64,000 nt of DNA from Chloroflexota bacterium (GTDB lineage Bacteria; Chloroflexota; Dehalococcoidia; Lucifugimonadales; Lucifugimonadaceae), in NCBI GenBank assembly GCA_002718415.1, contig PBEM01000004.1, positions 38,140 through 102,139 of the forward strand. The letters are read 5' to 3'. Each line of letters opens with the position of its first letter. Position 1 is the stretch's first letter. A program made the translations under genes and the position numbers. The notes beneath the pieces are model-generated. The model saw nothing but the letters and a program-made list of their open reading frames with translations, was not told the origin of the DNA and made no database searches. Shown here one piece after another: positions 1 to 64,000 of this stretch.

Positions 1-960
1 GGCTTCAGTCGTACATTCACCATTAGCATCTAGAGCAGAACTAGCTGCAATAATACCTTTAGTAGTATCATGTTGCCTTAACCATACTTTGTTATCGAAA
101 CGACCAGTATTGTATCCAGTCTCAACCAGAGGAATAGTTACGGCAGTAGATGCCACAACACTCTTCATAGTTACGAGAGCTGTGTTTTTAGCTGATTCCT
201 TAAATGTAATATCAACTAAACCTGTGTATACGATATCATTTACACCATCGTTAAACGTCACATTTGCTGCGTTCTTTGACACCTGGATAATAGGTGCGTT
301 AGTACCATCACCATTAAAGGTAATAGCATCAACCTGAATTCCACTCAATGCACTAGAAGATCCAGTAGCAAGAAGTGAGAAATCACTAACAGCTCCAACG
401 TTTACTTTAGTAGATTGATCTTTTAACTGAATAGATAATTTTTCACCAACGGAAAAGTCATCAGTACCAGTTATAGTACCAGTTATAATTATGACACCTG
501 ATTGACTCGTTACTACACATGGGCTACTTGCAGCCTGTAGTTTACCTGCGTTGTTCACACAAGCACCACCGAAATCAGCGTCAAGACCCAAGTTGAATCC
601 ACCAGCTTGCCTTACACCTGAAGAAGATGTAACTTCGTCTAGTTTATCCGCTGCGGGTCCGTTATCAGATACAGTACTCGTAGTATTCAAGTCAGAGTCT
701 GTAACGGTCACAATCATCCAATCATAGTTTGAACCTATGTTTCGGACTCCTGTGTTTGCGTATGTAGAGTATACATTCGCAGAGTATTTTCTACCGGTGG
801 GTGGCGATGACTCAGTAGTGAGTGTTGATGATTCGTTTGTAACATACACACCTCCATCAGCAGCAGCGCTAACGCCCGTGCTGGTTGAAAGTCCTGCGTA
901 AGCTACAACAGAAAACACCAATATTGCCAATCCGGCTAACCATTTTACTGAAAGCTTCAC
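1..960 (-). CDS. Secreted surface-layer-like protein, 5' part (C-terminus beyond left edge)
   Basis: An open frame of 320 codons runs from a GTG at 960 to the window edge with no stop. The GTG is chosen because AAAGGAGG lies 9 nt upstream, the strongest Shine-Dalgarno in the window. Residues 1 to about 34 look like a signal peptide: KLSVKW, a hydrophobic stretch, then a VSA/AADGG cleavage site. The mature part is rich in Thr, Ser, Val, Gly and Asn. It contains VTVTDSDLNT (about residue 85) and VETGYNTGRFDNKVWL (about residues 285-300), the DxDLN...ETG.NTG.F pattern known from beta-sandwich repeats of bacterial and archaeal surface proteins. GC is clearly higher (near 40%) than in neighbouring genes. 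Export and cell-surface location are well supported; the S-layer role is inference from composition, long leader and strong translation signals. Only two Cys occur in the visible part. Confidence 0.75.
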   Translation of the reverse strand, partial: MKLSVKWLAGLAILVFSVVAYAGLSTSTGVSAAADGGVYVTNESSTLTTESSPPTGRKYSANVYSTYANTGVRNIGSNYDWMIVTVTDSDLNTTSTVSDNGPAADKLDEVTSSSGVRQAGGFNLGLDADFGGACVNNAGKLQAASSPCVVTSQSGVIIITGTITGTDDFSVGEKLSIQLKDQSTKVNVGAVSDFSLLATGSSSALSGIQVDAITFNGDGTNAPIIQVSKNAANVTFNDGVNDIVYTGLVDITFKESAKNTALVTMKSVVASTAVTIPLVETGYNTGRFDNKVWLRQHDTTKGIIAASSALDANGECTTEA

Positions 961-1224
961 AGCCTCAGTCCTCCTTTATTTTCTCGTGTTCCCTCCCACT
1001 CCAAAAGACAGAAGACAAGCAGTTCATCATCAATAAAATATTTTTTATGTTTGACTTCTGCCATTCGCTTATGTAGGTGGTTGAAAACTCGAAGGTTTCC
1101 GATTCTGTCGGACTTAGCTAAATCTGTAATTAGATCTATCTAAGTTGCCGGTTCCGTCATAACTTTCGTTCAAGATATTATTCCAGCGAACCGGCGCGCG
1201 CGGAACATAATCTTGGGACATGCC
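961..1224 (-). promoter_or_regulatory. Long structured 5' leader of the surface-protein mRNA
   Basis: About 264 nt lie between the inferred transcription start (near 1224) and the GTG at 960. No credible gene is seen here. Inverted repeats visible on either strand are GCCGGTTC/GAACCGGC (1147-1154 with 1188-1195), TCCGA/TCGGA (1098-1102 with 1108-1112) and ACTTAG/CTAAGT (near 1112-1145). The 1188-1202 segment is a GC-rich CGCGCG run, unusual in this genome. Long stable leaders are known on abundant S-layer mRNAs in other bacteria; a stability or regulatory role here is inference. Confidence 0.45.
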
Positions 1225-1230
1225 AATGTG

Positions 1231-1260
1231 ATTTAATCATTGTTATGAAAACAATGTCAA
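1231..1260 (-). promoter_or_regulatory. Promoter of the surface-protein gene with an operator-like palindrome
   Basis: On the minus strand a perfect -35 TTGACA (1255-1260) is followed after 18 nt by TTAAAT (1231-1236). The spacer is almost filled by a perfect 7-bp inverted repeat, CATTGTT-N5-AACAATG (1238-1256), which overlaps the last base pairs of the -35. A repressor bound here would block polymerase, so it is a candidate operator. The promoter sits just downstream of the probable rho terminator. The -10 is imperfect (4 of 6). Confidence 0.5.
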
Positions 1261-1291
1261 GTCATATTGCATGTCTCTAATTTATTTCATT

Positions 1292-1318
1292 AAAAAAAAG
1301 AGATACACGCTAACGTGT
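1292..1318 (-). terminator. Probable intrinsic terminator behind rho
   Basis: Read on the minus strand, a hairpin ACACG-TTAG-CGTGT (1305-1318) is followed a few bases later by a run of eight T (1292-1299). It lies about 120 nt past the rho stop and just before the surface-protein promoter, which is where a separator between the two units is expected. The stem is only 5 bp, so strength is uncertain. Confidence 0.5.
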
Positions 1319-1439
1319 TAATAATCATAATTTTCTTAACGAACATAAGAAAAATATACGTAATGTAGAGTATAAATGTCAATGATATATAGGGCAGATT
1401 TACACAAAAATAACATTTTTATTAATTTTTATGAAATGA

Positions 1440-2828
1440 TTATTTTTTTTCTGGTTTGGTAATAGAAGCTAAAAATTCTTTATTACTCTTAGTTTTAGAT
1501 AATCTTTCTAAAATTCTTTCCCCAGCTTCAGTAGGGTTATTTTCATCATTTCCAAGAATTGCCATCATCCTTCGTAATAACCAAACTTGTTTTAAAGTTT
1601 CCTGATCTTGTAACAATTCTTCATGTCTAGTTCCACTACGTTCAATATTTATTGCAGGCCAAATTCTTCTCTCTGCCATCGATCTATCAAGATGAAGTTC
1701 CATGTTCCCCGTACCCTTAAATTCTTCATATATTAAGTCATCTAACCTAGAACCAGTATCAATTAACGCCGTTGCTATAATCGTCAAACTTCCAGCTTCT
1801 TCACAATTCCTTGCTGCCCCAAAGAAACTTTTAGGAGGATATAATGCCACTGGATCCATACCACCTGAAAGTGTTTTTCCACTACTTGGTAAAGCTAAAT
1901 TATATGCTCTAGCTAATCTTGTAAGGCTATCTAGAAGCACCACAACATTTTCTCCATTTTCAACTAATCTTTTTGCCCTCTCAATAGCATCTTCAGCTGT
2001 TCTACAATGATCTTGAACTGGTTCATCAAATGTAGAACTATATATTTCCCCTTTAATAGATCGTTTCATATCGGTAACCTCTTCAGGCCTTTCACCTATT
2101 AAAGCAACAATAATGTATGTTGAAGGAGAATTTTCAGAAATTCCTTGAGCGATTTGTTTAAGTAAAATAGTTTTCCCAGCTTTTGGTGGGGCAACAATTA
2201 ATGACCTTTGTCCTTGACCTATTGGGGAAACTATATCTATGATTCTAGTAGAAAGTAATTTGGGATCAGATTCAGTAATAAATTGTTTGTCAGGATATAC
2301 AGAAGTTAATTTTTCAAATTTTGGTCTGTTCATCGCCCTTTCTGGATCAATACCATTAACAATCTCCACACGTAATAAACCATAATATTTCTCCCCTTCA
2401 CGTGGAGGTCTGACTTGGCCAGCCACCAAATCTCCAGTACGAAGACCAAAACGCCTTATTTGACTGTGAGAAACATATACATCATCAGATGTGCTCTGAC
2501 GTCCTGGGGTTCTTAAAAAGCCATATCCATCGTGAAGAATATCTAAAATTCCTGCACCAACTAATTGACCTGTTTCTTCTGCAGCTATACCTAAAAGTTC
2601 AATAATTAAATCTGACCTTCTTAAAGGTATCTTTTTTATTTCTTTTTCAGAGGCAAGCTTAATTAATTCTTGATCTGTTTTAACACCTAAGTTACCTAAA
2701 TCAGGTAAATCTATATTTTCATTCTCGATGTTATCTTCTGGAAATCCAGAATTTCTATTGTTATCCGAGTTGCTTCGGGCTCTACGTTTTGGACGACGAT
2801 TGGATTGAGTTCTAGTAATGGGAGTCAG
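1440..2828 (-). CDS. rho: Transcription termination factor Rho
   Basis: Hexameric RNA-dependent ATPase/translocase that ends transcription. The N-terminal part is basic and low-complexity (RRPKRRARS), followed by the Rho N-domain and the cold-shock RNA-binding domain (SQIRRFGLRTGD just before LVAGQVRPPREGEKYYGLL). The motor has Walker A APPKAGKTIL and Walker B VVVLLDSLTRLARA, then the secondary RNA-binding region around LSGGMDPVALYPPK. The first ATG/GTG/TTG in frame is the TTG at 2429, which would delete the conserved cold-shock domain. Upstream to the in-frame TAA at 2868-2870 the frame has no such codon. The start given is CTG at 2828, preceded by AAAGGA at 7 nt, giving 462 residues. An ATT or ATA start or a sequencing error is possible. 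It follows pyrG on the same strand. Confidence 0.9.
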   Translation of the reverse strand: MTPITRTQSNRRPKRRARSNSDNNRNSGFPEDNIENENIDLPDLGNLGVKTDQELIKLASEKEIKKIPLRRSDLIIELLGIAAEETGQLVGAGILDILHDGYGFLRTPGRQSTSDDVYVSHSQIRRFGLRTGDLVAGQVRPPREGEKYYGLLRVEIVNGIDPERAMNRPKFEKLTSVYPDKQFITESDPKLLSTRIIDIVSPIGQGQRSLIVAPPKAGKTILLKQIAQGISENSPSTYIIVALIGERPEEVTDMKRSIKGEIYSSTFDEPVQDHCRTAEDAIERAKRLVENGENVVVLLDSLTRLARAYNLALPSSGKTLSGGMDPVALYPPKSFFGAARNCEEAGSLTIIATALIDTGSRLDDLIYEEFKGTGNMELHLDRSMAERRIWPAINIERSGTRHEELLQDQETLKQVWLLRRMMAILGNDENNPTEAGERILERLSKTKSNKEFLASITKPEKK

Positions 2829-3062
2829 GGCTTTTTCCTTTGTATTATTTGATTTACTAACCCAAAATTATCTTTCTCCAGAATATTTTGTGAAATTTCA
2901 ATAGAGTGGATTAGTTTTAGTGACGCTTTTGTGGAAAGTAAGTTCTCAAGAGAGACATAACGTAAAAACAAAAAATAAATTCTGACTAAACAGTGATAAA
3001 GAAATCACAATCACATCATAAACATACTACGTCACATCAGTGTTGTAATATAACACAAAACT

Positions 3063-3071
3063 ATTATAACA
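3063..3071 (-). promoter_or_regulatory. Candidate extended -10 promoter for rho
   Basis: The pyrG-rho gap (2829-3103, 275 nt) holds no gene. On the minus strand it contains TGTTATAAT, a perfect TATAAT with a TGn extension, and no good -35. It would give a rho leader of about 225 nt. A short TTG-initiated reading frame of 14 codons lies in that leader, but nothing supports its translation. Autoregulation of rho through its leader is known in other bacteria. Confidence 0.35.
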
Positions 3072-3103
3072 AAAAATATCCAAACATACTAATATTGTAA
3101 TTT

Positions 3104-4738
3104 CTAATCAAATAGAATACGTTGCTCACCTTCAAGAACTGTATTATTGGATACTCTGATAAATTCACTAAATAAAGGGTGAGGTCTCTCAGGTCTAGAA
3201 CCAAACTCAGGATGGAATTGACTCCCTAACATGAATGGATGTTCTTTTACTTCTACAATTTCTACCAAAGAATCATCTGGTGAGGTTCCAGAAGAAACTA
3301 AACCCGTCACTTCTAATCTTTCTCTATAAATATTATTTAGTTCATATCTATGTCTGTGCCTTTCACTGACTAGTTCAATCCCATAAGCTTTTCTTGCAAT
3401 AGTTCCAGTTCTTAATTTACAATCATAGGATCCTAATCTCATTGTACCGCCAGTAGATTTTAAATCCTCCTGACCTTCCATAAAAGAAATTACAGGATCA
3501 TTAGTATCTTCTGCCATCTCAATAGAATTAGCATCCTTAATTCCAAGGACATTCCTAGTAAACTCTATAACCATTATTTGCATACCTAAACATAAACCTA
3601 GATAAGGTATCTTATTTTCTCGAGCATATTTTGCGGTAATAATCATTCCTTCAATACCTCTTGAATCAAATCCTCCAGGTACTATAAAACCATTAACGTC
3701 ACCAAATAAATCTATAATATCCGTATCTTCTCTCTCTATATCTTCCGCGGCGATCCATTTGATTTTTACGACTAATTTATGGAACATAGCTGAATGATTA
3801 ATAGCCTCTATTACTGACATATATGAATCACGTAATTCAACATATTTACCAACGATACATATTGTTATTTCTGGCCAATTTGTAGTATCTGAAGAAGTTA
3901 TTTTTTCCCATTCTGTTAAATCTATACTAATGTTAGGAAAATTAAATTTTTCTGCAATTATCTTGCCTAATCCTTGATTTTCTAAATGAATCGGTACTTT
4001 ATATATATTATCTAATGTAGGCAAACTAATAACGGCATCCTGTCCAACATCACAATAAAGAGCAATTTTATTTTTTACAGATTCAGCAATATCTATATCG
4101 GCTCTACATAATATCGCATCCGGCATAACTCCCATACCTCTAAGTTCTTGTACACTATGTTGAGTTGGTTTCGTTTTTAACTCATCAGTAGAATTTAAAT
4201 ATGGCAAGAGAGTAATATGAATATAAAAGGTGCTTTCTTGACCTACAATTCTCCTCATTTGCCTTATCGCTTCAATAAATGGCTGCCCTTCTATATCTCC
4301 TATAGTACCACCAACTTCTACTATCACTACATCAGATTTTGATTCATCTGAAAGTCTTAATAATCTAGATCTGATAGCATCAGTTACATGAGGTACAGTT
4401 TGTATAGTGCCTCCTAAATATTTACCTTTACGCTCATTTGATATTACTTCTGAATATATTTGTCCTGCCGTGACGTTAGACATTGAGGTAAGCTCAACAT
4501 CTATAAATCTTTCATAATGCCCAAGATCTAAATCTGTTTCAGAGCCATCAACGGTTACAAATACCTCCCCATGTTGGTAGGGAGACATTGTTCCTGGGTC
4601 AACATTCAGGTATGGATCCAATTTCATTATTGCAACAGACAATCCTCGACTTTTCATCATCTTTCCTATTGATGCAACAGTAATCCCTTTACCTAAGGAA
4701 CTAACAACCCCTCCAGTGACAAAAATAAAACTTGACAA
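3104..4738 (-). CDS. pyrG: CTP synthase
   Basis: Converts UTP, ATP and glutamine to CTP in the cytoplasm. The 544 residues match the usual length. The N-terminal synthase domain opens with the P-loop-like VTGGVVSSLGKG (7-18) and continues to about residue 270. The C-terminal class I glutamine amidotransferase domain has the nucleophile Cys383 in GLCLGMQ and the His509/Glu511 pair in FHPEFGSRPERP. The start is TTG, chosen because GGAG lies 7 nt upstream and because translation then begins SSFIFVTGG as in the family. It is divergent from gatC across a 171-bp region and lies upstream of rho on the same strand. No odd features. Confidence 0.97.
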   Translation of the reverse strand: MSSFIFVTGGVVSSLGKGITVASIGKMMKSRGLSVAIMKLDPYLNVDPGTMSPYQHGEVFVTVDGSETDLDLGHYERFIDVELTSMSNVTAGQIYSEVISNERKGKYLGGTIQTVPHVTDAIRSRLLRLSDESKSDVVIVEVGGTIGDIEGQPFIEAIRQMRRIVGQESTFYIHITLLPYLNSTDELKTKPTQHSVQELRGMGVMPDAILCRADIDIAESVKNKIALYCDVGQDAVISLPTLDNIYKVPIHLENQGLGKIIAEKFNFPNISIDLTEWEKITSSDTTNWPEITICIVGKYVELRDSYMSVIEAINHSAMFHKLVVKIKWIAAEDIEREDTDIIDLFGDVNGFIVPGGFDSRGIEGMIITAKYARENKIPYLGLCLGMQIMVIEFTRNVLGIKDANSIEMAEDTNDPVISFMEGQEDLKSTGGTMRLGSYDCKLRTGTIARKAYGIELVSERHRHRYELNNIYRERLEVTGLVSSGTSPDDSLVEIVEVKEHPFMLGSQFHPEFGSRPERPHPLFSEFIRVSNNTVLEGEQRILFD

Positions 4739-4909
4739 AAATTATCTCCAATTAAAACAAAAAAATAACCTTGTTAAAAATAACACTAAATAACTTTATC
4801 AAAAAAAAATAAAATCTCGTTTTTAATAGCATCAGGAATTAAATAATTATGTTCAAGAATATAAAATCATTATCAAGCATTCTCTAAAAATACTTTCCCA
4901 ACAAATAAT

Positions 4910-5200
4910 ATGGCTGAAATAAAGAAAGAAAATATTAAACATATAGCACGTTTATCTTATTTGCATCTAAGTGAAAAAGAACTAGAGCTAATGCAAAATG
5001 ACTTAAACGATATATTAGATAAATTTCAAAAATTATCTACTATAGATACTGAAAATACACTACCTACAGGTCACCCATCAGATGTTTTCTCAGAAATGAG
5101 AGAAGATAAAGAATCTGAATCATTGTCAAAGGATGAAGTTTTACAAAATGCACCTAATAAGAATGAATCTTTCATCATAGTTAAGCCAGTATTAGATTAA
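4910..5200 (+). CDS. gatC: Asp-tRNA(Asn)/Glu-tRNA(Gln) amidotransferase subunit C
   Basis: Small stabilising subunit of the GatCAB transamidosome, which makes Gln-tRNA(Gln) and/or Asn-tRNA(Asn) from misacylated precursors. The 96 residues begin with the family pattern EIKHIARLSYLHLSEKE-like (here KKENIKHIARLSYL) and end SFIIVKPVLD, close to the usual VP.V(I/L) end. gatA follows after 23 nt, so the two are probably cotranscribed. gatB, needed for a working complex, is not in this window. No glnS or asnS is seen either, which fits use of the indirect pathway but does not prove it. Confidence 0.93.
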   Translation: MAEIKKENIKHIARLSYLHLSEKELELMQNDLNDILDKFQKLSTIDTENTLPTGHPSDVFSEMREDKESESLSKDEVLQNAPNKNESFIIVKPVLD

Positions 5201-5223
5201 AGTTCAAAATCGAGAATTCTAAG

Positions 5224-6681
5224 TTGTCAGACGAAATATTATATAAAAACATTTCAGAACTAAGAAATATGCTAGATAAAGAAATTATTTCTTCAGTGGA
5301 ATTAACTCAAGAGTTTTTGAATAGATCAAAAAAAATCAATCCTGAAATAAATTCAGTCATTAGCCATACAGAAGAATATGCAATGAAATCTGCCCGAGAA
5401 GCAGATATGGCAATTAAAGATCAAAAAACTAAATTTCTAACTGGTATCCCAGTTATGATTAAGGATAATATATCCACTAAAAATATAGAAACAACTGCAG
5501 CTTCCAAAATATTAAATGGATACATACCACCTTATGACGCAACAGTAATAAAAAATTTACTAAATGATAAAGCAATAATATGTGGTAAAACAAATCTCGA
5601 TGAATTTGCTATGGGTTCATCTACTGAAAACTCTTCATTTGGAGCTGTAAAAAACCCATTAGATTTAAGTAAGGTACCAGGTGGAAGTAGTGGAGGATCT
5701 GCTGCTAGTGTAGCTGCTGGGCAGTGTGTTTTTGCATTAGGTTCTGACACTGGTGGAAGTATAAGACAACCTGCTTCTTTTTGTGGAGTAATAGGAATGA
5801 AACCTACTTATGGATTAGTCAGTAGGTTTGGACTTATCGCATTCGGAAGTTCATTAGATCAAATAGGACCTCTTTCTAGAAGTGTTGAGGACTGTGCAAA
5901 TATATTAAATTCTATTTCTTCATTTGATCAAAAAGACTTGACTTCATTAAGAAGACCTTTCAATAATTTTGGAGAAAAAATAGGCGAGTCAATTGAAGGT
6001 TTAAAGATAGGAATACCTAAAGAATATTTAGTTGAAGGTATTGAATCTGGAGTTAGGATAGCATATGAAAATTCTCTTAAAGAACTAGAAAAAAGTGGCG
6101 CAATACTAGAAGAGATTTCTCTACCATTATCTGAATATGCATTAGCAGTATATTATATAATTGCTCCAGCCGAAGCTTCCTCAAATTTATCTAGATATGA
6201 TGGAATTAAATATGGTAAATCTACAGATATAGCAAAAAATTCTATAGAACACACACTCCGTTCTAGAGGTGAAGGTTTTGGAAATGAGGTAAAAAGAAGA
6301 ATTTTATTAGGTACATATGTTTTATCAGCTGGATATTATGATGCTTATTATCTAAAGGCACAAAAAGTCAGGACTTTGATAAGAGAAGAATTTCAAAAAG
6401 CTTTCAATAAATTTGATGCTATAATAACACCTACTACTCCAAATGTAGCATTTAATTTAGATGAAAAAATTAATTCCCCATATCAAATGTACCTAAATGA
6501 TGTTTGTACTATTCCAGTAAACATAGCTGGACTACCAGCAATTTCTATACCAAATGGTATTGATAATAATTTACCAACTGGTTTACATATAATAGGACCA
6601 CGTATGGGTGATCAAACAGTAATTCAAATAGCACACCACTATGAAAAAATTTCTCAATGGAAAATAAAACCAAAGATTTAA
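5224..6681 (+). CDS. gatA: Asp-tRNA(Asn)/Glu-tRNA(Gln) amidotransferase subunit A
   Basis: Glutamine amidase subunit of GatCAB; it hydrolyses glutamine and passes ammonia to GatB. The 485 residues carry the amidase signature with a Ser-cisSer-Lys triad: Lys80 in PVMIKDN, Ser155 in GGSSGGSAAS and Ser179 in DTGGSIRQPA. The start is TTG at 5224; a GAG-containing weak Shine-Dalgarno precedes it, and the N-terminus aligns with the family. It lies between gatC and an unrelated lipoprotein gene that begins 6 nt after its stop, suggesting one transcript of four genes. Confidence 0.96.
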   Translation: MSDEILYKNISELRNMLDKEIISSVELTQEFLNRSKKINPEINSVISHTEEYAMKSAREADMAIKDQKTKFLTGIPVMIKDNISTKNIETTAASKILNGYIPPYDATVIKNLLNDKAIICGKTNLDEFAMGSSTENSSFGAVKNPLDLSKVPGGSSGGSAASVAAGQCVFALGSDTGGSIRQPASFCGVIGMKPTYGLVSRFGLIAFGSSLDQIGPLSRSVEDCANILNSISSFDQKDLTSLRRPFNNFGEKIGESIEGLKIGIPKEYLVEGIESGVRIAYENSLKELEKSGAILEEISLPLSEYALAVYYIIAPAEASSNLSRYDGIKYGKSTDIAKNSIEHTLRSRGEGFGNEVKRRILLGTYVLSAGYYDAYYLKAQKVRTLIREEFQKAFNKFDAIITPTTPNVAFNLDEKINSPYQMYLNDVCTIPVNIAGLPAISIPNGIDNNLPTGLHIIGPRMGDQTVIQIAHHYEKISQWKIKPKI

Positions 6682-6687
6682 CATAAA

Positions 6688-7137
6688 ATGAATAGTTTTA
6701 AAAAAATATTTATAATCTTAATGATATTAATTTTTTCTATACATATTTCATGTGTAGAAAATGAACAGGATTTAAGGCCAACTCAACAAATTATTAACTC
6801 TGAAGATTTCCAAATTTTAGAAGGACCTCCTCCCCTTCCATTTATATTCAATGGTAAATTTACTATAGATAATAAACCAGGACCTGCTGGAATTACAATT
6901 TTTGCTCAAATAATTGATGGAGGTTCACCAATAGCAGTAACTGAAAATGGTTCTTACAGACATATAATTTTATCTCCTGTAAGTCAAAAAGATTTAGAAC
7001 ATGGAATTATTCATTTTTATTTAGGTGATCGAGAAGGAAATTATGTTGAATCAGACCAAATATTTAAATTAAAAAAAATCAATAATCCTACTACAATAAA
7101 TTTAGATTTAAATTTTTCGAATATTCCCACTAAATAA
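6688..7137 (+). CDS. Small predicted lipoprotein of unknown function
   Basis: 149 residues. The N-terminus is a lipoprotein-type signal: NSFKK, a long hydrophobic run, then HISC at residues 19-22, an imperfect lipobox with Cys22. After a short acidic linker comes a beta-rich region (GPAGITIFAQIIDGGSP ... TENGSYRHIIL), which resembles carboxypeptidase-regulatory-like or transthyretin-like folds with a GPA-x-ITIFA strand; this resemblance is weak. It contains no catalytic motif that I recognise. It is packed 6 nt after gatA and 2 nt before the carbonic-anhydrase-like gene, so it is probably cotranscribed. Its function is unknown; membrane anchoring on the outer face is the supportable statement. 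Confidence 0.8.
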   Translation: MNSFKKIFIILMILIFSIHISCVENEQDLRPTQQIINSEDFQILEGPPPLPFIFNGKFTIDNKPGPAGITIFAQIIDGGSPIAVTENGSYRHIILSPVSQKDLEHGIIHFYLGDREGNYVESDQIFKLKKINNPTTINLDLNFSNIPTK

Positions 7138-7139
7138 TT

Positions 7140-7655
7140 ATGATCAGAAGCTTAAACGGGAAAAAACCAATAATTCATAAGGATGCATTCATTTCAGAAG
7201 CAGCTTATTTAGTAGGTGAAATAATTATAGAAGCCGATGTTAGTATATGGCCTGGGGTAGTTATACGTGCTGATTCAGGAAAAATTATCATAGGAAAAGG
7301 AACAAATATTCAAGATAACTCAGTTCTTCATGCAGACGATGATGCTTTCATAGGAGAATATGTGACTATTGGGCACAGGGTAATTTCCCATGCCAAAAAA
7401 ATTGGAAATTTAAGTTTGATAGGTAACGGTTCAATCATAAATGATGGTGTTATTCTTGGAGAAAAATGCCTAGTTTCTTCAGGAAGCACTCTAACTGAAA
7501 ATAAAAGTTTCCAAGATAAGGCATTAATAAGAGGTACTCCTGGAAAAACTATAGGTTTAATTAGAAAGCGACATGAACAATTAATGTTTTATGCAAATAG
7601 CTCTTACATAAAAAGAATAGAATTATATAAAAATTCTGGATTACATATGGAATAA
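7140..7655 (+). CDS. Gamma-class carbonic anhydrase-like hexapeptide-repeat protein
   Basis: 171 residues forming a left-handed beta-helix, shown by repeated [LIV]-G-x-x hexapeptides (residues about 10-140), plus a C-terminal helix. The residues needed in the gamma carbonic anhydrases are all present: Arg43 and Asp45 in VIRADSG, Gln58 in NIQDNSV, and the three metal-binding histidines His64 (SVLHAD), His79 (IGHR) and His84 (ISHA). It could hydrate CO2 or belong to the related YrdA/PaaY group, whose physiological role is less clear. The stop codon is directly adjacent to the argS stop on the other strand, with no space for a terminator. Confidence 0.88.
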   Translation: MIRSLNGKKPIIHKDAFISEAAYLVGEIIIEADVSIWPGVVIRADSGKIIIGKGTNIQDNSVLHADDDAFIGEYVTIGHRVISHAKKIGNLSLIGNGSIINDGVILGEKCLVSSGSTLTENKSFQDKALIRGTPGKTIGLIRKRHEQLMFYANSSYIKRIELYKNSGLHME

Positions 7656-9326
7656 CTACATTACTTCTGGAGCATTCATACCCATCATATTTAAAACCTT
7701 AGAAAAAGTAATCCTACTTGCTTCAACTAATTTTAATCTTGCAGCACTTAAATCATTTGGTTTTTCGTCTTTTGGAATTACTCTACATTGTTCATAAAAT
7801 TTTTGTAATGACTTTGCAAGACTTAATGAATAATGAGCTAAATGATGAGGCTCAAGTTGTTCTGCAGCATAAGTGATAATTGTAGGAAATTCTATTATTT
7901 TTCTGATTAAAGATATCTCAGATTCGTCATTTAATAACAAAACATTCCCATTAGACTTTAATCCAAGTGATTCAGCTGATTTTTGAATTCCACATAACCT
8001 AGCATGAGCATATTGAATATAAAATACAGGATTATCTGAAGATTGTTTTTTAGCAAGAGATAAATCAAAATCCATTTGAGACTCGGAAGAACGACTTAAA
8101 AAAATAAATCTGCATGCATCTACACCAACTTCAGTTATCAAATCATCCACTGTGGTAATTACTCCCTTTCGTTTACTAAATTTCAGCAAATGATCACCAT
8201 CTTTAAAATTCACAATTTGATTTAAAATAATTTTTAATCTTTTTGAATCAATATCCAATGCTTCCATAGCATATTTCATTCTAGAAACATGAGCATGATG
8301 ATCAGCCCCCCAAATATCAATAACCAGGTCAAAATTTCGACTCTTAAATTTATTATGATGATATGCTATATCTGTACCGAAATATGTAGGCCCTCCTTGG
8401 TCACTTCTTATTAAAACTATATCTTCTTCCAAGCCTAATTTAGTACCTAAAAACCATAAAGCACCATCCTTATTTATTACTAATTCTTTATCGTTTAATA
8501 CTTTAATTATTGAATCAAAGTACCCGGAATCTAATAATTTTTTTTCTCTAAACCATTCTTCATAATTTACACCTAATTTAGATAATGTCGATTGTATATC
8601 ATTTAATATAGAATCTAGAACATGGGGAGAAAGAAATTCTATAGCTTTATCTTTAGGCATTTCAATAGGTAATTTTTCGAAACGATCATACAAAGATTTT
8701 GCTAATTCAATTAAATATTCTCCGGAGTACAGTTCTTCAGGTTCTTGTATATTTATTCCAGCTTTTTGTTGATACCTATAAAATAAACTTTCTAAAAATA
8801 AACGCATCTGATTTCCTGCGTCATTAACATAATATTCTTTATGAACTTTATGTCCTTTAGATTTAAGAATGTTTGCCAAAGTACTACCAATAACAGCTCC
8901 ACGAGCATGCCCTATATGAAGTGGACCTGTTGGATTTACACTTACAAATTCTAATTGAATATTCTTTGTATCTATTGCATTTATATCTCCATATTTTGAC
9001 CCTAGATCAATAACTTCTTGAATACTTTTTTGGAGCCATTTTTCAGAAAAAGTGAAATTTATGAATCCAGGTTTGATAGATTCTATTTTAGAAAAATAAA
9101 AATTAGAATCTATATTAGATATGATTTTTTCAGCAATATCCATCGGTGGAATATTCATTATTCTAGTCAAAATCAAAGGTAAATTAGTTGAAAAATCTCC
9201 ATGGTGAATATTTCTGGGTTTTTCAACATGTATATCTACAATTTTTACATTTGGTAAATCCCCAGATGATTGAGCAACATCCAAGGCGTTATGTATTATG
9301 ATTTTTATATCTTCAGGAACTATCAT
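7656..9326 (-). CDS. argS: Arginyl-tRNA synthetase
   Basis: Class I aminoacyl-tRNA synthetase charging tRNA(Arg). The 556 residues match the bacterial length. The order is an N-terminal additional domain (1-110), the Rossmann domain with PTGPLHIGHARGA (HIGH at 137-140), the KMSKS counterpart LKFSKRKG, and the DALR anticodon-binding domain ending at MGMNAPEVM. It stands alone between a convergent neighbour on one side and a divergent MFS gene on the other; the 92-bp divergent gap must contain both promoters, but no clear consensus could be picked. Confidence 0.97.
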   Translation of the reverse strand: MIVPEDIKIIIHNALDVAQSSGDLPNVKIVDIHVEKPRNIHHGDFSTNLPLILTRIMNIPPMDIAEKIISNIDSNFYFSKIESIKPGFINFTFSEKWLQKSIQEVIDLGSKYGDINAIDTKNIQLEFVSVNPTGPLHIGHARGAVIGSTLANILKSKGHKVHKEYYVNDAGNQMRLFLESLFYRYQQKAGINIQEPEELYSGEYLIELAKSLYDRFEKLPIEMPKDKAIEFLSPHVLDSILNDIQSTLSKLGVNYEEWFREKKLLDSGYFDSIIKVLNDKELVINKDGALWFLGTKLGLEEDIVLIRSDQGGPTYFGTDIAYHHNKFKSRNFDLVIDIWGADHHAHVSRMKYAMEALDIDSKRLKIILNQIVNFKDGDHLLKFSKRKGVITTVDDLITEVGVDACRFIFLSRSSESQMDFDLSLAKKQSSDNPVFYIQYAHARLCGIQKSAESLGLKSNGNVLLLNDESEISLIRKIIEFPTIITYAAEQLEPHHLAHYSLSLAKSLQKFYEQCRVIPKDEKPNDLSAARLKLVEASRITFSKVLNMMGMNAPEVM

Positions 9327-9418
9327 TTATGTAATCACTTAAATTAAGAATAAGCTTAAAAATAAATAATTTATACTTAAATTTATAAAATTATCTTATG
9401 TAATAAAACATCCTTAAT

Positions 9419-10654
9419 ATGAATTTACTAAAATCATCTAAAAAATACACTAATAAAATTTATTACGGTTGGTACATAGTTGCTGCATCTAGTTGGGTAA
9501 ATGCTATAGGTGGCTCAGTACAATGGAAAGGTTTCACTGTATTTTTTTTACCTATAGCGACTTCGCTAAATCTATCTTATACACAAGCCGCTTTACCATT
9601 TGCATTAGCTAGAGCTGAAAATGGATTATTAGGGCCTATAACAGGTAGGATGATAGATAAATTTGGTGTAAGACCTATGATGATATTAGGCACAATTTTA
9701 GCTGGAATAGGTTATTTATTATTATCTAGAACAAATAACTTCACATCTTTCTTATTGATATATGTATTTGCAATATGTCTAGGATCTTCAACAAGTTTTA
9801 TGCAAGCATCTACTACCGCTATAAATATGTGGTTTGTAAAAAAAAGAGGTTTAGCAATATCAATAAATAGCGCTGCATTTAGATTAGGAGGCGCATTTAT
9901 GATACCAATTCTCTCAATTATTATCCTTAGATGGGGATGGGAAACAGCCTCTATGATAGTCGGAATAGGAATTTTAATATTAATAGTACCTGCTTCATTA
10001 GTTTATAAAAAATCGCCAGAATCTATTGGAGAAAATCCTGATGGATTAAAGAATATTGAAAATTACGAATCACTAAATAATGATTGGGAAACAAAAGAAG
10101 CACTAAAAACTAGATCTTTTTGGATTTTATCTCTTGGGACTATATTACGAATGGCAGTACATGGAACAATTTATGTACATTTTATACCCATATTAGTATG
10201 GAAAGGAGAAACACAGCAAACAGCAGCAAATTTGATAGGCGCTATAGCTCTAATAGCTGTCCCTCTAATAATTTTATTCGGGTTTATCAGTGACAAAATA
10301 CCAAGACAAAAACTTCTAGGAATATTATATGCATCTGCATCAGTTTCTTTACTACTAATGTACTTTGCTGATGGAACATGGCCTATATTCTTCTCAATGA
10401 TTTTATTTATCGGAACAGAAATAGCAGCAGGATTTAACTGGGCTTTAGTAGGAGATATGTTTGGAAGAAAAAATTTTGCAACTATTAGAGGATGGATTTC
10501 TCCAATGTATAATGTTTCATTATTTGTTGGACCTTTAGCAGCTGGATATACTAAAGATAATACAGGTTCTTATGAATATGTATTATTAACAGGAAGTGTT
10601 CTTATGTTAATGGCTGCTATAACTTTTATGTTACTAAAAAATCCTAAAAGATGA
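9419..10654 (+). CDS. MFS transporter, oxalate/formate-antiporter-like
   Basis: 411 residues with about 12 hydrophobic segments and a central hydrophilic loop near residues 200-225 (YKKSPESIGENPDG), the standard major facilitator layout. The opening YYGWYIVAASSWVNA and the loop motif DKFGVRPMMI after helix 2 place it with the oxalate/formate and monocarboxylate transporter-like MFS proteins. The substrate cannot be read from the sequence; an organic anion is the family tendency. It is flanked by argS (divergent) and a tRNA-like element on the opposite strand, 2 nt after the stop, so it is probably monocistronic. Confidence 0.85.
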   Translation: MNLLKSSKKYTNKIYYGWYIVAASSWVNAIGGSVQWKGFTVFFLPIATSLNLSYTQAALPFALARAENGLLGPITGRMIDKFGVRPMMILGTILAGIGYLLLSRTNNFTSFLLIYVFAICLGSSTSFMQASTTAINMWFVKKRGLAISINSAAFRLGGAFMIPILSIIILRWGWETASMIVGIGILILIVPASLVYKKSPESIGENPDGLKNIENYESLNNDWETKEALKTRSFWILSLGTILRMAVHGTIYVHFIPILVWKGETQQTAANLIGAIALIAVPLIILFGFISDKIPRQKLLGILYASASVSLLLMYFADGTWPIFFSMILFIGTEIAAGFNWALVGDMFGRKNFATIRGWISPMYNVSLFVGPLAAGYTKDNTGSYEYVLLTGSVLMLMAAITFMLLKNPKR

Positions 10655-10656
10655 AT

Positions 10657-10733
10657 TGGTCGGATTGACAGGATTTGAACCTATGACCTTTGCATCACCA
10701 GTGCAATGCACTAACGAACTGGGCCACACCACC
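10657..10733 (-). tRNA. Degenerate tRNA-like gene, anticodon GGT (tRNA pseudogene candidate)
   Basis: A cloverleaf can be laid out exactly: T-arm ATAGG-TTCAAAT-CCTGT, variable loop AGGTC, anticodon arm TTGCA-CTGGTGA-TGCAA (perfect 5-bp stem), D-arm, and an encoded CCA (10657-10659). The loop reads anticodon GGT (Thr, codon ACC). The acceptor stem fails, however: GGTGGTG against CAATCCG has mismatches at pairs 1-72, 3-70 and 5-68. The D-stem GCCC/GTGC has a mismatch, and the D-loop has CG where GG is expected. Position 37 is G, unlike ANN-decoding tRNAs, which carry A37. The 3' end (G72, A73) is proline-like. It could be a decaying tRNA or an unusual functional one. Confidence 0.5.
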
Positions 10734-10797
10734 AAAATTTATAAAATATTATTGTACAATTAAACTGATGGTAAACATTTAATAATATTTATAATAT

Positions 10798-11944
10798 ATG
10801 GAAAAAAATATAAAATCTCCAAATATTAAGGATCTAGATACTCTTATATCAGAATTAAATCAAAATATTTCTGAGATAGTGAGGAGACTTTGACCTAAAT
10901 AAAATCCACATGGAAATAGATACTCTGGAGAAAAAAACTTTATCCGAAAATTTTTGGAATGACAGAAACAAAGCACAAATTTTCATGAAAACTCTTTCAT
11001 CAAAAAAAGATGAATATAATAAATGGAAAGACATCGTATCAAAATCAGAAAATTTAGTGGAATTTTCGAAGTTAATTAAATCAGAAAATGATTCATCTTT
11101 AAACAATACAGCTTATGAAGAATATGCTGATCTTCTATCTAATGTAAAAAGTTTAGAATTTGAATTACAATTAAATGGAGAGTTTGATGTGAGGTCGGCT
11201 ATCGTAACTATTACTCAAGGAGCAGGTGGAGTAGATGCCCAGGATTGGGCAGAAATGTTGTTGAGAATGTACATTAGATGGGCTGAAAAGAAAAATTTCA
11301 CCGTAGAAACTTTAGATTTTTCTCCAGGAGACGAAGCAGGAATAAAAACCGCAGTTATAAAAATCAATGGAAGATATAGTTATGGATACTTAAGGTCAGA
11401 AAAAGGGGTTCATAGACTCGTTAGATTATCCCCTTATGATACTGATCACAAAAGACATACTAGCTTCGCATCAGTTGAAATTTTACCAGAACCTGATGAA
11501 GCAGAAGAAATAAAAGTAAATACAGATGAAATAAAAATCGATGTCTTTAGAGCAAGTGGTAATGGTGGTCAAAGTGTACAAAAAAATTCTACAGCCGTAC
11601 GAATTACCCACATACCAACAGGAATAGTAGTATCAGTTCAAAATGAAAGATCTCAGGCTCAAAATAAAGAGATTGCTATGAAAATTCTTACCGCAAAATT
11701 AACAGATTTAGAAATAAAAAAAATATCTGATAAACAAGCAAAACTGAAAGGAGAACATATATCTGCAGAATTCGGTAGGCAAGTTAGAAGTTATATACAG
11801 CATCCATACCAAATGGTAAAAGATCATAGAACTAATTATCAAACAAATAAAACTAATGAAATCCTTGATGGTGAAATAGATTCATTACTTAAATCCTACT
11901 TAACAAATCAAATAGAAAATCATTCTAATAGTATATTGGACTAG
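10798..11944 (+). CDS. prfB: Peptide chain release factor 2 (programmed +1 frameshift)
   Basis: RF2 reads UGA and UAA stops and triggers peptide release. The gene is in two frames: codons 1-31 from the ATG at 10798, an in-frame TGA at 10891-10893, then continuation in the +1 frame from GAC at 10892. Ribosomes slip on CTT-T, helped by the upstream AGGAG, giving 381 residues. The GGQ catalytic motif (about 256-258, in SGNGGQSVQK) is intact. The stop-recognition tripeptide is SPY (about 211-213) where SPF is usual. In this family the frameshift lets RF2 control its own level. It is probably a single-gene unit; the next gene starts 69 nt later. Confidence 0.95.
10882..10894 (+). promoter_or_regulatory. 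prfB: RF2 programmed +1 frameshift site
   Basis: AGGAG (10882-10886), one base, then CTT-TGA-C (10888-10894). This is the known RF2 recoding signal: a Shine-Dalgarno-like element, a slippery CTT codon, an in-frame TGA and a following C. The spacing between the AGGAG and CTT is 1 nt, shorter than the 3 nt in the Escherichia coli site. Confidence 0.92.
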
Positions 11945-12013
11945 ATGTGATTAATTATGAATTATAAAATATCTTAATATTTAAATGTAATAATTATACG
12001 AAATGAACCTATC

Positions 12014-13720
12014 ATGATAAAAAAAATGAATAAAATAATTGTTTTAGCACTATCTCTTATATTTATTATTTCTACTGGATGTGGATCTGAAGATTCAATT
12101 TCAAATACAAACACATCTTCAGAAAACCAATCTAAACTTTCTTTAGCACCTAAATTAAATGAAAAATCTCAACCATCAACAAATCAACAAGGTGAAAAAA
12201 AATCAGGAGGAATACTAAAACGTGTATGGTCGGATCCTCCAACTTTAGATCCTCATTTAGTGACTGATGGGACTTCATATGGAATCGTTATTGAGGTTTT
12301 TTCTGGTTTAGTGAAACTGGGAGGTAATCCAAATGAACCAATAGAACCAGATTTAGCAGAAAGTTGGAAAATTCTTGATGATGGAAAAACATACGAATTT
12401 AAACTTCGTGAAAACTTAAAATTTTCTAATGGAGAAAACGTTACAACTGAAGATATAAAATGGTCACTAGAAAGAGCAGCTCATCCCGATACTGGCTCAA
12501 CAGTGGTAGAAGAATTTTTAGGTGACATAGTCGGTATTAAAGATATTATTGAAGGAAATTCAAACAATGCAGAGGGTATTACAATAATAGATGATGAAAT
12601 TATCCAAATCAAAATAGATGCACCTAAGGCATACTTTTTAGCAAAACTTACTTATCCTACAGCTTTCATTGTGAACAAACAAAATATTAATGAAGGTGGC
12701 AGAAATTGGACTGATAACCCCATAAGTACAGGACCATTTACACTTAAAGAATATAAGATAGGGCAGCGAATTAGAATCGCAAGAAATGATAATTACTGGG
12801 GATCTCCAGCCTATTTGGATGAAGTTGTATTCAACTTAGCTGGAGGAGTCTCAATGGCAATGTATGAAAATGATGAAATAGATATAACAGGTGTAGGACT
12901 TGCAGATTTAGAAAGAGTAGAGGATCCTACAGAACCTCTAAATAAAGATCTAATAATTGTTCCTCCCTCATTTTCTGTATCTTATATAGGTTTTAATGTT
13001 AATGAACCACCATTTGATGATGTTAAATTTAGACAATCTTTGAATTATGCAGTAGATAAACAATTAATTGCCGATCAAGTTTTTTCGAATTTAGTAAGAC
13101 CTGCATATGGAATAATCCCTCCAAACTTTCCAGGTTTTTCACCAGATATAGAAGGCCTAAAATTTAACAAAGAAAAAGCTCAAAATCTTTTAAACGAATC
13201 TAACTATTCTGATCCAAATACTCGTCCTAGAATCACTGTCACAGTGCCAGGAACTGGAGGGTCACCAGGTCTTACTACAGAAGTTATTGCAGATATGTGG
13301 CGACAAAATCTTGGAGTGGAAGTTGAAATCCAACAAGTAGAATGGGCTACATATATACAAGATTTACATAGAGGACGATTACAATCTTTCAGCGGTCTTT
13401 CGTGGCAAGCAGATTATCCAGATCCATCAACTTTTATTGATGTTTTATTTCGTTCAGATAGCGCCCTTAATAATGGAAATTATTCCAATAAGGAAGTTGA
13501 TACATTAATTAATAAAGCGCAAACAGAGCAAGATATAACTAAAAGGGTAAATCTTTATAATGATGCAGAAAAGATCATTGTAAACGATGCTGCATGGTTA
13601 CCATTATGGTGGGGTGTAGAAGCTAAAGCACTTGTAAAACCATGGATCAAAGATTATAAATTTTACTCTATGACTATCCCTACATATCAATATGTTTGGA
13701 TAGATAAAGACATTTACTAA
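12014..13720 (+). CDS. ABC transporter substrate-binding lipoprotein, peptide/nickel family 5
   Basis: 568 residues. A lipoprotein signal ends in ISTGC (Cys near residue 23), followed by a Ser/Asn/Gln-rich linker to about residue 65, so the binding domain is tethered outside the membrane. The SBP_bac_5 fold shows KRVWSDPPTLDPHLVTDG near the mature start, DLAESWKILDDGKTYEFKL, and FRQSLNYAVDK. This family binds oligopeptides, dipeptides, nickel chelates or other solutes; the ligand cannot be told. Two permease genes follow after 24 nt, which makes it the receptor of that importer. Confidence 0.92.
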   Translation: MIKKMNKIIVLALSLIFIISTGCGSEDSISNTNTSSENQSKLSLAPKLNEKSQPSTNQQGEKKSGGILKRVWSDPPTLDPHLVTDGTSYGIVIEVFSGLVKLGGNPNEPIEPDLAESWKILDDGKTYEFKLRENLKFSNGENVTTEDIKWSLERAAHPDTGSTVVEEFLGDIVGIKDIIEGNSNNAEGITIIDDEIIQIKIDAPKAYFLAKLTYPTAFIVNKQNINEGGRNWTDNPISTGPFTLKEYKIGQRIRIARNDNYWGSPAYLDEVVFNLAGGVSMAMYENDEIDITGVGLADLERVEDPTEPLNKDLIIVPPSFSVSYIGFNVNEPPFDDVKFRQSLNYAVDKQLIADQVFSNLVRPAYGIIPPNFPGFSPDIEGLKFNKEKAQNLLNESNYSDPNTRPRITVTVPGTGGSPGLTTEVIADMWRQNLGVEVEIQQVEWATYIQDLHRGRLQSFSGLSWQADYPDPSTFIDVLFRSDSALNNGNYSNKEVDTLINKAQTEQDITKRVNLYNDAEKIIVNDAAWLPLWWGVEAKALVKPWIKDYKFYSMTIPTYQYVWIDKDIY

Positions 13721-13744
13721 TAATTAATATATACTCAAAATATC

Positions 13745-14668
13745 ATGCTCGAGTATATTCTAAAGAGATTAATTTGGACTCCTATTCTTCTTCTGATCGC
13801 TTCTTTTTTTGTGTTTTTTATGGGAAATATTGCTCCTGGAGATCCCGCTGAATTAATCCTAAAAAATAGAGCTACTCCAGAAAAGATAAATGCCCTCAGG
13901 GAAGAAATGGGACTTAACAAACCTTTAGTAATTAGATATTTTTCTTATATAAAAAAAGCTGTCAAAGGAGATTTAGGAGATAGTTATATTTTCCAAGGCA
14001 AAAAGGTGACTGAGTTACTTATACCTAAACTTTTAGTATCAATAAAATTAAATATAGCTGTCACTATAATCTCTGTTCTTATAGGTTTACCTTTAGGATT
14101 TTATGCTGCAAAAAGAAGAGGTTCATGGGTAGACCCAACAATAGTATTATCTATGCTTTTTTTATTTGCCATGCCAGTTTTTTTTACAGCTCCTCTTCTG
14201 ATCACCATATTTGCAGTTAAATTGGGTTGGATACAAGCTTCAGGATGGAATGGTTTTTTTGATAAACAAATTATACTTCCTGCATTAACAATAGGTATAC
14301 CAGGTGCGGCTATTTATGTACGATACATGAGAGCATCTACACTAGATGTAATAGATCAAGATTATATTAGAACCGCTTTTTCAAAAGGACTAAATAATTA
14401 CACTATTAACTATAAACATATAATAAGAAATTCAATTCTACCTATCTTAACACTTTTGGGTTTTACAATAGCTGGAATATTTGGAGGATCATTAATTGTT
14501 GAAATAATATATGGAATTCCAGGAGTTTCTAGATTAGCTCTCGATGCAATTTATCAGAGAGATTTCCCGGTATTAACTGCTTTAGTTTTAATAGGATCTA
14601 CAATGTTAGTTTTAGCAAATTTAATAATTGACATCGCATACACAATAGTAGATCCTAGGATTGATTAA
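13745..14668 (+). CDS. ABC transporter permease, DppB/OppB type
   Basis: 307 residues with about six membrane segments. The N-terminus LEYILKRLIWTPILLLIASFF-like helix followed by NIAPGDPAELIL is typical of DppB/OppB permeases. The cytoplasmic EAA loop that contacts the ATPase is seen as DYIRTAFSKGLNNYTINYKH. It forms the membrane channel together with the next gene, 3 nt downstream. No ATP-binding subunit (DppD/DppF type) is encoded nearby. Confidence 0.93.
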   Translation: MLEYILKRLIWTPILLLIASFFVFFMGNIAPGDPAELILKNRATPEKINALREEMGLNKPLVIRYFSYIKKAVKGDLGDSYIFQGKKVTELLIPKLLVSIKLNIAVTIISVLIGLPLGFYAAKRRGSWVDPTIVLSMLFLFAMPVFFTAPLLITIFAVKLGWIQASGWNGFFDKQIILPALTIGIPGAAIYVRYMRASTLDVIDQDYIRTAFSKGLNNYTINYKHIIRNSILPILTLLGFTIAGIFGGSLIVEIIYGIPGVSRLALDAIYQRDFPVLTALVLIGSTMLVLANLIIDIAYTIVDPRID

Positions 14669-14671
14669 TAA

Positions 14672-15625
14672 ATGAATTCTTTTAATCAAAAAACTCTTTT
14701 TTCAATTTTTTTGAACCAACTGATAAAAAGAAAACTAGCTCTAATATGCATATCTATATTGTTTATAATTTATTTTATAGGAATATTTGCTCCAATTTTG
14801 TCAACTCATGATTATGCTGAAACAAACTTAGCCAAAACACAAAACGGTCCAAATATGGAGAACTGGTTAGGCACAGATAGATTAGGAAGAGATATTTATA
14901 CAAGAGTAATTTGGGGTATACAAAATACTATAATAATCACACTAATTACAATAATCACAGGCAGTTTTATTTTAGGTATCTCATTAGGCTTAGCTGCAGG
15001 ATATTTCAGAGGGAAAATTGATATTTTTATTATGAGATTAGGAGAAGTGATTTCAGCTTTTCCGGACATATTATTAATAATCTTACTTGCTGCAACATTG
15101 AGACCTAGTATTATTTCTTTCGGCCATTATATTGAAGATACTTTTGGATTTAGAGGTATATTATCTTCTGGTATTGTAGATTATTTGGTAATAGGTATTG
15201 CTTTACTACCACTTAGTTGGTTTGGTCTTATGAGATTGGTTCGTGGTCAAGTATTGTCAATTAGAAATGCAGAATATGTGCAAGCAGCAAAAGCTATGGG
15301 AACTTCTAATTTTGTAATACTTTTTAGGCATATTTTCCCAAATATTTTAAGTCCAATAATTGTAAGTATATCTTTCAGTATTGGAGCTATAGCATTATCT
15401 GAAGTAATGTTAAGTTTTTTTGGTCTTGGAGTGCAACCTCCTAGACCTAGTTTGGGTGTAATGATAGGAGATGTTACAGCAAGAGGTGGAGCTAGTATTT
15501 CAGTATTAAGAAATCATCCTGAACAACTTCTAGCCCCTATTATTGTAGTATGGTTAATGATATTTTGTTGGAATATTATTGGTGATGCACTTAATGAAAT
15601 ATTTAATCCAAAAAATCAATACTAA
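14672..15625 (+). CDS. ABC transporter permease, DppC/OppC type
   Basis: 317 residues. An N-terminal OppC-type helix is followed by the periplasmic motif NWLGTDRLGRDIYTRVIWG, diagnostic for DppC/OppC proteins, then five membrane segments. The EAA loop reads AEYVQAAKAMGTSNFVILFRH. It is the partner of the preceding permease. After its stop a 130-nt gap precedes guaB3, and the ATPase genes expected in a complete dpp/opp operon are missing. Confidence 0.93.
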   Translation: MNSFNQKTLFSIFLNQLIKRKLALICISILFIIYFIGIFAPILSTHDYAETNLAKTQNGPNMENWLGTDRLGRDIYTRVIWGIQNTIIITLITIITGSFILGISLGLAAGYFRGKIDIFIMRLGEVISAFPDILLIILLAATLRPSIISFGHYIEDTFGFRGILSSGIVDYLVIGIALLPLSWFGLMRLVRGQVLSIRNAEYVQAAKAMGTSNFVILFRHIFPNILSPIIVSISFSIGAIALSEVMLSFFGLGVQPPRPSLGVMIGDVTARGGASISVLRNHPEQLLAPIIVVWLMIFCWNIIGDALNEIFNPKNQY

Positions 15626-15665
15626 AACCAAGATAAAAAACTTAAATATAGCCACGTGTTATCAG

Positions 15666-15684
15666 AAGATTTAACATAAATCTT
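15666..15684. repeat. Perfect inverted repeat in the permease-guaB3 gap
   Basis: AAGATTT-AACAT-AAATCTT, a 7-bp perfect inverted repeat with a 5-nt centre. No T-run follows on either strand, so it is not a typical terminator. Its place about 70 nt upstream of guaB3, next to AT-rich -10-like sequences, would suit an operator. Chance occurrence in AT-rich DNA is possible. Confidence 0.3.
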
Positions 15685-15755
15685 ATTATAAGCTTACATA
15701 TAAAATAGCTAATTATAAATACTTATAAAGTTAATTTTTTACTAGGAGATGAAAC

Positions 15756-16898
15756 TTGGAAAATAATGATAATATATTGCAACATGCATATGGTTTTGAT
15801 GATGTTTCCATAGCTCCTGGAGAAATTACAATTAATCCAGAATTAGTAGATATTTCAGTATATTTTGACAAAATTAAATTAGGTATTCCATTCTTTGCTT
15901 CATCTATGGATGCAGTAGTAGATACGTCCTTTGCAATTAAGATGCATAAACAAGGGGGTATAGGTGTCTTAAATTTAGATGGTTTACATACTCGTTTTGA
16001 AGACACTGAATCTATTTATAAAGAAATTTCAAATTCTCCAATTGAAAAAGCTACATCAATATTACAAAAGATCTATACAGAACCTATCAAGACCGACCTA
16101 ATATCTAAAAGAGTTGAAGAAATTAAGAAAAATAATGGAACAGCAGCAGTTTCATTTATTCCCCAAAACGCTAAACGTCATGCACCTATTGCTGTAGAAG
16201 CTGGTGCTGATATTGTTGTTGTTCAAGGTACAGTAGTAACAGCCAGACATGCATCTAAAAGTCTAAGAGGTTTAATATTATCTGAACTTGTAACTAACTT
16301 AAATGTTCCAATCATAGTAGGGAATACAGTATCTTACTCTGTCACAAAAGAGTTAATGGAACAAGGAATACATGGTGTATTAGTAGGTGTCGGCCCAGGA
16401 TCTGTTTGTACCAGTAGAGAAGTTTTGGGTATAGGGGTACCTCAAATTACTGCAACCTTAGAATGTAAGGCAGGAAGAGATGCGTATTTTAAAGAAACAG
16501 GAAGATATGTGCCGATTATAACTGACGGTGGTATAAGAACAGGTGGGGATGTATGTAAATCTTTTGCGGCTGGAGCAGATTCCGTAATGATAGGAAGTCC
16601 ATTTGCAAAATGTTATGAATCTCCAGCCTTGGGATATCACTGGGGTATGGCTACTTGGCATCCAGAGCTTCCACGAGGAACTAGAATAAAGCTAGGATCA
16701 GAATACACTCTGGATGAACTTCTTAATGGACCTTCCTCAAAAACAGATGGAACTATGAATTTAATTGGAGCATTAAAAGTATGTATGGGATATGTAGGAG
16801 CTAATAATATTAAGGAGATGCATAGTGCAAAAATGTATTATGCACCCGCAATAAAAACTGAAGGGAAGATATATCAAATAGCAGGATTAGGTTCCTAA
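15756..16898 (+). CDS. guaB3: GuaB3-family IMP dehydrogenase-related protein
   Basis: 380 residues forming a single TIM-barrel of the IMPDH/GMPR family with no CBS (Bateman) domain insert, the hallmark of the GuaB3 group in Actinobacteria, Cyanobacteria and Chloroflexota. The N-terminus has YGFDDVSIAPG, and the active-site loop GVGPGSVCTSREVLG carries the catalytic Cys; DGGIRTGGDVCKSFAAGA binds phosphate. IMP oxidation to XMP in GMP synthesis is the likely reaction. The TTG start at 15756 is supported by AGGAG 7 nt upstream. hisS follows after 24 nt, suggesting a guaB3-hisS-prfA-prmC transcript. Confidence 0.88.
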   Translation: MENNDNILQHAYGFDDVSIAPGEITINPELVDISVYFDKIKLGIPFFASSMDAVVDTSFAIKMHKQGGIGVLNLDGLHTRFEDTESIYKEISNSPIEKATSILQKIYTEPIKTDLISKRVEEIKKNNGTAAVSFIPQNAKRHAPIAVEAGADIVVVQGTVVTARHASKSLRGLILSELVTNLNVPIIVGNTVSYSVTKELMEQGIHGVLVGVGPGSVCTSREVLGIGVPQITATLECKAGRDAYFKETGRYVPIITDGGIRTGGDVCKSFAAGADSVMIGSPFAKCYESPALGYHWGMATWHPELPRGTRIKLGSEYTLDELLNGPSSKTDGTMNLIGALKVCMGYVGANNIKEMHSAKMYYAPAIKTEGKIYQIAGLGS

Positions 16899-16922
16899 AG
16901 AATTAAGATATTATTTAGTTTT

Positions 16923-18206
16923 ATGAAAATATTCGCCCCTAGAGGTACATCAGATATATTACCTAAAGACCAGTATTTATGGTCTGAGGTTGTTTCTGTT
17001 TGCAAGAAAATTACTTCAGATTTTTCATATGAACGTATAAACACTCCTATTTTTGAATACACAGAATTATTTAGCCGGGGTGTCGGTCATGAGACAGATA
17101 TAGTCCAAAAAGAAATGTATACATTTGAAGATCATGGTGGAGATTCCATAACACTAAGACCAGAAGGTACAGCAGCAATCTGTAGATCATATATTCAAAA
17201 TGGTCTATTTAACCTACCGCAACCTACAAGACTGTTTTATATTGCCCCAATGTTCAGATATGAAAGGCCACAAGCTGGAAGACTACGGCAACATCATCAA
17301 TTTGGATGCGAAGCTATAGGTGATTCATCTCCTCAATTGGATGCTGAAATAATAGAATTAGGTTGGAATTATATAAAAAACTTAGGATTAAACAATATTG
17401 ACTTAAGAATAAATAGTATTGGAGATCCTATAGATAGAGAAAAATATATTACTGATTTAAAAAAATTTCTTGAAGGTAATAAAAATAAACTCCCAAAAAT
17501 TGATAAAGACAGATTAAATAGATCCCCTTTAAGAGTACTAGATTCTAAAGAAAAAGAAACGATTGAGATAAATAAAAATGCCCCAAGATCTGTAGAATAT
17601 TTGAAAGGAAATGCTTTAATCCATTGGAACGAATTAATTGAATTATTGGAAATAATTAAATCTCAAGATAAGCAATTCAACTTTTATATTGACCATTCTT
17701 TAGTACGAGGATTAGATTATTACAATCGTACAGTATTTGAATTTCAACCTAATGAAACATCCTCTCAAGGTACAATATTAGCCGGAGGTAGGTATGATCC
17801 ACTGATAGGAAAAATAGGAGGACCTAATACTCCTGGTATCGGATTTGGATCTGGTATTGAAAGGATGATATTAGAAATAAAAAAACAATCACTTGAAACT
17901 ATAAATAATAAAAAAATTGAAGTTGTTGTTATACATATAGGAGATACTATAAAAGAGTGTTTTTCTATTACTTCTAAAATAAGAAATCTAGGAATCACGA
18001 CCATTTTAGCTCCAAAAAAATCTATAAAAGCTCAATTGAGATATGCTAATAATATAAAAGCTCGATTCGCTTTGATAATTGGAGAAAATGAAATTAATTC
18101 AAACAATGCAAAACTAAAACCTCTTTTTATAAATTCTGAAGAACAAAATGTAGAAATTGATCCTAAGATAATAGTAAAAAATATAAAAAAATTTCAAAAT
18201 AAATGA
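16923..18206 (+). CDS. hisS: Histidyl-tRNA synthetase
   Basis: Class II synthetase charging tRNA(His). The 427 residues match the family. It shows the N-terminal APRGTSDILP, motif 2 with RLFYIAPMFRYERPQAGR followed by RQHHQFGCEAIG, the histidine-specific LVRGLDYYNRTVFEF, and motif 3 in GIGFGSGIERM. The last 90 residues are the anticodon-binding domain. The TGA stop overlaps the prfA ATG by 4 nt, showing translational coupling. Confidence 0.97.
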   Translation: MKIFAPRGTSDILPKDQYLWSEVVSVCKKITSDFSYERINTPIFEYTELFSRGVGHETDIVQKEMYTFEDHGGDSITLRPEGTAAICRSYIQNGLFNLPQPTRLFYIAPMFRYERPQAGRLRQHHQFGCEAIGDSSPQLDAEIIELGWNYIKNLGLNNIDLRINSIGDPIDREKYITDLKKFLEGNKNKLPKIDKDRLNRSPLRVLDSKEKETIEINKNAPRSVEYLKGNALIHWNELIELLEIIKSQDKQFNFYIDHSLVRGLDYYNRTVFEFQPNETSSQGTILAGGRYDPLIGKIGGPNTPGIGFGSGIERMILEIKKQSLETINNKKIEVVVIHIGDTIKECFSITSKIRNLGITTILAPKKSIKAQLRYANNIKARFALIIGENEINSNNAKLKPLFINSEEQNVEIDPKIIVKNIKKFQNK

Positions 18207-19309
18207 TTAATGAATCCATAGTTGAGAAACTTGACAACATATTAATAAGATACAAAGAATTAGAAACTTTACTCTCAGATCCTGAAATCACAAAAGATCC
18301 TAATAAACTTAAAGATTTAGGCAAAGAATATCGATCACTTGATGAAATCGTAAAAATCTGGACTAAATATAAAAAAACAAATTTGGAAATAGAAAGTATT
18401 TCTGAATTAATTAATTCAGAAACAGACAAAGATGTATTGGATTTAGCAAAATTAGAAATTGAATCACTAAAAAATACGATTGAAGAAGTTTCAGATCAAA
18501 TAAAAATTGCTTTGCTTCCCAAAGATATTACCGAAAATGCTGATGCAATAATGGAAATACGTGCCGGTGCAGGCGGAGACGAAGCTGGCCTTTTCGCAGC
18601 TGATCTTTTTAGAATGTATGAAAGATTTGCTGAAAAAGAAAAATGGGATTTACAAGTTGCTAGTTTAAATGAAACTGGAATAGGTGGCATTAAAGAAGTG
18701 ATTTTTGAAATAAATGGACAAGAAGCTTATAAAAAATTAACTTTAGAGAGTGGTGTTCATAGAGTACAAAGGATACCATCAACTGAATCTCAAGGAAGAA
18801 TACACACTTCTACAGTAACAATCGCAGTGCTACCTAAATCTGAAGAAATGGATATTAATATTGAGGATAATGATTTAGATATAGATGTTTTTCATTCTGG
18901 AGGAAGTGGTGGGCAAAATGTAAACAAAGTAGCTACAGCAATAAGAATCACACATAAACCAACAGGTCTGGTAGTACAATGCCAAAATGAACGATCACAA
19001 ATCCAAAATAAGTTAAAGGCTATGGAAATATTGAAGGCAAGGTTGTGGGATTTGGAAATAAGAAAGAGAAATGAGGAAATAAGTGCTAATAGAAGAAGTC
19101 AGGTAGGAACTGGTGATAGATCAGAAAAAATTAGAACATACAATTTCCCCCAATCTAGAGTAACAGACCATCGAATAAACTATACTAGTCATCAGTTGGA
19201 TGAAATGCTAAATGGAAATTTAGAAGATTTTATTGATGCTTTACTTCAAGAAAAACAAGCCAAATTGTTGTCTCAAATTGAAGAAAATAATGTCAATATA
19301 GACCAATAG
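18203..19309 (+). CDS. prfA: Peptide chain release factor 1
   Basis: RF1 reads UAA and UAG. 368 residues. The stop-recognition motif is PST (192-194, in QRIPSTESQGR), a standard PxT, and the catalytic GGQ is at 236-238 (HSGGSGGQNVNK). Its start overlaps the hisS stop by 4 nt, and prmC, whose product methylates the Gln of GGQ, starts 3 nt after its stop. Confidence 0.97.
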   Translation: MINESIVEKLDNILIRYKELETLLSDPEITKDPNKLKDLGKEYRSLDEIVKIWTKYKKTNLEIESISELINSETDKDVLDLAKLEIESLKNTIEEVSDQIKIALLPKDITENADAIMEIRAGAGGDEAGLFAADLFRMYERFAEKEKWDLQVASLNETGIGGIKEVIFEINGQEAYKKLTLESGVHRVQRIPSTESQGRIHTSTVTIAVLPKSEEMDINIEDNDLDIDVFHSGGSGGQNVNKVATAIRITHKPTGLVVQCQNERSQIQNKLKAMEILKARLWDLEIRKRNEEISANRRSQVGTGDRSEKIRTYNFPQSRVTDHRINYTSHQLDEMLNGNLEDFIDALLQEKQAKLLSQIEENNVNIDQ

Positions 19310-19312
19310 AAA

Positions 19313-20158
19313 ATGATGCTAAGAGATTATGTCCTGAAGACAAATTCTTTATTAAAAAATTCAGGTTTTCCGGAATATATAAATGAGACTAGAATACTTA
19401 TTTCTTATTATATGAAATGGACAACTGCGAATTATATTTCAAATTTGAATTACGAAATAAATAATGAAAATATTTCTAACATCAATAAGCTAATTGAAAG
19501 AAGAATTCAAAATGAACCCATACAATATATCACTCAAAGTACAGAATTTTATAAAAGAAAATTTTTTATAAACTCAAACGTACTCATACCTAGAAACGAA
19601 ACAGAATTATTAGTAATTCAAGCAATTGATTTTATTAAAAAAAATAAAATTAAAAACCCAAAGATATTGGACATATGTACAGGGTCAGGAGTAGTAGGGA
19701 TATCTTTAGGCAAAGAAATTCCTTTCTCAAACATCACCGTATCAGATATATCTTCTGAAGCATTAGAAATCGCAAAAATAAATGCTAAGAAACATAAGTT
19801 GAATATAAATTTTATCCTAAGTGATTGTTTAAAAAATATTTATGGAGAATTTAATATAATTGTGTCGAATCCACCTTATATCAAAACTAATAATTTGAAA
19901 TTCTTAGACGAAGAAATAAAAAAGGAACCAAAAATAGCTTTAAATGGAGGCCCTAAAGGAACAAAAATTATAGAAAAAATATTGGAAGATATCCCAAGAA
20001 TTTGTAAAAAAAATAAATACGGGATTTTTATAGAAATAGATCCAGATCTAAAAGAAAACTGTATCGAAATATCTGAAAAATATTTTCCTCTAAATCAAAT
20101 AAATTTAACAAAGGATCTGAATGGATTGGTAAGAAATCTTGTGATTAAAAATCTCTAG
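19313..20158 (+). CDS. prmC: Release factor glutamine N5-methyltransferase
   Basis: Methylates the GGQ glutamine of RF1 and RF2 using S-adenosylmethionine. 281 residues: N-terminal helical domain (1-85), SAM-binding motif LDICTGSGVVGI (119-130), and the NPPY active-site motif at 186-189 (SNPPYIK). It directly follows prfA, the classic arrangement. ATG ATG at the start gives two possible initiation codons. Its stop is 1 nt from the convergent rpsI stop. Confidence 0.95.
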   Translation: MMLRDYVLKTNSLLKNSGFPEYINETRILISYYMKWTTANYISNLNYEINNENISNINKLIERRIQNEPIQYITQSTEFYKRKFFINSNVLIPRNETELLVIQAIDFIKKNKIKNPKILDICTGSGVVGISLGKEIPFSNITVSDISSEALEIAKINAKKHKLNINFILSDCLKNIYGEFNIIVSNPPYIKTNNLKFLDEEIKKEPKIALNGGPKGTKIIEKILEDIPRICKKNKYGIFIEIDPDLKENCIEISEKYFPLNQINLTKDLNGLVRNLVIKNL

Positions 20159-20159
20159 G

Positions 20160-20555
20160 CTATCTTTTTGTGTACTGTGCAGCCTTACGAGCTCTTTTTA
20201 ATCCATATTTCTTACTTTCTTTCATTCTTGAGTCTCTAGTAAGCAATCCTGAAACTTTTAGAGGTTTCTTTAGATTTTCATCCATTACTACTAACGCCCT
20301 AGCTATTCCATGGGAAAGTGCTCCAGCTTGACTGTTAACACCTCCGCCTTTTATATCTGCTACGATAGTAACTTTACTATCAAGACCAACAACACTTAAG
20401 GGTTTTAGTGCCTCATTCTTCCATGCTTCTACTGTAAAAATATCTTCTGCTGGCTTTCCATTAACGCTAACTGATCCAGGTTTATTGTATATTCTAACTC
20501 TAGCAACAGAAGTTTTCCTTCTTCCTGTTCCATAATAATAAGTACCTGTGGTCAA
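20160..20555 (-). CDS. rpsI: 30S ribosomal protein S9
   Basis: 131 residues, normal length. It begins YYGTGRRKTSVARVRI and ends KKYGLKRARKAAQYTKR, the conserved C-terminal tail that reaches the P-site tRNA. It is the last gene of the 37-gene ribosomal run and follows rplM after 19 nt. With only 1 nt to the convergent prmC stop, its transcript must end inside or beyond prmC on the antisense strand. Confidence 0.97.
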   Translation of the reverse strand: MTTGTYYYGTGRRKTSVARVRIYNKPGSVSVNGKPAEDIFTVEAWKNEALKPLSVVGLDSKVTIVADIKGGGVNSQAGALSHGIARALVVMDENLKKPLKVSGLLTRDSRMKESKKYGLKRARKAAQYTKR

Positions 20556-20574
20556 CTATCTAACTCCTAAAATA

Positions 20575-21309
20575 TTAATTCTTTGTAGTTTTTCTTTTTG
20601 TTGTACTAGACTTTGTTGCTACAGCCTTTGTCTTAGTACTAGACTTTGTTGATGCTGCCTTTGTTTTAGTACTAGACTTTGTTGCCGCTGCCTTTGTCTT
20701 AGTACTAGACTTTTTTACAGCTGCTTTTGTCTTAGTACTAGACTTTGTTACCGCTGCCTTTGTCTTAGTACTAGATTTTTTTTCAGTAGCCTTTAATGTA
20801 CTAGATTCATTAACTTCAGATGTTTGAGTCTGATTTACAGCAAATGGTTGTGGTGATTTTGGTTGTTTATTTTTAGATCCAATTAATTGAGCTATATGAG
20901 GATGTTCTGAACCAGAATAAACCTTTAAACGAGTAAACATTTTTCTACCAAGCTTATTTCGAGGAAGCATACCTTTTACCGCTAATTCAATTATTTTATT
21001 TGGAGTTTTATTTTGAATAGCATTAAACGGAATTTCTTTAGTATTTCCAGGATAAGGAGAAAATCTCTTGTAAATTTTTTTTTCGTATTTATCTCCAGAA
21101 ACTTTCACTTTAGATGAGTTTATAACTATTACAAAATCACCTGATAATAAATGAGGAACATATGTGGGTTTATTTTTTCCCATTAAAAGCATAGCAATAT
21201 TAGTTGAAAGTCTCCCTAAAATTTGATCTGTAGCATCTATTAGATGCCAATCGGAATCTAATTCAGATATTTTTGGATTATAATTTTTAATGTTTATATT
21301 AGTAGTCAT
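20575..21309 (-). CDS. rplM: 50S ribosomal protein L13 with a repetitive lysine-rich C-terminal tail
   Basis: 244 residues against the usual 140-150. Residues about 18-146 are a normal L13 (DSDWHLIDATDQILGRL, GDFVIVINSSKVKVSG, GMLPRNKLGRKMFTRLKVY). A linker (147-177) leads into about six copies of an 11-residue unit, KSSTKTKAAVT, ending TTKRKTTKN. This tail is rich in Lys, Thr, Ser and Ala, with no acidic residues in the repeats, resembling histone H1-type nucleic-acid-binding tails. It is probably disordered; binding to rRNA or DNA is inference. It lies between truA and rpsI. Confidence 0.95.
   Translation of the reverse strand: MTTNINIKNYNPKISELDSDWHLIDATDQILGRLSTNIAMLLMGKNKPTYVPHLLSGDFVIVINSSKVKVSGDKYEKKIYKRFSPYPGNTKEIPFNAIQNKTPNKIIELAVKGMLPRNKLGRKMFTRLKVYSGSEHPHIAQLIGSKNKQPKSPQPFAVNQTQTSEVNESSTLKATEKKSSTKTKAAVTKSSTKTKAAVKKSSTKTKAAATKSSTKTKAASTKSSTKTKAVATKSSTTKRKTTKN
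20602..20795. repeat. 33-bp tandem repeats inside rplM
   Basis: Five to six head-to-tail copies of a 33-bp unit that begins TAGTACTAGACTTTGTT on the plus strand, with a few base changes between copies. They encode the 11-residue units of the L13 tail. Several differences change the third Ala/Val/Ser or Thr/Lys residue, so the array is likely to vary in copy number between relatives. Confidence 0.9.
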
Positions 21310-21333
21310 AAAATAATTTCACTAACCATTTTA

Positions 21334-22137
21334 CTATTTATTTACAGAATGCGTAATAATTTTTTGTAAAAATTTTTCTTTGTATTCGATTTTTTTTAGA
21401 CATAAGCCTTTAGGACTAAGTACATGTGTAAATTCTCCTTTATTTTTTGAGACTAATATCTTTTTCATCATATTTGGAGATTTTTTATTAAGTCCAATCT
21501 CTAGTAATAAAGCTGAAATTCGCCGTATTTGTTGATGTAGGAAAGCATTAGCAATGATAGAAAAAAACACTTTATTCTTTATTCTTGTAACTTTACAATC
21601 AAAAACATTTCTAATCGTTGAATCAATCAAAGATGTAGAAGAACCTGAAAAAGATATAAAATCATGAGTACCAATCAAGAATGATGCTGCTTCATCCATC
21701 TTATTTTCATCTAATCTTCGATTAACATGGTGTACATAATTACGAAATTTAGGTTCTAGAACCTCTGCGTCATCGAATGTGTACATATATTCCCTAGAAA
21801 TTGCATCTCTTCTTGGATTAAAAAATATATCCTCTTGAGTTAGTTTTCCGGCATATAATATTCTTAGGTCTCCAGAAAGATATGTATTCAAAGCAGATCG
21901 TAGAGTATTAGAACTAAATCCATTATTACGCTTAATCACAAAAGTTCCTACCTGAAAATCAGCATGCACCCCCGTATCTGTTCTGCTAGCTAATAACATT
22001 CTAGAATGAACACCAAATACCTTTTCTATGGCGTATTCTAAATCCCCCTGTACTGTACGTAAATTTTTTTGAATCTGTGAACCATAAAAATCGGTACCTT
22101 CATAAGTAACTATCAAAAAATATTTTGATTCAATCAC
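21334..22137 (-). CDS. truA: tRNA pseudouridine(38-40) synthase TruA
   Basis: Isomerises uridines 38-40 in tRNA anticodon arms. 267 residues: TYEGTDFYGSQIQ at the start, the catalytic Asp54 in SRTDTGVHA, REYMYTF, and the C-terminal HQQIRRI. The GTG start shares its G with the rplQ TAG stop (TAGTG), indicating translational coupling. Its place between rplQ and rplM is common in Gram-positive and Chloroflexota-type ribosomal clusters. Confidence 0.96.
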   Translation of the reverse strand: MIESKYFLIVTYEGTDFYGSQIQKNLRTVQGDLEYAIEKVFGVHSRMLLASRTDTGVHADFQVGTFVIKRNNGFSSNTLRSALNTYLSGDLRILYAGKLTQEDIFFNPRRDAISREYMYTFDDAEVLEPKFRNYVHHVNRRLDENKMDEAASFLIGTHDFISFSGSSTSLIDSTIRNVFDCKVTRIKNKVFFSIIANAFLHQQIRRISALLLEIGLNKKSPNMMKKILVSKNKGEFTHVLSPKGLCLKKIEYKEKFLQKIITHSVNK

Positions 22138-22487
22138 TAAACCAGTTCTAAAATCACTATTTCTGCTCCATCTCCTGGTCTAAATCCTTTTCGTATAATA
22201 CGTGTGTATCCTCCTGGTCTATCAGAATATTTTGGAGCAATTTCAGTAAATAAACTAGATAAGACATTCTTGTCGGTAATAAAAGCAGCAGCTATTCTAC
22301 GATCATGTAATGTCCCTTTTTTACCTAAGGTAATCATTTCTTCACAGATGGATTTTATCTCTTTTGCTTTTGAAATAGTAGTTTCAATTCTTCCGTGTCG
22401 GATCAAATCAGTAACTATTATTTTATACATCGCTTTTCTAGGTCCAGTAGATCTTCCAAATTGACGACCTTTAAGTTTATGTCTCAT
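22137..22487 (-). CDS. rplQ: 50S ribosomal protein L17
   Basis: 116 residues beginning RHKLKGRQFGRSTGPRKAMY, the conserved L17 N-terminus, and ending GYTRIIRKGFRPGDGAEIVILELV. It follows rpoA by 3 nt and its stop overlaps the truA start by one base. Nothing unusual. Confidence 0.97.
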   Translation of the reverse strand: MRHKLKGRQFGRSTGPRKAMYKIIVTDLIRHGRIETTISKAKEIKSICEEMITLGKKGTLHDRRIAAAFITDKNVLSSLFTEIAPKYSDRPGGYTRIIRKGFRPGDGAEIVILELV

Positions 22488-22490
22488 TAC

Positions 22491-23537
22491 TTATTCTTCC
22501 TCATCCGATGAAGAATCTTCAGGGTCTGGACTTAAATTAGAATTTTCTTTAGGTAATAATCCTCGAGAAGATAAAACTTCAAATAATTCAGTAATTGATT
22601 TTTGACCAAAATTCCTAATTTTTAGTAGATCTCCTTTAGGAAGTTGAAGAACTTCTCCAACCCTGTTTATACCTGCTCTTTTTAGACAATTTAGTGTTCT
22701 AGCAGATAAATCCAAGGATTCAACTAGAGTATTATATGCTTCTGGAGAAATACCCAAAACAGCTGCTGGATTATCGTCGGGATTATCATCTATTCCTAGT
22801 CTAGTAAATTCAAAAAATTTATCCATTAGGACATTAGAAGCATTTTTAAATGCTGTAACAGGATCTATAGTTCTATCTGTCCAAATCTCAAAACTTAATC
22901 TTTCTAAGTTTGATCTGTCACCAATTCTAATATTATCAATAGAAAAATTAACTTTTCTTATGGGTGTATAAATAGCATCAACTGGTAAAACCCCAATGGG
23001 CATACCAGAACCTTTTTCAGCCATCTTATACCCTATTCCATGATCAACACTAAATTCAACAGAAAGTTGAGCAGATTCACTTTGTAAAGTAGCAAGATGA
23101 TACTCAGGATTGATAACTTCAAAATCTGACGTCGCCATTATATCTCCTGCCTTTACTTCTCCTTCCCCACTTACTTCTAGCCTTAAACGTCCAGGTCTCA
23201 TTTGATCGGATTTAATCCTAACACCTTTTACATTCATCAAAAATTCTATAACTTCTTCTTTCATATGAGGTACTGTGGAATATTCATGATCTATTCCTGA
23301 AATCTTTACCCAATTGATAGCAGTTCCTGATAATGATCCTAATAAAGTTCTTCTTAGTGGGTTAGCTAAAGAATTAGCCAAGCCACTTTCTATTGGTTCT
23401 ATTATAAAAAGTCCATAATTATCAGTGGTTTCTTCAATCCTTAAAGTCATTTCCGGAACCTTTTTTTTGGTTCCATCAGTGTCAAAATTAGGTGAAATAC
23501 CATACAAATTTTCTTCAAAATTTTGTGACTGTGTCAA
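22491..23537 (-). CDS. rpoA: DNA-directed RNA polymerase subunit alpha
   Basis: 348 residues. The N-terminal assembly domain is preceded by a 28-residue extension (NFEENLYGISPNFDTDGTKK) and has GLANSLANPLRRTLLGSL. The C-terminal domain, which contacts UP elements and activators, is intact (ARTLNCLKRAGINRVGEVLQ, LLKIRNFGQKS). The protein ends in an acidic tail, DPEDSSSDEEE. It lies between rpsD and rplQ in the alpha operon order, with 2-3 nt gaps on both sides. Confidence 0.97.
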   Translation of the reverse strand: MTQSQNFEENLYGISPNFDTDGTKKKVPEMTLRIEETTDNYGLFIIEPIESGLANSLANPLRRTLLGSLSGTAINWVKISGIDHEYSTVPHMKEEVIEFLMNVKGVRIKSDQMRPGRLRLEVSGEGEVKAGDIMATSDFEVINPEYHLATLQSESAQLSVEFSVDHGIGYKMAEKGSGMPIGVLPVDAIYTPIRKVNFSIDNIRIGDRSNLERLSFEIWTDRTIDPVTAFKNASNVLMDKFFEFTRLGIDDNPDDNPAAVLGISPEAYNTLVESLDLSARTLNCLKRAGINRVGEVLQLPKGDLLKIRNFGQKSITELFEVLSSRGLLPKENSNLSPDPEDSSSDEEE

Positions 23538-23539
23538 TT

Positions 23540-24163
23540 TTATCTCCTTGAATAATATTCTATTATCTGACGAGTATCTATAAGCGTGTCAATTTCACTA
23601 ACGTTTGGACCAGATAAAACCTCACCTGAACCATTTTCTATGTTAGATTTTAGCCATCTTGGAACAGTTTGATTAACACCTTCTCCAGATTTGATAATAT
23701 CAAACATACTACTATTCATCGATGAATCTTTCCAAGTGATCTGATCGCCCTTTTTTACTTGATATGAAGGGATAGAAACTTTCCTACCATTAACTTTTAT
23801 ATGTCCATGCCCAACTATCTGTCTTGCATGTGATCTAGAAATAGAAAACCCCAATCTATATACCGTATTATCAAGTCTAGACTCTAACAATTGAAGTAAC
23901 CGTTCTCCTGTAACGCCTTCCATATTATTAGCTTTTCGATAATAATTTCTAAATTGACGTTCTAAGATTCCATATATAGCTCTTGCTTTTTGTTTTTCTT
24001 TTAACTGCTGACCATATTCTGAAGATCTTCTTCTACGAGTTGGAGAAAAGTCTCCCGGAGGAGTTTTTCTTTTTTCAAAGGCGCATTTTCCTGCCGGTTT
24101 AGAACAAATTTTTATTCCATACCTTCTACAATCTTTACATTTTGGTCCTATATTACGTGCCAT
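23540..24163 (-). CDS. rpsD: 30S ribosomal protein S4, zinc-binding form
   Basis: 207 residues. The N-terminus has Cys9, Cys12, Cys20 and Cys27 (CKDCRRYGIKIC...GKC), the zinc-containing C+ form. The S4 RNA-binding domain is at about 95-155 (RLDNTVYRLGFSISRSHARQ, GHIKVNGRKVSIPSY). In the alpha operon S4 can act as a translational repressor in other bacteria; no such site was identified here. Contrast with the Cys-less L36 and S14 of the same cluster. Confidence 0.97.
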   Translation of the reverse strand: MARNIGPKCKDCRRYGIKICSKPAGKCAFEKRKTPPGDFSPTRRRRSSEYGQQLKEKQKARAIYGILERQFRNYYRKANNMEGVTGERLLQLLESRLDNTVYRLGFSISRSHARQIVGHGHIKVNGRKVSIPSYQVKKGDQITWKDSSMNSSMFDIIKSGEGVNQTVPRWLKSNIENGSGEVLSGPNVSEIDTLIDTRQIIEYYSRR

Positions 24164-24189
24164 AAATTCCCTTTTTTATACTAAAAGTC

Positions 24190-24573
24190 TTAAACTCTTC
24201 TTCTCTTTGGAGGACGACAACCATTATGTGGTGTCGGGGTAACATCTCTAATAGAAATAACTCTAATCCCAGCTCCTTGTATAGCACGGATAGCGGCTTC
24301 ACGACCAGATCCGGGCCCTTTAACCATACAATCAACTGTTTTCATACCATTTTCTATAGCATCTTTAGCTGCTGATTCTGCCGCCCTTTGAGCAGCAAAT
24401 GCAGTAGCTTTACGAGATCCAGTAAAGCCCATTTCTCCAGCACTACTTTGCGAAATCACATTTCCTCTGTTATCAGTTAAAGTGACCAAAGTATTATTAA
24501 AGGTAGCATTTATATATGCTTTACCCTGTGGTACAAATTTTTTTTCTTTTTTTCTAGTTCTTTGTCTTGGCAT
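24190..24573 (-). CDS. rpsK: 30S ribosomal protein S11
   Basis: 127 residues with [40 protein letters not shown] and the conserved end [16 protein letters not shown]. Normal length and place between rpsM and rpsD. Confidence 0.97.
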
Positions 24574-24601
24574 AATTCACCATAAATAATAATTCTTATC
24601 C

Positions 24602-24988
24602 CTAATGTTTAGGTGCAATTTTTTTATTAGCTATTGTCGATCTTCTTCCTCGTTTTGTTCGTGCATTAGTCTTAGTTCTCTGCCCTCTAACAGGTAACCC
24701 AATCCTATGCCTATTTCCTCTGTAAGATTTTATATCACCTAAACGTCTAACATTTAGCTGAACTTCACGCCTCAAATCCCCCTCTATAGTAAGATTAGTT
24801 GCATCAACTTTTTGCCTAATGGAAGAAAGCTGAGACTCTGTTAAGTCTTTCACTCTGGTGGAATTTAATTGTATCCCTGAATCAGTAGTAATTTGCTTAG
24901 CTCTATATCTCCCTATTCCATAAATTGAAGTTAAAGCGAATTCAACAAATTGATTATCTGAAATATTTACACCTGCTACTATTGGCAT
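24602..24988 (-). CDS. rpsM: 30S ribosomal protein S13
   Basis: 128 residues: IVAGVNISDNQFVEFALTSIYGIG-type start, then RREVQLNVRRLGDIKSYRG and the basic tail RTKTNARTKRGRR that reaches the tRNAs and the subunit interface. It is preceded by rpmJ (7 nt) and followed by rpsK. Confidence 0.97.
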   Translation of the reverse strand: MPIVAGVNISDNQFVEFALTSIYGIGRYRAKQITTDSGIQLNSTRVKDLTESQLSSIRQKVDATNLTIEGDLRREVQLNVRRLGDIKSYRGNRHRIGLPVRGQRTKTNARTKRGRRSTIANKKIAPKH

Positions 24989-24995
24989 TTATTTT

Positions 24996-25112
24996 CTATC
25001 CTTGTCTAGCTTTCAATCTTGGATTTTGTTTATTAATAACATAAACTCTTCCTTTTCTTCTAACGATTTTACTTCCTGGGTGTTTTGCTTTTACTGATGC
25101 TTTTACTTTCAT
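24996..25112 (-). CDS. rpmJ: 50S ribosomal protein L36, cysteine-free form
   Basis: 38 codons from the ATG at 25112 to the TAG at 24996. The product starts [10 protein letters not shown], has the conserved [12 protein letters not shown] core and ends NPRLKARQG, matching L36. The usual zinc ligands (C-x2-C ... C ... H) are absent; no Cys remains, so this is the zinc-independent C- form. It sits between infA and rpsM, exactly where L36 belongs. A GAGA-type weak Shine-Dalgarno precedes it. Confidence 0.95.
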
Positions 25113-25122
25113 TATTTTCTCT

Positions 25123-25341
25123 CTATTTGAATCTGTATGTTATTCTACCTCTAGTTAGATCATAAGTAGAAAGTTCTACAAGAACTCTATCTCCTGGTAA
25201 AACTCTAATAAAATTTTTTCTTATTTTTCCTGAAGCGTGAGCCAATACTTTATGACCATTAGGTAAATCAACATTGAAATAAGCATTTGGTAACGCTTGA
25301 GATACAACTCCTTCTACTTCTATAGCTTCTTTTTTTGACAT
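25123..25341 (-). CDS. infA: Translation initiation factor IF-1
   Basis: 72 residues, a single OB-fold: [57 protein letters not shown]. It follows map by 4 nt and precedes rpmJ by 10 nt, the common spc-alpha junction order. Confidence 0.97.
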
Positions 25342-25345
25342 ATAA

Positions 25346-26095
25346 TTAAATTTCAGTTAAAACTTCAGGACCATTTTCGGTCACGGCAACAGTATGTTCA
25401 AAATGGCATGACATTGAACCATCTTTAGTGACTACAGTCCAATCATCTTCTAACTTTTCTGTCTCCCAACTTCCTACAGTTAACATTGGCTCTATAGCTA
25501 AAACTAAACCTGGTTTCAATTCAATCCCTGTTGAAGGCTGACCTATATTTGGGACTTGAGGAGATTCATGTAATTGTCTCCCAATTCCGTGTCCAACATA
25601 TTCTCTAACAAGTTCGAAACCTTTTGGCCTTACATAAGTTTCAACAGCATTTGAAATATCACCCAATCTATTACCTGGTTTAGCATTATCAATCGCTTGT
25701 AATAAAGATTTTTTAGTTGTATCAACAAGGAAAATACTATCTTCATCTGCATTTCCAGCAATTTCAGATACAGCATGGTCACTATAAAAGCCATCAACGA
25801 TAGCTCCACAGTCTATAGTAACAATGTCTCCTTGGTTAACTATTCTATCCTCACTAGGAATACCATGTACTATTTCAGAATTAATAGAAATACAAGCAGT
25901 AGCTGGAAATCCATATAATCCCAAAAAGGCTGGTTGAGCTCCGAGATTTTTTATCTCTTCAGAAGCTATATTATCTAATTCTTTAGTAGTAATTCCTGGC
26001 TGCATAACATCAAATGCTTTTCTCACTGCAATAGCGACTATTTTACCTGCCTCTTTCATTATTTTTATTTCGGCATTAGATTTTAAAGAAATCAT
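25346..26095 (-). CDS. map: Methionine aminopeptidase, type I
   Basis: Removes the initiator methionine from new proteins. 249 residues with the five metal ligands in their motifs: [19 protein letters not shown] (two Asp), [14 protein letters not shown] (His), AIEPMLTVG (Glu) and [13 protein letters not shown] (Glu). The 93-nt gap before it (26096-26188) is the largest in the ribosomal run and holds no clear gene or promoter. Confidence 0.97.
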
Positions 26096-26188
26096 TTTAT
26101 AAATAGAAATAAATTTTTAGAATCAGACATATGGTTTATATTCAAAAACAACTTATCAATTATATAGTAATTTTCATATAATTTACAT

Positions 26189-26827
26189 TCATTTATCTAA
26201 CAATTTCCTAATAGTTTCAAAAACATTTTGTGGTTCATCAGAAGCTGTTACAAAAAAACACCTCTTACCAGAATCATAGTAATTAATAACTGGAGAAGTC
26301 ATTTCTTCATAAATCTGTAACCTATTTGATATAGCCTCTTTATTGTCATCGGATCTTGTTATTATATCGCCACCACATGAATCACATTTTCCTTTTTGCT
26401 TTGGAGGAGAAGATAAAAGGTTGTAATTATTGCCACATGAATTACATATTGCCCTAGATAATAAACGAGAAATTATCTCATCTTTATTGACCTTAAGACA
26501 GACGACTTTATCGATAGGTTTATTTTTATTAATTAATAAAGTATCTAAAGATTGAGCTTGATTCAATGTCCTTGGAAAACCATCAAGTAAAAATCCTGTT
26601 GATAAATTAAGTATTTTATTATTGATGGCTTTAATCATTAATTCGTCAGGAATTAAATCTCCTACTTCCATATATTTTTTTGCAGAAATACCTAAGTCTG
26701 ACCCTTTATTAACTTCAGATCTTAGTATATCTCCAGTTGATAAATGAGAAATTTTATAATATTCAGAAATAAAAGATGATTGGGTACCTTTTCCAGATCC
26801 AGGAGGTCCTAGTAAAATAATTCTCAT
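26189..26827 (-). CDS. adk: Adenylate kinase, zinc-lid form
   Basis: Interconverts ATP + AMP and 2 ADP. 212 residues: P-loop LLGPPGSGKGTQ (5-16), AMP-binding DGFPRTLNQAQ (82-92), and a LID domain with Cys128, Cys131, Cys148 and Cys151, the zinc-binding form common in Gram-positive-type bacteria. It follows secY by 9 nt as in the standard spc operon. Confidence 0.97.
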   Translation of the reverse strand: MRIILLGPPGSGKGTQSSFISEYYKISHLSTGDILRSEVNKGSDLGISAKKYMEVGDLIPDELMIKAINNKILNLSTGFLLDGFPRTLNQAQSLDTLLINKNKPIDKVVCLKVNKDEIISRLLSRAICNSCGNNYNLLSSPPKQKGKCDSCGGDIITRSDDNKEAISNRLQIYEEMTSPVINYYDSGKRCFFVTASDEPQNVFETIRKLLDK

Positions 26828-26836
26828 TATTTTGAA

Positions 26837-28198
26837 TTACCTTACAAAACCTTCATAATTTCTCATTAATAATTGAGCTTCCAGTTGCCTCATAGTATCT
26901 AATGCAACACCAACCATAATAAGTAAGCTTGTACTTTGTATAATAGATGTAGCATTTTGTAAATTAGTAATTAATTGCGCGATCCAGGGCATTATAGCTA
27001 TCATTCCTAAAAATAATGCTCCACCCCATGTAATTCGTAGAACAACTTTCATTAAATAATCTTTAGTTGGAGCTCCAGGTCTTATGCCAGGTATAAATCC
27101 TCCATTTTTTTGAAGATTCTCAGATAAATTCTGTTGATTATGAACAACCAGAGTATAAAAGAAAGTGAAAAGCACAACCAATAAAAACACCGCAAACCAA
27201 TAAAAAGTACTAGTTGGGCCAAGAGCATTTTGAATAGATAAAGCAAAATTAGATAAGAAACTACTAGAGGAAGGGTTAACAAAATAACTAGCAATTGTCG
27301 AAGGAAGTATCAAAATAGAAAAAGCAAATATTAAAGGTATCATTCCAGCCGCATTAACCCTTAAAGGAATATGAGTGGCCCCGGATTGCCTATACATTTG
27401 ACCACCTCTAAAAACACTTCTACCATACTGGACCTGAATTCTTCTCTGTGCTTCAGCAAAAACTACAATCAAATATATAATCAACAAAAACATTGATAAA
27501 AGCATTATTACTTGAAAAATTTGATCTCTTAATAATATTAGCTGCCCTGCAATTGAAGGTAATGTAGTCACAATTCCGGCAAATATTATTAATGAAATAC
27601 CATTACCTATTCCTTTTTCCGTAACTAAATCTCCCATCCATACAAGAAGTAAAGTGCCTGTAGCCATAGCACAAAGAATAGCAAAAGTGTTTAAAAAATT
27701 ATCGCCAAATCCTATACCAGTAATAGCTGCACCAGATTGACTCAAAAAACCTCCTGCGAATAAATTTAATTGCCCATAACCTTGTAAAAAAGCTAATGGT
27801 AAAGTCAAATAATGTGTATATCTATTAATTGTTTTCCTTCCCATTTCTCCTTCCTGTGAAATAGCTTTCAAACTAGGCACAATAGGAGTAAGAATTTGTA
27901 AAATAATAGATGCAGTTATATATGGATATACTCCTAGTGCTGCAATAGATAAATTTCTTAAAGCACCACCCGAAAATAAATCTAAAAACCCTAAAAGTGG
28001 ATTAGCTTCAAATGCAGCTGCTAAGGCTTCTCTATCTACTCCTGGAACTGGGACATGAGCAAAAAAACGAAAAACTACCAATATAAATAATGTAAAAAGA
28101 ATACGAAAACGTAAATCCGGTAAACGCCACGCATCAATAATTGCTGTAAGTAAAGCAGGTATAGGTGATTTTTGTGTTTGCTTAGTAGTAGTAGTCAT
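26837..28198 (-). CDS. secY: Protein translocase subunit SecY
   Basis: Central channel of the Sec translocon in the cytoplasmic membrane. 453 residues with 10 hydrophobic segments. It shows PVPGVDREAL near the first helix, GVYPYITASIILQILTP (plug and helix 2 region), EKGIGNGISLIIFAGI, and the C-terminal SLLIMVGVALDTMRQLEAQL. It lies between rplO and adk with 2- and 9-nt gaps. Confidence 0.97.
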   Translation of the reverse strand: MTTTTKQTQKSPIPALLTAIIDAWRLPDLRFRILFTLFILVVFRFFAHVPVPGVDREALAAAFEANPLLGFLDLFSGGALRNLSIAALGVYPYITASIILQILTPIVPSLKAISQEGEMGRKTINRYTHYLTLPLAFLQGYGQLNLFAGGFLSQSGAAITGIGFGDNFLNTFAILCAMATGTLLLVWMGDLVTEKGIGNGISLIIFAGIVTTLPSIAGQLILLRDQIFQVIMLLSMFLLIIYLIVVFAEAQRRIQVQYGRSVFRGGQMYRQSGATHIPLRVNAAGMIPLIFAFSILILPSTIASYFVNPSSSSFLSNFALSIQNALGPTSTFYWFAVFLLVVLFTFFYTLVVHNQQNLSENLQKNGGFIPGIRPGAPTKDYLMKVVLRITWGGALFLGMIAIMPWIAQLITNLQNATSIIQSTSLLIMVGVALDTMRQLEAQLLMRNYEGFVR

Positions 28199-28200
28199 TA

Positions 28201-28647
28201 TTATTTAGATAAAGTATTTATTTTACCACCAGCTTTTTCAATTTTTTTTACTGCTGTTTTACTAAAAGAATGAGCAGAAACTTCCAAACCTTTTGTTAAT
28301 TTTCCTCGTCCTAAAATCTTAATTAAAGAATCTTTTTTACGTAAAATCTTTTTTTCAACTAATGATTCAACATTTACTTTCGAACCTTCTTCAAATGAAT
28401 TAAGGATATCTAAATTAATCGGAGTATAAAAAATCTTGAATATATTATTAAAGCCTCGCATGTGAGGTAATTTTTTTATTAATGGAACTTGTCCACCTTC
28501 AAATAATGGTCGAATACTTTCACGTTGTTTTTGCCCCTTAAGCCCTCTACCTGAATATGTTCCTTTCCCGGAACCATTACCTCTTCCTACTCTTTTTCTT
28601 TTTGATTTAGCACCATTATTTGGTGAAATTTGATGAAGTCTTACCAT
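28201..28647 (-). CDS. rplO: 50S ribosomal protein L15
   Basis: 148 residues. The frame is open 7 codons further upstream, but the ATG at 28647 is preferred because GGAGAG lies just upstream and the protein then starts VRLHQISPNNGAKSKRKRVGRG as in the family. The basic N-terminal loop and the Gly-rich GKGTYSGRGLKGQK are present; the C-terminal domain ends GGKINTLSK. Confidence 0.96.
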   Translation of the reverse strand: MVRLHQISPNNGAKSKRKRVGRGNGSGKGTYSGRGLKGQKQRESIRPLFEGGQVPLIKKLPHMRGFNNIFKIFYTPINLDILNSFEEGSKVNVESLVEKKILRKKDSLIKILGRGKLTKGLEVSAHSFSKTAVKKIEKAGGKINTLSK

Positions 28648-28664
28648 GAATCTCTCCAAAAATA

Positions 28665-28841
28665 TCAATACTTACATTCAACTAAATGAGATACTTTTTT
28701 TATCATACCTTCCAAAATTTGATTATTCTCTCTTTCAACAGTATGATTAATCCCTTTTAAACCTAAAGCCTTTAAAGTTGCCCTTTGATTTGGTTTAGTA
28801 CCTATAGAGCTTTTAATTTGTTTTATCTGTACCTTTGACAT
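28665..28841 (-). CDS. rpmD: 50S ribosomal protein L30
   Basis: 58 codons plus TGA, from the ATG at 28841. The product starts SKVQIKQIKSSIGTKPNQRA, continues LKALGLKGINHTVERENN and has GMIKKVSHLVE near the end, the full L30 pattern. It is 2 nt after rpsE and 17 nt before rplO, its standard place in the spc operon. Confidence 0.95.
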   Translation of the reverse strand: MSKVQIKQIKSSIGTKPNQRATLKALGLKGINHTVERENNQILEGMIKKVSHLVECKY

Positions 28842-28843
28842 TT

Positions 28844-29632
28844 TTATTCCTTATTTGAATTATTATTTAAATCTCTTCTACGTGAAAATTCAATTTGAGG
28901 ATCACGCATATCATAAAGAGCATTTAAGGTACATCTAACTATATTAATAGTATTTGAAGAACCAAAAGTTTTCGACAATACATCCTTGACACCTACCGCC
29001 TCCATAACCGCTCTAACTCCTCCTCCAGCTATCACTCCTGTTCCTGGGGCCGCGGGTTTCAATAAAACCTTAGCGCCAGAAAATCTTTCGTTCGCTTCAT
29101 GAAATAAAGTTTCTCCATTTAGAGAAACATGTTTCATAGTTTTTTTGGCATTGGTTGTAGCTTTCCTAATAGCATCAGGGACTGTAGATGCCGAACCTAA
29201 ATCAGCACCAACATTTCCATTTCCATCTCCTACAACAACCATTGCATTAAAAGATAAGTTTCTACCACCTTTCACCACTTTAGATACCCTACGTATCTTA
29301 ACCACTCTTTCAATTAATTCTGGACCCTGATCATCCCTTCTTCTATTTTTATTCCTATTTTGGTTCCTTTGATTTGAATTAGAATCCTTACTATATCTCT
29401 GTGATTTCCCTGATTTTTTCTCTGATTTAGCATCAGATTTTTTCTCAGATTTAGCATCAGAAGGTTTACCTGATTTCTCTTCTACAGATTTATCTTCAAC
29501 TGCATCAGATTTTTTCTCAGATTTAGTATCAGAAGGTTTACCTGATTTCTCTTCTACAGATTTATCTTCAACTGCATCAGATTTTTCCTCAGATTTAGTA
29601 TCAGAAGGTTTATCTAAATTTTCATCTACCAT
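28844..29632 (-). CDS. rpsE: 30S ribosomal protein S5 with a repetitive N-terminal extension
   Basis: 262 residues against the usual 160-175. Residues about 104-262 are normal S5: LIERVVKIRRVSKVVKGGRN, then VVGDGNGNVGADLGSA and the Gly-rich GTGVIAGGGVRAVMEA. Residues 1-75 are two full and one partial copy of a 24-residue unit (KPSDTKSEKKSDAVEDKSVEEKSG), followed by an Asn/Arg-rich linker QRNQNRNKNRRR. The repeats are highly charged with mixed Lys, Glu and Asp and probably disordered. The ATG at 29632 is the only sensible start, 3 nt after rplR. Confidence 0.95.
   Translation of the reverse strand: MVDENLDKPSDTKSEEKSDAVEDKSVEEKSGKPSDTKSEKKSDAVEDKSVEEKSGKPSDAKSEKKSDAKSEKKSGKSQRYSKDSNSNQRNQNRNKNRRRDDQGPELIERVVKIRRVSKVVKGGRNLSFNAMVVVGDGNGNVGADLGSASTVPDAIRKATTNAKKTMKHVSLNGETLFHEANERFSGAKVLLKPAAPGTGVIAGGGVRAVMEAVGVKDVLSKTFGSSNTINIVRCTLNALYDMRDPQIEFSRRRDLNNNSNKE
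29421..29612. repeat. 72-bp tandem repeats inside rpsE
   Basis: Two nearly identical 72-bp units and a partial third. On the plus strand each unit contains AGAAGGTTTACCTGATTTCT and CAACTGCATCAGATTTTTTC. The near identity of the copies suggests recent duplication. They code for the 24-residue charged repeats of the S5 extension. Confidence 0.9.
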
Positions 29633-29635
29633 AAT

Positions 29636-29986
29636 TTAGAACTTTAGACCTCCATGTCTAGCGGCTTCCGCCAAAGCTTTGACTCTACCATGATATTTAT
29701 AGCCACCTCTATCAAAAACAACTTGTGAAACTCCTAACTTTTTAGCTTTATCAGCAATCATAGCGCCAACACCGGACGCAATTTCTATTTTATTTTCTTT
29801 AGTAGTATTTAGTGATGAAGCAGATGCAATAGTTTCTCCTAATTCATCATTTATTATTTGGGCATAAATATGCCTACTGGAACGGAAAACATTTAACCTA
29901 GGTCGGTCTTTAAAACCTTCAATTTTCCTTCTAACTCTCCGATGCCTACGCATTCTATTTCTTGAATCAAATTTATTACTACTCAT
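29636..29986 (-). CDS. rplR: 50S ribosomal protein L18
   Basis: 116 residues: [14 protein letters not shown] at the basic N-terminus, [19 protein letters not shown], and the end [20 protein letters not shown]. It binds 5S rRNA. Standard place between rplF and rpsE. Confidence 0.97.
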
Positions 29987-29991
29987 AATTA

Positions 29992-30537
29992 TTAAGCACT
30001 CGTAGCTGCTGCTTTTCCTGCTTTCCTTCTAATAACTTCGTCTTGATATTTAATCCCTTTTCCAGTAAAAGGATTAGGTTTTCGTAATTTTCTAATGTTA
30101 GCTGCCTGATCTCCAACAGATTGTTTATCTGGTCCAGAAATTATAATAATATTTTGCCCTTCAGCCGATAATTTATTACTCCCATTTGGTTCTATATCAA
30201 CATTGTGCGAAAAACCCAAACTCAACTGAAGTGCTTTACCTTTCTGTTGAACTCTATATCCTGTCCCTATCAATTCCAAACGTTTAGAAAAACCTAAAGA
30301 AACTCCTATTACCATATTGTTCAACAAACTTCTCGATAAACCATGTAAAGATCTTTGGTCTGGATTATCATTAATCCTCTCTACATATAAAATATTCCCT
30401 TCTTGTTTAATTTTTATTGTTTGAGGAAATATCCTTGAAAGCTCTCCAATCTTACCTTTGATAAAAACACTAGTTCCGTCTATTTTTAAATCTACCCCTT
30501 CAGGAATATTTATTGGGGTTTTTCCTATTCTTGACAT
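29992..30537 (-). CDS. rplF: 50S ribosomal protein L6
   Basis: 181 residues, starting [18 protein letters not shown], with the C-terminal signature [13 protein letters not shown] followed by [13 protein letters not shown]. Two tandem L6 folds, normal length. Follows rpsH by 30 nt. Confidence 0.97.
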
Positions 30538-30567
30538 ATATTAAATAAAAATACTATCTTTTTAGTA

Positions 30568-30966
30568 TCACCATACATAAAATAGTAATTCCCCTCCAAG
30601 TCCTTGTTTTTTGGCATTATAACCAGTCATTATACCTTTAGGTGTAGATAAAAACGACACACCTAAACCTCCAAGATACCTTGGAATATCATTCTTTTTA
30701 GAATAAACTCTAAGCCCTGGCTTACTAATCCTTTTTAAACCAGTAATTACGGATGAATTATCATCATAATATCTGAGTGTAACTTCAAAAAATGCTTTCG
30801 AACCATCTATATTTTTCTTAAAATCTGAAATAAATCCTTCTTGCTTTAACAAAGTTAATAAAGATTCTTTTGTTTTAGAAGCAGGTATAGAAACAGAACT
30901 ATGATGAACCATCACAGCATTTCTGATTCTTGTCAACATGTCTGATATTGGATCTGATACTGGCAA
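30568..30966 (-). CDS. rpsH: 30S ribosomal protein S8
   Basis: 132 residues: DPISDMLTRIRNAVMVHH at the start and LGGLGVSFLSTPKGIMTG, the conserved C-terminal RNA-binding loop, near the end. In Escherichia coli S8 represses the spc operon at the rplE start; no equivalent structure was checked here. Confidence 0.97.
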   Translation of the reverse strand: MPVSDPISDMLTRIRNAVMVHHSSVSIPASKTKESLLTLLKQEGFISDFKKNIDGSKAFFEVTLRYYDDNSSVITGLKRISKPGLRVYSKKNDIPRYLGGLGVSFLSTPKGIMTGYNAKKQGLGGELLFYVW

Positions 30967-30983
30967 TATAATAACTCCTAAAT

Positions 30984-31289
30984 TTATAAACTACCTTTAC
31001 GTATTCCAGGAAGCTCACCATTAAGAGCCATTTCCCTAAAAGCAATTCTTGAAAGACCAAAAAATCTAATATACCCCCTAGGTCTTCCTGTGATTGAACA
31101 CCTGTTTCTAAGTCTCGTAGGAGAAGAATTTTTTGGTAAAGTAAATAACTCTTTACGAGCAGCCATTCGTTCCTCAAGAGACAATTTGGGATCTAATGAT
31201 GCTGATCTTAATTCATTCCTTCTACTAAGATGTTTCTCCATCATTTTCTTTCTTTTAACATCTCTAGCAACCATAGATTTTTTAGCCAT
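30984..31289 (-). CDS. rpsN: 30S ribosomal protein S14, long cysteine-poor form
   Basis: 101 residues, the long C- form: [19 protein letters not shown], then [22 protein letters not shown] and the end [22 protein letters not shown]. Only one Cys is present, so the four-Cys zinc site of the short form is missing. It lies between rplE and rpsH. Confidence 0.96.
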
Positions 31290-31324
31290 TATTTTTCACC
31301 TTTATAAAATTCATTTTCCTCAAT

Positions 31325-31963
31325 TCAACTACTAAAGGGCATTCCTAGTAACTCTAAAAGTTTCTTAGATTCTTGATCAGTTTTCGCAGAAGTATTTATA
31401 GTAACCTGGAGTCCTCTTAATTTATCCACTTCAGTATAATTAATTTCTGGGAATGTTACTTGTTCTTTTAAACCTAAAGAATAATTCCCATGCCCATCAA
31501 AGGATTTAGAACTAATACCTCTAAAATCTCGAATTCTAGGCAAAGCTATATTTACAAGTCTATCAAAAAAATCCCACATCCTATCTCTTCTAAGTGTCAC
31601 TGATAGACCAATAACCATACCTTCTCTTAATTTGAAATTTGCAATTGATTTTTTTGCCTTATTTTCTCTAGGTTTTTGACCTGTTATAGTAGTAAGGTCC
31701 AATATGGCAGCAGTTAAAGAATTTTTATCTAATACTGCTTCCCCCATACCTATGTTTACATAAATTTTTTCTACTCTTGGTACTTCCATAATATTTCTAT
31801 AAGTAAAATTCTCCCTCATAATTGGGACAACATCTTTCTGATACTTTTCTAACATCCTAGGAATAGTCCTGTTAGAGACATAAGAATCAATCAATTTTTT
31901 TTTGTTTTTAACAGGAGATTTAGATTTCTGTTTTGGTTTATTATTAACTTTACTCGACGGCAC
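31325..31963 (-). CDS. rplE: 50S ribosomal protein L5 with a basic N-terminal extension
   Basis: Start GTG at 31963 is preferred: AAAGGA lies 7 nt upstream and the overlap with rplX falls to 14 nt. An ATG 12 codons upstream (31999) is possible but would overlap rplX by 50 nt. From the GTG the protein has 212 residues; about 35 at the N-terminus ([20 protein letters not shown]) are a basic low-complexity extension not usual in L5. The core then follows: [30 protein letters not shown], and [20 protein letters not shown]. Confidence 0.93.
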
Positions 31964-32267
31964 TTTTCTTTCCTTTAACGATTCTCGTTTTAGTTCCATC
32001 TTCTAGGAATTGCCATTTAACTCTTCCTGGTTGTGATGTGTCAGGATCTATAAGCATAACATTAGAAATAGGAATAGAAGACTCACCCTTAACTAGCCCT
32101 GTCTGTGAAACACCAGGTCTTTGTTTAACATGCTTTGTCACCATATTCACACCTTCTATAACTACTCTATTAGAAGATTTTATCACCCTTATAACAGAAC
32201 CTGTTTTTCCTTTATCTTTACCAGAAATCACAATTACTTTATCATCAATCTTTATTTTATTACTCAT
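31950..32267 (-). CDS. rplX: 50S ribosomal protein L24
   Basis: 105 residues: [20 protein letters not shown], the KOW motif, then [18 protein letters not shown]. The end KSAVE overlaps the start of rplE. Follows rplN by 2 nt. Confidence 0.96.
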
Positions 32268-32269
32268 AA

Positions 32270-32638
32270 CTATAAAACCTCAGGTGCTAAAGAAATAATT
32301 CTCATAAATTGTTTATCTCTAAGTTCTCTAGCGACCGGACCAAAAATTCTCGTTCCTCTGGGATTCTGATCATCACCAATAATTACACATGCATTATCAT
32401 CAAATCTTATGTATGAACCATCATATCGTCTAAATTCTTTTTTTTGTCGTACAATTACAGCCTTAACCACTTGATGCATTTTTACATTTCCACCAGGTTG
32501 TGCATCTTTTACTGAACAGGTGATTATATCACCTACTTTGGCATATTTTCTAGCACTTCCTCCAGAAATATTAATACAGAGTACCTCTCTCGCACCCGAG
32601 TTATCAGTAACTTTTAATCTTGATTCTCTTTGTATCAT
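32270..32638 (-). CDS. rplN: 50S ribosomal protein L14
   Basis: 122 residues, exact family length: [38 protein letters not shown]-like segment, and the end [19 protein letters not shown]. Standard place between rpsQ and rplX. Confidence 0.97.
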
Positions 32639-32662
32639 ATATAAACCTTATATCTTATAGAC

Positions 32663-32944
32663 TCAATCAGAATCTTCAGGTAGATCTAACATATTATAAT
32701 TAATTGATTTTTCGACAATTTCAATCAATCTCCATTTCTTAGTTTTAGAGATAGGTTTAGACTCTTCAATTATCACACGATCACCAGTTTTAGCAGAGTT
32801 ATTAATATCTGATGCAGAAAATCTAGTTATTCTTTTTTTTGATTTCCCATATACCGGATCTCTTTGAGTCCAATCAACACCAACAATAATAGTCTTATTG
32901 TTAATATCGCTTAAAACAGTTCCTATACGTCTTTTCCGAGCCAA
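32663..32944 (-). CDS. rpsQ: 30S ribosomal protein S17
   Basis: 93 residues, OB-fold: KRRIGTVLSDINNKTIIVGV, YGKSKKRITRFSASD, GDRVIIEESKPISKTKKWRL. The tail after residue 80 is acidic. It abuts rpmC directly. Confidence 0.96.
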   Translation of the reverse strand: MARKRRIGTVLSDINNKTIIVGVDWTQRDPVYGKSKKRITRFSASDINNSAKTGDRVIIEESKPISKTKKWRLIEIVEKSINYNMLDLPEDSD

Positions 32945-33175
32945 TTATTCTTCCTTTGATTGATTTGTATCATTTGAGATATTTTCTACAATTTCTCTTT
33001 CTCTTATTACAGTTTTTATTCGTGCTATTGTTTTTCTTACTTTCGACAATTCACTAGTATCTGTTAATTGCATGGTAGATTTTCTAAATCTTAAATTCAT
33101 TAAAGATTTTTTTTGATCTCTAAATTCTTTTTTTAAATCTTGGGTATTTATTTCTCTAACTTCATTAATCTTCAT
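32945..33175 (-). CDS. rpmC: 50S ribosomal protein L29
   Basis: 76 residues, two-helix protein: EVREINTQDLKKEFRDQKKS, LMNLRFRKSTMQLTDTSEL, KVRKTIARIKTVIRERE. Its start overlaps the rplP stop by 4 nt (ATGA), and the rpsQ start follows its stop without a gap. Confidence 0.96.
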   Translation of the reverse strand: MKINEVREINTQDLKKEFRDQKKSLMNLRFRKSTMQLTDTSELSKVRKTIARIKTVIREREIVENISNDTNQSKEE

Positions 33176-33588
33176 AATTCATCACTCCTGCTTACAATCT
33201 TTGTAGGTATAGCAAATTTGTGAGAAGCACGTCTTAAAGCCTCTCTTGCCAACTCCTCAGGAACGTCAGCTATCTCATACATAATACGTCCTCTTTTAAC
33301 TACAGCTACCCACTGATCAATAGCACCTTTTCCTCCACCCATCCTTGTTTCAGCAGCTCTAGCAGTAATTGGCTTGTCTGGAAATACCCTTATCCATACC
33401 TGTCCTCCTCTTTTTAAATAACCAGTTATAGCTCTTCTAGCAGATTCAATTTGACGAGCTGTAACCCAACCAGGACCCACAGCCTTTAAACCATAGTCGC
33501 CATTATCTAATGTAGATGCTTTTGATGATAAACCTTTCATCTTTCCTCTATGATATTTCCTATATTTAGTTTGTTTAGGTTGTAACAT
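33172..33588 (-). CDS. rplP: 50S ribosomal protein L16
   Basis: 138 residues: LQPKQTKYRKYHRGKMKG, then RQIESARRAITGYLKRGGQV and VRMGGGKGA-like ETRMGGGKGAIDQWVAVVK. It overlaps rpsC by 14 nt and rpmC by 4 nt. Confidence 0.97.
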   Translation of the reverse strand: MLQPKQTKYRKYHRGKMKGLSSKASTLDNGDYGLKAVGPGWVTARQIESARRAITGYLKRGGQVWIRVFPDKPITARAAETRMGGGKGAIDQWVAVVKRGRIMYEIADVPEELAREALRRASHKFAIPTKIVSRSDEL

Positions 33589-34342
33589 CAGTCGTGTCTT
33601 TCTTCTTTGATCTTCTTCGCGTTTTAGGGCGCTTTTTATCCTTGTTTTCTTCAGGAGGCTTAGACATTGTAGCCCTTGATTGAGTTCTTGCCATAAGACT
33701 TTCTGAAGTCATAGACATATCGCCAGTATAAATCCATACCTTGACACCAACAACGCCATAGGTAGTAAAAGCCTCTGAAACAGCATAATCTATTTGAGCT
33801 CTTAAAGTGTGTAATGGTACCCTTCCTTCCATATATTTATCAGAGCGTGCTATTTCTGCACCTCCTAATCTTCCGGAAACAAGAATCTTAATACCAAGGG
33901 CTCCAGCCTGCATTGTACGTTGGGCAGCTGTTCGGATAGCTCTACGATATGCAACTCTTCTTTCCAATTGCTCTGTAATCGATCTTCCAACTAAATTAGC
34001 ATTTAAATCCGGCTGCCTAACTTCTAAAATATTAAGTCTAGCTTTCTTTCCTGTCAAAGATTCCATGTCTTCTCGCATCACATCAACAGCTGTACCACCT
34101 CTACCTATTATAATTCCAGGACGAGCTGTATGAATAGTTACAACAACTTCTTGGGCACCTCTTTCAATGTCTATAGTTGAAATAGCACCGGATTCACTAT
34201 ATTTATCATTAATCATTTTACGTATCGTATAATCTTCATTAGTTAACTTTTTATAATCAGATGCGTTGTTAGCAAACCAGTGTGAACTCCAATCTTGGAC
34301 TCCACCCAATCTAAAACCTTTCGGATGTGTTTTTTGTCCCAT
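33575..34342 (-). CDS. rpsC: 30S ribosomal protein S3
   Basis: 255 residues, somewhat longer than usual. It has GQKTHPKGFRLGGVQDWSS at the start, the KH domain with IIGRGGTAVDVMRED, and ISGRLGGAEIAR-like LVSGRLGGAEIARSDKYMEG. The C-terminal 25 residues are a basic tail, DKKRPKTRRRSKKKD. Its 3' end overlaps rplP by 14 nt. Confidence 0.97.
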   Translation of the reverse strand: MGQKTHPKGFRLGGVQDWSSHWFANNASDYKKLTNEDYTIRKMINDKYSESGAISTIDIERGAQEVVVTIHTARPGIIIGRGGTAVDVMREDMESLTGKKARLNILEVRQPDLNANLVGRSITEQLERRVAYRRAIRTAAQRTMQAGALGIKILVSGRLGGAEIARSDKYMEGRVPLHTLRAQIDYAVSEAFTTYGVVGVKVWIYTGDMSMTSESLMARTQSRATMSKPPEENKDKKRPKTRRRSKKKDTTDVTT

Positions 34343-34344
34343 AA

Positions 34345-34680
34345 TTAAGTTCCTTCCTCATCTACTTCAATCACTAAATGTGATGTAGGTCTATCAAAAG
34401 CACCTGCTCTACCCCTGGCTTTTGCTTTATATCTTTTAATACTAGAAGATTTATCTGCAGTGATTTTTACTATTTTTAAATCATCTTTATTTTGTAAATC
34501 ATTATTTTCAGCATTAGAAATAACTGATTTCAAAAGCTTAGAAGTAATTGCTGCTGCAGGACTTTTCATGTACCGTAATTCGTTTTCAGCATCAATAACT
34601 CTTTTGCCACGAACTTTATCGATAACTAATCTAAGTTTGTAGGCTGAAATGCCTATATTTTTTAATTTCGCTAATGCCAT
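34345..34680 (-). CDS. rplV: 50S ribosomal protein L22
   Basis: 111 residues: LKNIGISAYKLRLVIDKVRG and the hairpin-loop end KRYKAKARGRAGAFDRPTSH, which lines the exit tunnel. Follows rpsS by 8 nt. Confidence 0.97.
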   Translation of the reverse strand: MALAKLKNIGISAYKLRLVIDKVRGKRVIDAENELRYMKSPAAAITSKLLKSVISNAENNDLQNKDDLKIVKITADKSSSIKRYKAKARGRAGAFDRPTSHLVIEVDEEGT

Positions 34681-34688
34681 AATTATCC

Positions 34689-34952
34689 TTAAATATTCCT
34701 AGAATGTCCTCTAAAATTTCTAGTAGGAGCAAATTCTCCTAATCTATGCCCAACCATATTTTCAGTAATTAAAACAGGTAAGAATTTTCTCCCATCATGA
34801 ATAGCAAATGTAATACCTACCATCTCAGGCATCACCATTGAACCTCTCTCCCATGTCTTAATAGGTTTATTAGATCCTGTATTACGCGCCGCCGAAATTT
34901 TTTTTAATAGTTTTGGACTGACGTAAGGGCCTTTTTTAATAGATCTACTCAT
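34689..34952 (-). CDS. rpsS: 30S ribosomal protein S19
   Basis: 87 residues: [37 protein letters not shown]-type core, and [18 protein letters not shown] near the end. Standard place between rplB and rplV. Confidence 0.97.
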
Positions 34953-34969
34953 CTATGAATTAATACGCA

Positions 34970-35791
34970 TTATCTGCGCCTCCTTAATATTAAAGAATTA
35001 CTTCTTTTGTTTCTTCTAGTTCTGGCACCTAATGCAGGTTTACCCCATGGAGTCTTTGGACCAGGCATACCTATACCACTCCTACCTTCTCCTCCACCGT
35101 GTGGATGCGCAGCAGGACTCATCACGGAACCTCTTACAGTTGGCCTTCTACCTCTATGTCGATTCCGTCCCGCCTTCCCAAGCTTTTGATTTTTATGATC
35201 TAAATTAGAAACTTGACCAATAGTTGCTTTACATTTATTTATAATTCGACGCATTTCACCTGAAGGTAATCTTATTAAAGTATATCCACCTTCATGTGCC
35301 ATTACCTGTGCAACAGTCCCTGCACTCTTAACTAACTGTCCACCTTTACCAGGATTAATTTCAATATTATGAACAAGGGTTCCAGTAGGAATATCAGAAA
35401 GATACATTGAATTACCTATTTGATAACTTTCAGAACTGTCATTAATTATTTTCTGTCCTATTTTTAAATTATTAGGGGCAACAATATAACTTTTTTGCCC
35501 ATCCTCATACCTTACTAGAGAAATCCTAGCTGTTCTATTAGGATCATATTCAATGGATAAAACCTCTGCTTGACCATTCTTACGTCTATCAAAATCGATA
35601 ATTCTATAACGACGTTTATGCCCTCCTCCTCTATGCCTAACAGTTATACGGCCTCGATTATTTCGTCCTCCCTTTTTTAATAAAGGAGCTAAAAGTGATT
35701 TTTCAGGTTTACTTTTAGTAATGTCACTAAAATCTGTAGAAACAGAATCTCTTCTGCCTGGGGATGTAGATTTATGAACTTTTAATGCCAT
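34970..35791 (-). CDS. rplB: 50S ribosomal protein L2
   Basis: 273 residues. The frame is open 11 codons further upstream, but the ATG at 35791 is preferred: GAGGGAG lies about 6 nt upstream, the protein starts ALKVHKSTSPGRRDSV as in the family, and it does not overlap rplW. The conserved peptidyl-transferase-near segment SPAAHPHGGGEGRSGIG is present, as is GRNRHRGRRPTVRGSVM. Confidence 0.97.
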   Translation of the reverse strand: MALKVHKSTSPGRRDSVSTDFSDITKSKPEKSLLAPLLKKGGRNNRGRITVRHRGGGHKRRYRIIDFDRRKNGQAEVLSIEYDPNRTARISLVRYEDGQKSYIVAPNNLKIGQKIINDSSESYQIGNSMYLSDIPTGTLVHNIEINPGKGGQLVKSAGTVAQVMAHEGGYTLIRLPSGEMRRIINKCKATIGQVSNLDHKNQKLGKAGRNRHRGRRPTVRGSVMSPAAHPHGGGEGRSGIGMPGPKTPWGKPALGARTRRNKRSNSLILRRRR

Positions 35792-35792
35792 C

Positions 35793-36077
35793 TTATGCTC
35801 CCTCAAAAAGCTGAATAGAATCACCTTCAGCTAACTTGACTATGGCTTTTTTCCAATCTGGTCTTTTAGAAGGACGTCCACCATATCGTTTTATCTTACC
35901 TCTAATGTTAATAACATTGACACTAAGAACTCTAACTTCGAAAGCCCATTCTACTGCTGATAAAATCTGTTTTTTAGTAGCTGATTTTGAAACTTCGAAA
36001 ACATACTTCCCAGATTCTCCTTGAATTGTAGATTTCTCAGTAACCAAAGGGCGAATTAATATATCAGAATAATCCAT
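35793..36077 (-). CDS. rplW: 50S ribosomal protein L23
   Basis: 94 residues: SDILIRPLVTEKSTIQGESG, YVFEVSKSATKKQILSAVEW, and VINIRGKIKRYGGRPSKRPD. L23 borders the exit tunnel and docks trigger factor and SRP. It lies 1 nt upstream of rplB and 3 nt after rplD. Confidence 0.97.
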   Translation of the reverse strand: MDYSDILIRPLVTEKSTIQGESGKYVFEVSKSATKKQILSAVEWAFEVRVLSVNVINIRGKIKRYGGRPSKRPDWKKAIVKLAEGDSIQLFEGA

Positions 36078-36080
36078 AGA

Positions 36081-36713
36081 TTAACCCTCTCCCCAAATTG
36101 AGTCTATCTTTTTAATAACATTCTTAGTAGTCAATATATTTTCTTTCATAGAAATGTCCAAGGCATTTAATAAAGAAGCTGTTATAACTTCTATTCCATG
36201 TAAATTTCTTGCAGATTTTATTACATTATGATCAGTATTTTCAGTAATTATTAATACGGTACCATTAATGGCTAGTCCATCAATTAAAGATTTAATATTT
36301 GAAACACTAATATTTTTAAAATCTATTTTATCTAAGACAAAAAGATTATTTGAGCGTACTTTGTCAGACAATGACACCCTCAATGCAAGACGTTTCATCT
36401 TCTTAGGTAATTTCTGTCTATATGAACGCGGATGAGGTCCATGAGCTACCCCACCACCTATCAAAATAGGAGATCTTCTACTACCTAACCTGGCATTACC
36501 AGTACCTTTTTGTGCTCTTATTTTTCTAGTAGAATAAATTACTTCTGATCTAGTTTTAGTATCATGGGTACCATGACGTTTATTCGCCAAATATGCAACA
36601 ATTGACTGATGCAAAACGCTAGAATTATGATCTACAGACCAAACATAATCACTTGCAGTAACTGAAGTTTGAGTTTTACTTTTACTATTTAATTTTATAA
36701 CTTGCATTTTCAT
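36081..36713 (-). CDS. rplD: 50S ribosomal protein L4
   Basis: 210 residues: HQSIVAYLANKRHGTHDTKT, the tunnel loop QKGTGNARLGSRRSPILIGG, and PRSYRQKLPKKMKRLALR. Two ATG codons (residues 1 and 3) are possible starts; the first lies 1 nt after the rplC stop. L4 represses the S10 operon in Escherichia coli; no evidence of this was sought here. Confidence 0.97.
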   Translation of the reverse strand: MKMQVIKLNSKSKTQTSVTASDYVWSVDHNSSVLHQSIVAYLANKRHGTHDTKTRSEVIYSTRKIRAQKGTGNARLGSRRSPILIGGGVAHGPHPRSYRQKLPKKMKRLALRVSLSDKVRSNNLFVLDKIDFKNISVSNIKSLIDGLAINGTVLIITENTDHNVIKSARNLHGIEVITASLLNALDISMKENILTTKNVIKKIDSIWGEG

Positions 36714-36714
36714 T

Positions 36715-37335
36715 TTAAAATTGCTTCTCTACAATCAATAATCCATTTTTTGCCCCAGGTAAAGCCCCGTTTACATACACAATATCCTGAACAGAATCAA
36801 CATGAACTATTTTTAAACCCCTAACAGTAACTTTATCCACTCCGTAATGCCCTGGCATTCTTGTACCTTTCCAAACTCTTCCTGGTGAAGAACCAGCACC
36901 TATAGAACCAACAGCTCTATGTCTATCTGATTGCCCATGAGTTTTAGGACCACCCTTAAAATTATATCTCCTTACTGCACCCGAAAAACCTCTGCCTTTA
37001 GAAGTTCCAGTTACCTTAACTAAGTCTCCTATTTTAAATAAATCTGATTTAATTTCTTGCCCAACTTCTATATCAGATAAATCGACAGATAAAAATTCTC
37101 TTAAGAAACGATATTTACCCTGAGATCTAGCTAAATGTCCAGATTTAGGTTTATTAATTTTTTGAATATCCATAAATCCTATCTGAGCCGCTTGGTAACC
37201 ATCTTTTGGTTCTGTTTTAACTTGAGTGACTACACAAGGACCCAATTTAACAATAGTCACGGCATTAGAAGAACCATCTTCTTCAAAATGTGTTGTCATT
37301 GATATTTTTTTTCCAATTAATCCATTTATACTCAT
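36715..37335 (-). CDS. rplC: 50S ribosomal protein L3
   Basis: 206 residues: INGLIGKKISMTTHFEEDGS, VTGTSKGRGFSGAVRRYNFK, and the glutamine-containing GPKTHGQSDRHRAVGSIGAG, where the Gln in HGQ is the methylation site of PrmB in proteobacteria. Follows rpsJ by 17 nt. Confidence 0.97.
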   Translation of the reverse strand: MSINGLIGKKISMTTHFEEDGSSNAVTIVKLGPCVVTQVKTEPKDGYQAAQIGFMDIQKINKPKSGHLARSQGKYRFLREFLSVDLSDIEVGQEIKSDLFKIGDLVKVTGTSKGRGFSGAVRRYNFKGGPKTHGQSDRHRAVGSIGAGSSPGRVWKGTRMPGHYGVDKVTVRGLKIVHVDSVQDIVYVNGALPGAKNGLLIVEKQF

Positions 37336-37352
37336 AAAAATAACCCTATAAA

Positions 37353-37661
37353 TTACAACTTAATTGAAATATCCACACCCGCTGGAACATTTAATTTAGT
37401 CAGTGAGTCAATGGTTTTAGAACTAGGCTCTAATATATCCATAATTCTTTTATGTACACGTAATTCAAAATATTCTCTTGAATCTTTATTGACATGAGGT
37501 GATCTAAGAACTGTAAATCTTCTTTTAGCCGTAGGCATAGGTACTGGTCCAGCAACCTGGGCACCAGTCTGAGCAGCAGTATCTAAAATCTGCTGGGTAG
37601 ATATATCTAATACCCTGTGATCAAACGATTTAAGAACTATTCTAACCTTTTGGCCTGGCAT
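37353..37661 (-). CDS. rpsJ: 30S ribosomal protein S10
   Basis: 102 residues: [58 protein letters not shown]. It follows fusA directly; the tuf gene that usually lies between fusA and rpsJ is absent. Confidence 0.97.
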
Positions 37662-37663
37662 AT

Positions 37664-39721
37664 CTAATTTACAACCTTTTCAAAAATATCTTTTGGAACA
37701 CGTGAATAATGATCCATCTCCATAGAAAAACTAGCTCTACCTGTTGTAAGGGATCTAAGTCTTGTAGCATACTGAAATGTCTCTGCCAAAGGAATAAATG
37801 CTTTTACAACTTGTACTTTACCACGAGCTTCCATACTTTGAACTTGAGCTCTTCTAGAATTTAAATCTCCAATCACATCCCCTAAAAACTCTTCAGGGGT
37901 TACAACTTCAATATTCATTATAGGCTCTAACATTACAGCAGATGCTTTATTCATAGCAGATTTAAAAGCCATCGATGCAGCAACTTTAAACGCCATCTCT
38001 GAAGAATCTACGTCATGATGAGATCCGTCTATCAAAACAGCCTTTACATCCACTACAGGATAACCAGCCAAAAATCCACTTTGAGCCGCTTCACGATAAC
38101 CTTGCTCAATTGGTCGAAAATATTCTGTAGGTAAAGTCGAACCAGTTATTTCACTTTCAAATAAAATACCACTACCAGGTTCAAGAGGTTCTATTCTGAG
38201 AGTACAATCTCCATATTGACCTCTTCCTCCCGATTGTCTTATAAATTTACCCTGAGCATTAGCCGTTTTTGTAGCAGTCTCTCTATAAGCCACTCTGGGG
38301 GCACCAACAGTAGCATCAACATTAAATTCTCTCCTCATGCGTTCAATAATTACATCTAGATGCAATTCACCCATTCCTGCTAAAATAACTTGAGCTGTTT
38401 CATCATCTGTGCTCGCCTGAAGAGTTGGATCTTCATCAACTAACCTAGTTAAAGCATTTGTCATCTTATCTTGATCAGATCTAGTTTTAGGTTCAACAGC
38501 AACAGATAAAACTGGATCCGGAAAAGTGATAGATTCAAGTGCAATAGGACTATTTGGATCACACAATGTCTGTCCAGTAACAGTATTTTTTAAACCTATT
38601 GCTGCTACAATCTCCCCAGGCCCAGCAACCGGAACATCCTCCCTAGAATCAGCATGCATAACCATTAATCTACCGACTCTTTCTCTGTTTCTACTAGTCG
38701 TATTTAATACATTAATTCCTGGTTCTAATCTCCCCGAATAAACTCGTAAATAAACTAATCTACCTACGTGTTGATCTGTTACGACCTTAAAAGCAAGTGC
38801 ACTCAAAGGTTCTTCAGTATTAGCCTTTCTATCCAGTTTTGTTTCCTCATTTTTAGGATCTACTCCACTTACCGGAGGCACATCTAAAGGTGATGGTAAA
38901 TAATCAATAACAGCATCAAGTAGAGGATGTATACCTTTATGCTTCAAAGCAGAACCCACTAAAACAGGAAAAATATCCAAACTTAAAACACCTTTTCTTA
39001 ATGCTAATTTAATTGACTCGATTGTTATTTCTTTATCTTCAAGAAAATTTAACATTAAATCTTCATCAAATTCAGCAACTTTTTCGATAAGTTGTTGCCT
39101 TAGCTCTAGTACCTTCTCAGAATACTCACTTGGGACTTCAATAATTTTATGATTCGTGGCATCATTTCCATCATAAATATAAGCTTTTTGAGTAATAATA
39201 TCTATCATCCCAGTAAATTCTGATTCTGCTCCAATAGGTATTTGAATAGGTACAGCATTTGCACCCAAACGATCTTTGACAGTCTGTACAGCAAAATCAA
39301 AATCAGCACCCAAACGATCCATTTTATTAACAAAAATTAACCGAGGCACTCCATGTTTATCAGCTTGCCTCCAAACTGTTTCAGATTGAGGCTGCACACC
39401 AGAAACAGATTCAAGAACCACAACTCCACCGTCCAGGACCCTTAAGCTTCTTTCAACTTCTGCTGTAAAATCTACGTGGCCAGGAGTATCAATAATATTA
39501 ACTTGATAATCATTCCATTTAGCATTAGTTGCAGCTGAACCAATAGTTATACCCCTCTCTCTTTCTAAAGACATAAAATCCATAACGGTCGTACCATCAT
39601 CTATATCACCAATTTTGTAAGTTTCTCCTGTAAAATACAAAACTCTTTCCGTCACCGTAGTTTTACCAGCATCAATATGAGCTATAAATCCTATATTTCT
39701 AACTTTTTCTAAATCATTCAT
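37664..39721 (-). CDS. fusA: Translation elongation factor G
   Basis: 685 residues, all five EF-G domains. The GTPase domain has [16 protein letters not shown] (G1), [17 protein letters not shown] (G2), [17 protein letters not shown] (G3) and [10 protein letters not shown] (G4). Domain IV carries GGRGQYGDC. Translocation factor of the ribosome. It sits between rpsG (9 nt) and rpsJ (2 nt). No second EF-G copy is in the window. Confidence 0.97.
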
Positions 39722-39730
39722 TTCTTCGTA

Positions 39731-40201
39731 TCACCATCTGTAATGTGCAAAAGCCCTATTAGCTTCAGCCATTCTGTGAACCTCTTCTCTCCGTCTTATA
39801 GCAGAGCCTGTACCATTAGATGCATCTATAAATTCTTGGGATAAATTCTCCGATATAGATCTTCCAGATCTAGATCTAGCTGCTGTTATGAGCCACCTAT
39901 GAGCAAGAGCTAGTCTTCTATCAGGTCGAATTTCTACAGGAACCTGATATGTCGCACCGCCCACTCTTCTGGGCTTAACTTCTAAAATAGGTGTAGCATT
40001 TTTAACTGCTTGTTCAAAAACTTCTAAGCCAGATTTTTCAGTAGATTGATTAATTTTTTCCATCGCATCATAAAGAGCCTTACGTGCAATAGACTTCTTT
40101 CCACCTTTCATCAATCGATTAGTAAATTTTTCGATATCAACACTTCCATATATTGGATCAGGAGAAATTTTTCTTTTTTCAGATTGTCGTCTTCTAGACA
40201 T
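39731..40201 (-). CDS. rpsG: 30S ribosomal protein S7
   Basis: 156 residues: SRRRQSEKRKISPDPIYGSV, LVEKFTNRLMKGGKKS-like region, GGATYQVPVEIRPDRRLALA, and RREEVHRMAEANRAFAHYRW at the end. It follows rpsL by 27 nt in the str order. Confidence 0.97.
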   Translation of the reverse strand: MSRRRQSEKRKISPDPIYGSVDIEKFTNRLMKGGKKSIARKALYDAMEKINQSTEKSGLEVFEQAVKNATPILEVKPRRVGGATYQVPVEIRPDRRLALAHRWLITAARSRSGRSISENLSQEFIDASNGTGSAIRRREEVHRMAEANRAFAHYRW

Positions 40202-40228
40202 AATTAGCTTATTTTCCTCAAGTATAGA

Positions 40229-40642
40229 TTAAGATTTTTGCGCACCATACTTACTTCTTCCATTCTTTCTTCCATCTACACCAGCAGTATCAAGTGAACC
40301 TCTAATAATCGTGTATCGTACTCCTGGTAAATCAGGCACCTTACCGCCCCTAAGAAGAACAACAGAGTGTTCTTGTAAATTATGTCCTTCACCTGGTATA
40401 TAAGCTGTGACTTCCATACCATTCGTTAATCGTACTCTAGCAATTTTTCTTAAGGCTGAATTTGGTTTTTTTGGTGTTATTGTTCTAACCTGTAAACACA
40501 CTCCTCTTTTTTGTGGACTTCCCTTTTTCAAAAAAGAATTGGACAACTTAAGTGAATTAAAAGACCATCTTAACGCAGGAGTACTTGGCTTACGCCTCTT
40601 ACTTTTCCGCGATTTTCTGACAAGTTGATTTACTGTAGGCAA
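40229..40642 (-). CDS. rpsL: 30S ribosomal protein S12
   Basis: 137 residues: [40 protein letters not shown] (decoding loop with the streptomycin-site Lys in TPKKPNSA) and [17 protein letters not shown]. The start is TTG, supported by GGAG 6 nt upstream. It is the first gene of the 37-gene run and lies about 60 nt downstream of a clear promoter. Confidence 0.97.
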
Positions 40643-40706
40643 ATTAAACTCCGGAATTACAAAAGTAGGTTAGAAAAACACTAACAATTAAAGTCGGCAA
40701 ACATTA

Positions 40707-40736
40707 ATTATATTAATATTTAATAAATATAGTCAA
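40707..40736 (-). promoter_or_regulatory. Promoter of the ribosomal protein super-operon
   Basis: On the minus strand TTGACT (40731-40736), an 18-nt spacer and a perfect TATAAT (40707-40712). It predicts transcription from about 40700 and a leader of roughly 58 nt before rpsL. That leader contains a GTTAG/CTAAC hairpin. The whole 40643-40862 gap is divergent with the regulator gene and very AT-rich; no gene is seen in it. Confidence 0.6.
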
Positions 40737-40862
40737 TGTAATAAGACGATTATATCTTTATCTTTTTAATATAAATATATAATTAAATACCTGTTTTTAC
40801 TAAAAAAACTTCAAAAATGGTAAAAAGATCTTTTAGTAAATTTAATAACAATTTATTCAGGT

Positions 40863-41549
40863 ATGCCTAAAGATAATATTTTTATAATTGGATTCAATAA
40901 TAAGAGTCAAAAAACATTGATAAAACAAATCAATGATACTTTTAATAAAAACAAGATAGTTTATTTAAATGGAGATGAAGACTTGAATAAACTACAAAAT
41001 ACTTATGGAATAATTATAGATTACGACAATATAACAATTAATCATAATTTTGCTGAATCATTTTCTGAATTAATTTATAAAAATGAATTACCTAAAGTAG
41101 TAATATTATCAAAATCTCAATCTTATGAATTTGATATTTCTGAAACTAATATAGAACTATGCTTTCATCCTGTTGATGCCTTAGAGATAAAAAAACGACT
41201 CGAAATTTCATACCTGAGAAAAATTAAATCTTTACAAATTAATAACTCAATTTATTTTGAAAATTTAACTATAAATTTAGATAAATATGAAGTATGGTTA
41301 GATGGTAATAAATTAAATTTTACTTTTAAAGAATATGAATTATTAAAATATTTAGCTTCTAACCCTGGTAGAGTATTCTCACGTGAAGCCCTGCTTGAAG
41401 AAATTTGGTCTGATGATTATTTTGGAGGAACTAGAACAGTTGATGTTCACATTAGAAGAATACGAAGTAAAATTGACGATATAAAAAATCAATTTATTCA
41501 AACTCAATGGAATGTAGGTTACAGGTTTAGAAGTATAGAATACAAATGA
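40863..41549 (+). CDS. OmpR-family regulator with a degenerate receiver, GlnR-like
   Basis: 228 residues. The C-terminal 100 residues are a winged-helix Trans_reg_C domain: FTFKEYELLKYLASNPGRVFSREALLEEIW, RTVDVHIRRIRSKI, WNVGYRF. The N-terminal half has receiver-like length, but the acidic pair after strand 1 is replaced (IIGFNNK), the strand 5 Lys is replaced by His (CFHPVDA), and the phospho-Asp site is doubtful (GIIIDYDN). It is therefore probably phosphorylation-independent. It lies 4 nt upstream of glnA and heads glnA-gltB-gltD-nadE. Actinobacterial GlnR is an orphan OmpR-type nitrogen regulator; the same role here is inference from position. No kinase gene is adjacent. Confidence 0.85.
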   Translation: MPKDNIFIIGFNNKSQKTLIKQINDTFNKNKIVYLNGDEDLNKLQNTYGIIIDYDNITINHNFAESFSELIYKNELPKVVILSKSQSYEFDISETNIELCFHPVDALEIKKRLEISYLRKIKSLQINNSIYFENLTINLDKYEVWLDGNKLNFTFKEYELLKYLASNPGRVFSREALLEEIWSDDYFGGTRTVDVHIRRIRSKIDDIKNQFIQTQWNVGYRFRSIEYK

Positions 41550-41553
41550 AATA

Positions 41554-42900
41554 TTGGATTTTATTTTGAAAGAACAAGAAAAGGCAAATAGATACGTAGC
41601 TTTCTCTGCCAATGAAAATGGTGTCAAATTCATTCGACTTTGGTTTACAGATATTCTAGGAAACCTCAAAGGTTTCGCAATTACAGTTGACGAATTAGAA
41701 GAGGTATTAAATAATGGAGCAAGTTTTGATGGTGCTGTGATAAAAGCTAACGCTAGATCTGATGAATCTGACATGATAGCATTACCTGATTCTTCAACTT
41801 GGCAAATATTACCTTGGAGACCATCTGAAAATTCAGTCGGTAGACTTTTTTGTGATATTAATAACCCAGATGGTAGCCAATCAGAATATGATTCTAGAAA
41901 TGTCTTAAAAAATACTATCGCAAAATGCTCTAAACTTGGATTAAATTATTACGTAGCTCCTGAAATAGAATATTATTATATCAACCCTGAAACAAAAAAT
42001 TTACTTAACGATCACTCTGGATATTTTGATCAATCTTCAGTTGATTCTATTAGTTCGGACCTGAGAAGAGAAACTGTATTATCAATTGAATCAATGGGTA
42101 TTCCTGTGAAACATAGTCATCATGAAGGTGCTAATGCTCAACAAGAAATAGATCTCAGACACACAAATGCATTAACTATGGCTGATTCAGTAATTACTTT
42201 TAGATTAGCCGCAAAAGAAATTGCTTCCAAATCAGGTTATTATGCCTCTTTCATGCCTAGACCACATCAAGACCATAACGGATCTGGAATGCATACGAAT
42301 ATCTCTCTCTTTGAAGGAGGTAAAAATATTTTTTATAATCCAAAGAATCCAAATGAATTATCTCCTTTAGGGAAAAATTTCTTCGCAGGTCTAATTAAAC
42401 ATAGCCCAGAAATATGTTTAATCACAAACCAATGGATAAATTCATATAAGAGATTAACGCCAGGAATAGAAGCTCCAGTGTTAGCTTCTTGGACCATAGG
42501 TGATATGAATAGTTTAATTAGAATTCCTTCTTATAGACCTGGTAGAGAGGAAAGTGTTAGGATAGAATATAGGTTACCAGATTCCGCTACAAATCCATAT
42601 CTAACTTTTTCAATTATTCTAGCAGCAGGACTAAAAGGTATCGAAGAAAAATATGATTTACCAAAACCAATTACAACAAATTTATCTGATATGAGTAGTA
42701 GAGATTTAAATAAATTTGGAATAAAATTCTTACCTAAGACTCTGAATGACGCTATTCTATTAGCAGAAAACAGTGAATTAATTTCAAATTGTTTGGGAAA
42801 CCCCTTAAAAAAAATATTCATAGAAAATAAAAAAATTGAATGGGAAGACTTTTCTAGGTCTGTAACAGATTATGAAATAAAAAAATATTTATTTTTATAA
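41554..42900 (+). CDS. glnA: Glutamine synthetase, type I
   Basis: ATP-dependent synthesis of glutamine from glutamate and ammonia. 448 residues: N-terminal beta-grasp domain with WFTDILGNLKGF and FDGAVIKANARSDESDM, then the catalytic domain with APEIEYYYI, HHEGANAQQEIDLRH, PRPHQDHNGSGMHTNISLF and RPGREESVRIEYRLPDSATNPYL. The length fits the GSI-alpha group, which lacks the adenylylation site. The TTG at 41554 is used as start; a second TTG four codons on is an alternative. It follows the GlnR-like gene by 4 nt and precedes gltB by 31 nt. Confidence 0.93.
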   Translation: MDFILKEQEKANRYVAFSANENGVKFIRLWFTDILGNLKGFAITVDELEEVLNNGASFDGAVIKANARSDESDMIALPDSSTWQILPWRPSENSVGRLFCDINNPDGSQSEYDSRNVLKNTIAKCSKLGLNYYVAPEIEYYYINPETKNLLNDHSGYFDQSSVDSISSDLRRETVLSIESMGIPVKHSHHEGANAQQEIDLRHTNALTMADSVITFRLAAKEIASKSGYYASFMPRPHQDHNGSGMHTNISLFEGGKNIFYNPKNPNELSPLGKNFFAGLIKHSPEICLITNQWINSYKRLTPGIEAPVLASWTIGDMNSLIRIPSYRPGREESVRIEYRLPDSATNPYLTFSIILAAGLKGIEEKYDLPKPITTNLSDMSSRDLNKFGIKFLPKTLNDAILLAENSELISNCLGNPLKKIFIENKKIEWEDFSRSVTDYEIKKYLFL

Positions 42901-42931
42901 TTTAATAATAAATATATTTAGGAAATACCAA

Positions 42932-45900
42932 GTGAAATTTATAAAAAATAATATACCTAATTTTACGCAAATAGAAAAAAATGGATTATATATACCAGAA
43001 TTAGAACATGATTCTTGTGGCGTAGGTGTTGTGGCAAACATAAAAGGAAATATATCACACGAAATCATTAATCAAGGTGTAACAGTTTTAAAAAATTTAT
43101 CGCATCGTGGAGCTGCTGGAGCCGATCCTAAAACAGGAGATGGCGCTGGAATGCTTACCCAAATACCACATAAATTTTTCAACAAAATCACTCAAAAAAT
43201 TAACATTTCTTTACCTAACCAAGGTGAATATGGTGTTGGTATGTTTTTCTTACCGAATAATGATACACAAAACAATTTATGTAAAGAAGTTATAGAAAAT
43301 ACTTTCATAGAAAAAAAATTTAAAATCCTAGGATGGAGAAATGTAGAAATAGATGAAAAATCTATAGGAATCACAGCAAAATCATTAATGCCTAATATTG
43401 AACAGATATTCATTTCAAAGGAAAAAAAATACAACGATATGGAAAGAGACCTATATATTGTTAGAAAATCCATTGAAAAAAAAATAAATTATTTAAAAGA
43501 TACTAATAATATAAAGGATCTAGATAAATATTTTTACGCATGTTCATTATCTTCAAAAACCATAGTGTATAAAGGTATGTTGATGGCTGAACAATTAGGT
43601 TCTTTCTTTCCAGATTTAATAGATCCAGATTACATGTCAGCTTTTTCACTGGTACATTCAAGATTTTCTACAAATACTTTAGGTTCATGGAAATTTGCAC
43701 ATCCTTATAGATTTTTAGCACATAATGGAGAAATAAATACCGTTAGAGGTAATAGGAATTGGATGCAATCGAGAGAAAAATCTCTTGAATCAAATGATTT
43801 TGGAGATGATATAAATAAAATAGTTCCAGTTTGTGAAACTGACAATCCATCTGATACAGCCTCTTTAGATAATGTTTTTGAATTACTAAAAATGACTGGA
43901 AGATCTATTGAACATGTCGCTGCTATGATGATGCCCGCTGCGTGGTTTGGACATGAAAATATGAAAAAACAATATAAAGATTTTTATGAGTATCATGGAA
44001 ACATAATGGAACCGTGGGATGGGCCTGCAATGGTTGTATTTTCTGACGGAGATTCATTGGGAGCAGTACTTGATAGAAACGGTTTAAGACCTTTTAGATT
44101 TTTAGTAACAAAAAAAGATGTATTAGTAATGTCATCAGAAACTGGTGTATTACCCGTTAAGCCATCTGAAGTTAAATATAGATCTAGATTAGCGCCTGGA
44201 AAAATGTTTCTTGTTGATTTTAAACAAAAAAGAATAATAGAACCAGATGAGGTTATCCAAAAATTATCTTCTCAACAACCATATGGAAAATGGTTAGACA
44301 AAAACAGATCAATTTTATCTTCAATCCCAAAAATAAAAAGTAAACATAAATTTAATAAGAAAAGTTTACTTACTAGGCAAATGGTTTTTGGTTATTCTCG
44401 GGAAGATTTAGAATTTTTAATCAAACCTATGGCAATTACCGCACACCAACCACAAGGTTCTATGGGAAATGATGCCCCATTAGCTGTTTTATCTGATAAA
44501 CCTCAAAATCTCTTTTCTTATTTTAAGCAAGGTTTTGCTCAAGTATCTAACCCTCCGCTTGATGCAATTAGAGAAAAATTGGTTACCCAAAGATCCGTTC
44601 CACTAGGAAGAAGAGAAAATATTTTCGAAGAAACTTCAATACATTGTAAAACACTGAGGATTGATCATCCTGTACTAACTAACGACGAACTAGAGACTAT
44701 TATCAGCTCCAAAATTGAAGGTATAAATACAATTACTATTTCTACCAATTTCAGAATAAATAATGGAGTAAATTCACTTAAAGAAGCTATAGAAAGAATA
44801 CAAAAACAAGCAGAAAAAGCAATTAATAATGGTAGTACCATTATTATACTTTCTGATAGAGGAATAGATGAAAATAATAGCTTCATTCCCTCTCTTCTTG
44901 CTGTAGGATCAGTTCATCATTACCTAATAAAAAAACGTATAAGATCTCAAGCAGATATTATAATTGAATCAGGAGAACCTAGAGAAGTTCATCATTTTGC
45001 AACATTATTCGGTTATGGAGCTTCTGCTATCAACCCCTATTTAGCCTATGAGTCTATTGAAGGTCTTAGGATAACATCTAAAGAAAAAAAGGAAATACCT
45101 AGCAATAAAAAATCAGAGCTAAATTTTAGAGAAGCTATAGAAGAGGGAATTGTAAAAACTATGGCAAAAATGGGTATTTCAACTATACAAAGCTATACGG
45201 GAGCACAAATTTTTGAAGCTCTTGGTTTATCAAAAAATTTAGTAGAAAAATATTTCACTTGGACAGTTTCCAGAATTGGCGGAATTGGATTAGAAGAAAT
45301 TTATAAAGATATAAATTTCTGGCACAAAAATGCATTCGCTAAAGATAATATACCTTCAAATTTAAAATTAGATATTGGTGGTTTGTATTTATGGAGATCA
45401 AACGGCGAAAGACATATGTGGAAACCAGAAACTATATCTTTATTACAAGATTCAACTAAACGTAAAGACAAAAGATTATTTGATCAGTTTGAAAAAGAGT
45501 CAGATAATGAAGGAAATCAACATATATCTATAAGAAATATGTTAGATCTCATTTATGATAACCCAATACCAATAGAATCAGTTGAATCTACAAAAGAAAT
45601 TGTCAAGAGATTTGCCACAGGTGCAATTTCACTTGGATCCATTAGCAGAGAAGCTCACGAAACTCTAGCAATAGCTACTAATAGAATAGAGGCTAGATCA
45701 AATACTGGTGAAGGTGGTGAAGATCCAGATCGTTTTTATAAAGATGATAACGGTGATTCAAAATCTAGCGCTGTAAAACAAGTAGCTTCTGGTAGATTCG
45801 GAGTAACTACAAATTATCTCGTAAATGCCAAAGACATTCAAATCAAAATGGCACAAGGAGCAAAACCTGGTGAAGGTGGCGAAATACCAGGAAAAAAAAT

Positions 45901-47530
45901 AAGTGATTATATTGCCTACATTAGAAAAACTACACCAGGTGTGGAACTAATTTCACCTCCTCCACATCATGATATCTATTCTATCGAAGACTTAGCTCAA
46001 TTAATTCATGATTTAAAAAATGTAAATAATAATGCAAGAATACATGTAAAACTTGTTTCAGTAGCAGGTGTTGGAATTATTGCAGCAGGAGTTGCAAAAG
46101 GAAAGGGAGATGTCGTTCTTATCTCTGGTGATTCAGGTGGGACAGGAGCATCTCCTTTAAGTTCAATAAGGCATGCTGGATTACCATGGGAACTTGGTCT
46201 TGCAGAAACACATCAAGTCCTTGTTGCAAATGGTTTGAGAGATCGTATAGTGGTACAAACTGATGGACAAATCAAAACCTCAAAAGACGTAGCAATAGCA
46301 GCTTTACTTGGTGCAGAAGAATGGGGGGTGGCAACTGGTGCATTAGTAGCTATGGGCTGTATTATGTTGAGAAAATGCCATTTAAATACTTGTTCTGTAG
46401 GTGTAGCAACTCAAGATCCAGAATTAAGGAAACTATTTAAAGGTACACCAGATGCTGTTATAAATTATTTTATGTTCCTGGCAGAAAACCTAAGGGTTCA
46501 TATGGCAAAAATGGGTTTTAAAACTGTAAATGAAATGATAGGAAGAGTAGATAAATTATATCAACGAAAAAATATAAATCATTGGAAAGCAAATAAATTA
46601 GATTTATCTCCTTTATTATATAAACCAGATCTTTTATCTAACGATCATGCATATTGTTGTGAAAACCAAGATCATCAAATAGATAAAGCACTAGATAATT
46701 ATATTTTAGAAAAATCTAAGGAATTCATAGATAATAAAAAAACCTATTGTGAAAAAATAAAAATTACGAATATAAATAGAACTGTAGGTAGTATTATAAG
46801 CGGATATATTACAAAAAAATATGGAGAATCCGGATTAGAAGAGAATTCAATTAATATTACATTTGAAGGTTCTGCAGGCCAGAGTTTTGGAGCATGGCTA
46901 GCTAAGGGAGTTACTTTCAAACTTTTTGGAGATTCAAACGATTATTTTGGAAAAGGACTTTCAGGTGGCCGTATAATAATTATGCCAGATAAAGAAAGTT
47001 CATTTATTGCCGAGAAAAATGTAATCATAGGAAATGTTGCTCTTTATGGAGCAACAGGAGGGGAAGCATATATAAGAGGTATAGGTGGAGAAAGATTTTG
47101 TGTAAGAAATTCATCGGCAACTGCAGTTATTGAAGGCATAGGTGATCATGGATGCGAATATATGACAGGGGGAAGAGTAGTAATATTAGGTGATACTGGT
47201 AGAAATTTTGCAGCTGGAATGAGTGGTGGAATAGCATACGTATGGGATCCAAATAATAAATTTTCAGGTAATTTCAATGGAGAATTATGTGATTTATTAG
47301 ATATAAAAGAAAAATCAGATTCTATCGAACTCAAAAAGATCATAAAGAATCATCATTTTTATACACAAAGTAAAGTAGCAGAAAATATTTTAAATTCTTG
47401 GGAAGAATCCATTAAGCAATTTAAAAAAATTCTACCTAGGGAATATGCTAGAATTATCAACTCTCAATCAAAAAACGTAACTTCCAAAAAACAAATTATA
47501 GATAACGAAAAGGTAATACTTAATGGGTGA
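42932..47530 (+). CDS. gltB: Glutamate synthase (GOGAT), large subunit
   Basis: Transfers the glutamine amide to 2-oxoglutarate, giving two glutamates. 1532 residues. The start GTG has AGGA nearby. A 28-residue propeptide precedes the N-terminal nucleophile Cys29 (HDSCGVGVVAN), followed by the Ntn amidotransferase domain to about 430, the central domain, the FMN synthase domain (ISGDSGGTGASPLSSIRHAG) with [3Fe-4S] ligands Cys1143, Cys1149 and Cys1154, and the GXGXG domain at the end. The last codons overlap gltD by 8 nt. All key residues are present. Confidence 0.97.
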   Translation: MKFIKNNIPNFTQIEKNGLYIPELEHDSCGVGVVANIKGNISHEIINQGVTVLKNLSHRGAAGADPKTGDGAGMLTQIPHKFFNKITQKINISLPNQGEYGVGMFFLPNNDTQNNLCKEVIENTFIEKKFKILGWRNVEIDEKSIGITAKSLMPNIEQIFISKEKKYNDMERDLYIVRKSIEKKINYLKDTNNIKDLDKYFYACSLSSKTIVYKGMLMAEQLGSFFPDLIDPDYMSAFSLVHSRFSTNTLGSWKFAHPYRFLAHNGEINTVRGNRNWMQSREKSLESNDFGDDINKIVPVCETDNPSDTASLDNVFELLKMTGRSIEHVAAMMMPAAWFGHENMKKQYKDFYEYHGNIMEPWDGPAMVVFSDGDSLGAVLDRNGLRPFRFLVTKKDVLVMSSETGVLPVKPSEVKYRSRLAPGKMFLVDFKQKRIIEPDEVIQKLSSQQPYGKWLDKNRSILSSIPKIKSKHKFNKKSLLTRQMVFGYSREDLEFLIKPMAITAHQPQGSMGNDAPLAVLSDKPQNLFSYFKQGFAQVSNPPLDAIREKLVTQRSVPLGRRENIFEETSIHCKTLRIDHPVLTNDELETIISSKIEGINTITISTNFRINNGVNSLKEAIERIQKQAEKAINNGSTIIILSDRGIDENNSFIPSLLAVGSVHHYLIKKRIRSQADIIIESGEPREVHHFATLFGYGASAINPYLAYESIEGLRITSKEKKEIPSNKKSELNFREAIEEGIVKTMAKMGISTIQSYTGAQIFEALGLSKNLVEKYFTWTVSRIGGIGLEEIYKDINFWHKNAFAKDNIPSNLKLDIGGLYLWRSNGERHMWKPETISLLQDSTKRKDKRLFDQFEKESDNEGNQHISIRNMLDLIYDNPIPIESVESTKEIVKRFATGAISLGSISREAHETLAIATNRIEARSNTGEGGEDPDRFYKDDNGDSKSSAVKQVASGRFGVTTNYLVNAKDIQIKMAQGAKPGEGGEIPGKKISDYIAYIRKTTPGVELISPPPHHDIYSIEDLAQLIHDLKNVNNNARIHVKLVSVAGVGIIAAGVAKGKGDVVLISGDSGGTGASPLSSIRHAGLPWELGLAETHQVLVANGLRDRIVVQTDGQIKTSKDVAIAALLGAEEWGVATGALVAMGCIMLRKCHLNTCSVGVATQDPELRKLFKGTPDAVINYFMFLAENLRVHMAKMGFKTVNEMIGRVDKLYQRKNINHWKANKLDLSPLLYKPDLLSNDHAYCCENQDHQIDKALDNYILEKSKEFIDNKKTYCEKIKITNINRTVGSIISGYITKKYGESGLEENSINITFEGSAGQSFGAWLAKGVTFKLFGDSNDYFGKGLSGGRIIIMPDKESSFIAEKNVIIGNVALYGATGGEAYIRGIGGERFCVRNSSATAVIEGIGDHGCEYMTGGRVVILGDTGRNFAAGMSGGIAYVWDPNNKFSGNFNGELCDLLDIKEKSDSIELKKIIKNHHFYTQSKVAENILNSWEESIKQFKKILPREYARIINSQSKNVTSKKQIIDNEKVILNG

Positions 47531-48983
47531 TCCAGTAGGATTTAAAAAATACAATAGGAAAACTATTCCTAGAAGAAAATCAACAAAAAGAATTGAAGAT
47601 TGGAAAGAAATTTATACTAGTTGGAGTTTAAAAGAATCTCATGAACAATCAAGTCGTTGCATGGATTGTGGAATCCCTTTTTGTAATAACGGATGTCCTT
47701 TAGGGAATTTAATACCTGAATTTAATGATTTAGTGTCCGAAGGCAATTGGGAAGAAGCAATAGTCCGACTACATTCAACAAATAATTTTCCTGAATTCAC
47801 AGGTAGAATTTGTCCTGCACCATGTGAAGCCGCATGTACTCTTTCAATAAATAGTGAACCAGTTACCATAGAAATGATTGAAAAAACTATTACAGATACT
47901 GCTTGGGAAAATGGATGGATAAAACCTGAAAAACCTAAATTTAGAACAAATAAAAATATAGCTATAGTAGGATCGGGACCTGCAGGATTAGCTGCAGCTC
48001 AACAACTTAATAGAGCTGGTCATTATGTTACAGTTTTTGAAAGAAATGAGGTGATTGGCGGATTATTATCTATCGGAATCCCAGAATTTAAACTTGAAAA
48101 AAAGATAGTAAACAGACGAATAGATCAGATGAAAAAAGAAGGAATTAAATTTCAGGTCAATACTGATGTAGGAATAGATATTAAGCCCTCAGATCTAATT
48201 AAAAAATACGATGCTATATGCTTAGCTGGAGGATCAACAGTTCCAAGAGATTTAGATATAAAAGGTAGAGAATATAAAGGTATACATTTTGCTATGGATT
48301 ATCTTTCTCAACAAAATTCCATACTACGTGGGGATAAACTTATAGACAAAAGAATAAATGCTGAAGGTAAAAACGTTGTTATTATTGGAGGGGGAGATAC
48401 AGGAGCAGACTGTCTTGGTACATCTATTAGGCAAAATGCTAAAAATATTATACAAATCGAAATTTTACCTAGACCACCTATCGAAAGGAATGAAGATAAT
48501 CCATGGCCTAACTGGCCTATGGTTTTTAAATCCTCTAGTGCACATGAAGAAGGGGGGGAAAGGGATTATAATATATTAACAAAAAATTTCATTAGTGATT
48601 CTAAAAATAATGTAAAAAAATTAGAATGTGTAAGAGTTGAATGGATTAAAGAATCAAACAAAAAAATAATGAAAGAAATTCCAAATAGTAATTTTGCAAT
48701 TGAAGCAGAGTTAGTACTTATTGCAATGGGTTTTACTAACCCCCAACATGAAGGATTACTAAATGATCTTAAATTGAACTATGATAATAGAGGAAATGTT
48801 AAGGCTAATAAAAAAATGCAAAGTAACATCGATAAAATTTTTACATGTGGCGATATGCATAGAGGTCAATCTCTAGTAGTACATGCTATAGCCAGTGGAA
48901 GAAAATGTGCTAGAAATATTGATGTTTTCTTAGAAGGGAAATCTTCCCTACCATCAGTTCAAGAATATATTAGACCTATATAA
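47523..48983 (+). CDS. gltD: Glutamate synthase, small subunit
   Basis: NAD(P)H-oxidising partner of GltB. 486 residues. N-terminal Fe-S domain: SRCMDCGIPFCNNGCPLGN and GRICPAPCEAACTLSI, ligands of two [4Fe-4S] clusters. FAD-binding motif IAIVGSGPAGLAAAQQL (near 142) and pyridine nucleotide motif VVIIGGGDTGADC (near 285). The C-terminal CGDMHRGQSLVVHAIASG closes the FAD site. The start overlaps gltB by 8 nt; nadE follows after 12 nt. Confidence 0.97.
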   Translation: MGDPVGFKKYNRKTIPRRKSTKRIEDWKEIYTSWSLKESHEQSSRCMDCGIPFCNNGCPLGNLIPEFNDLVSEGNWEEAIVRLHSTNNFPEFTGRICPAPCEAACTLSINSEPVTIEMIEKTITDTAWENGWIKPEKPKFRTNKNIAIVGSGPAGLAAAQQLNRAGHYVTVFERNEVIGGLLSIGIPEFKLEKKIVNRRIDQMKKEGIKFQVNTDVGIDIKPSDLIKKYDAICLAGGSTVPRDLDIKGREYKGIHFAMDYLSQQNSILRGDKLIDKRINAEGKNVVIIGGGDTGADCLGTSIRQNAKNIIQIEILPRPPIERNEDNPWPNWPMVFKSSSAHEEGGERDYNILTKNFISDSKNNVKKLECVRVEWIKESNKKIMKEIPNSNFAIEAELVLIAMGFTNPQHEGLLNDLKLNYDNRGNVKANKKMQSNIDKIFTCGDMHRGQSLVVHAIASGRKCARNIDVFLEGKSSLPSVQEYIRPI

Positions 48984-48995
48984 AATAAATTCACC

Positions 48996-50753
48996 GTGAA
49001 AATTAGAATAGCAGCAGCACAAATCAATACAACAGTCGGTGATATAAAAGGAAACATAGAATTAATTAAAAAAAACATTGAAAAATCATTAAATTACGGT
49101 GTAGATATTATAGCTTTCCCTGAGTTATCGATTACAGGTTATCCACCTGAAGATTTATTGCATAATGAAGAGTTTATTGCAAAAAATCTAAATGGAATGA
49201 AATATTTATCAACTTTATGTAAAGAAATAATTTGTTTTGTTGGGTATGTTGATAAAAATATTGAAACTAATTCAATATACAATTCTGTAGCTGCATTATC
49301 AGAAGGAAAAATAAAGTTCAGTTATCATAAAAATTTTTTACCAAACTATGGAGTATTTGATGAAAAACGTTATTTTTCTTCAGGAAACATAAATAATGAA
49401 GTTAAATTATTAGACTATAAAGGAATAAAAATTGCTGCAAATATATGTGAAGATTTATGGGAAAATGGTCCTCCTGATGTATTTAATTTTCAATCATCTG
49501 CAGGTGCAGAATTAATTATTAATATAAATGCTTCACCATATGAAATAGGTAAAAATGATCAAAGAATAAAACTACTATCTTCAAAATCTAAAATAAATAA
49601 ATGCTTTTCTTTATATGTAAATCAAATCGGCGGACAAGACGAATTAGTATTTGATGGTGGAAGCATGCTATCAGGACCTGATGGGCAATTATTGTGTTCT
49701 TCAAAATATTTTGAAGAAAACTTAATGATAGTTGACATAGATATTCAAGAGGTAAGAAATTTAAGAAAGAATAATGTAATTAAAAACAATAAAATCTCTC
49801 CTAAAATAATTATTTCACAAGTTAAAAGTCTTAAAAAATCTAAAGAAAAACTTATACCAAAAACTAACATAATAAAAACAGATAAATTAGAAAGTATTTA
49901 TAAAGCTTTAGTCTTAGGAACACATGATTATATTACTAAAACAGGATTCAAAAAATCTATTATCGGACTATCTGGAGGAATTGATTCAGCTCTAGTTACT
50001 GTTTTAACAAATGATGCTATAGGAAACAATAATATAATAGCAGTAAATATGCCTTCAAGATATTCTTCATCTTCAAGTAATGAGGATAGCAAATTATTGT
50101 GTGAAAAAATTGGTGTCGAATTTATAGAATTAAAAATCGAAACTATACATCAATCTTTTGAAAAAACTCTTAGTAAAATATTTGAAGGTACAGAACAAAA
50201 TGTAGCAGAAGAAAATCTGCAATCTAGAATACGTGGAACTATTATCATGGCCTTAGCAAACAAATTCAACTATCTAGTAATGGTTACGGGAAATAAATCA
50301 GAAATGGCTACAGGATATGCTACTTTATATGGAGATATGGCAGGAGCTTTCGCAATTATTAAAGATATACCGAAAACTTTAGTATACGAATTAGCTATAT
50401 ACAGAAATAAAATAGGTCCAGGTTCACCTATACCTGACAGTATTCTAAATAAACCTCCATCAGCTGAACTAAAACCCGACCAATTAGATAGTGATTCTCT
50501 ACCTCCATATGATCAACTTGATAGGATTATAGAAAATTATGTAGAACGTCATATGACTATAGATAATATTTTAGAAAAAGAAAATACATTAAAAAATGGT
50601 GCTAAAAAAGAAATTATTGAAAAGATAATTAAATCTATAAATAAAAATGAATATAAAAGACGCCAATCACCTCCAGGCATAAAAATCACTAGCACATCCT
50701 TTGGAAAAGATTGGAGAATGCCTTTAGCATCAAAATGGGATGAAAAATCTTAA
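48996..50753 (+). CDS. nadE: Glutamine-dependent NAD+ synthetase
   Basis: Amidates nicotinate adenine dinucleotide to NAD+ with glutamine as nitrogen source. 585 residues. The N-terminal nitrilase-fold glutaminase has its Glu-Lys-Cys triad: Glu43 (FPELSITGYP), Lys112 (YHKNFLPNYG) and Cys151 (ANICEDLWE). The C-terminal synthetase has GLSGGIDSALV (PPi loop) and the end SPPGIKITSTSFGKDWRMP. The start is GTG at 48996. Its place in the glutamine operon fits its use of glutamine. Confidence 0.96.
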   Translation: MKIRIAAAQINTTVGDIKGNIELIKKNIEKSLNYGVDIIAFPELSITGYPPEDLLHNEEFIAKNLNGMKYLSTLCKEIICFVGYVDKNIETNSIYNSVAALSEGKIKFSYHKNFLPNYGVFDEKRYFSSGNINNEVKLLDYKGIKIAANICEDLWENGPPDVFNFQSSAGAELIININASPYEIGKNDQRIKLLSSKSKINKCFSLYVNQIGGQDELVFDGGSMLSGPDGQLLCSSKYFEENLMIVDIDIQEVRNLRKNNVIKNNKISPKIIISQVKSLKKSKEKLIPKTNIIKTDKLESIYKALVLGTHDYITKTGFKKSIIGLSGGIDSALVTVLTNDAIGNNNIIAVNMPSRYSSSSSNEDSKLLCEKIGVEFIELKIETIHQSFEKTLSKIFEGTEQNVAEENLQSRIRGTIIMALANKFNYLVMVTGNKSEMATGYATLYGDMAGAFAIIKDIPKTLVYELAIYRNKIGPGSPIPDSILNKPPSAELKPDQLDSDSLPPYDQLDRIIENYVERHMTIDNILEKENTLKNGAKKEIIEKIIKSINKNEYKRRQSPPGIKITSTSFGKDWRMPLASKWDEKS

Positions 50754-50804
50754 TCTTTTCTTAAAATAAACATAATAAAATATGCTTGTTACTATTTTTA
50801 AATC

Positions 50805-51929
50805 ATGAAACAAATTTCATTAAATATTTTTTTTTGTATTACATTTTTATTGTTCATAGGTTGTTCAATAAATCAATCTAAAAATGAGCAGACAGAAAAT
50901 ACACCTATAGACAAAGAAACCCAAGTATCAAAAGAAGATTTTGAAATAAACTCCCTAAAATTTATCGAAAATTGGGAGAATCAAATGATGAATATTTACA
51001 ATAAATCCCTGCCTTCAGTAGTCCAAATAAATACTAAAGTAATGGGGAGTATAGGTGGTTATGGTACAGGTTTTATTTGGGATGACAAAGGTCATATTAT
51101 AACTAATTATCACGTTATACGAAATTCAAACGAAATAACACTTACATTTTCAGATCTTTATGAGTATGATGCAGAACTAGTAGGTTATGATATTGATTCT
51201 GACGTAGCAGTTTTGAAACTATTGGACTCGAAAACTGATATTGCACCTATAACGATTGGAAATTCTAATTTCATTTTTCCAGGACAATTAACACTTGCTA
51301 TAGGTAATCCTTTCGGTGAAGCTTTTACTATGACAACAGGAATAATTAGTGCTACTGGTAGAGCAATAGATAGCGGTTTTACTAATTTCCAAATCCCAGA
51401 TGTTATACAAACAGATGCCGCTATTAACCCAGGAAATTCTGGAGGGCCTCTACTAAATATTAAAGGAGAAGTAATTGGAATAAATACTCAAATAAAAAGT
51501 GAAACAAGACAAAATTCTGGAGTAGGATTTGCAGTACCAATTAATTTAGTAAAAAAAGTAGTTAAATCATTAATAGAAAAAAAATCACATAAATATGCAT
51601 ATTTAGGAATAAGTGCAATAGATGTAAATAAATTTATACGTGAAATAAATAATATCCCTAACACCATACAGGGAGCATTAATAATTAATGTTCAAAATAA
51701 TGGACCTGCTGAAAAATATGGATTGTTAGGAGATACTGGGAATAATTTAAGTCCATTATACGACGGTGATATAATTACCGGAATTGATGAAACTAAAATT
51801 CGATCTATGAATGAATTAGTTAGATATTTAGCGTTGAATAAAAACCCTGGAGATAAAAGTATTTTAAGAATTTTCAGAGATGGTAAAGAAGAAAAAAAAG
51901 AAATTATTTTTGGATTTAGACCAGAATAA
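50805..51929 (+). CDS. HtrA/DegP-type serine protease, lipoprotein-anchored
   Basis: 374 residues. A lipoprotein signal ends LFIGC with Cys20 as the lipidation site, then a charged linker to about 50. The trypsin-like domain has catalytic His103 (TNYHVIR), Asp133 (DSDVAVLKL) and Ser212 (NPGNSGGPLL). A single PDZ domain occupies about 265-370. It probably degrades damaged envelope proteins outside the membrane. DegP and DegS normally carry a cleaved signal or a membrane helix; a lipid anchor is less common. It lies 51 nt after nadE and 61 nt before recA. Confidence 0.93.
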   Translation: MKQISLNIFFCITFLLFIGCSINQSKNEQTENTPIDKETQVSKEDFEINSLKFIENWENQMMNIYNKSLPSVVQINTKVMGSIGGYGTGFIWDDKGHIITNYHVIRNSNEITLTFSDLYEYDAELVGYDIDSDVAVLKLLDSKTDIAPITIGNSNFIFPGQLTLAIGNPFGEAFTMTTGIISATGRAIDSGFTNFQIPDVIQTDAAINPGNSGGPLLNIKGEVIGINTQIKSETRQNSGVGFAVPINLVKKVVKSLIEKKSHKYAYLGISAIDVNKFIREINNIPNTIQGALIINVQNNGPAEKYGLLGDTGNNLSPLYDGDIITGIDETKIRSMNELVRYLALNKNPGDKSILRIFRDGKEEKKEIIFGFRPE

Positions 51930-51990
51930 TAATATAATTGGAATAATAAAAATAATTTTAAAATTTTAACTATAAACTTAATTTATAATT

Positions 51991-52983
51991 TTGACTGATA
52001 AAAATAAAAATCTTAATCTAGCTATTGAACAAATTGAAAAAACGTTTGGTAGTGGTGCAGTAATGAGATTAAGTGAATCCAAAAATAATAAAAACATAGG
52101 TTATATACCTACAGGATCAATACAATTAGATATGGCTTTAGGATTAGGTGGATTACCTCGAGGAAGAATTATAGAAATATTTGGAGCTGAATCTGCAGGA
52201 AAATCAACCTTAGCTATGTCGGTAATTGCTGAGGCACAAAAATGCGGAGGTAGCGCTGCATACGTAGATGTTGAGCATGCAATGGATCCAGGATATGCAA
52301 AAATTATTGGTGTTGACATAGATAATCTTTTAATTTCACAACCTGATTCAGCCGAACAAGCTTTAGAAATTACAGATCATTTAGTTCATAGCGGTGCATT
52401 AGACATCATTGTTTTAGATAGTGTTGCAGCTTTAGTACCAACAGCTGAATTAGAAGGTGATATGGGAGATATGCAAATTGGATTACAAGCAAGATTAATG
52501 TCCCAAGCATTAAGAAAGCTAACAGCTGTAATAAATAAAACCGATACAGTTTGTATATTTATAAACCAACTTAGAGAAAAAGTCGGTATGGTATTCGGAA
52601 ATCCAGAAGTAACTCCTGGAGGAAGGGCTTTAAAATTTTATAGTTCTGTAAGAATAGATTTAAGAAAATCTGAAGCTATAAAAATAGGACAAGATATAAT
52701 TGGGAATAGAGTAAGAGCTAGAGTGGTAAAAAACAAAGTTGCTCCACCATTCAAAAAAGCTGAATTAGAGATTTTATATAACTCTGGAATAAGTAAAGAA
52801 GGAGGAATAATCGACCTAGGAGTTGAATTAGGTATATTAACAAAAAATGGATCTTTCTATTCATTTGGAGAGAAAAAGATTGGTCAAGGTAGGGAGGCAG
52901 TTAGAAAATTTTTAGTGGAAAATCATACCATCAGAGATTCAATAGAAAAAGATATAATTAAAACGTTCAAAATTTCTGAGTAA
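51991..52983 (+). CDS. recA: Recombinase RecA
   Basis: Strand exchange and SOS co-protease. 330 residues: [12 protein letters not shown], Walker [10 protein letters not shown] (65-73), the Walker B segment [31 protein letters not shown], and [17 protein letters not shown]. The C-terminal domain is short, without the acidic tail of Escherichia coli RecA. The start is TTG at 51991. No LexA-type SOS box could be recognised in the 61-nt gap upstream. Confidence 0.97.
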
Positions 52984-53039
52984 CTTAAAATAATTATGTA
53001 TATTTCAAATATTGAAATTAGGAGTAAGTTTAACCTAAT

Positions 53040-54332
53040 TTGATAATTTCAATAATAATCATTTTCCTAGGATTACTAGGAAGCGCTTTTATAAGTGCAA
53101 CTGAAGTTGCATTTGTGGGATCAAGAATATACAGGATAAGACATTTAGCTGATAACGGAGATCGTAATGCTAAAGCAGTTTTATCAATTCTTGAGAAACA
53201 CGATAAACTTTTTGGAACATTACTACTTGTAGGAAACTTATTTAATATAATGGTCGCTTCCGTAGGAACCTCTCTAGCCATTACAACAATAGGGAATGGT
53301 CAACCTAATGTATTTTCAACAGTAATTGCTACCGCAATTTCAACTATTTTAGTTGTTATTGTAGGAGAATTAACTCCTAAAGCCTTAGTAGTATCAATAG
53401 CTGAAAAATGGTCACTTAAAACAGCAAAAATCATATTATTCATTATGTTAATTACTAGACCAATTGTATGGACTTTAGTTTTATTTCCACGAGGTATAGA
53501 AAAATTATTTAAGAATAAAAAAAATGATTCACAACCAATGGTAACAACAGGAGAATTAAGGACATTAATTGATTTAGGAGAACAAGAAGGTACCGTAAAA
53601 GAATCTCAAGGAGAAATGTTAGAAAAAATTTTTAGATTTGGTGAATCAGAAGTAAGAGATGTAATGACACCAAGAAATGAAATTATTTGGATAAGATCAA
53701 ACACAAAATTATCAGAATTTTTAGAAATATATAAAAAATTCCCTCAAACTCGTTTTCCTGTATATGATAATGATTTCGATGATGTTGTGGGAATATTATC
53801 AATTAAGGATGTATTAGATAGATTAAGACAAAAAAATGGGAATAAAGACCCAAATGTTACTAGATTAGTAAGAAAAGCTCTTTTTGTTCCAGAGACCAAA
53901 CGACTAGATCACCTTTTCAAAGAAATGCAAGAGCAAGGCCAAAGACTTGCATTAGCTATAGATGAATTTGGCGGTATTTCAGGTCTAATTACTTATACAA
54001 GATTAATTGAGCAAATAGTTGGTAGAACAGGAGAAGAAGGAAAAAAACCAGATAAAATGTACATTACTATTAATGAAAATACATATATAGCAGACGGTGG
54101 TATGAGTATAGTGGAAGCTAATGATGAAATGAATTTAGAAATTCCAGAAGGAGAATATGAAACAGTCGCTGGTTTTTTCTTGGATCAAAGTCAGGTTGTA
54201 CCAACAGTCGGAACTAAAGTAAGAGTAAATAACTTACGTATGGAAATAGCAGAAATGCAAGTTCATAAAATAACAAAAGTAAGAATTGGTAAAATTATTC
54301 AAATACTAGAAATGTCCTCAACAAGTGAATAA
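53040..54332 (+). CDS. CNNM/CorC-type membrane protein with CBS pair
   Basis: 430 residues in three parts: an N-terminal CNNM (DUF21) membrane domain with three or four hydrophobic segments (LGLLGSAFISATEVAFVGSR, VGELTPKALVVSIAEKWSL), a CBS pair (VMTPRNEIIWIRSNTK ... FPVYDNDFDDVVGILSIKDVL), and a CorC_HlyC transporter-associated domain (IADGGMSIVEANDEMNLE). Homologues are linked to magnesium or cobalt homeostasis. The start is TTG; the AGGAG upstream is 15 nt away, too far for ideal spacing. The stop overlaps tilS by 8 nt. Confidence 0.9.
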   Translation: MIISIIIIFLGLLGSAFISATEVAFVGSRIYRIRHLADNGDRNAKAVLSILEKHDKLFGTLLLVGNLFNIMVASVGTSLAITTIGNGQPNVFSTVIATAISTILVVIVGELTPKALVVSIAEKWSLKTAKIILFIMLITRPIVWTLVLFPRGIEKLFKNKKNDSQPMVTTGELRTLIDLGEQEGTVKESQGEMLEKIFRFGESEVRDVMTPRNEIIWIRSNTKLSEFLEIYKKFPQTRFPVYDNDFDDVVGILSIKDVLDRLRQKNGNKDPNVTRLVRKALFVPETKRLDHLFKEMQEQGQRLALAIDEFGGISGLITYTRLIEQIVGRTGEEGKKPDKMYITINENTYIADGGMSIVEANDEMNLEIPEGEYETVAGFFLDQSQVVPTVGTKVRVNNLRMEIAEMQVHKITKVRIGKIIQILEMSSTSE

Positions 54333-55746
54333 TAATTTTATAGAAAAAATTTCCTTAAATTTAAAGAATACAGATATTAAAGATGGTTCAACTTTAATCT
54401 TAGCACTTTCAGGTGGAGTGGATTCTACTGCATTACTTTTAGCATTAGGTAATATTAAATCGAGATATAATCTCAAGATTATATCTGCACATTTCAATCA
54501 TAATTTGAGAGGAAAAGAATCAGATAGAGATGAAAAATTCTCGTCTGATTTATCAAATAGAATAGGAATTAAATTTGTTAGTAATAAATTAAATCTCAAA
54601 CAAGATAATAAATCAAATAAATTATCTGAAAATACTATGAGAGATCTAAGATACAATTTTTTGCAAGATACAGCAGATAAATATAATGCAAAAGGAGTTC
54701 TGACAGCCCATACAGAAAACGATCAAGCAGAAACGGTATTAATGAGTATCATTAGGGGGACTGGTATAAGGGGAATTTCAGGCATGAAATCTGAAAATAA
54801 TTTATCGACTAAAAATGATAAAGAAATAAAAATTTATAGATTGATGTTAAATATTACTCACGAACAGTGTAAAAATTTTTGTAGCTCATTAGGAATAAAA
54901 CCAATGATGGATTCTTCTAATTTAAAAAACATCTATTTAAGAAATTTTATTAGAAATAATACCATCCCAAGAATAGAAAAAGATTTTCCAAACTTTACAA
55001 AAAAACTTTCATTATTGTCTCAAAATTCAAGAAAAGAATTGGATTTAAAAGATTGGGCAATAAAAAAATATTACCCATTAATGATTAACGAGGATTGTTC
55101 AATTAAAAAAAATCAAATGTTCTTATTACCAGAATCATTACAATATGAAATAATTATTAAACATATTGAAAATTTGTTTAAACAAAAAATTAATATAGAA
55201 AATAATCATATAAATGAAATTATAAAACTTGTAAAAAGTTCTAATTCAGGTGAAATATATTTACCTAATAACATTAATATAATTTCAAAAAAAAATAAAA
55301 TAAAAATATTTTCTAGAATAAAGGATAATCCTCAGTATCCATTAATAATAAATGAACCAATAAGAATCATCTCAAACCACACTAAATTAGATGAAAATCA
55401 TCTTATTACTAAAAAAATTATTAAGCGACCTAATAATTTAGAAAAAATTGATAAAAACTTAGAAGTATATCTAAGATCGGACTTCTCGGAAAAAGAATTC
55501 TATTTTAGAAAAAACATAAAAGATGATTTATTCCAACCTTTGGGAATGAATAAGAAGATCAGATTAAAAAAATTTCTAAAAAATAACATATTCGACATTG
55601 AATCAAGAAAAAAAATACCAGTATTGACATATAAGGATCAAATTGCTTGGGTCCCTGGATCAAGACCAGCAGAATGGGCTAAAGTTAATAAAGAAGAAAA
55701 TTTCGTTCTACACTTTATCATTACTAAAATTAATGAATCTGTTTAA
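54325..55746 (+). CDS. tilS: tRNA(Ile)-lysidine synthase
   Basis: Converts C34 of tRNA(Ile)(CAU) to lysidine so that it reads AUA. 473 residues: N-type ATP pyrophosphatase motif SGGVDS (29-34), HFNHNLRGKESDRDE, GVLTAHTENDQAETVLM, and a Lys/Asn-rich C-terminal domain ending VPGSRPAEWAKV. AUA codons are abundant in this AT-rich genome, which makes this enzyme important. The GTG start overlaps the previous gene by 8 nt. The 3' end overlaps the convergent gene by 17 nt. Confidence 0.95.
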   Translation: MNNNFIEKISLNLKNTDIKDGSTLILALSGGVDSTALLLALGNIKSRYNLKIISAHFNHNLRGKESDRDEKFSSDLSNRIGIKFVSNKLNLKQDNKSNKLSENTMRDLRYNFLQDTADKYNAKGVLTAHTENDQAETVLMSIIRGTGIRGISGMKSENNLSTKNDKEIKIYRLMLNITHEQCKNFCSSLGIKPMMDSSNLKNIYLRNFIRNNTIPRIEKDFPNFTKKLSLLSQNSRKELDLKDWAIKKYYPLMINEDCSIKKNQMFLLPESLQYEIIIKHIENLFKQKINIENNHINEIIKLVKSSNSGEIYLPNNINIISKKNKIKIFSRIKDNPQYPLIINEPIRIISNHTKLDENHLITKKIIKRPNNLEKIDKNLEVYLRSDFSEKEFYFRKNIKDDLFQPLGMNKKIRLKKFLKNNIFDIESRKKIPVLTYKDQIAWVPGSRPAEWAKVNKEENFVLHFIITKINESV

Positions 55747-56728
55747 ATCCTTCATTACTAGCAGGCCCAGGAATAATTCCCCTTTTACCAACATTAATTC
55801 CATCTATACTCTTAATGTCTGCAGAAACTATTTTGGGTTTCCCTGAAGCTATATAATGGCCTACTACAAATGTCCCAACTGGAGCTTTAGATTGAACAAA
55901 TTGTCTAATTCTTTCAGGATTCATACCTCCGCTAATAATAACATCTAAATATCCTAATTTTTCATTATCTAATCTAGATTTAATTTCTTTAACTAACTCT
56001 GGAGTTACACCTCCTCTAGATTTTGGTGTGTCTATACGAATACCTCTTAATCTACCTTTCATAGAGTGTCCTATTTTTATAGATTCAACAATTTCATCAG
56101 AAAAAGTATCTACTAGAGCAACACGGGGAATATCCAAATCCATATGTTTATCAAACGCATTCATAGCCCTCAAACTATCTCCCATCAATAGTACAAATGA
56201 ATGATTCATTGTTCCTGATGGAGTAAGATTGTGTAAATAGTGCCCAGCCATCGTAGTGGTACTGGAACAGCCTCCTACAGCTGCAGAAAAATCTGCCATT
56301 CCTACTACTTCAGGATGAACATATCTTGCAGGATTCCCAATTACTGGTACACCATCTGCTGCATCAAAACATTCTTTTGCTGCTGTAGCCCAACCTGAGC
56401 AGGATGCAAGAATACCAGAAATTGCAGTTTGATATGTGGAAAATGACGCATATGAAGATTTAATTTGTAGAACAACCTCTCCAGATTTAACTTCTTGTCC
56501 TTCTTCTAATGAAAAAGCTTGACCTGTTTTCTCTGGTAAAACTAAGTTAAGTAAAGTTCTTACTTCTGTAATACCACATAAAATACCATCATCATGGAAA
56601 GTAAAATCAACTACGACATCTGGATTTATCTTTTCTTCTCTTAATATTTCTCCAGTCCTAATTATTTCATAATCAGCGGTATTTCCTGAAAGAATATTTC
56701 TATTTATCTCAAATTCTGGTGTTGTCAT
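55730..56728 (-). CDS. Nicotinate phosphoribosyltransferase, short type
   Basis: Joins nicotinate to PRPP, giving nicotinate mononucleotide in NAD salvage. 332 residues, shorter than the bacterial PncB (about 400) and similar to the compact archaeal-type NAPRTases. Motifs: FTFHDDGILCGITEVRTLL near the start, MAGHYLHNLTPSGTMNHSFV with the conserved phosphoribosylation-loop His region, LVDTFSDEI, and VIISGGMNPERIRQFV for PRPP binding. It is last in the tlyA-pur operon. Quinolinate phosphoribosyltransferase is a related fold but lacks the THSFV-like segment. Confidence 0.88.
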   Translation of the reverse strand: MTTPEFEINRNILSGNTADYEIIRTGEILREEKINPDVVVDFTFHDDGILCGITEVRTLLNLVLPEKTGQAFSLEEGQEVKSGEVVLQIKSSYASFSTYQTAISGILASCSGWATAAKECFDAADGVPVIGNPARYVHPEVVGMADFSAAVGGCSSTTTMAGHYLHNLTPSGTMNHSFVLLMGDSLRAMNAFDKHMDLDIPRVALVDTFSDEIVESIKIGHSMKGRLRGIRIDTPKSRGGVTPELVKEIKSRLDNEKLGYLDVIISGGMNPERIRQFVQSKAPVGTFVVGHYIASGKPKIVSADIKSIDGINVGKRGIIPGPASNEGFKQIH

Positions 56729-56743
56729 ATTTTTTATTCAAGT

Positions 56744-57478
56744 CTAATTAATGTTTTTATTAAAACCTAAAAACCTTAATCTAATTAATCCTTTAAAATC
56801 CTTCCAAACTGTTGGAAGTATTTTAACACGTGTATTTGGATCATCTACCCAAATAACTCCTATCTCTTTAACGGGTATCGAGTAATGTCTACATGATAGT
56901 AAAAGTTCTGTATCAAAAAACCATTCATTATCTTTAATGTAAGGTAGAATATTATATCCTAATTTCTTTGAAATACCTTTAAATCCACATTGAGCATCTG
57001 AAAAACCTTTAACAGGAAAAAAACAATTTATTAAAAAATTATATCCTCTAGACATAATTTCTCTTATAATTTTTCTACCAATTACTTTTGAATTTTTTGA
57101 TAATCTCGTACCCACACATATGTCAAAATTTTCAATTACTATCGCGTCTACTAAAGGTATTAAGGCATCTAGATTGGTGGATAAATCAACATCCATATAA
57201 ACCATAACTTCAGAAGTAGATTCTCCCCAAGCTAATTTTAAGGCCCTACCACGCCCCTTCTCTTTTATGTGAAAGTACGAAACATTTGAATAGGTCTTTG
57301 CTAACTTTTTAGCAATTTGTCCAGTCAAATCTTCTGAACCATTATCAGCAATAACAATTTTCCAACTATATTGTTTAAACTTATTAGTATAACTTAGAAG
57401 CTTTTGTACACAAATAGGCAAAGATTCTTCCTCATTTAGTACAGGGATTACAATATCTACAGTTGGATTAAGAGTCAT
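56744..57478 (-). CDS. GT2 glycosyltransferase, dolichyl-phosphate mannosyltransferase-like
   Basis: 244 residues, a single GT-A domain with no membrane helix. VDIVIPVLNEEESLPICVQ opens the nucleotide-sugar fold; IADNGSEDLTGQIA, KGRGRALKLAWGES and the metal-binding YMDVDLSTNL follow. FSDAQCGFKG matches the acceptor-side motif of DPM1/polyprenyl-phosphate glycosyltransferases. It probably adds a sugar to a polyprenyl phosphate at the inner membrane face. It is wedged between purH (9 nt) and the NAPRTase gene (15 nt), a setting unrelated to its chemistry. Confidence 0.87.
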   Translation of the reverse strand: MTLNPTVDIVIPVLNEEESLPICVQKLLSYTNKFKQYSWKIVIADNGSEDLTGQIAKKLAKTYSNVSYFHIKEKGRGRALKLAWGESTSEVMVYMDVDLSTNLDALIPLVDAIVIENFDICVGTRLSKNSKVIGRKIIREIMSRGYNFLINCFFPVKGFSDAQCGFKGISKKLGYNILPYIKDNEWFFDTELLLSCRHYSIPVKEIGVIWVDDPNTRVKILPTVWKDFKGLIRLRFLGFNKNIN

Positions 57479-57487
57479 TTTGTTTAT

Positions 57488-59011
57488 CTAATGTAAAAAA
57501 TGCCTTCTATGTGTGAAAACCATAATCATATTAAGTTCATTAGCTACATTAATTATTTCTTTATCTCTAATTGAGCCTCCTGGCTGAATATAAAACTTTA
57601 TTCCTTTTTTATTAGCTTCAATTAGATTATCTGGAAAAGGGAAAAAAGCATCGGATGCCAAAACACTTCCATGATAGAAATTTTCTAATTTAGAATTCGT
57701 AGCTAATCTTATACTATTTAATCTGTTTGGTTGCCCCGCCCCCATTCCTATCAAGGTTTTATCTTTAGCTACTACTATTGCATTTGATCTAATTAGTCCA
57801 GAAACTTTCCAAGCAAATTTTAAATCTTCCATTATTTCAAAATTTGGTTTATTTTTAGTAACAACTTCCCAGTTTTCAGAAAAATCATTATATTGGTCAA
57901 ATTCTTGTAATAAAAATCCTCCTGTAACAGATCTGATCATTAAGTTAGAAATTTTATTTTTTGATACTTGAATTACCCGTGTTTTTTTTCTTTTTCTTAA
58001 AATTTCTAGAGCAAGTTTTTCATAAGATGGAGCAACAATAACATCGATGAATTGACCTTCCATTTTTTTCGCTGTTTCTTCTGTAAGAATACTATTGAAA
58101 CCAACGATACCGCCAAAAGCAGACACTGGATCTCCACTTAATGCTTCTAAGTATGCTTCTGTTTGATTATTATTTATAGAAAGACCACAAGGATTGCCAT
58201 GCTTAATAATAGACACACAATTCTCTTCAAATATATTACATGACACCCAAGCTGCATCAGCATCAAAATAGTTTAAATAAGACATATCGATACCATGTAA
58301 TTTTGTTGAATTTACTATTCCTCCCTCTTCATTAGGTAATTTATAAACAGCTGAAGATTGATGGGGATTTTCCCCGTATCTAGGTATATTAACTAATTCC
58401 CAAGCATTTGTTTTTTGTTTTGAAAAGATATGCTTTTCATTTTCATTAGCTAAATAATCAGCAATTAAAGTATCATAAAATGAAACATGCCTAAAAGCTT
58501 TTGAAGCTAAAGATTTTCGAAATTTAAAATCTATTTGATCATTTGAATGAGCATTAATTATGTTTTGGTAATCCTTTGGATCAACTATTACTAATACATT
58601 CTTAAAATTTTTGGCAGCAGCTCTAGTCATTGCTGGACCGCCTATATCTATATTTTCTAAAATATCTTCTAAAGATATATTTTCATTTTTAATAGTATCT
58701 TGAAAAGGATATAAATTATTTACGACTAAATCTATTTGATCTATTCCAAATTCAATTAGCTGATTAATATGAGAATTGTTTTCTCTTTTAGCTAAAATAC
58801 CTCCATGTATTATTGGATTTAAAGTTTTTACCCTTCCATCCAAAAACTCTGGGAATTTAGTTATTTTTGAAACGTCAGTAACAGTAATGCCATTATTAGA
58901 TAAATATTCTCCAGTACCGCCAGTACTAATAATGTCATATCCCAAAGATAATAAATTTCTCGAAAAATCTACTATACCAGTTTTATCTGATACTGAAATT
59001 AATGCTTTCAA
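57488..59011 (-). CDS. purH: Bifunctional AICAR transformylase/IMP cyclohydrolase
   Basis: Last two steps of IMP synthesis. 507 residues: N-terminal cyclohydrolase domain ALISVSDKTGIVDFSRNLLS, STGGTGEYL, VKTLNPIIHGGILA, and the C-terminal transformylase domain with RYGENPHQSSAVY, SIIKHGNPCGLS, DPVSAFGGIVGFN and the end VFTHRRHFLH. Its start overlaps the purM stop by 4 nt. Confidence 0.96.
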   Translation of the reverse strand: MKALISVSDKTGIVDFSRNLLSLGYDIISTGGTGEYLSNNGITVTDVSKITKFPEFLDGRVKTLNPIIHGGILAKRENNSHINQLIEFGIDQIDLVVNNLYPFQDTIKNENISLEDILENIDIGGPAMTRAAAKNFKNVLVIVDPKDYQNIINAHSNDQIDFKFRKSLASKAFRHVSFYDTLIADYLANENEKHIFSKQKTNAWELVNIPRYGENPHQSSAVYKLPNEEGGIVNSTKLHGIDMSYLNYFDADAAWVSCNIFEENCVSIIKHGNPCGLSINNNQTEAYLEALSGDPVSAFGGIVGFNSILTEETAKKMEGQFIDVIVAPSYEKLALEILRKRKKTRVIQVSKNKISNLMIRSVTGGFLLQEFDQYNDFSENWEVVTKNKPNFEIMEDLKFAWKVSGLIRSNAIVVAKDKTLIGMGAGQPNRLNSIRLATNSKLENFYHGSVLASDAFFPFPDNLIEANKKGIKFYIQPGGSIRDKEIINVANELNMIMVFTHRRHFLH

Positions 59012-60027
59012 TCTAGATAATTAACCTTTTTATTATTTTTATTCTTATTAACATTTCCTATGACCCAAGAATCTTCTAATCTTTCTAATAATAAACTAGC
59101 ATTATTTTCAGATACAACAGCTATCATACCCACACCCATATTAAAAACTTTATACATTTCTTGATCCGTAACTTTACCAGATTCCTGTATATATCTAAAT
59201 AAATCTGGGGGGGTCCAAGTACTTAACTTCAAATCAACAGATAATTCATCTGGTATTACTCTTGGAATGTTTTTATTAAAACTTCCTCCTGTTATATGTG
59301 CTAAACCATTTATAATATTTAAGTTTTCCCCGAAAGTATCAAGATAACTTTTATGTGGTTTTATTAAAGCTTCACCCAATGTTTCGTTAGTGCCAGGAAC
59401 TTTATCATCTAAAACACTAGGATTATTATCTATTTCAAAAATAGATCTAACAAAAGAATACCCATTCGTATGTAATCCACTGGATGGTAAAGCAATTAAA
59501 ATATCATTATCAGAAACTTTCTTAGGAGTGATTAAAAGATCACGTTTAACTGTTCCAACAATAAATCCTACTAAATCATAATCTTTACCATGATAAATAC
59601 CAGGTAGAGTAGCTGTTTCTCCTCCTATTAAAGCTATATTAGATTCTTTACATGATAATGATAATCCTTCAACAATTTCAGAAATTGTTTTGGAATTAAA
59701 ATTTGATATTCCTATATAATCTAGGAAAAATAACGGTTTTGCTCCACAAGGAAGGATATCATTTATGCAATGATTAACAATATCAGCTCCTATTTTACTG
59801 TGATTGTCCATTACTTCGGCAATTTTTTGCTTTGTCCCAACACTATCTGTACTTGATACAAGTAATATCTCAGAATCAGGATATGGTTCAATTACTCCTC
59901 CAAAACCACCAGGGCCTAAAAAAACATTAGTCCCCAAAGTTTTTTCAGTTAGATTTTTTATTTTTTCTTTTATATTCGCTGCTGCAATTAAATCAACTCC
60001 AGCGTCTTTGTATGTTTTAGATTCCAA
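59008..60027 (-). CDS. purM: Phosphoribosylformylglycinamidine cyclo-ligase (AIR synthetase)
   Basis: Fifth step of purine synthesis. 339 residues: TYKDAGVDLIAAANIKEKI, LVSSTDSVGTKQKIAEVM, DIVNHCINDILPCGAKPLFF, IALIGGETATLPGIY and ALPSSGLHTNGYSFVR. The start is TTG at 60027, with AAAGGA just upstream. It follows purF by 33 nt and overlaps purH by 4 nt. Confidence 0.96.
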   Translation of the reverse strand: MESKTYKDAGVDLIAAANIKEKIKNLTEKTLGTNVFLGPGGFGGVIEPYPDSEILLVSSTDSVGTKQKIAEVMDNHSKIGADIVNHCINDILPCGAKPLFFLDYIGISNFNSKTISEIVEGLSLSCKESNIALIGGETATLPGIYHGKDYDLVGFIVGTVKRDLLITPKKVSDNDILIALPSSGLHTNGYSFVRSIFEIDNNPSVLDDKVPGTNETLGEALIKPHKSYLDTFGENLNIINGLAHITGGSFNKNIPRVIPDELSVDLKLSTWTPPDLFRYIQESGKVTDQEMYKVFNMGVGMIAVVSENNASLLLERLEDSWVIGNVNKNKNNKKVNYLD

Positions 60028-60060
60028 TTTTTTCCTTTCAAGAAAATTTATATAAAATAT

Positions 60061-61500
60061 CTATTTTTTTTCAAATGAAAATTTATCCATTTCTAATTGA
60101 ACTGGTATAGGATATTTTCCTGTGAAGCACCCCCTACAATAACTGTCATTAGTTCCCTCAACAGATTTAATTAAACCATCTAGTGATAAATATTTTAATG
60201 AATCTGCACCTATAAGATTTTTAATCTGATCGGTAGACATGTTATATGCAATTAACTCGTTAAGAGTAGCCATATCTACTCCGAAATGACATGTAGATTT
60301 AATCGGCGGAGCTGCTACCCTAACATGTACTTCTTTAGCACCTGCTTTTTTTAGTAATAATACAACTCTTTTAATAGTAGTACTTCTTACTATAGAATCA
60401 TCCACTACAATAAATTTCTTATCTTTTACAATAGATTTAAGAACATTAAATTTCATTTTTACATCAGTATTCCTTATCGCTTGATCAGGTTGAATGAAAG
60501 TTCGCCCAACATATCTATTCTTAATCAAAGTTTCTAAATAGGGAATACCGGATTCTCTAGCTAGACCTATAGCATGAGGTGTAGATGAGTCTGGAACACC
60601 TGTAACAAAATCTGCTTCTACAGGAAATTCTTTCCACAGTTCTGATCCCATTTTTAATCGAGTTTGATATGTTAATTTCCCATTAATAACAGAATCAGGT
60701 CGGGCAAAATATACATGCTCAAATATACACATAGCATGAGATGACCTCCTACCACTCCAATTTTTTGATTTAATTCCTTCATCATTAATTACTACAGTCT
60801 CTCCATTTTCTAATTCTCTTACAAATTCAGCCCCAATATTATCTAATGCAACTGTCTCTGATGCTACTACCCATCCATTTCCTAATTTACCTAGACATAG
60901 TGGCCTTATACCGAGAGGGTCCCTCACAGCAACTAACTCTTTCTTATTCATAATTACTAAAGAATAAGCTCCAGATAATCTACGCATAACAGAAGATGAA
61001 ACATCAAACCAATTGTTCCCTGGTGTATTAGCATATAATTCTGCAATTACTTCAGTATCAGATGTTCTTTCAAAATTGACTTCCCATTCTTTTATTATTT
61101 GGTCTCTTAGTAACTCAGCATTAATCACATTACCATTATGCCCTACAGCTAATTTACCTCTAGCTCCATTTACTATAATAGGTTGAGCATTAGTAATTTT
61201 ACTTCCGCCCATAGTAGAATATCTGGTGTGTCCTATTCCTACATATCCAGTTAAACCATTTAAATCTTCTTCTCTAAAAACCTGTGATATTAGTCCCATT
61301 TTTGAATGAATACGTATATTTTCTCCATCTGAAACAGCTATACCTGCACTTTCTTGACCTCTATGCTGCAGGGCAAAAAGGCCAAAAAAAAGATTCTTAG
61401 CCACATTTTCATTAGGCATAAAGATACCTATGACCCCACATGCTTCACGTGGAGAGTCATCAATAACCGAAAAAGTAGATTTAAATTTTGATTTCATCAA
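60061..61500 (-). CDS. purF: Amidophosphoribosyltransferase
   Basis: First committed step of purine synthesis: PRPP + glutamine to phosphoribosylamine. 479 residues. A 20-residue propeptide precedes Cys21 (REACGVIGIF), the nucleophile of the Ntn glutaminase domain. The phosphoribosyltransferase domain has the PRPP motif KFIVVDDSIVRSTT. Cys in PPIKSTCHFGVD and in YCRGCFTGKYP indicates the [4Fe-4S] form found in Bacillus-type enzymes. It is 78 nt downstream of tlyA on the same strand. Confidence 0.97.
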   Translation of the reverse strand: MMKSKFKSTFSVIDDSPREACGVIGIFMPNENVAKNLFFGLFALQHRGQESAGIAVSDGENIRIHSKMGLISQVFREEDLNGLTGYVGIGHTRYSTMGGSKITNAQPIIVNGARGKLAVGHNGNVINAELLRDQIIKEWEVNFERTSDTEVIAELYANTPGNNWFDVSSSVMRRLSGAYSLVIMNKKELVAVRDPLGIRPLCLGKLGNGWVVASETVALDNIGAEFVRELENGETVVINDEGIKSKNWSGRRSSHAMCIFEHVYFARPDSVINGKLTYQTRLKMGSELWKEFPVEADFVTGVPDSSTPHAIGLARESGIPYLETLIKNRYVGRTFIQPDQAIRNTDVKMKFNVLKSIVKDKKFIVVDDSIVRSTTIKRVVLLLKKAGAKEVHVRVAAPPIKSTCHFGVDMATLNELIAYNMSTDQIKNLIGADSLKYLSLDGLIKSVEGTNDSYCRGCFTGKYPIPVQLEMDKFSFEKK

Positions 61501-61578
61501 ATACCCAAATATTATCTATCACAATTCTACTTAAGGTGTGAAAATATACAAAAAAAAAAATGTCGATAATATTCTTTT

Positions 61579-62319
61579 TTAAGAATTATCTAGCAAAAGA
61601 AATATTTCTTTATTGCCCGATCGACCTTTTATTCCTGAGTAACATAAGCCCTTAATTTTAATATTATTATTGAAACACCAATTAATAAAATTTCCCACCC
61701 CTTTAGAAATAGATTGATTATTATTTACTACTCCCCCAAAGGGAACTTCATTTTTATTTAGTTCAAACTGAGGTTTAAACAAAACCAAGATCTTAGAATT
61801 ATTTTTTAAATGTGAGATAACCGAAAGTAATATTAATTTTAGTGAAATAAATGAAACATCAATCACAATTAAATCAACTTTTTCAGGTAATAAGAATGAT
61901 TTTCTAGCATTAGTTTTCTCCATAGATATTACTTTCTTATTCATAATTAAACTGTTATGTAATTGACCTTTTCCTACATCTACTGAATAAATTTTTGCAG
62001 CACCGTTTTTCAGTAAATAATCCGTAAATCCTCCTGTAGAAGCACCTACATCTAAACAAATAAAATCCTTTACTGAAAAACCAAAATAATTCATAGCATA
62101 TTGTAATTTTTCTCCTCCTCTAGAGACATAGGATTTATTTTTTAGTAAAAGAATATTTGCATCAAAAGATAATATTTGGCCAACCTTAGGGTAATGTTTT
62201 TCATCAGGAAGTAGTACTCTACCTGACATAACCAAAGGTAACGATTCTTCTAAGGTATCTACAAAGCCTCTAAGATATAAAGTTTGATCCAAACGTAAAC
62301 GAAGATTAAAATTTTTCAA
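61579..62319 (-). CDS. tlyA: TlyA-family rRNA 2'-O-methyltransferase
   Basis: 246 residues. The N-terminal S4 RNA-binding domain (LRLDQTLYLRGFVDTLEES) is followed by an FtsJ-like methyltransferase domain: YVSRGGEKLQYAMNYF, SAM motif CLDVGASTGGFTDYLL, and SVDVGKGQLHNSLIM. Homologues methylate the ribose of 16S C1409 and/or 23S C1920; older annotations call them hemolysin A. The start is TTG at 62319. It is divergent from the UbiA gene by 51 bp and may head the purine transcript. Confidence 0.92.
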   Translation of the reverse strand: MKNFNLRLRLDQTLYLRGFVDTLEESLPLVMSGRVLLPDEKHYPKVGQILSFDANILLLKNKSYVSRGGEKLQYAMNYFGFSVKDFICLDVGASTGGFTDYLLKNGAAKIYSVDVGKGQLHNSLIMNKKVISMEKTNARKSFLLPEKVDLIVIDVSFISLKLILLSVISHLKNNSKILVLFKPQFELNKNEVPFGGVVNNNQSISKGVGNFINWCFNNNIKIKGLCYSGIKGRSGNKEIFLLLDNS

Positions 62320-62370
62320 AGTAATAAAATAATGTAATAATAAAACAAATTAAATCAATAACATTTAAAT

Positions 62371-63327
62371 ATGTATATAAAAATTTTAGCTGTTATACAA
62401 ACGCTCCGCATAAGACAATCATTAAAAAATTTATTAGTTCTAGTTCCACTTTTTTTTACAATAAATATATGGTTCAGCTTAGAAGATTTATCAGGTATGT
62501 TAAGTATTTTACTAAAAGCTATTTACACTATGTTAGGTTTCTTTTTACTATCCGCATCAGTATATCTCCTAAATGATTCAATTGATATAAATAATGACAA
62601 AAAACATCCTTTCAAAAAACATCGACCGATTCCTAAAGGTGATCTTTCTATTTTTTCAGCACGAATATGGGCTATAACGTTTTGTTTATTAGGTAATCTA
62701 ATTTGTTATTTAACAAATCCACTATTACTTTCAATAAGTATTTCTTTCACTATATTAAATATTTGTTATTGCATCATCCTAAAAAATATTGTGATAATTG
62801 ATGTAATTACTATAGCTATAGGTTTTATTCTTAGAGCTGTAGCGGGTTCTATAGCAATAAATCAATCTAAAATTTTAATAAATGGGAATATAGAAACTCT
62901 AGAATTATCAGTATCATCATGGTTATATGTAGTAACTGGACTTGGAGCTTTATTTATAGCTCTGTCAAAAAGACGTGGTGAGTTATTAGGTATGAAAAAT
63001 AACGTTAATAGTACTAGAAAAACTTTGGAACAATACACTATTCCATTTCTAGATAATTTAATAAATATTGTAGCAACAGCTACCTTATTCGCTTACACTT
63101 TATATAGTTTCAGTTACCTTTCACCTAATAATAATCTACCAAGTAATAATTCTATGATGTTGACTATCCCTTTTGTTTACTATGGAATATTTAGGTATCT
63201 TTATTTAATACAGAAAAAACAAATTGGTGAAAAACCTGAAGAAATATTTGTTAATGATTTACCTCTATTAGCTAATATTATTTTATGGTTAATAACTTCA
63301 TCATTAATATTATTATATGCTAGGTGA
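62371..63327 (+). CDS. UbiA-family phosphoribosyltransferase, decaprenyl-phosphate type
   Basis: 318 residues with about eight membrane helices. RIRQSLKNLLVLVPLFF at the start and the first Asp-rich motif NDSIDINND (68-76) followed by KKHPFKKHRPIPKG are typical of the Rv3806c group, which transfers phosphoribose from PRPP to polyprenyl phosphate for cell-wall arabinose. The second Asp motif region around LSKRRGELLGMK fits as well. A general UbiA prenyltransferase is the alternative. The next gene starts 9 nt after its stop. Confidence 0.85.
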   Translation: MYIKILAVIQTLRIRQSLKNLLVLVPLFFTINIWFSLEDLSGMLSILLKAIYTMLGFFLLSASVYLLNDSIDINNDKKHPFKKHRPIPKGDLSIFSARIWAITFCLLGNLICYLTNPLLLSISISFTILNICYCIILKNIVIIDVITIAIGFILRAVAGSIAINQSKILINGNIETLELSVSSWLYVVTGLGALFIALSKRRGELLGMKNNVNSTRKTLEQYTIPFLDNLINIVATATLFAYTLYSFSYLSPNNNLPSNNSMMLTIPFVYYGIFRYLYLIQKKQIGEKPEEIFVNDLPLLANIILWLITSSLILLYAR

Positions 63328-63336
63328 CCTTAAATA

Positions 63337-64000
63337 ATGTTTGAGCTACCAGGTAGACCCGACTTTTGGAATATCGGATATCCTTTATTTGGTATATTAG
63401 TTTATCTTTCTGCGCCTATTTGTATAGCGTTTATTTCTTACGGAATAATAAGAAGAATAAAATTATGGAAAATAGGAACAAAAACATTAGAAGACAAAAA
63501 ATATTTAAAAAGAATATCCAGATTCTCTAAAGAAATTTCAATAGGATTATTAACACATAAAAAATTTTCTAGAAAAAGACACATGTATCCAACAATTATG
63601 CATCTGTCGATTTTCTGGGGTTTTCTTATTCTATTTATAGCTACTACTATTGGAGCAATTGAATTTAATTTCCATAAATATTTTGGAATTATTTTCCCTA
63701 CTGCTCCCTACCGAGTAGAATTAGGACTAATTTGGGATATCGGTGGAATAATAGCTACTATAGGAATTGGAATGGCTGTTTGGAGAAGGTATGTGATAAA
63801 ACCATCAAGATTGAATACTATGTTGGATGATACTATGATACTAAGTATCCTATCACTTTTAATATTATCTGGTTTTATTCTAGAAGGACTAAGAATAGGA
63901 GCTACAGAACTTAATCCATCTTCAGATTTATATAATCCCGTAAATGCTAAATGGTCAATTATTGGTTGGTTATTCGCTAAATTTTTAATTCTAATAAAAA
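63337..64000 (+). CDS. Membrane Fe-S oxidoreductase, NarI/Hdr-like, N-terminal part
   Basis: The frame starts with the ATG at 63337 and is open to the window edge (221 codons). The visible part has about five hydrophobic segments and resembles the nitrate reductase gamma (NarI-like) cytochrome domain fused to heterodisulfide-reductase-type Fe-S proteins: RKRHMYPTIMHLSIFWGFLI with a candidate haem-ligand His, WDIGGIIATIGIGMAVWRRY, and LSGFILEGLRIG. The Cys-rich part that would confirm the assignment lies beyond the edge. Confidence 0.7.
   Translation, partial: MFELPGRPDFWNIGYPLFGILVYLSAPICIAFISYGIIRRIKLWKIGTKTLEDKKYLKRISRFSKEISIGLLTHKKFSRKRHMYPTIMHLSIFWGFLILFIATTIGAIEFNFHKYFGIIFPTAPYRVELGLIWDIGGIIATIGIGMAVWRRYVIKPSRLNTMLDDTMILSILSLLILSGFILEGLRIGATELNPSSDLYNPVNAKWSIIGWLFAKFLILIK

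Follow-up and report, generated by a model that had tools for sequence, protein, structure and literature searches.

A probable tRNA-Pro(GGG) pseudogene carrying a threonine-type anticodon at the MFS-prfB junction of a small AT-rich bacterial genome

The window (the whole 64-kb stretch of DNA that was analysed) belongs to a draft genome of 1.06 Mb, 74% complete and with 32% GC, which is the one genome of its species that was examined. Between an MFS transporter gene (9419-10654, plus strand) and prfB, which encodes release factor 2 (10798-11944, plus strand), lies a 77-nt tRNA-like sequence on the minus strand, running exactly from 10733 to 10657 and ending in an encoded CCA (10657-10659). It is convergent with the MFS transporter gene, which stops 2 nt from the CCA end. 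Read on the minus strand from 10733 to 10657, the 5' half is GGTGGTG TG GCCC AGTTCGTTA GTGC A TTGCA CTGGTGA TGCAA and the 3' half is AGGTC ATAGG TTCAAAT CCTGT CAATCCG A CCA. The neighbouring prfB starts at the ATG at 10798, the mechanical list of open reading frames placing its start too late, and contains the standard programmed +1 frameshift site (AGGAG ... CTT TGA C) within 10798-10893 on the plus strand, with the in-frame TGA at 10891-10893.

In a search of the whole window against 4227 Rfam families, the tRNA model (RF00005) matched 10657-10733 with 42 bits (E 1.6e-5), and the tRNA resemblance is therefore not due to chance. This is the weakest of the 24 Rfam tRNA matches genome-wide, the others scoring between 47 and 73 bits. 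ARAGORN, which the initial annotation had proposed as a check, called no tRNA gene at 10657-10733 and reported none anywhere in the window.

The initial annotation had described a cloverleaf with perfect anticodon and T arms, three of seven acceptor pairs mismatched, a mismatch in the D-stem and a lost D-loop G, and each of these elements was confirmed pair by pair. A functional tRNA has seven acceptor pairs; here the 5' strand GGTGGTG (10727-10733) and the 3' strand CAATCCG, which with the discriminator A73 occupies 10660-10667, leave 1-72, 3-70 and 5-68 mismatched (G1.G72, T3.C70 and G5.A68), with a further G4.T69 wobble. Likewise, the paired D-stem and the G18 G19 of a functional tRNA are lost, through a C12.T23 mismatch and a G19 to T change that turns the D-loop GG into GT. 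The anticodon stem (5/5) and the T stem (5/5, including one G-T pair) are fully paired. The anticodon loop CTGGTGA (10695-10701) places GGT at 34-36, followed by G37, and G72 and A73 are present, all as the initial annotation had read them.

Intact tRNA-Pro(GGG) genes, with all pairs formed, lie at the same MFS-prfB junction in both other species of the genus that were examined, and several other genera of the family have an intact tRNA-Pro(GGG) of nearly identical sequence there. The gene order in relatives is argS, the MFS transporter gene, tRNA-Pro(GGG) convergent with it, and prfB. The two congeners' genes differ from each other at 3/77 positions, and in two other genera many species share one identical tRNA-Pro(GGG) sequence. 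Among named genomes, an exact-pattern scan yielded only an intact tRNA-Pro(GGG) on a contig titled Gemmatimonadales UBA4456, and the stretch of that contig examined has neither MFS nor prfB as a neighbour. The window copy differs from the congener genes at 12/77 and 13/77 positions, from its own genome's tRNA-Pro(TGG) at 29 and from its own tRNA-Thr(GGT) at 42 of 77 aligned columns. Genomic position and closest sequence thus both point to a tRNA-Pro(GGG) orthologue by descent, and the hint of a proline-like body in the initial annotation proved correct. The window copy resembles a bacterial tRNA-Pro(GGG) in synteny, in its 77-nt length, in G37, G72 and A73, and in an anticodon stem and T arm that match those of the congeners fully or almost fully; it differs in the three acceptor mismatches, the D-stem mismatch, the lost G19 and GGT in place of GGG. 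With the Rfam model the congener orthologues score 66.6 and 65.9 bits versus 42 for the window copy. Their predicted folds reach -31 and -33 kcal/mol and keep the acceptor stem and T arm, the first as a full cloverleaf, whereas the minimum-energy fold of the window copy (-20.5 kcal/mol) contains no cloverleaf and is no better than those of shuffled sequences.

Eleven substitutions are private to the window copy: C1→G, G3→T, G12→C, C16→T, G19→T, C23→T, G36→T, G38→A, C50→T, C68→A and C69→T. Two of these, at positions 36 and 38, convert the ancestral anticodon loop CTGGGGG, found in both congeners, into CTGGTGA; the threonine anticodon itself is due to the single change at position 36. All 11 fall at ancestral G/C sites (P 0.003 if positions are treated as equal), nine are G/C to A/T, there is no indel, and none is compensatory or restores a pair. 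For other tRNAs, the median difference between this genome and its nearest congener is 2.4%, typical orthologues being 0-3 bases apart; the tRNA-Thr(CGT) value in this comparison (75/75), an alignment failure, was disregarded. The window copy thus shows what marks a tRNA pseudogene, namely faster substitution than in its intact orthologues and no compensatory change. The G/C to A/T bias is what DNA free of constraint would show in a genome of 32% GC.

The intact arms could be taken as a sign of residual selection, a possibility that we reject. Since the anticodon stem and the T arm hold few of the G/C sites (4 and 7, respectively, of the 47 ancestral ones), their sparing is unremarkable and reads as a chance leftover of GC-biased decay; with hits confined to ancestral G/C positions, P is 0.33 for none in the anticodon stem and 0.47 for no more than one in the T arm. 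At fourfold degenerate sites the neighbouring genes are 55% different from those of the sister species, and the intergenic DNA aligns poorly; by this comparison, selection acted on the remnant, still about 85% identical, until fairly recently.

Together, these observations make it very probable (about 0.93) that 10657-10733 is a decaying tRNA-Pro(GGG) pseudogene that has lost its function in this species. Indeed, intact syntenic orthologues and 11 private, non-compensatory substitutions favour the suggestion in the initial annotation of a pseudogene in a compact genome. tRNAscan-SE assigns tRNA pseudogenes at a total score below 55 bits combined with a sequence score below 10 or a structure score below 5 bits (PMC8450103), and the window copy shares with the genes so flagged a low covariance score, broken stems and an anticodon at odds with the isotype of the tRNA body. 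Its 42 bits were obtained with the Rfam model, which differs from the tRNAscan-SE model behind the 55-bit criterion. Presumably, the ancestral single-copy tRNA-Pro(GGG) at the MFS-prfB junction lost its function in this species and then decayed by point mutation following the G/C to A/T bias of the genome, and with the acceptor stem, D-stem and D-loop GG broken a usable tRNA would no longer be made. The GGT anticodon would then be an incidental G36 to T change, tolerable in a tRNA that had already lost its function or could not be charged.

Loss of the GGG isoacceptor raises the question of how proline codons are read. The genome contains tRNA-Pro(TGG), and in E. coli the UGG isoacceptor with a modified U34 decodes all four proline codons (PMC4519876). 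Among the genes of the window, CCC makes up 6% and CCT 47% of proline codons; CCT being common, tRNA-Pro(TGG) must read it. Furthermore, the genome encodes a UPF0176/TrhO-like protein, a member of a known family of wobble-uridine hydroxylases; peptidase U32, which would provide the alternative TrhP route to wobble-U hydroxylation, was absent from the four genomes searched, this one included. The remaining tRNA-Pro(TGG), probably with a U34 modified in the manner of 5-hydroxyuridine, would read all four CCN codons, and together with the TrhO-like hydroxylase it may have made the GGG isoacceptor dispensable. Codon usage did not drive this loss, since the sister species, where usage is similar, retains its GGG tRNA.

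An alternative is that the locus still yields a non-canonical tRNA, charged with proline (or threonine) and mistranslating threonine codons, or with its acceptor stem repaired by RNA editing. The intact anticodon and T arms and the encoded CCA would fit this, as would a candidate promoter, a TACAAT box identified by eye 17-18 bases upstream and common to this genome and the sister species, through which transcription may persist at the locus. However, the acceptor stem has lost three of its seven pairs, that at position 5 among them, the D-stem and D-loop are damaged with no compensatory change, and the energy fold lacks a cloverleaf. Among the bases that prolyl-tRNA synthetase uses to identify its tRNA is G36, and U36 removes this identity base. 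The acceptor identity of tRNA-Thr lies in G1-C72 and C2-G71; the window copy has G1.G72, which is unsuited to threonyl-tRNA synthetase, and G2-C71. The anticodon triplet is the only likeness to a bacterial tRNA-Thr(GGT), and the initial annotation's query about another such gene was answered by a normal one elsewhere in the genome, identical in three species of the genus; on body sequence and on this normal gene we reject the locus as a tRNA-Thr. We consider a non-canonical tRNA highly improbable, and put at similarly long odds a persisting transcript, either a stable tRNA-derived RNA or a Pro-tRNA that is weakly charged and reads threonine ACC/ACU codons at a low level. Mischarging or a tRNA-derived RNA, both envisaged initially, find no support.

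Less likely still is a small regulatory RNA or conserved structured element closed by an outer TTGGT/ACCAA stem. These segments can indeed form five Watson-Crick pairs outside the acceptor, as first noted, and folding of the extended sequence predicts this stem. The proposal that it replaces the lost stem did not hold, since 43% of random 22-mers from the window pair with the 3' side at least as well and the extended fold is no better than shuffles (z -0.71); we reject this pairing as chance. A region made up of the anticodon stem, variable loop, T arm and 3' end has slightly fewer substitutions than expected, even among G/C sites (P 0.046), but it was picked once the data had been seen and the result is not treated as evidence. 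Furthermore, the decayed form is absent from the other species examined.

An assembly or sequencing error, or a chimeric mix of strains, in an otherwise intact tRNA-Pro(GGG) is comparably remote: the draft state, the single genome of the species and the intact congeners would allow it, and an intact acceptor stem in relatives, which the initial annotation took as its sign, was indeed found, but 11 scattered substitutions with a strong G/C to A/T bias, all at ancestral G/C sites, no indel and intact neighbouring genes argue for decay instead, leaving a slight residual probability to an assembly fault or a population polymorphism.

Decay of tRNA-Pro(GGG) thus gives a real feature an ordinary explanation, that of a dying gene in a small AT-rich genome. 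The locus offers a clean snapshot of tRNA isoacceptor loss in such a genome, with the sister species intact at the same junction, and illustrates that an apparent anticodon switch can arise as a by-product of decay. In annotation, it should be labelled a tRNA-Pro(GGG) pseudogene and not a tRNA-Thr.

Two further observations concern tRNA genes of relatives. The tRNA-Ser(GCT) genes of the two congeners (L017, contig G000:C10, and genome G001) differ at 32 of 93 aligned columns, whereas most other tRNAs are nearly identical, and these two genes are possibly not orthologous. In a relative of the same order, an unusual tandem array (L048, contig G052:C1, 1331-2153) packs nine tRNA genes into about 820 bases, seven of which ARAGORN calls tRNA-Asp(GTC).
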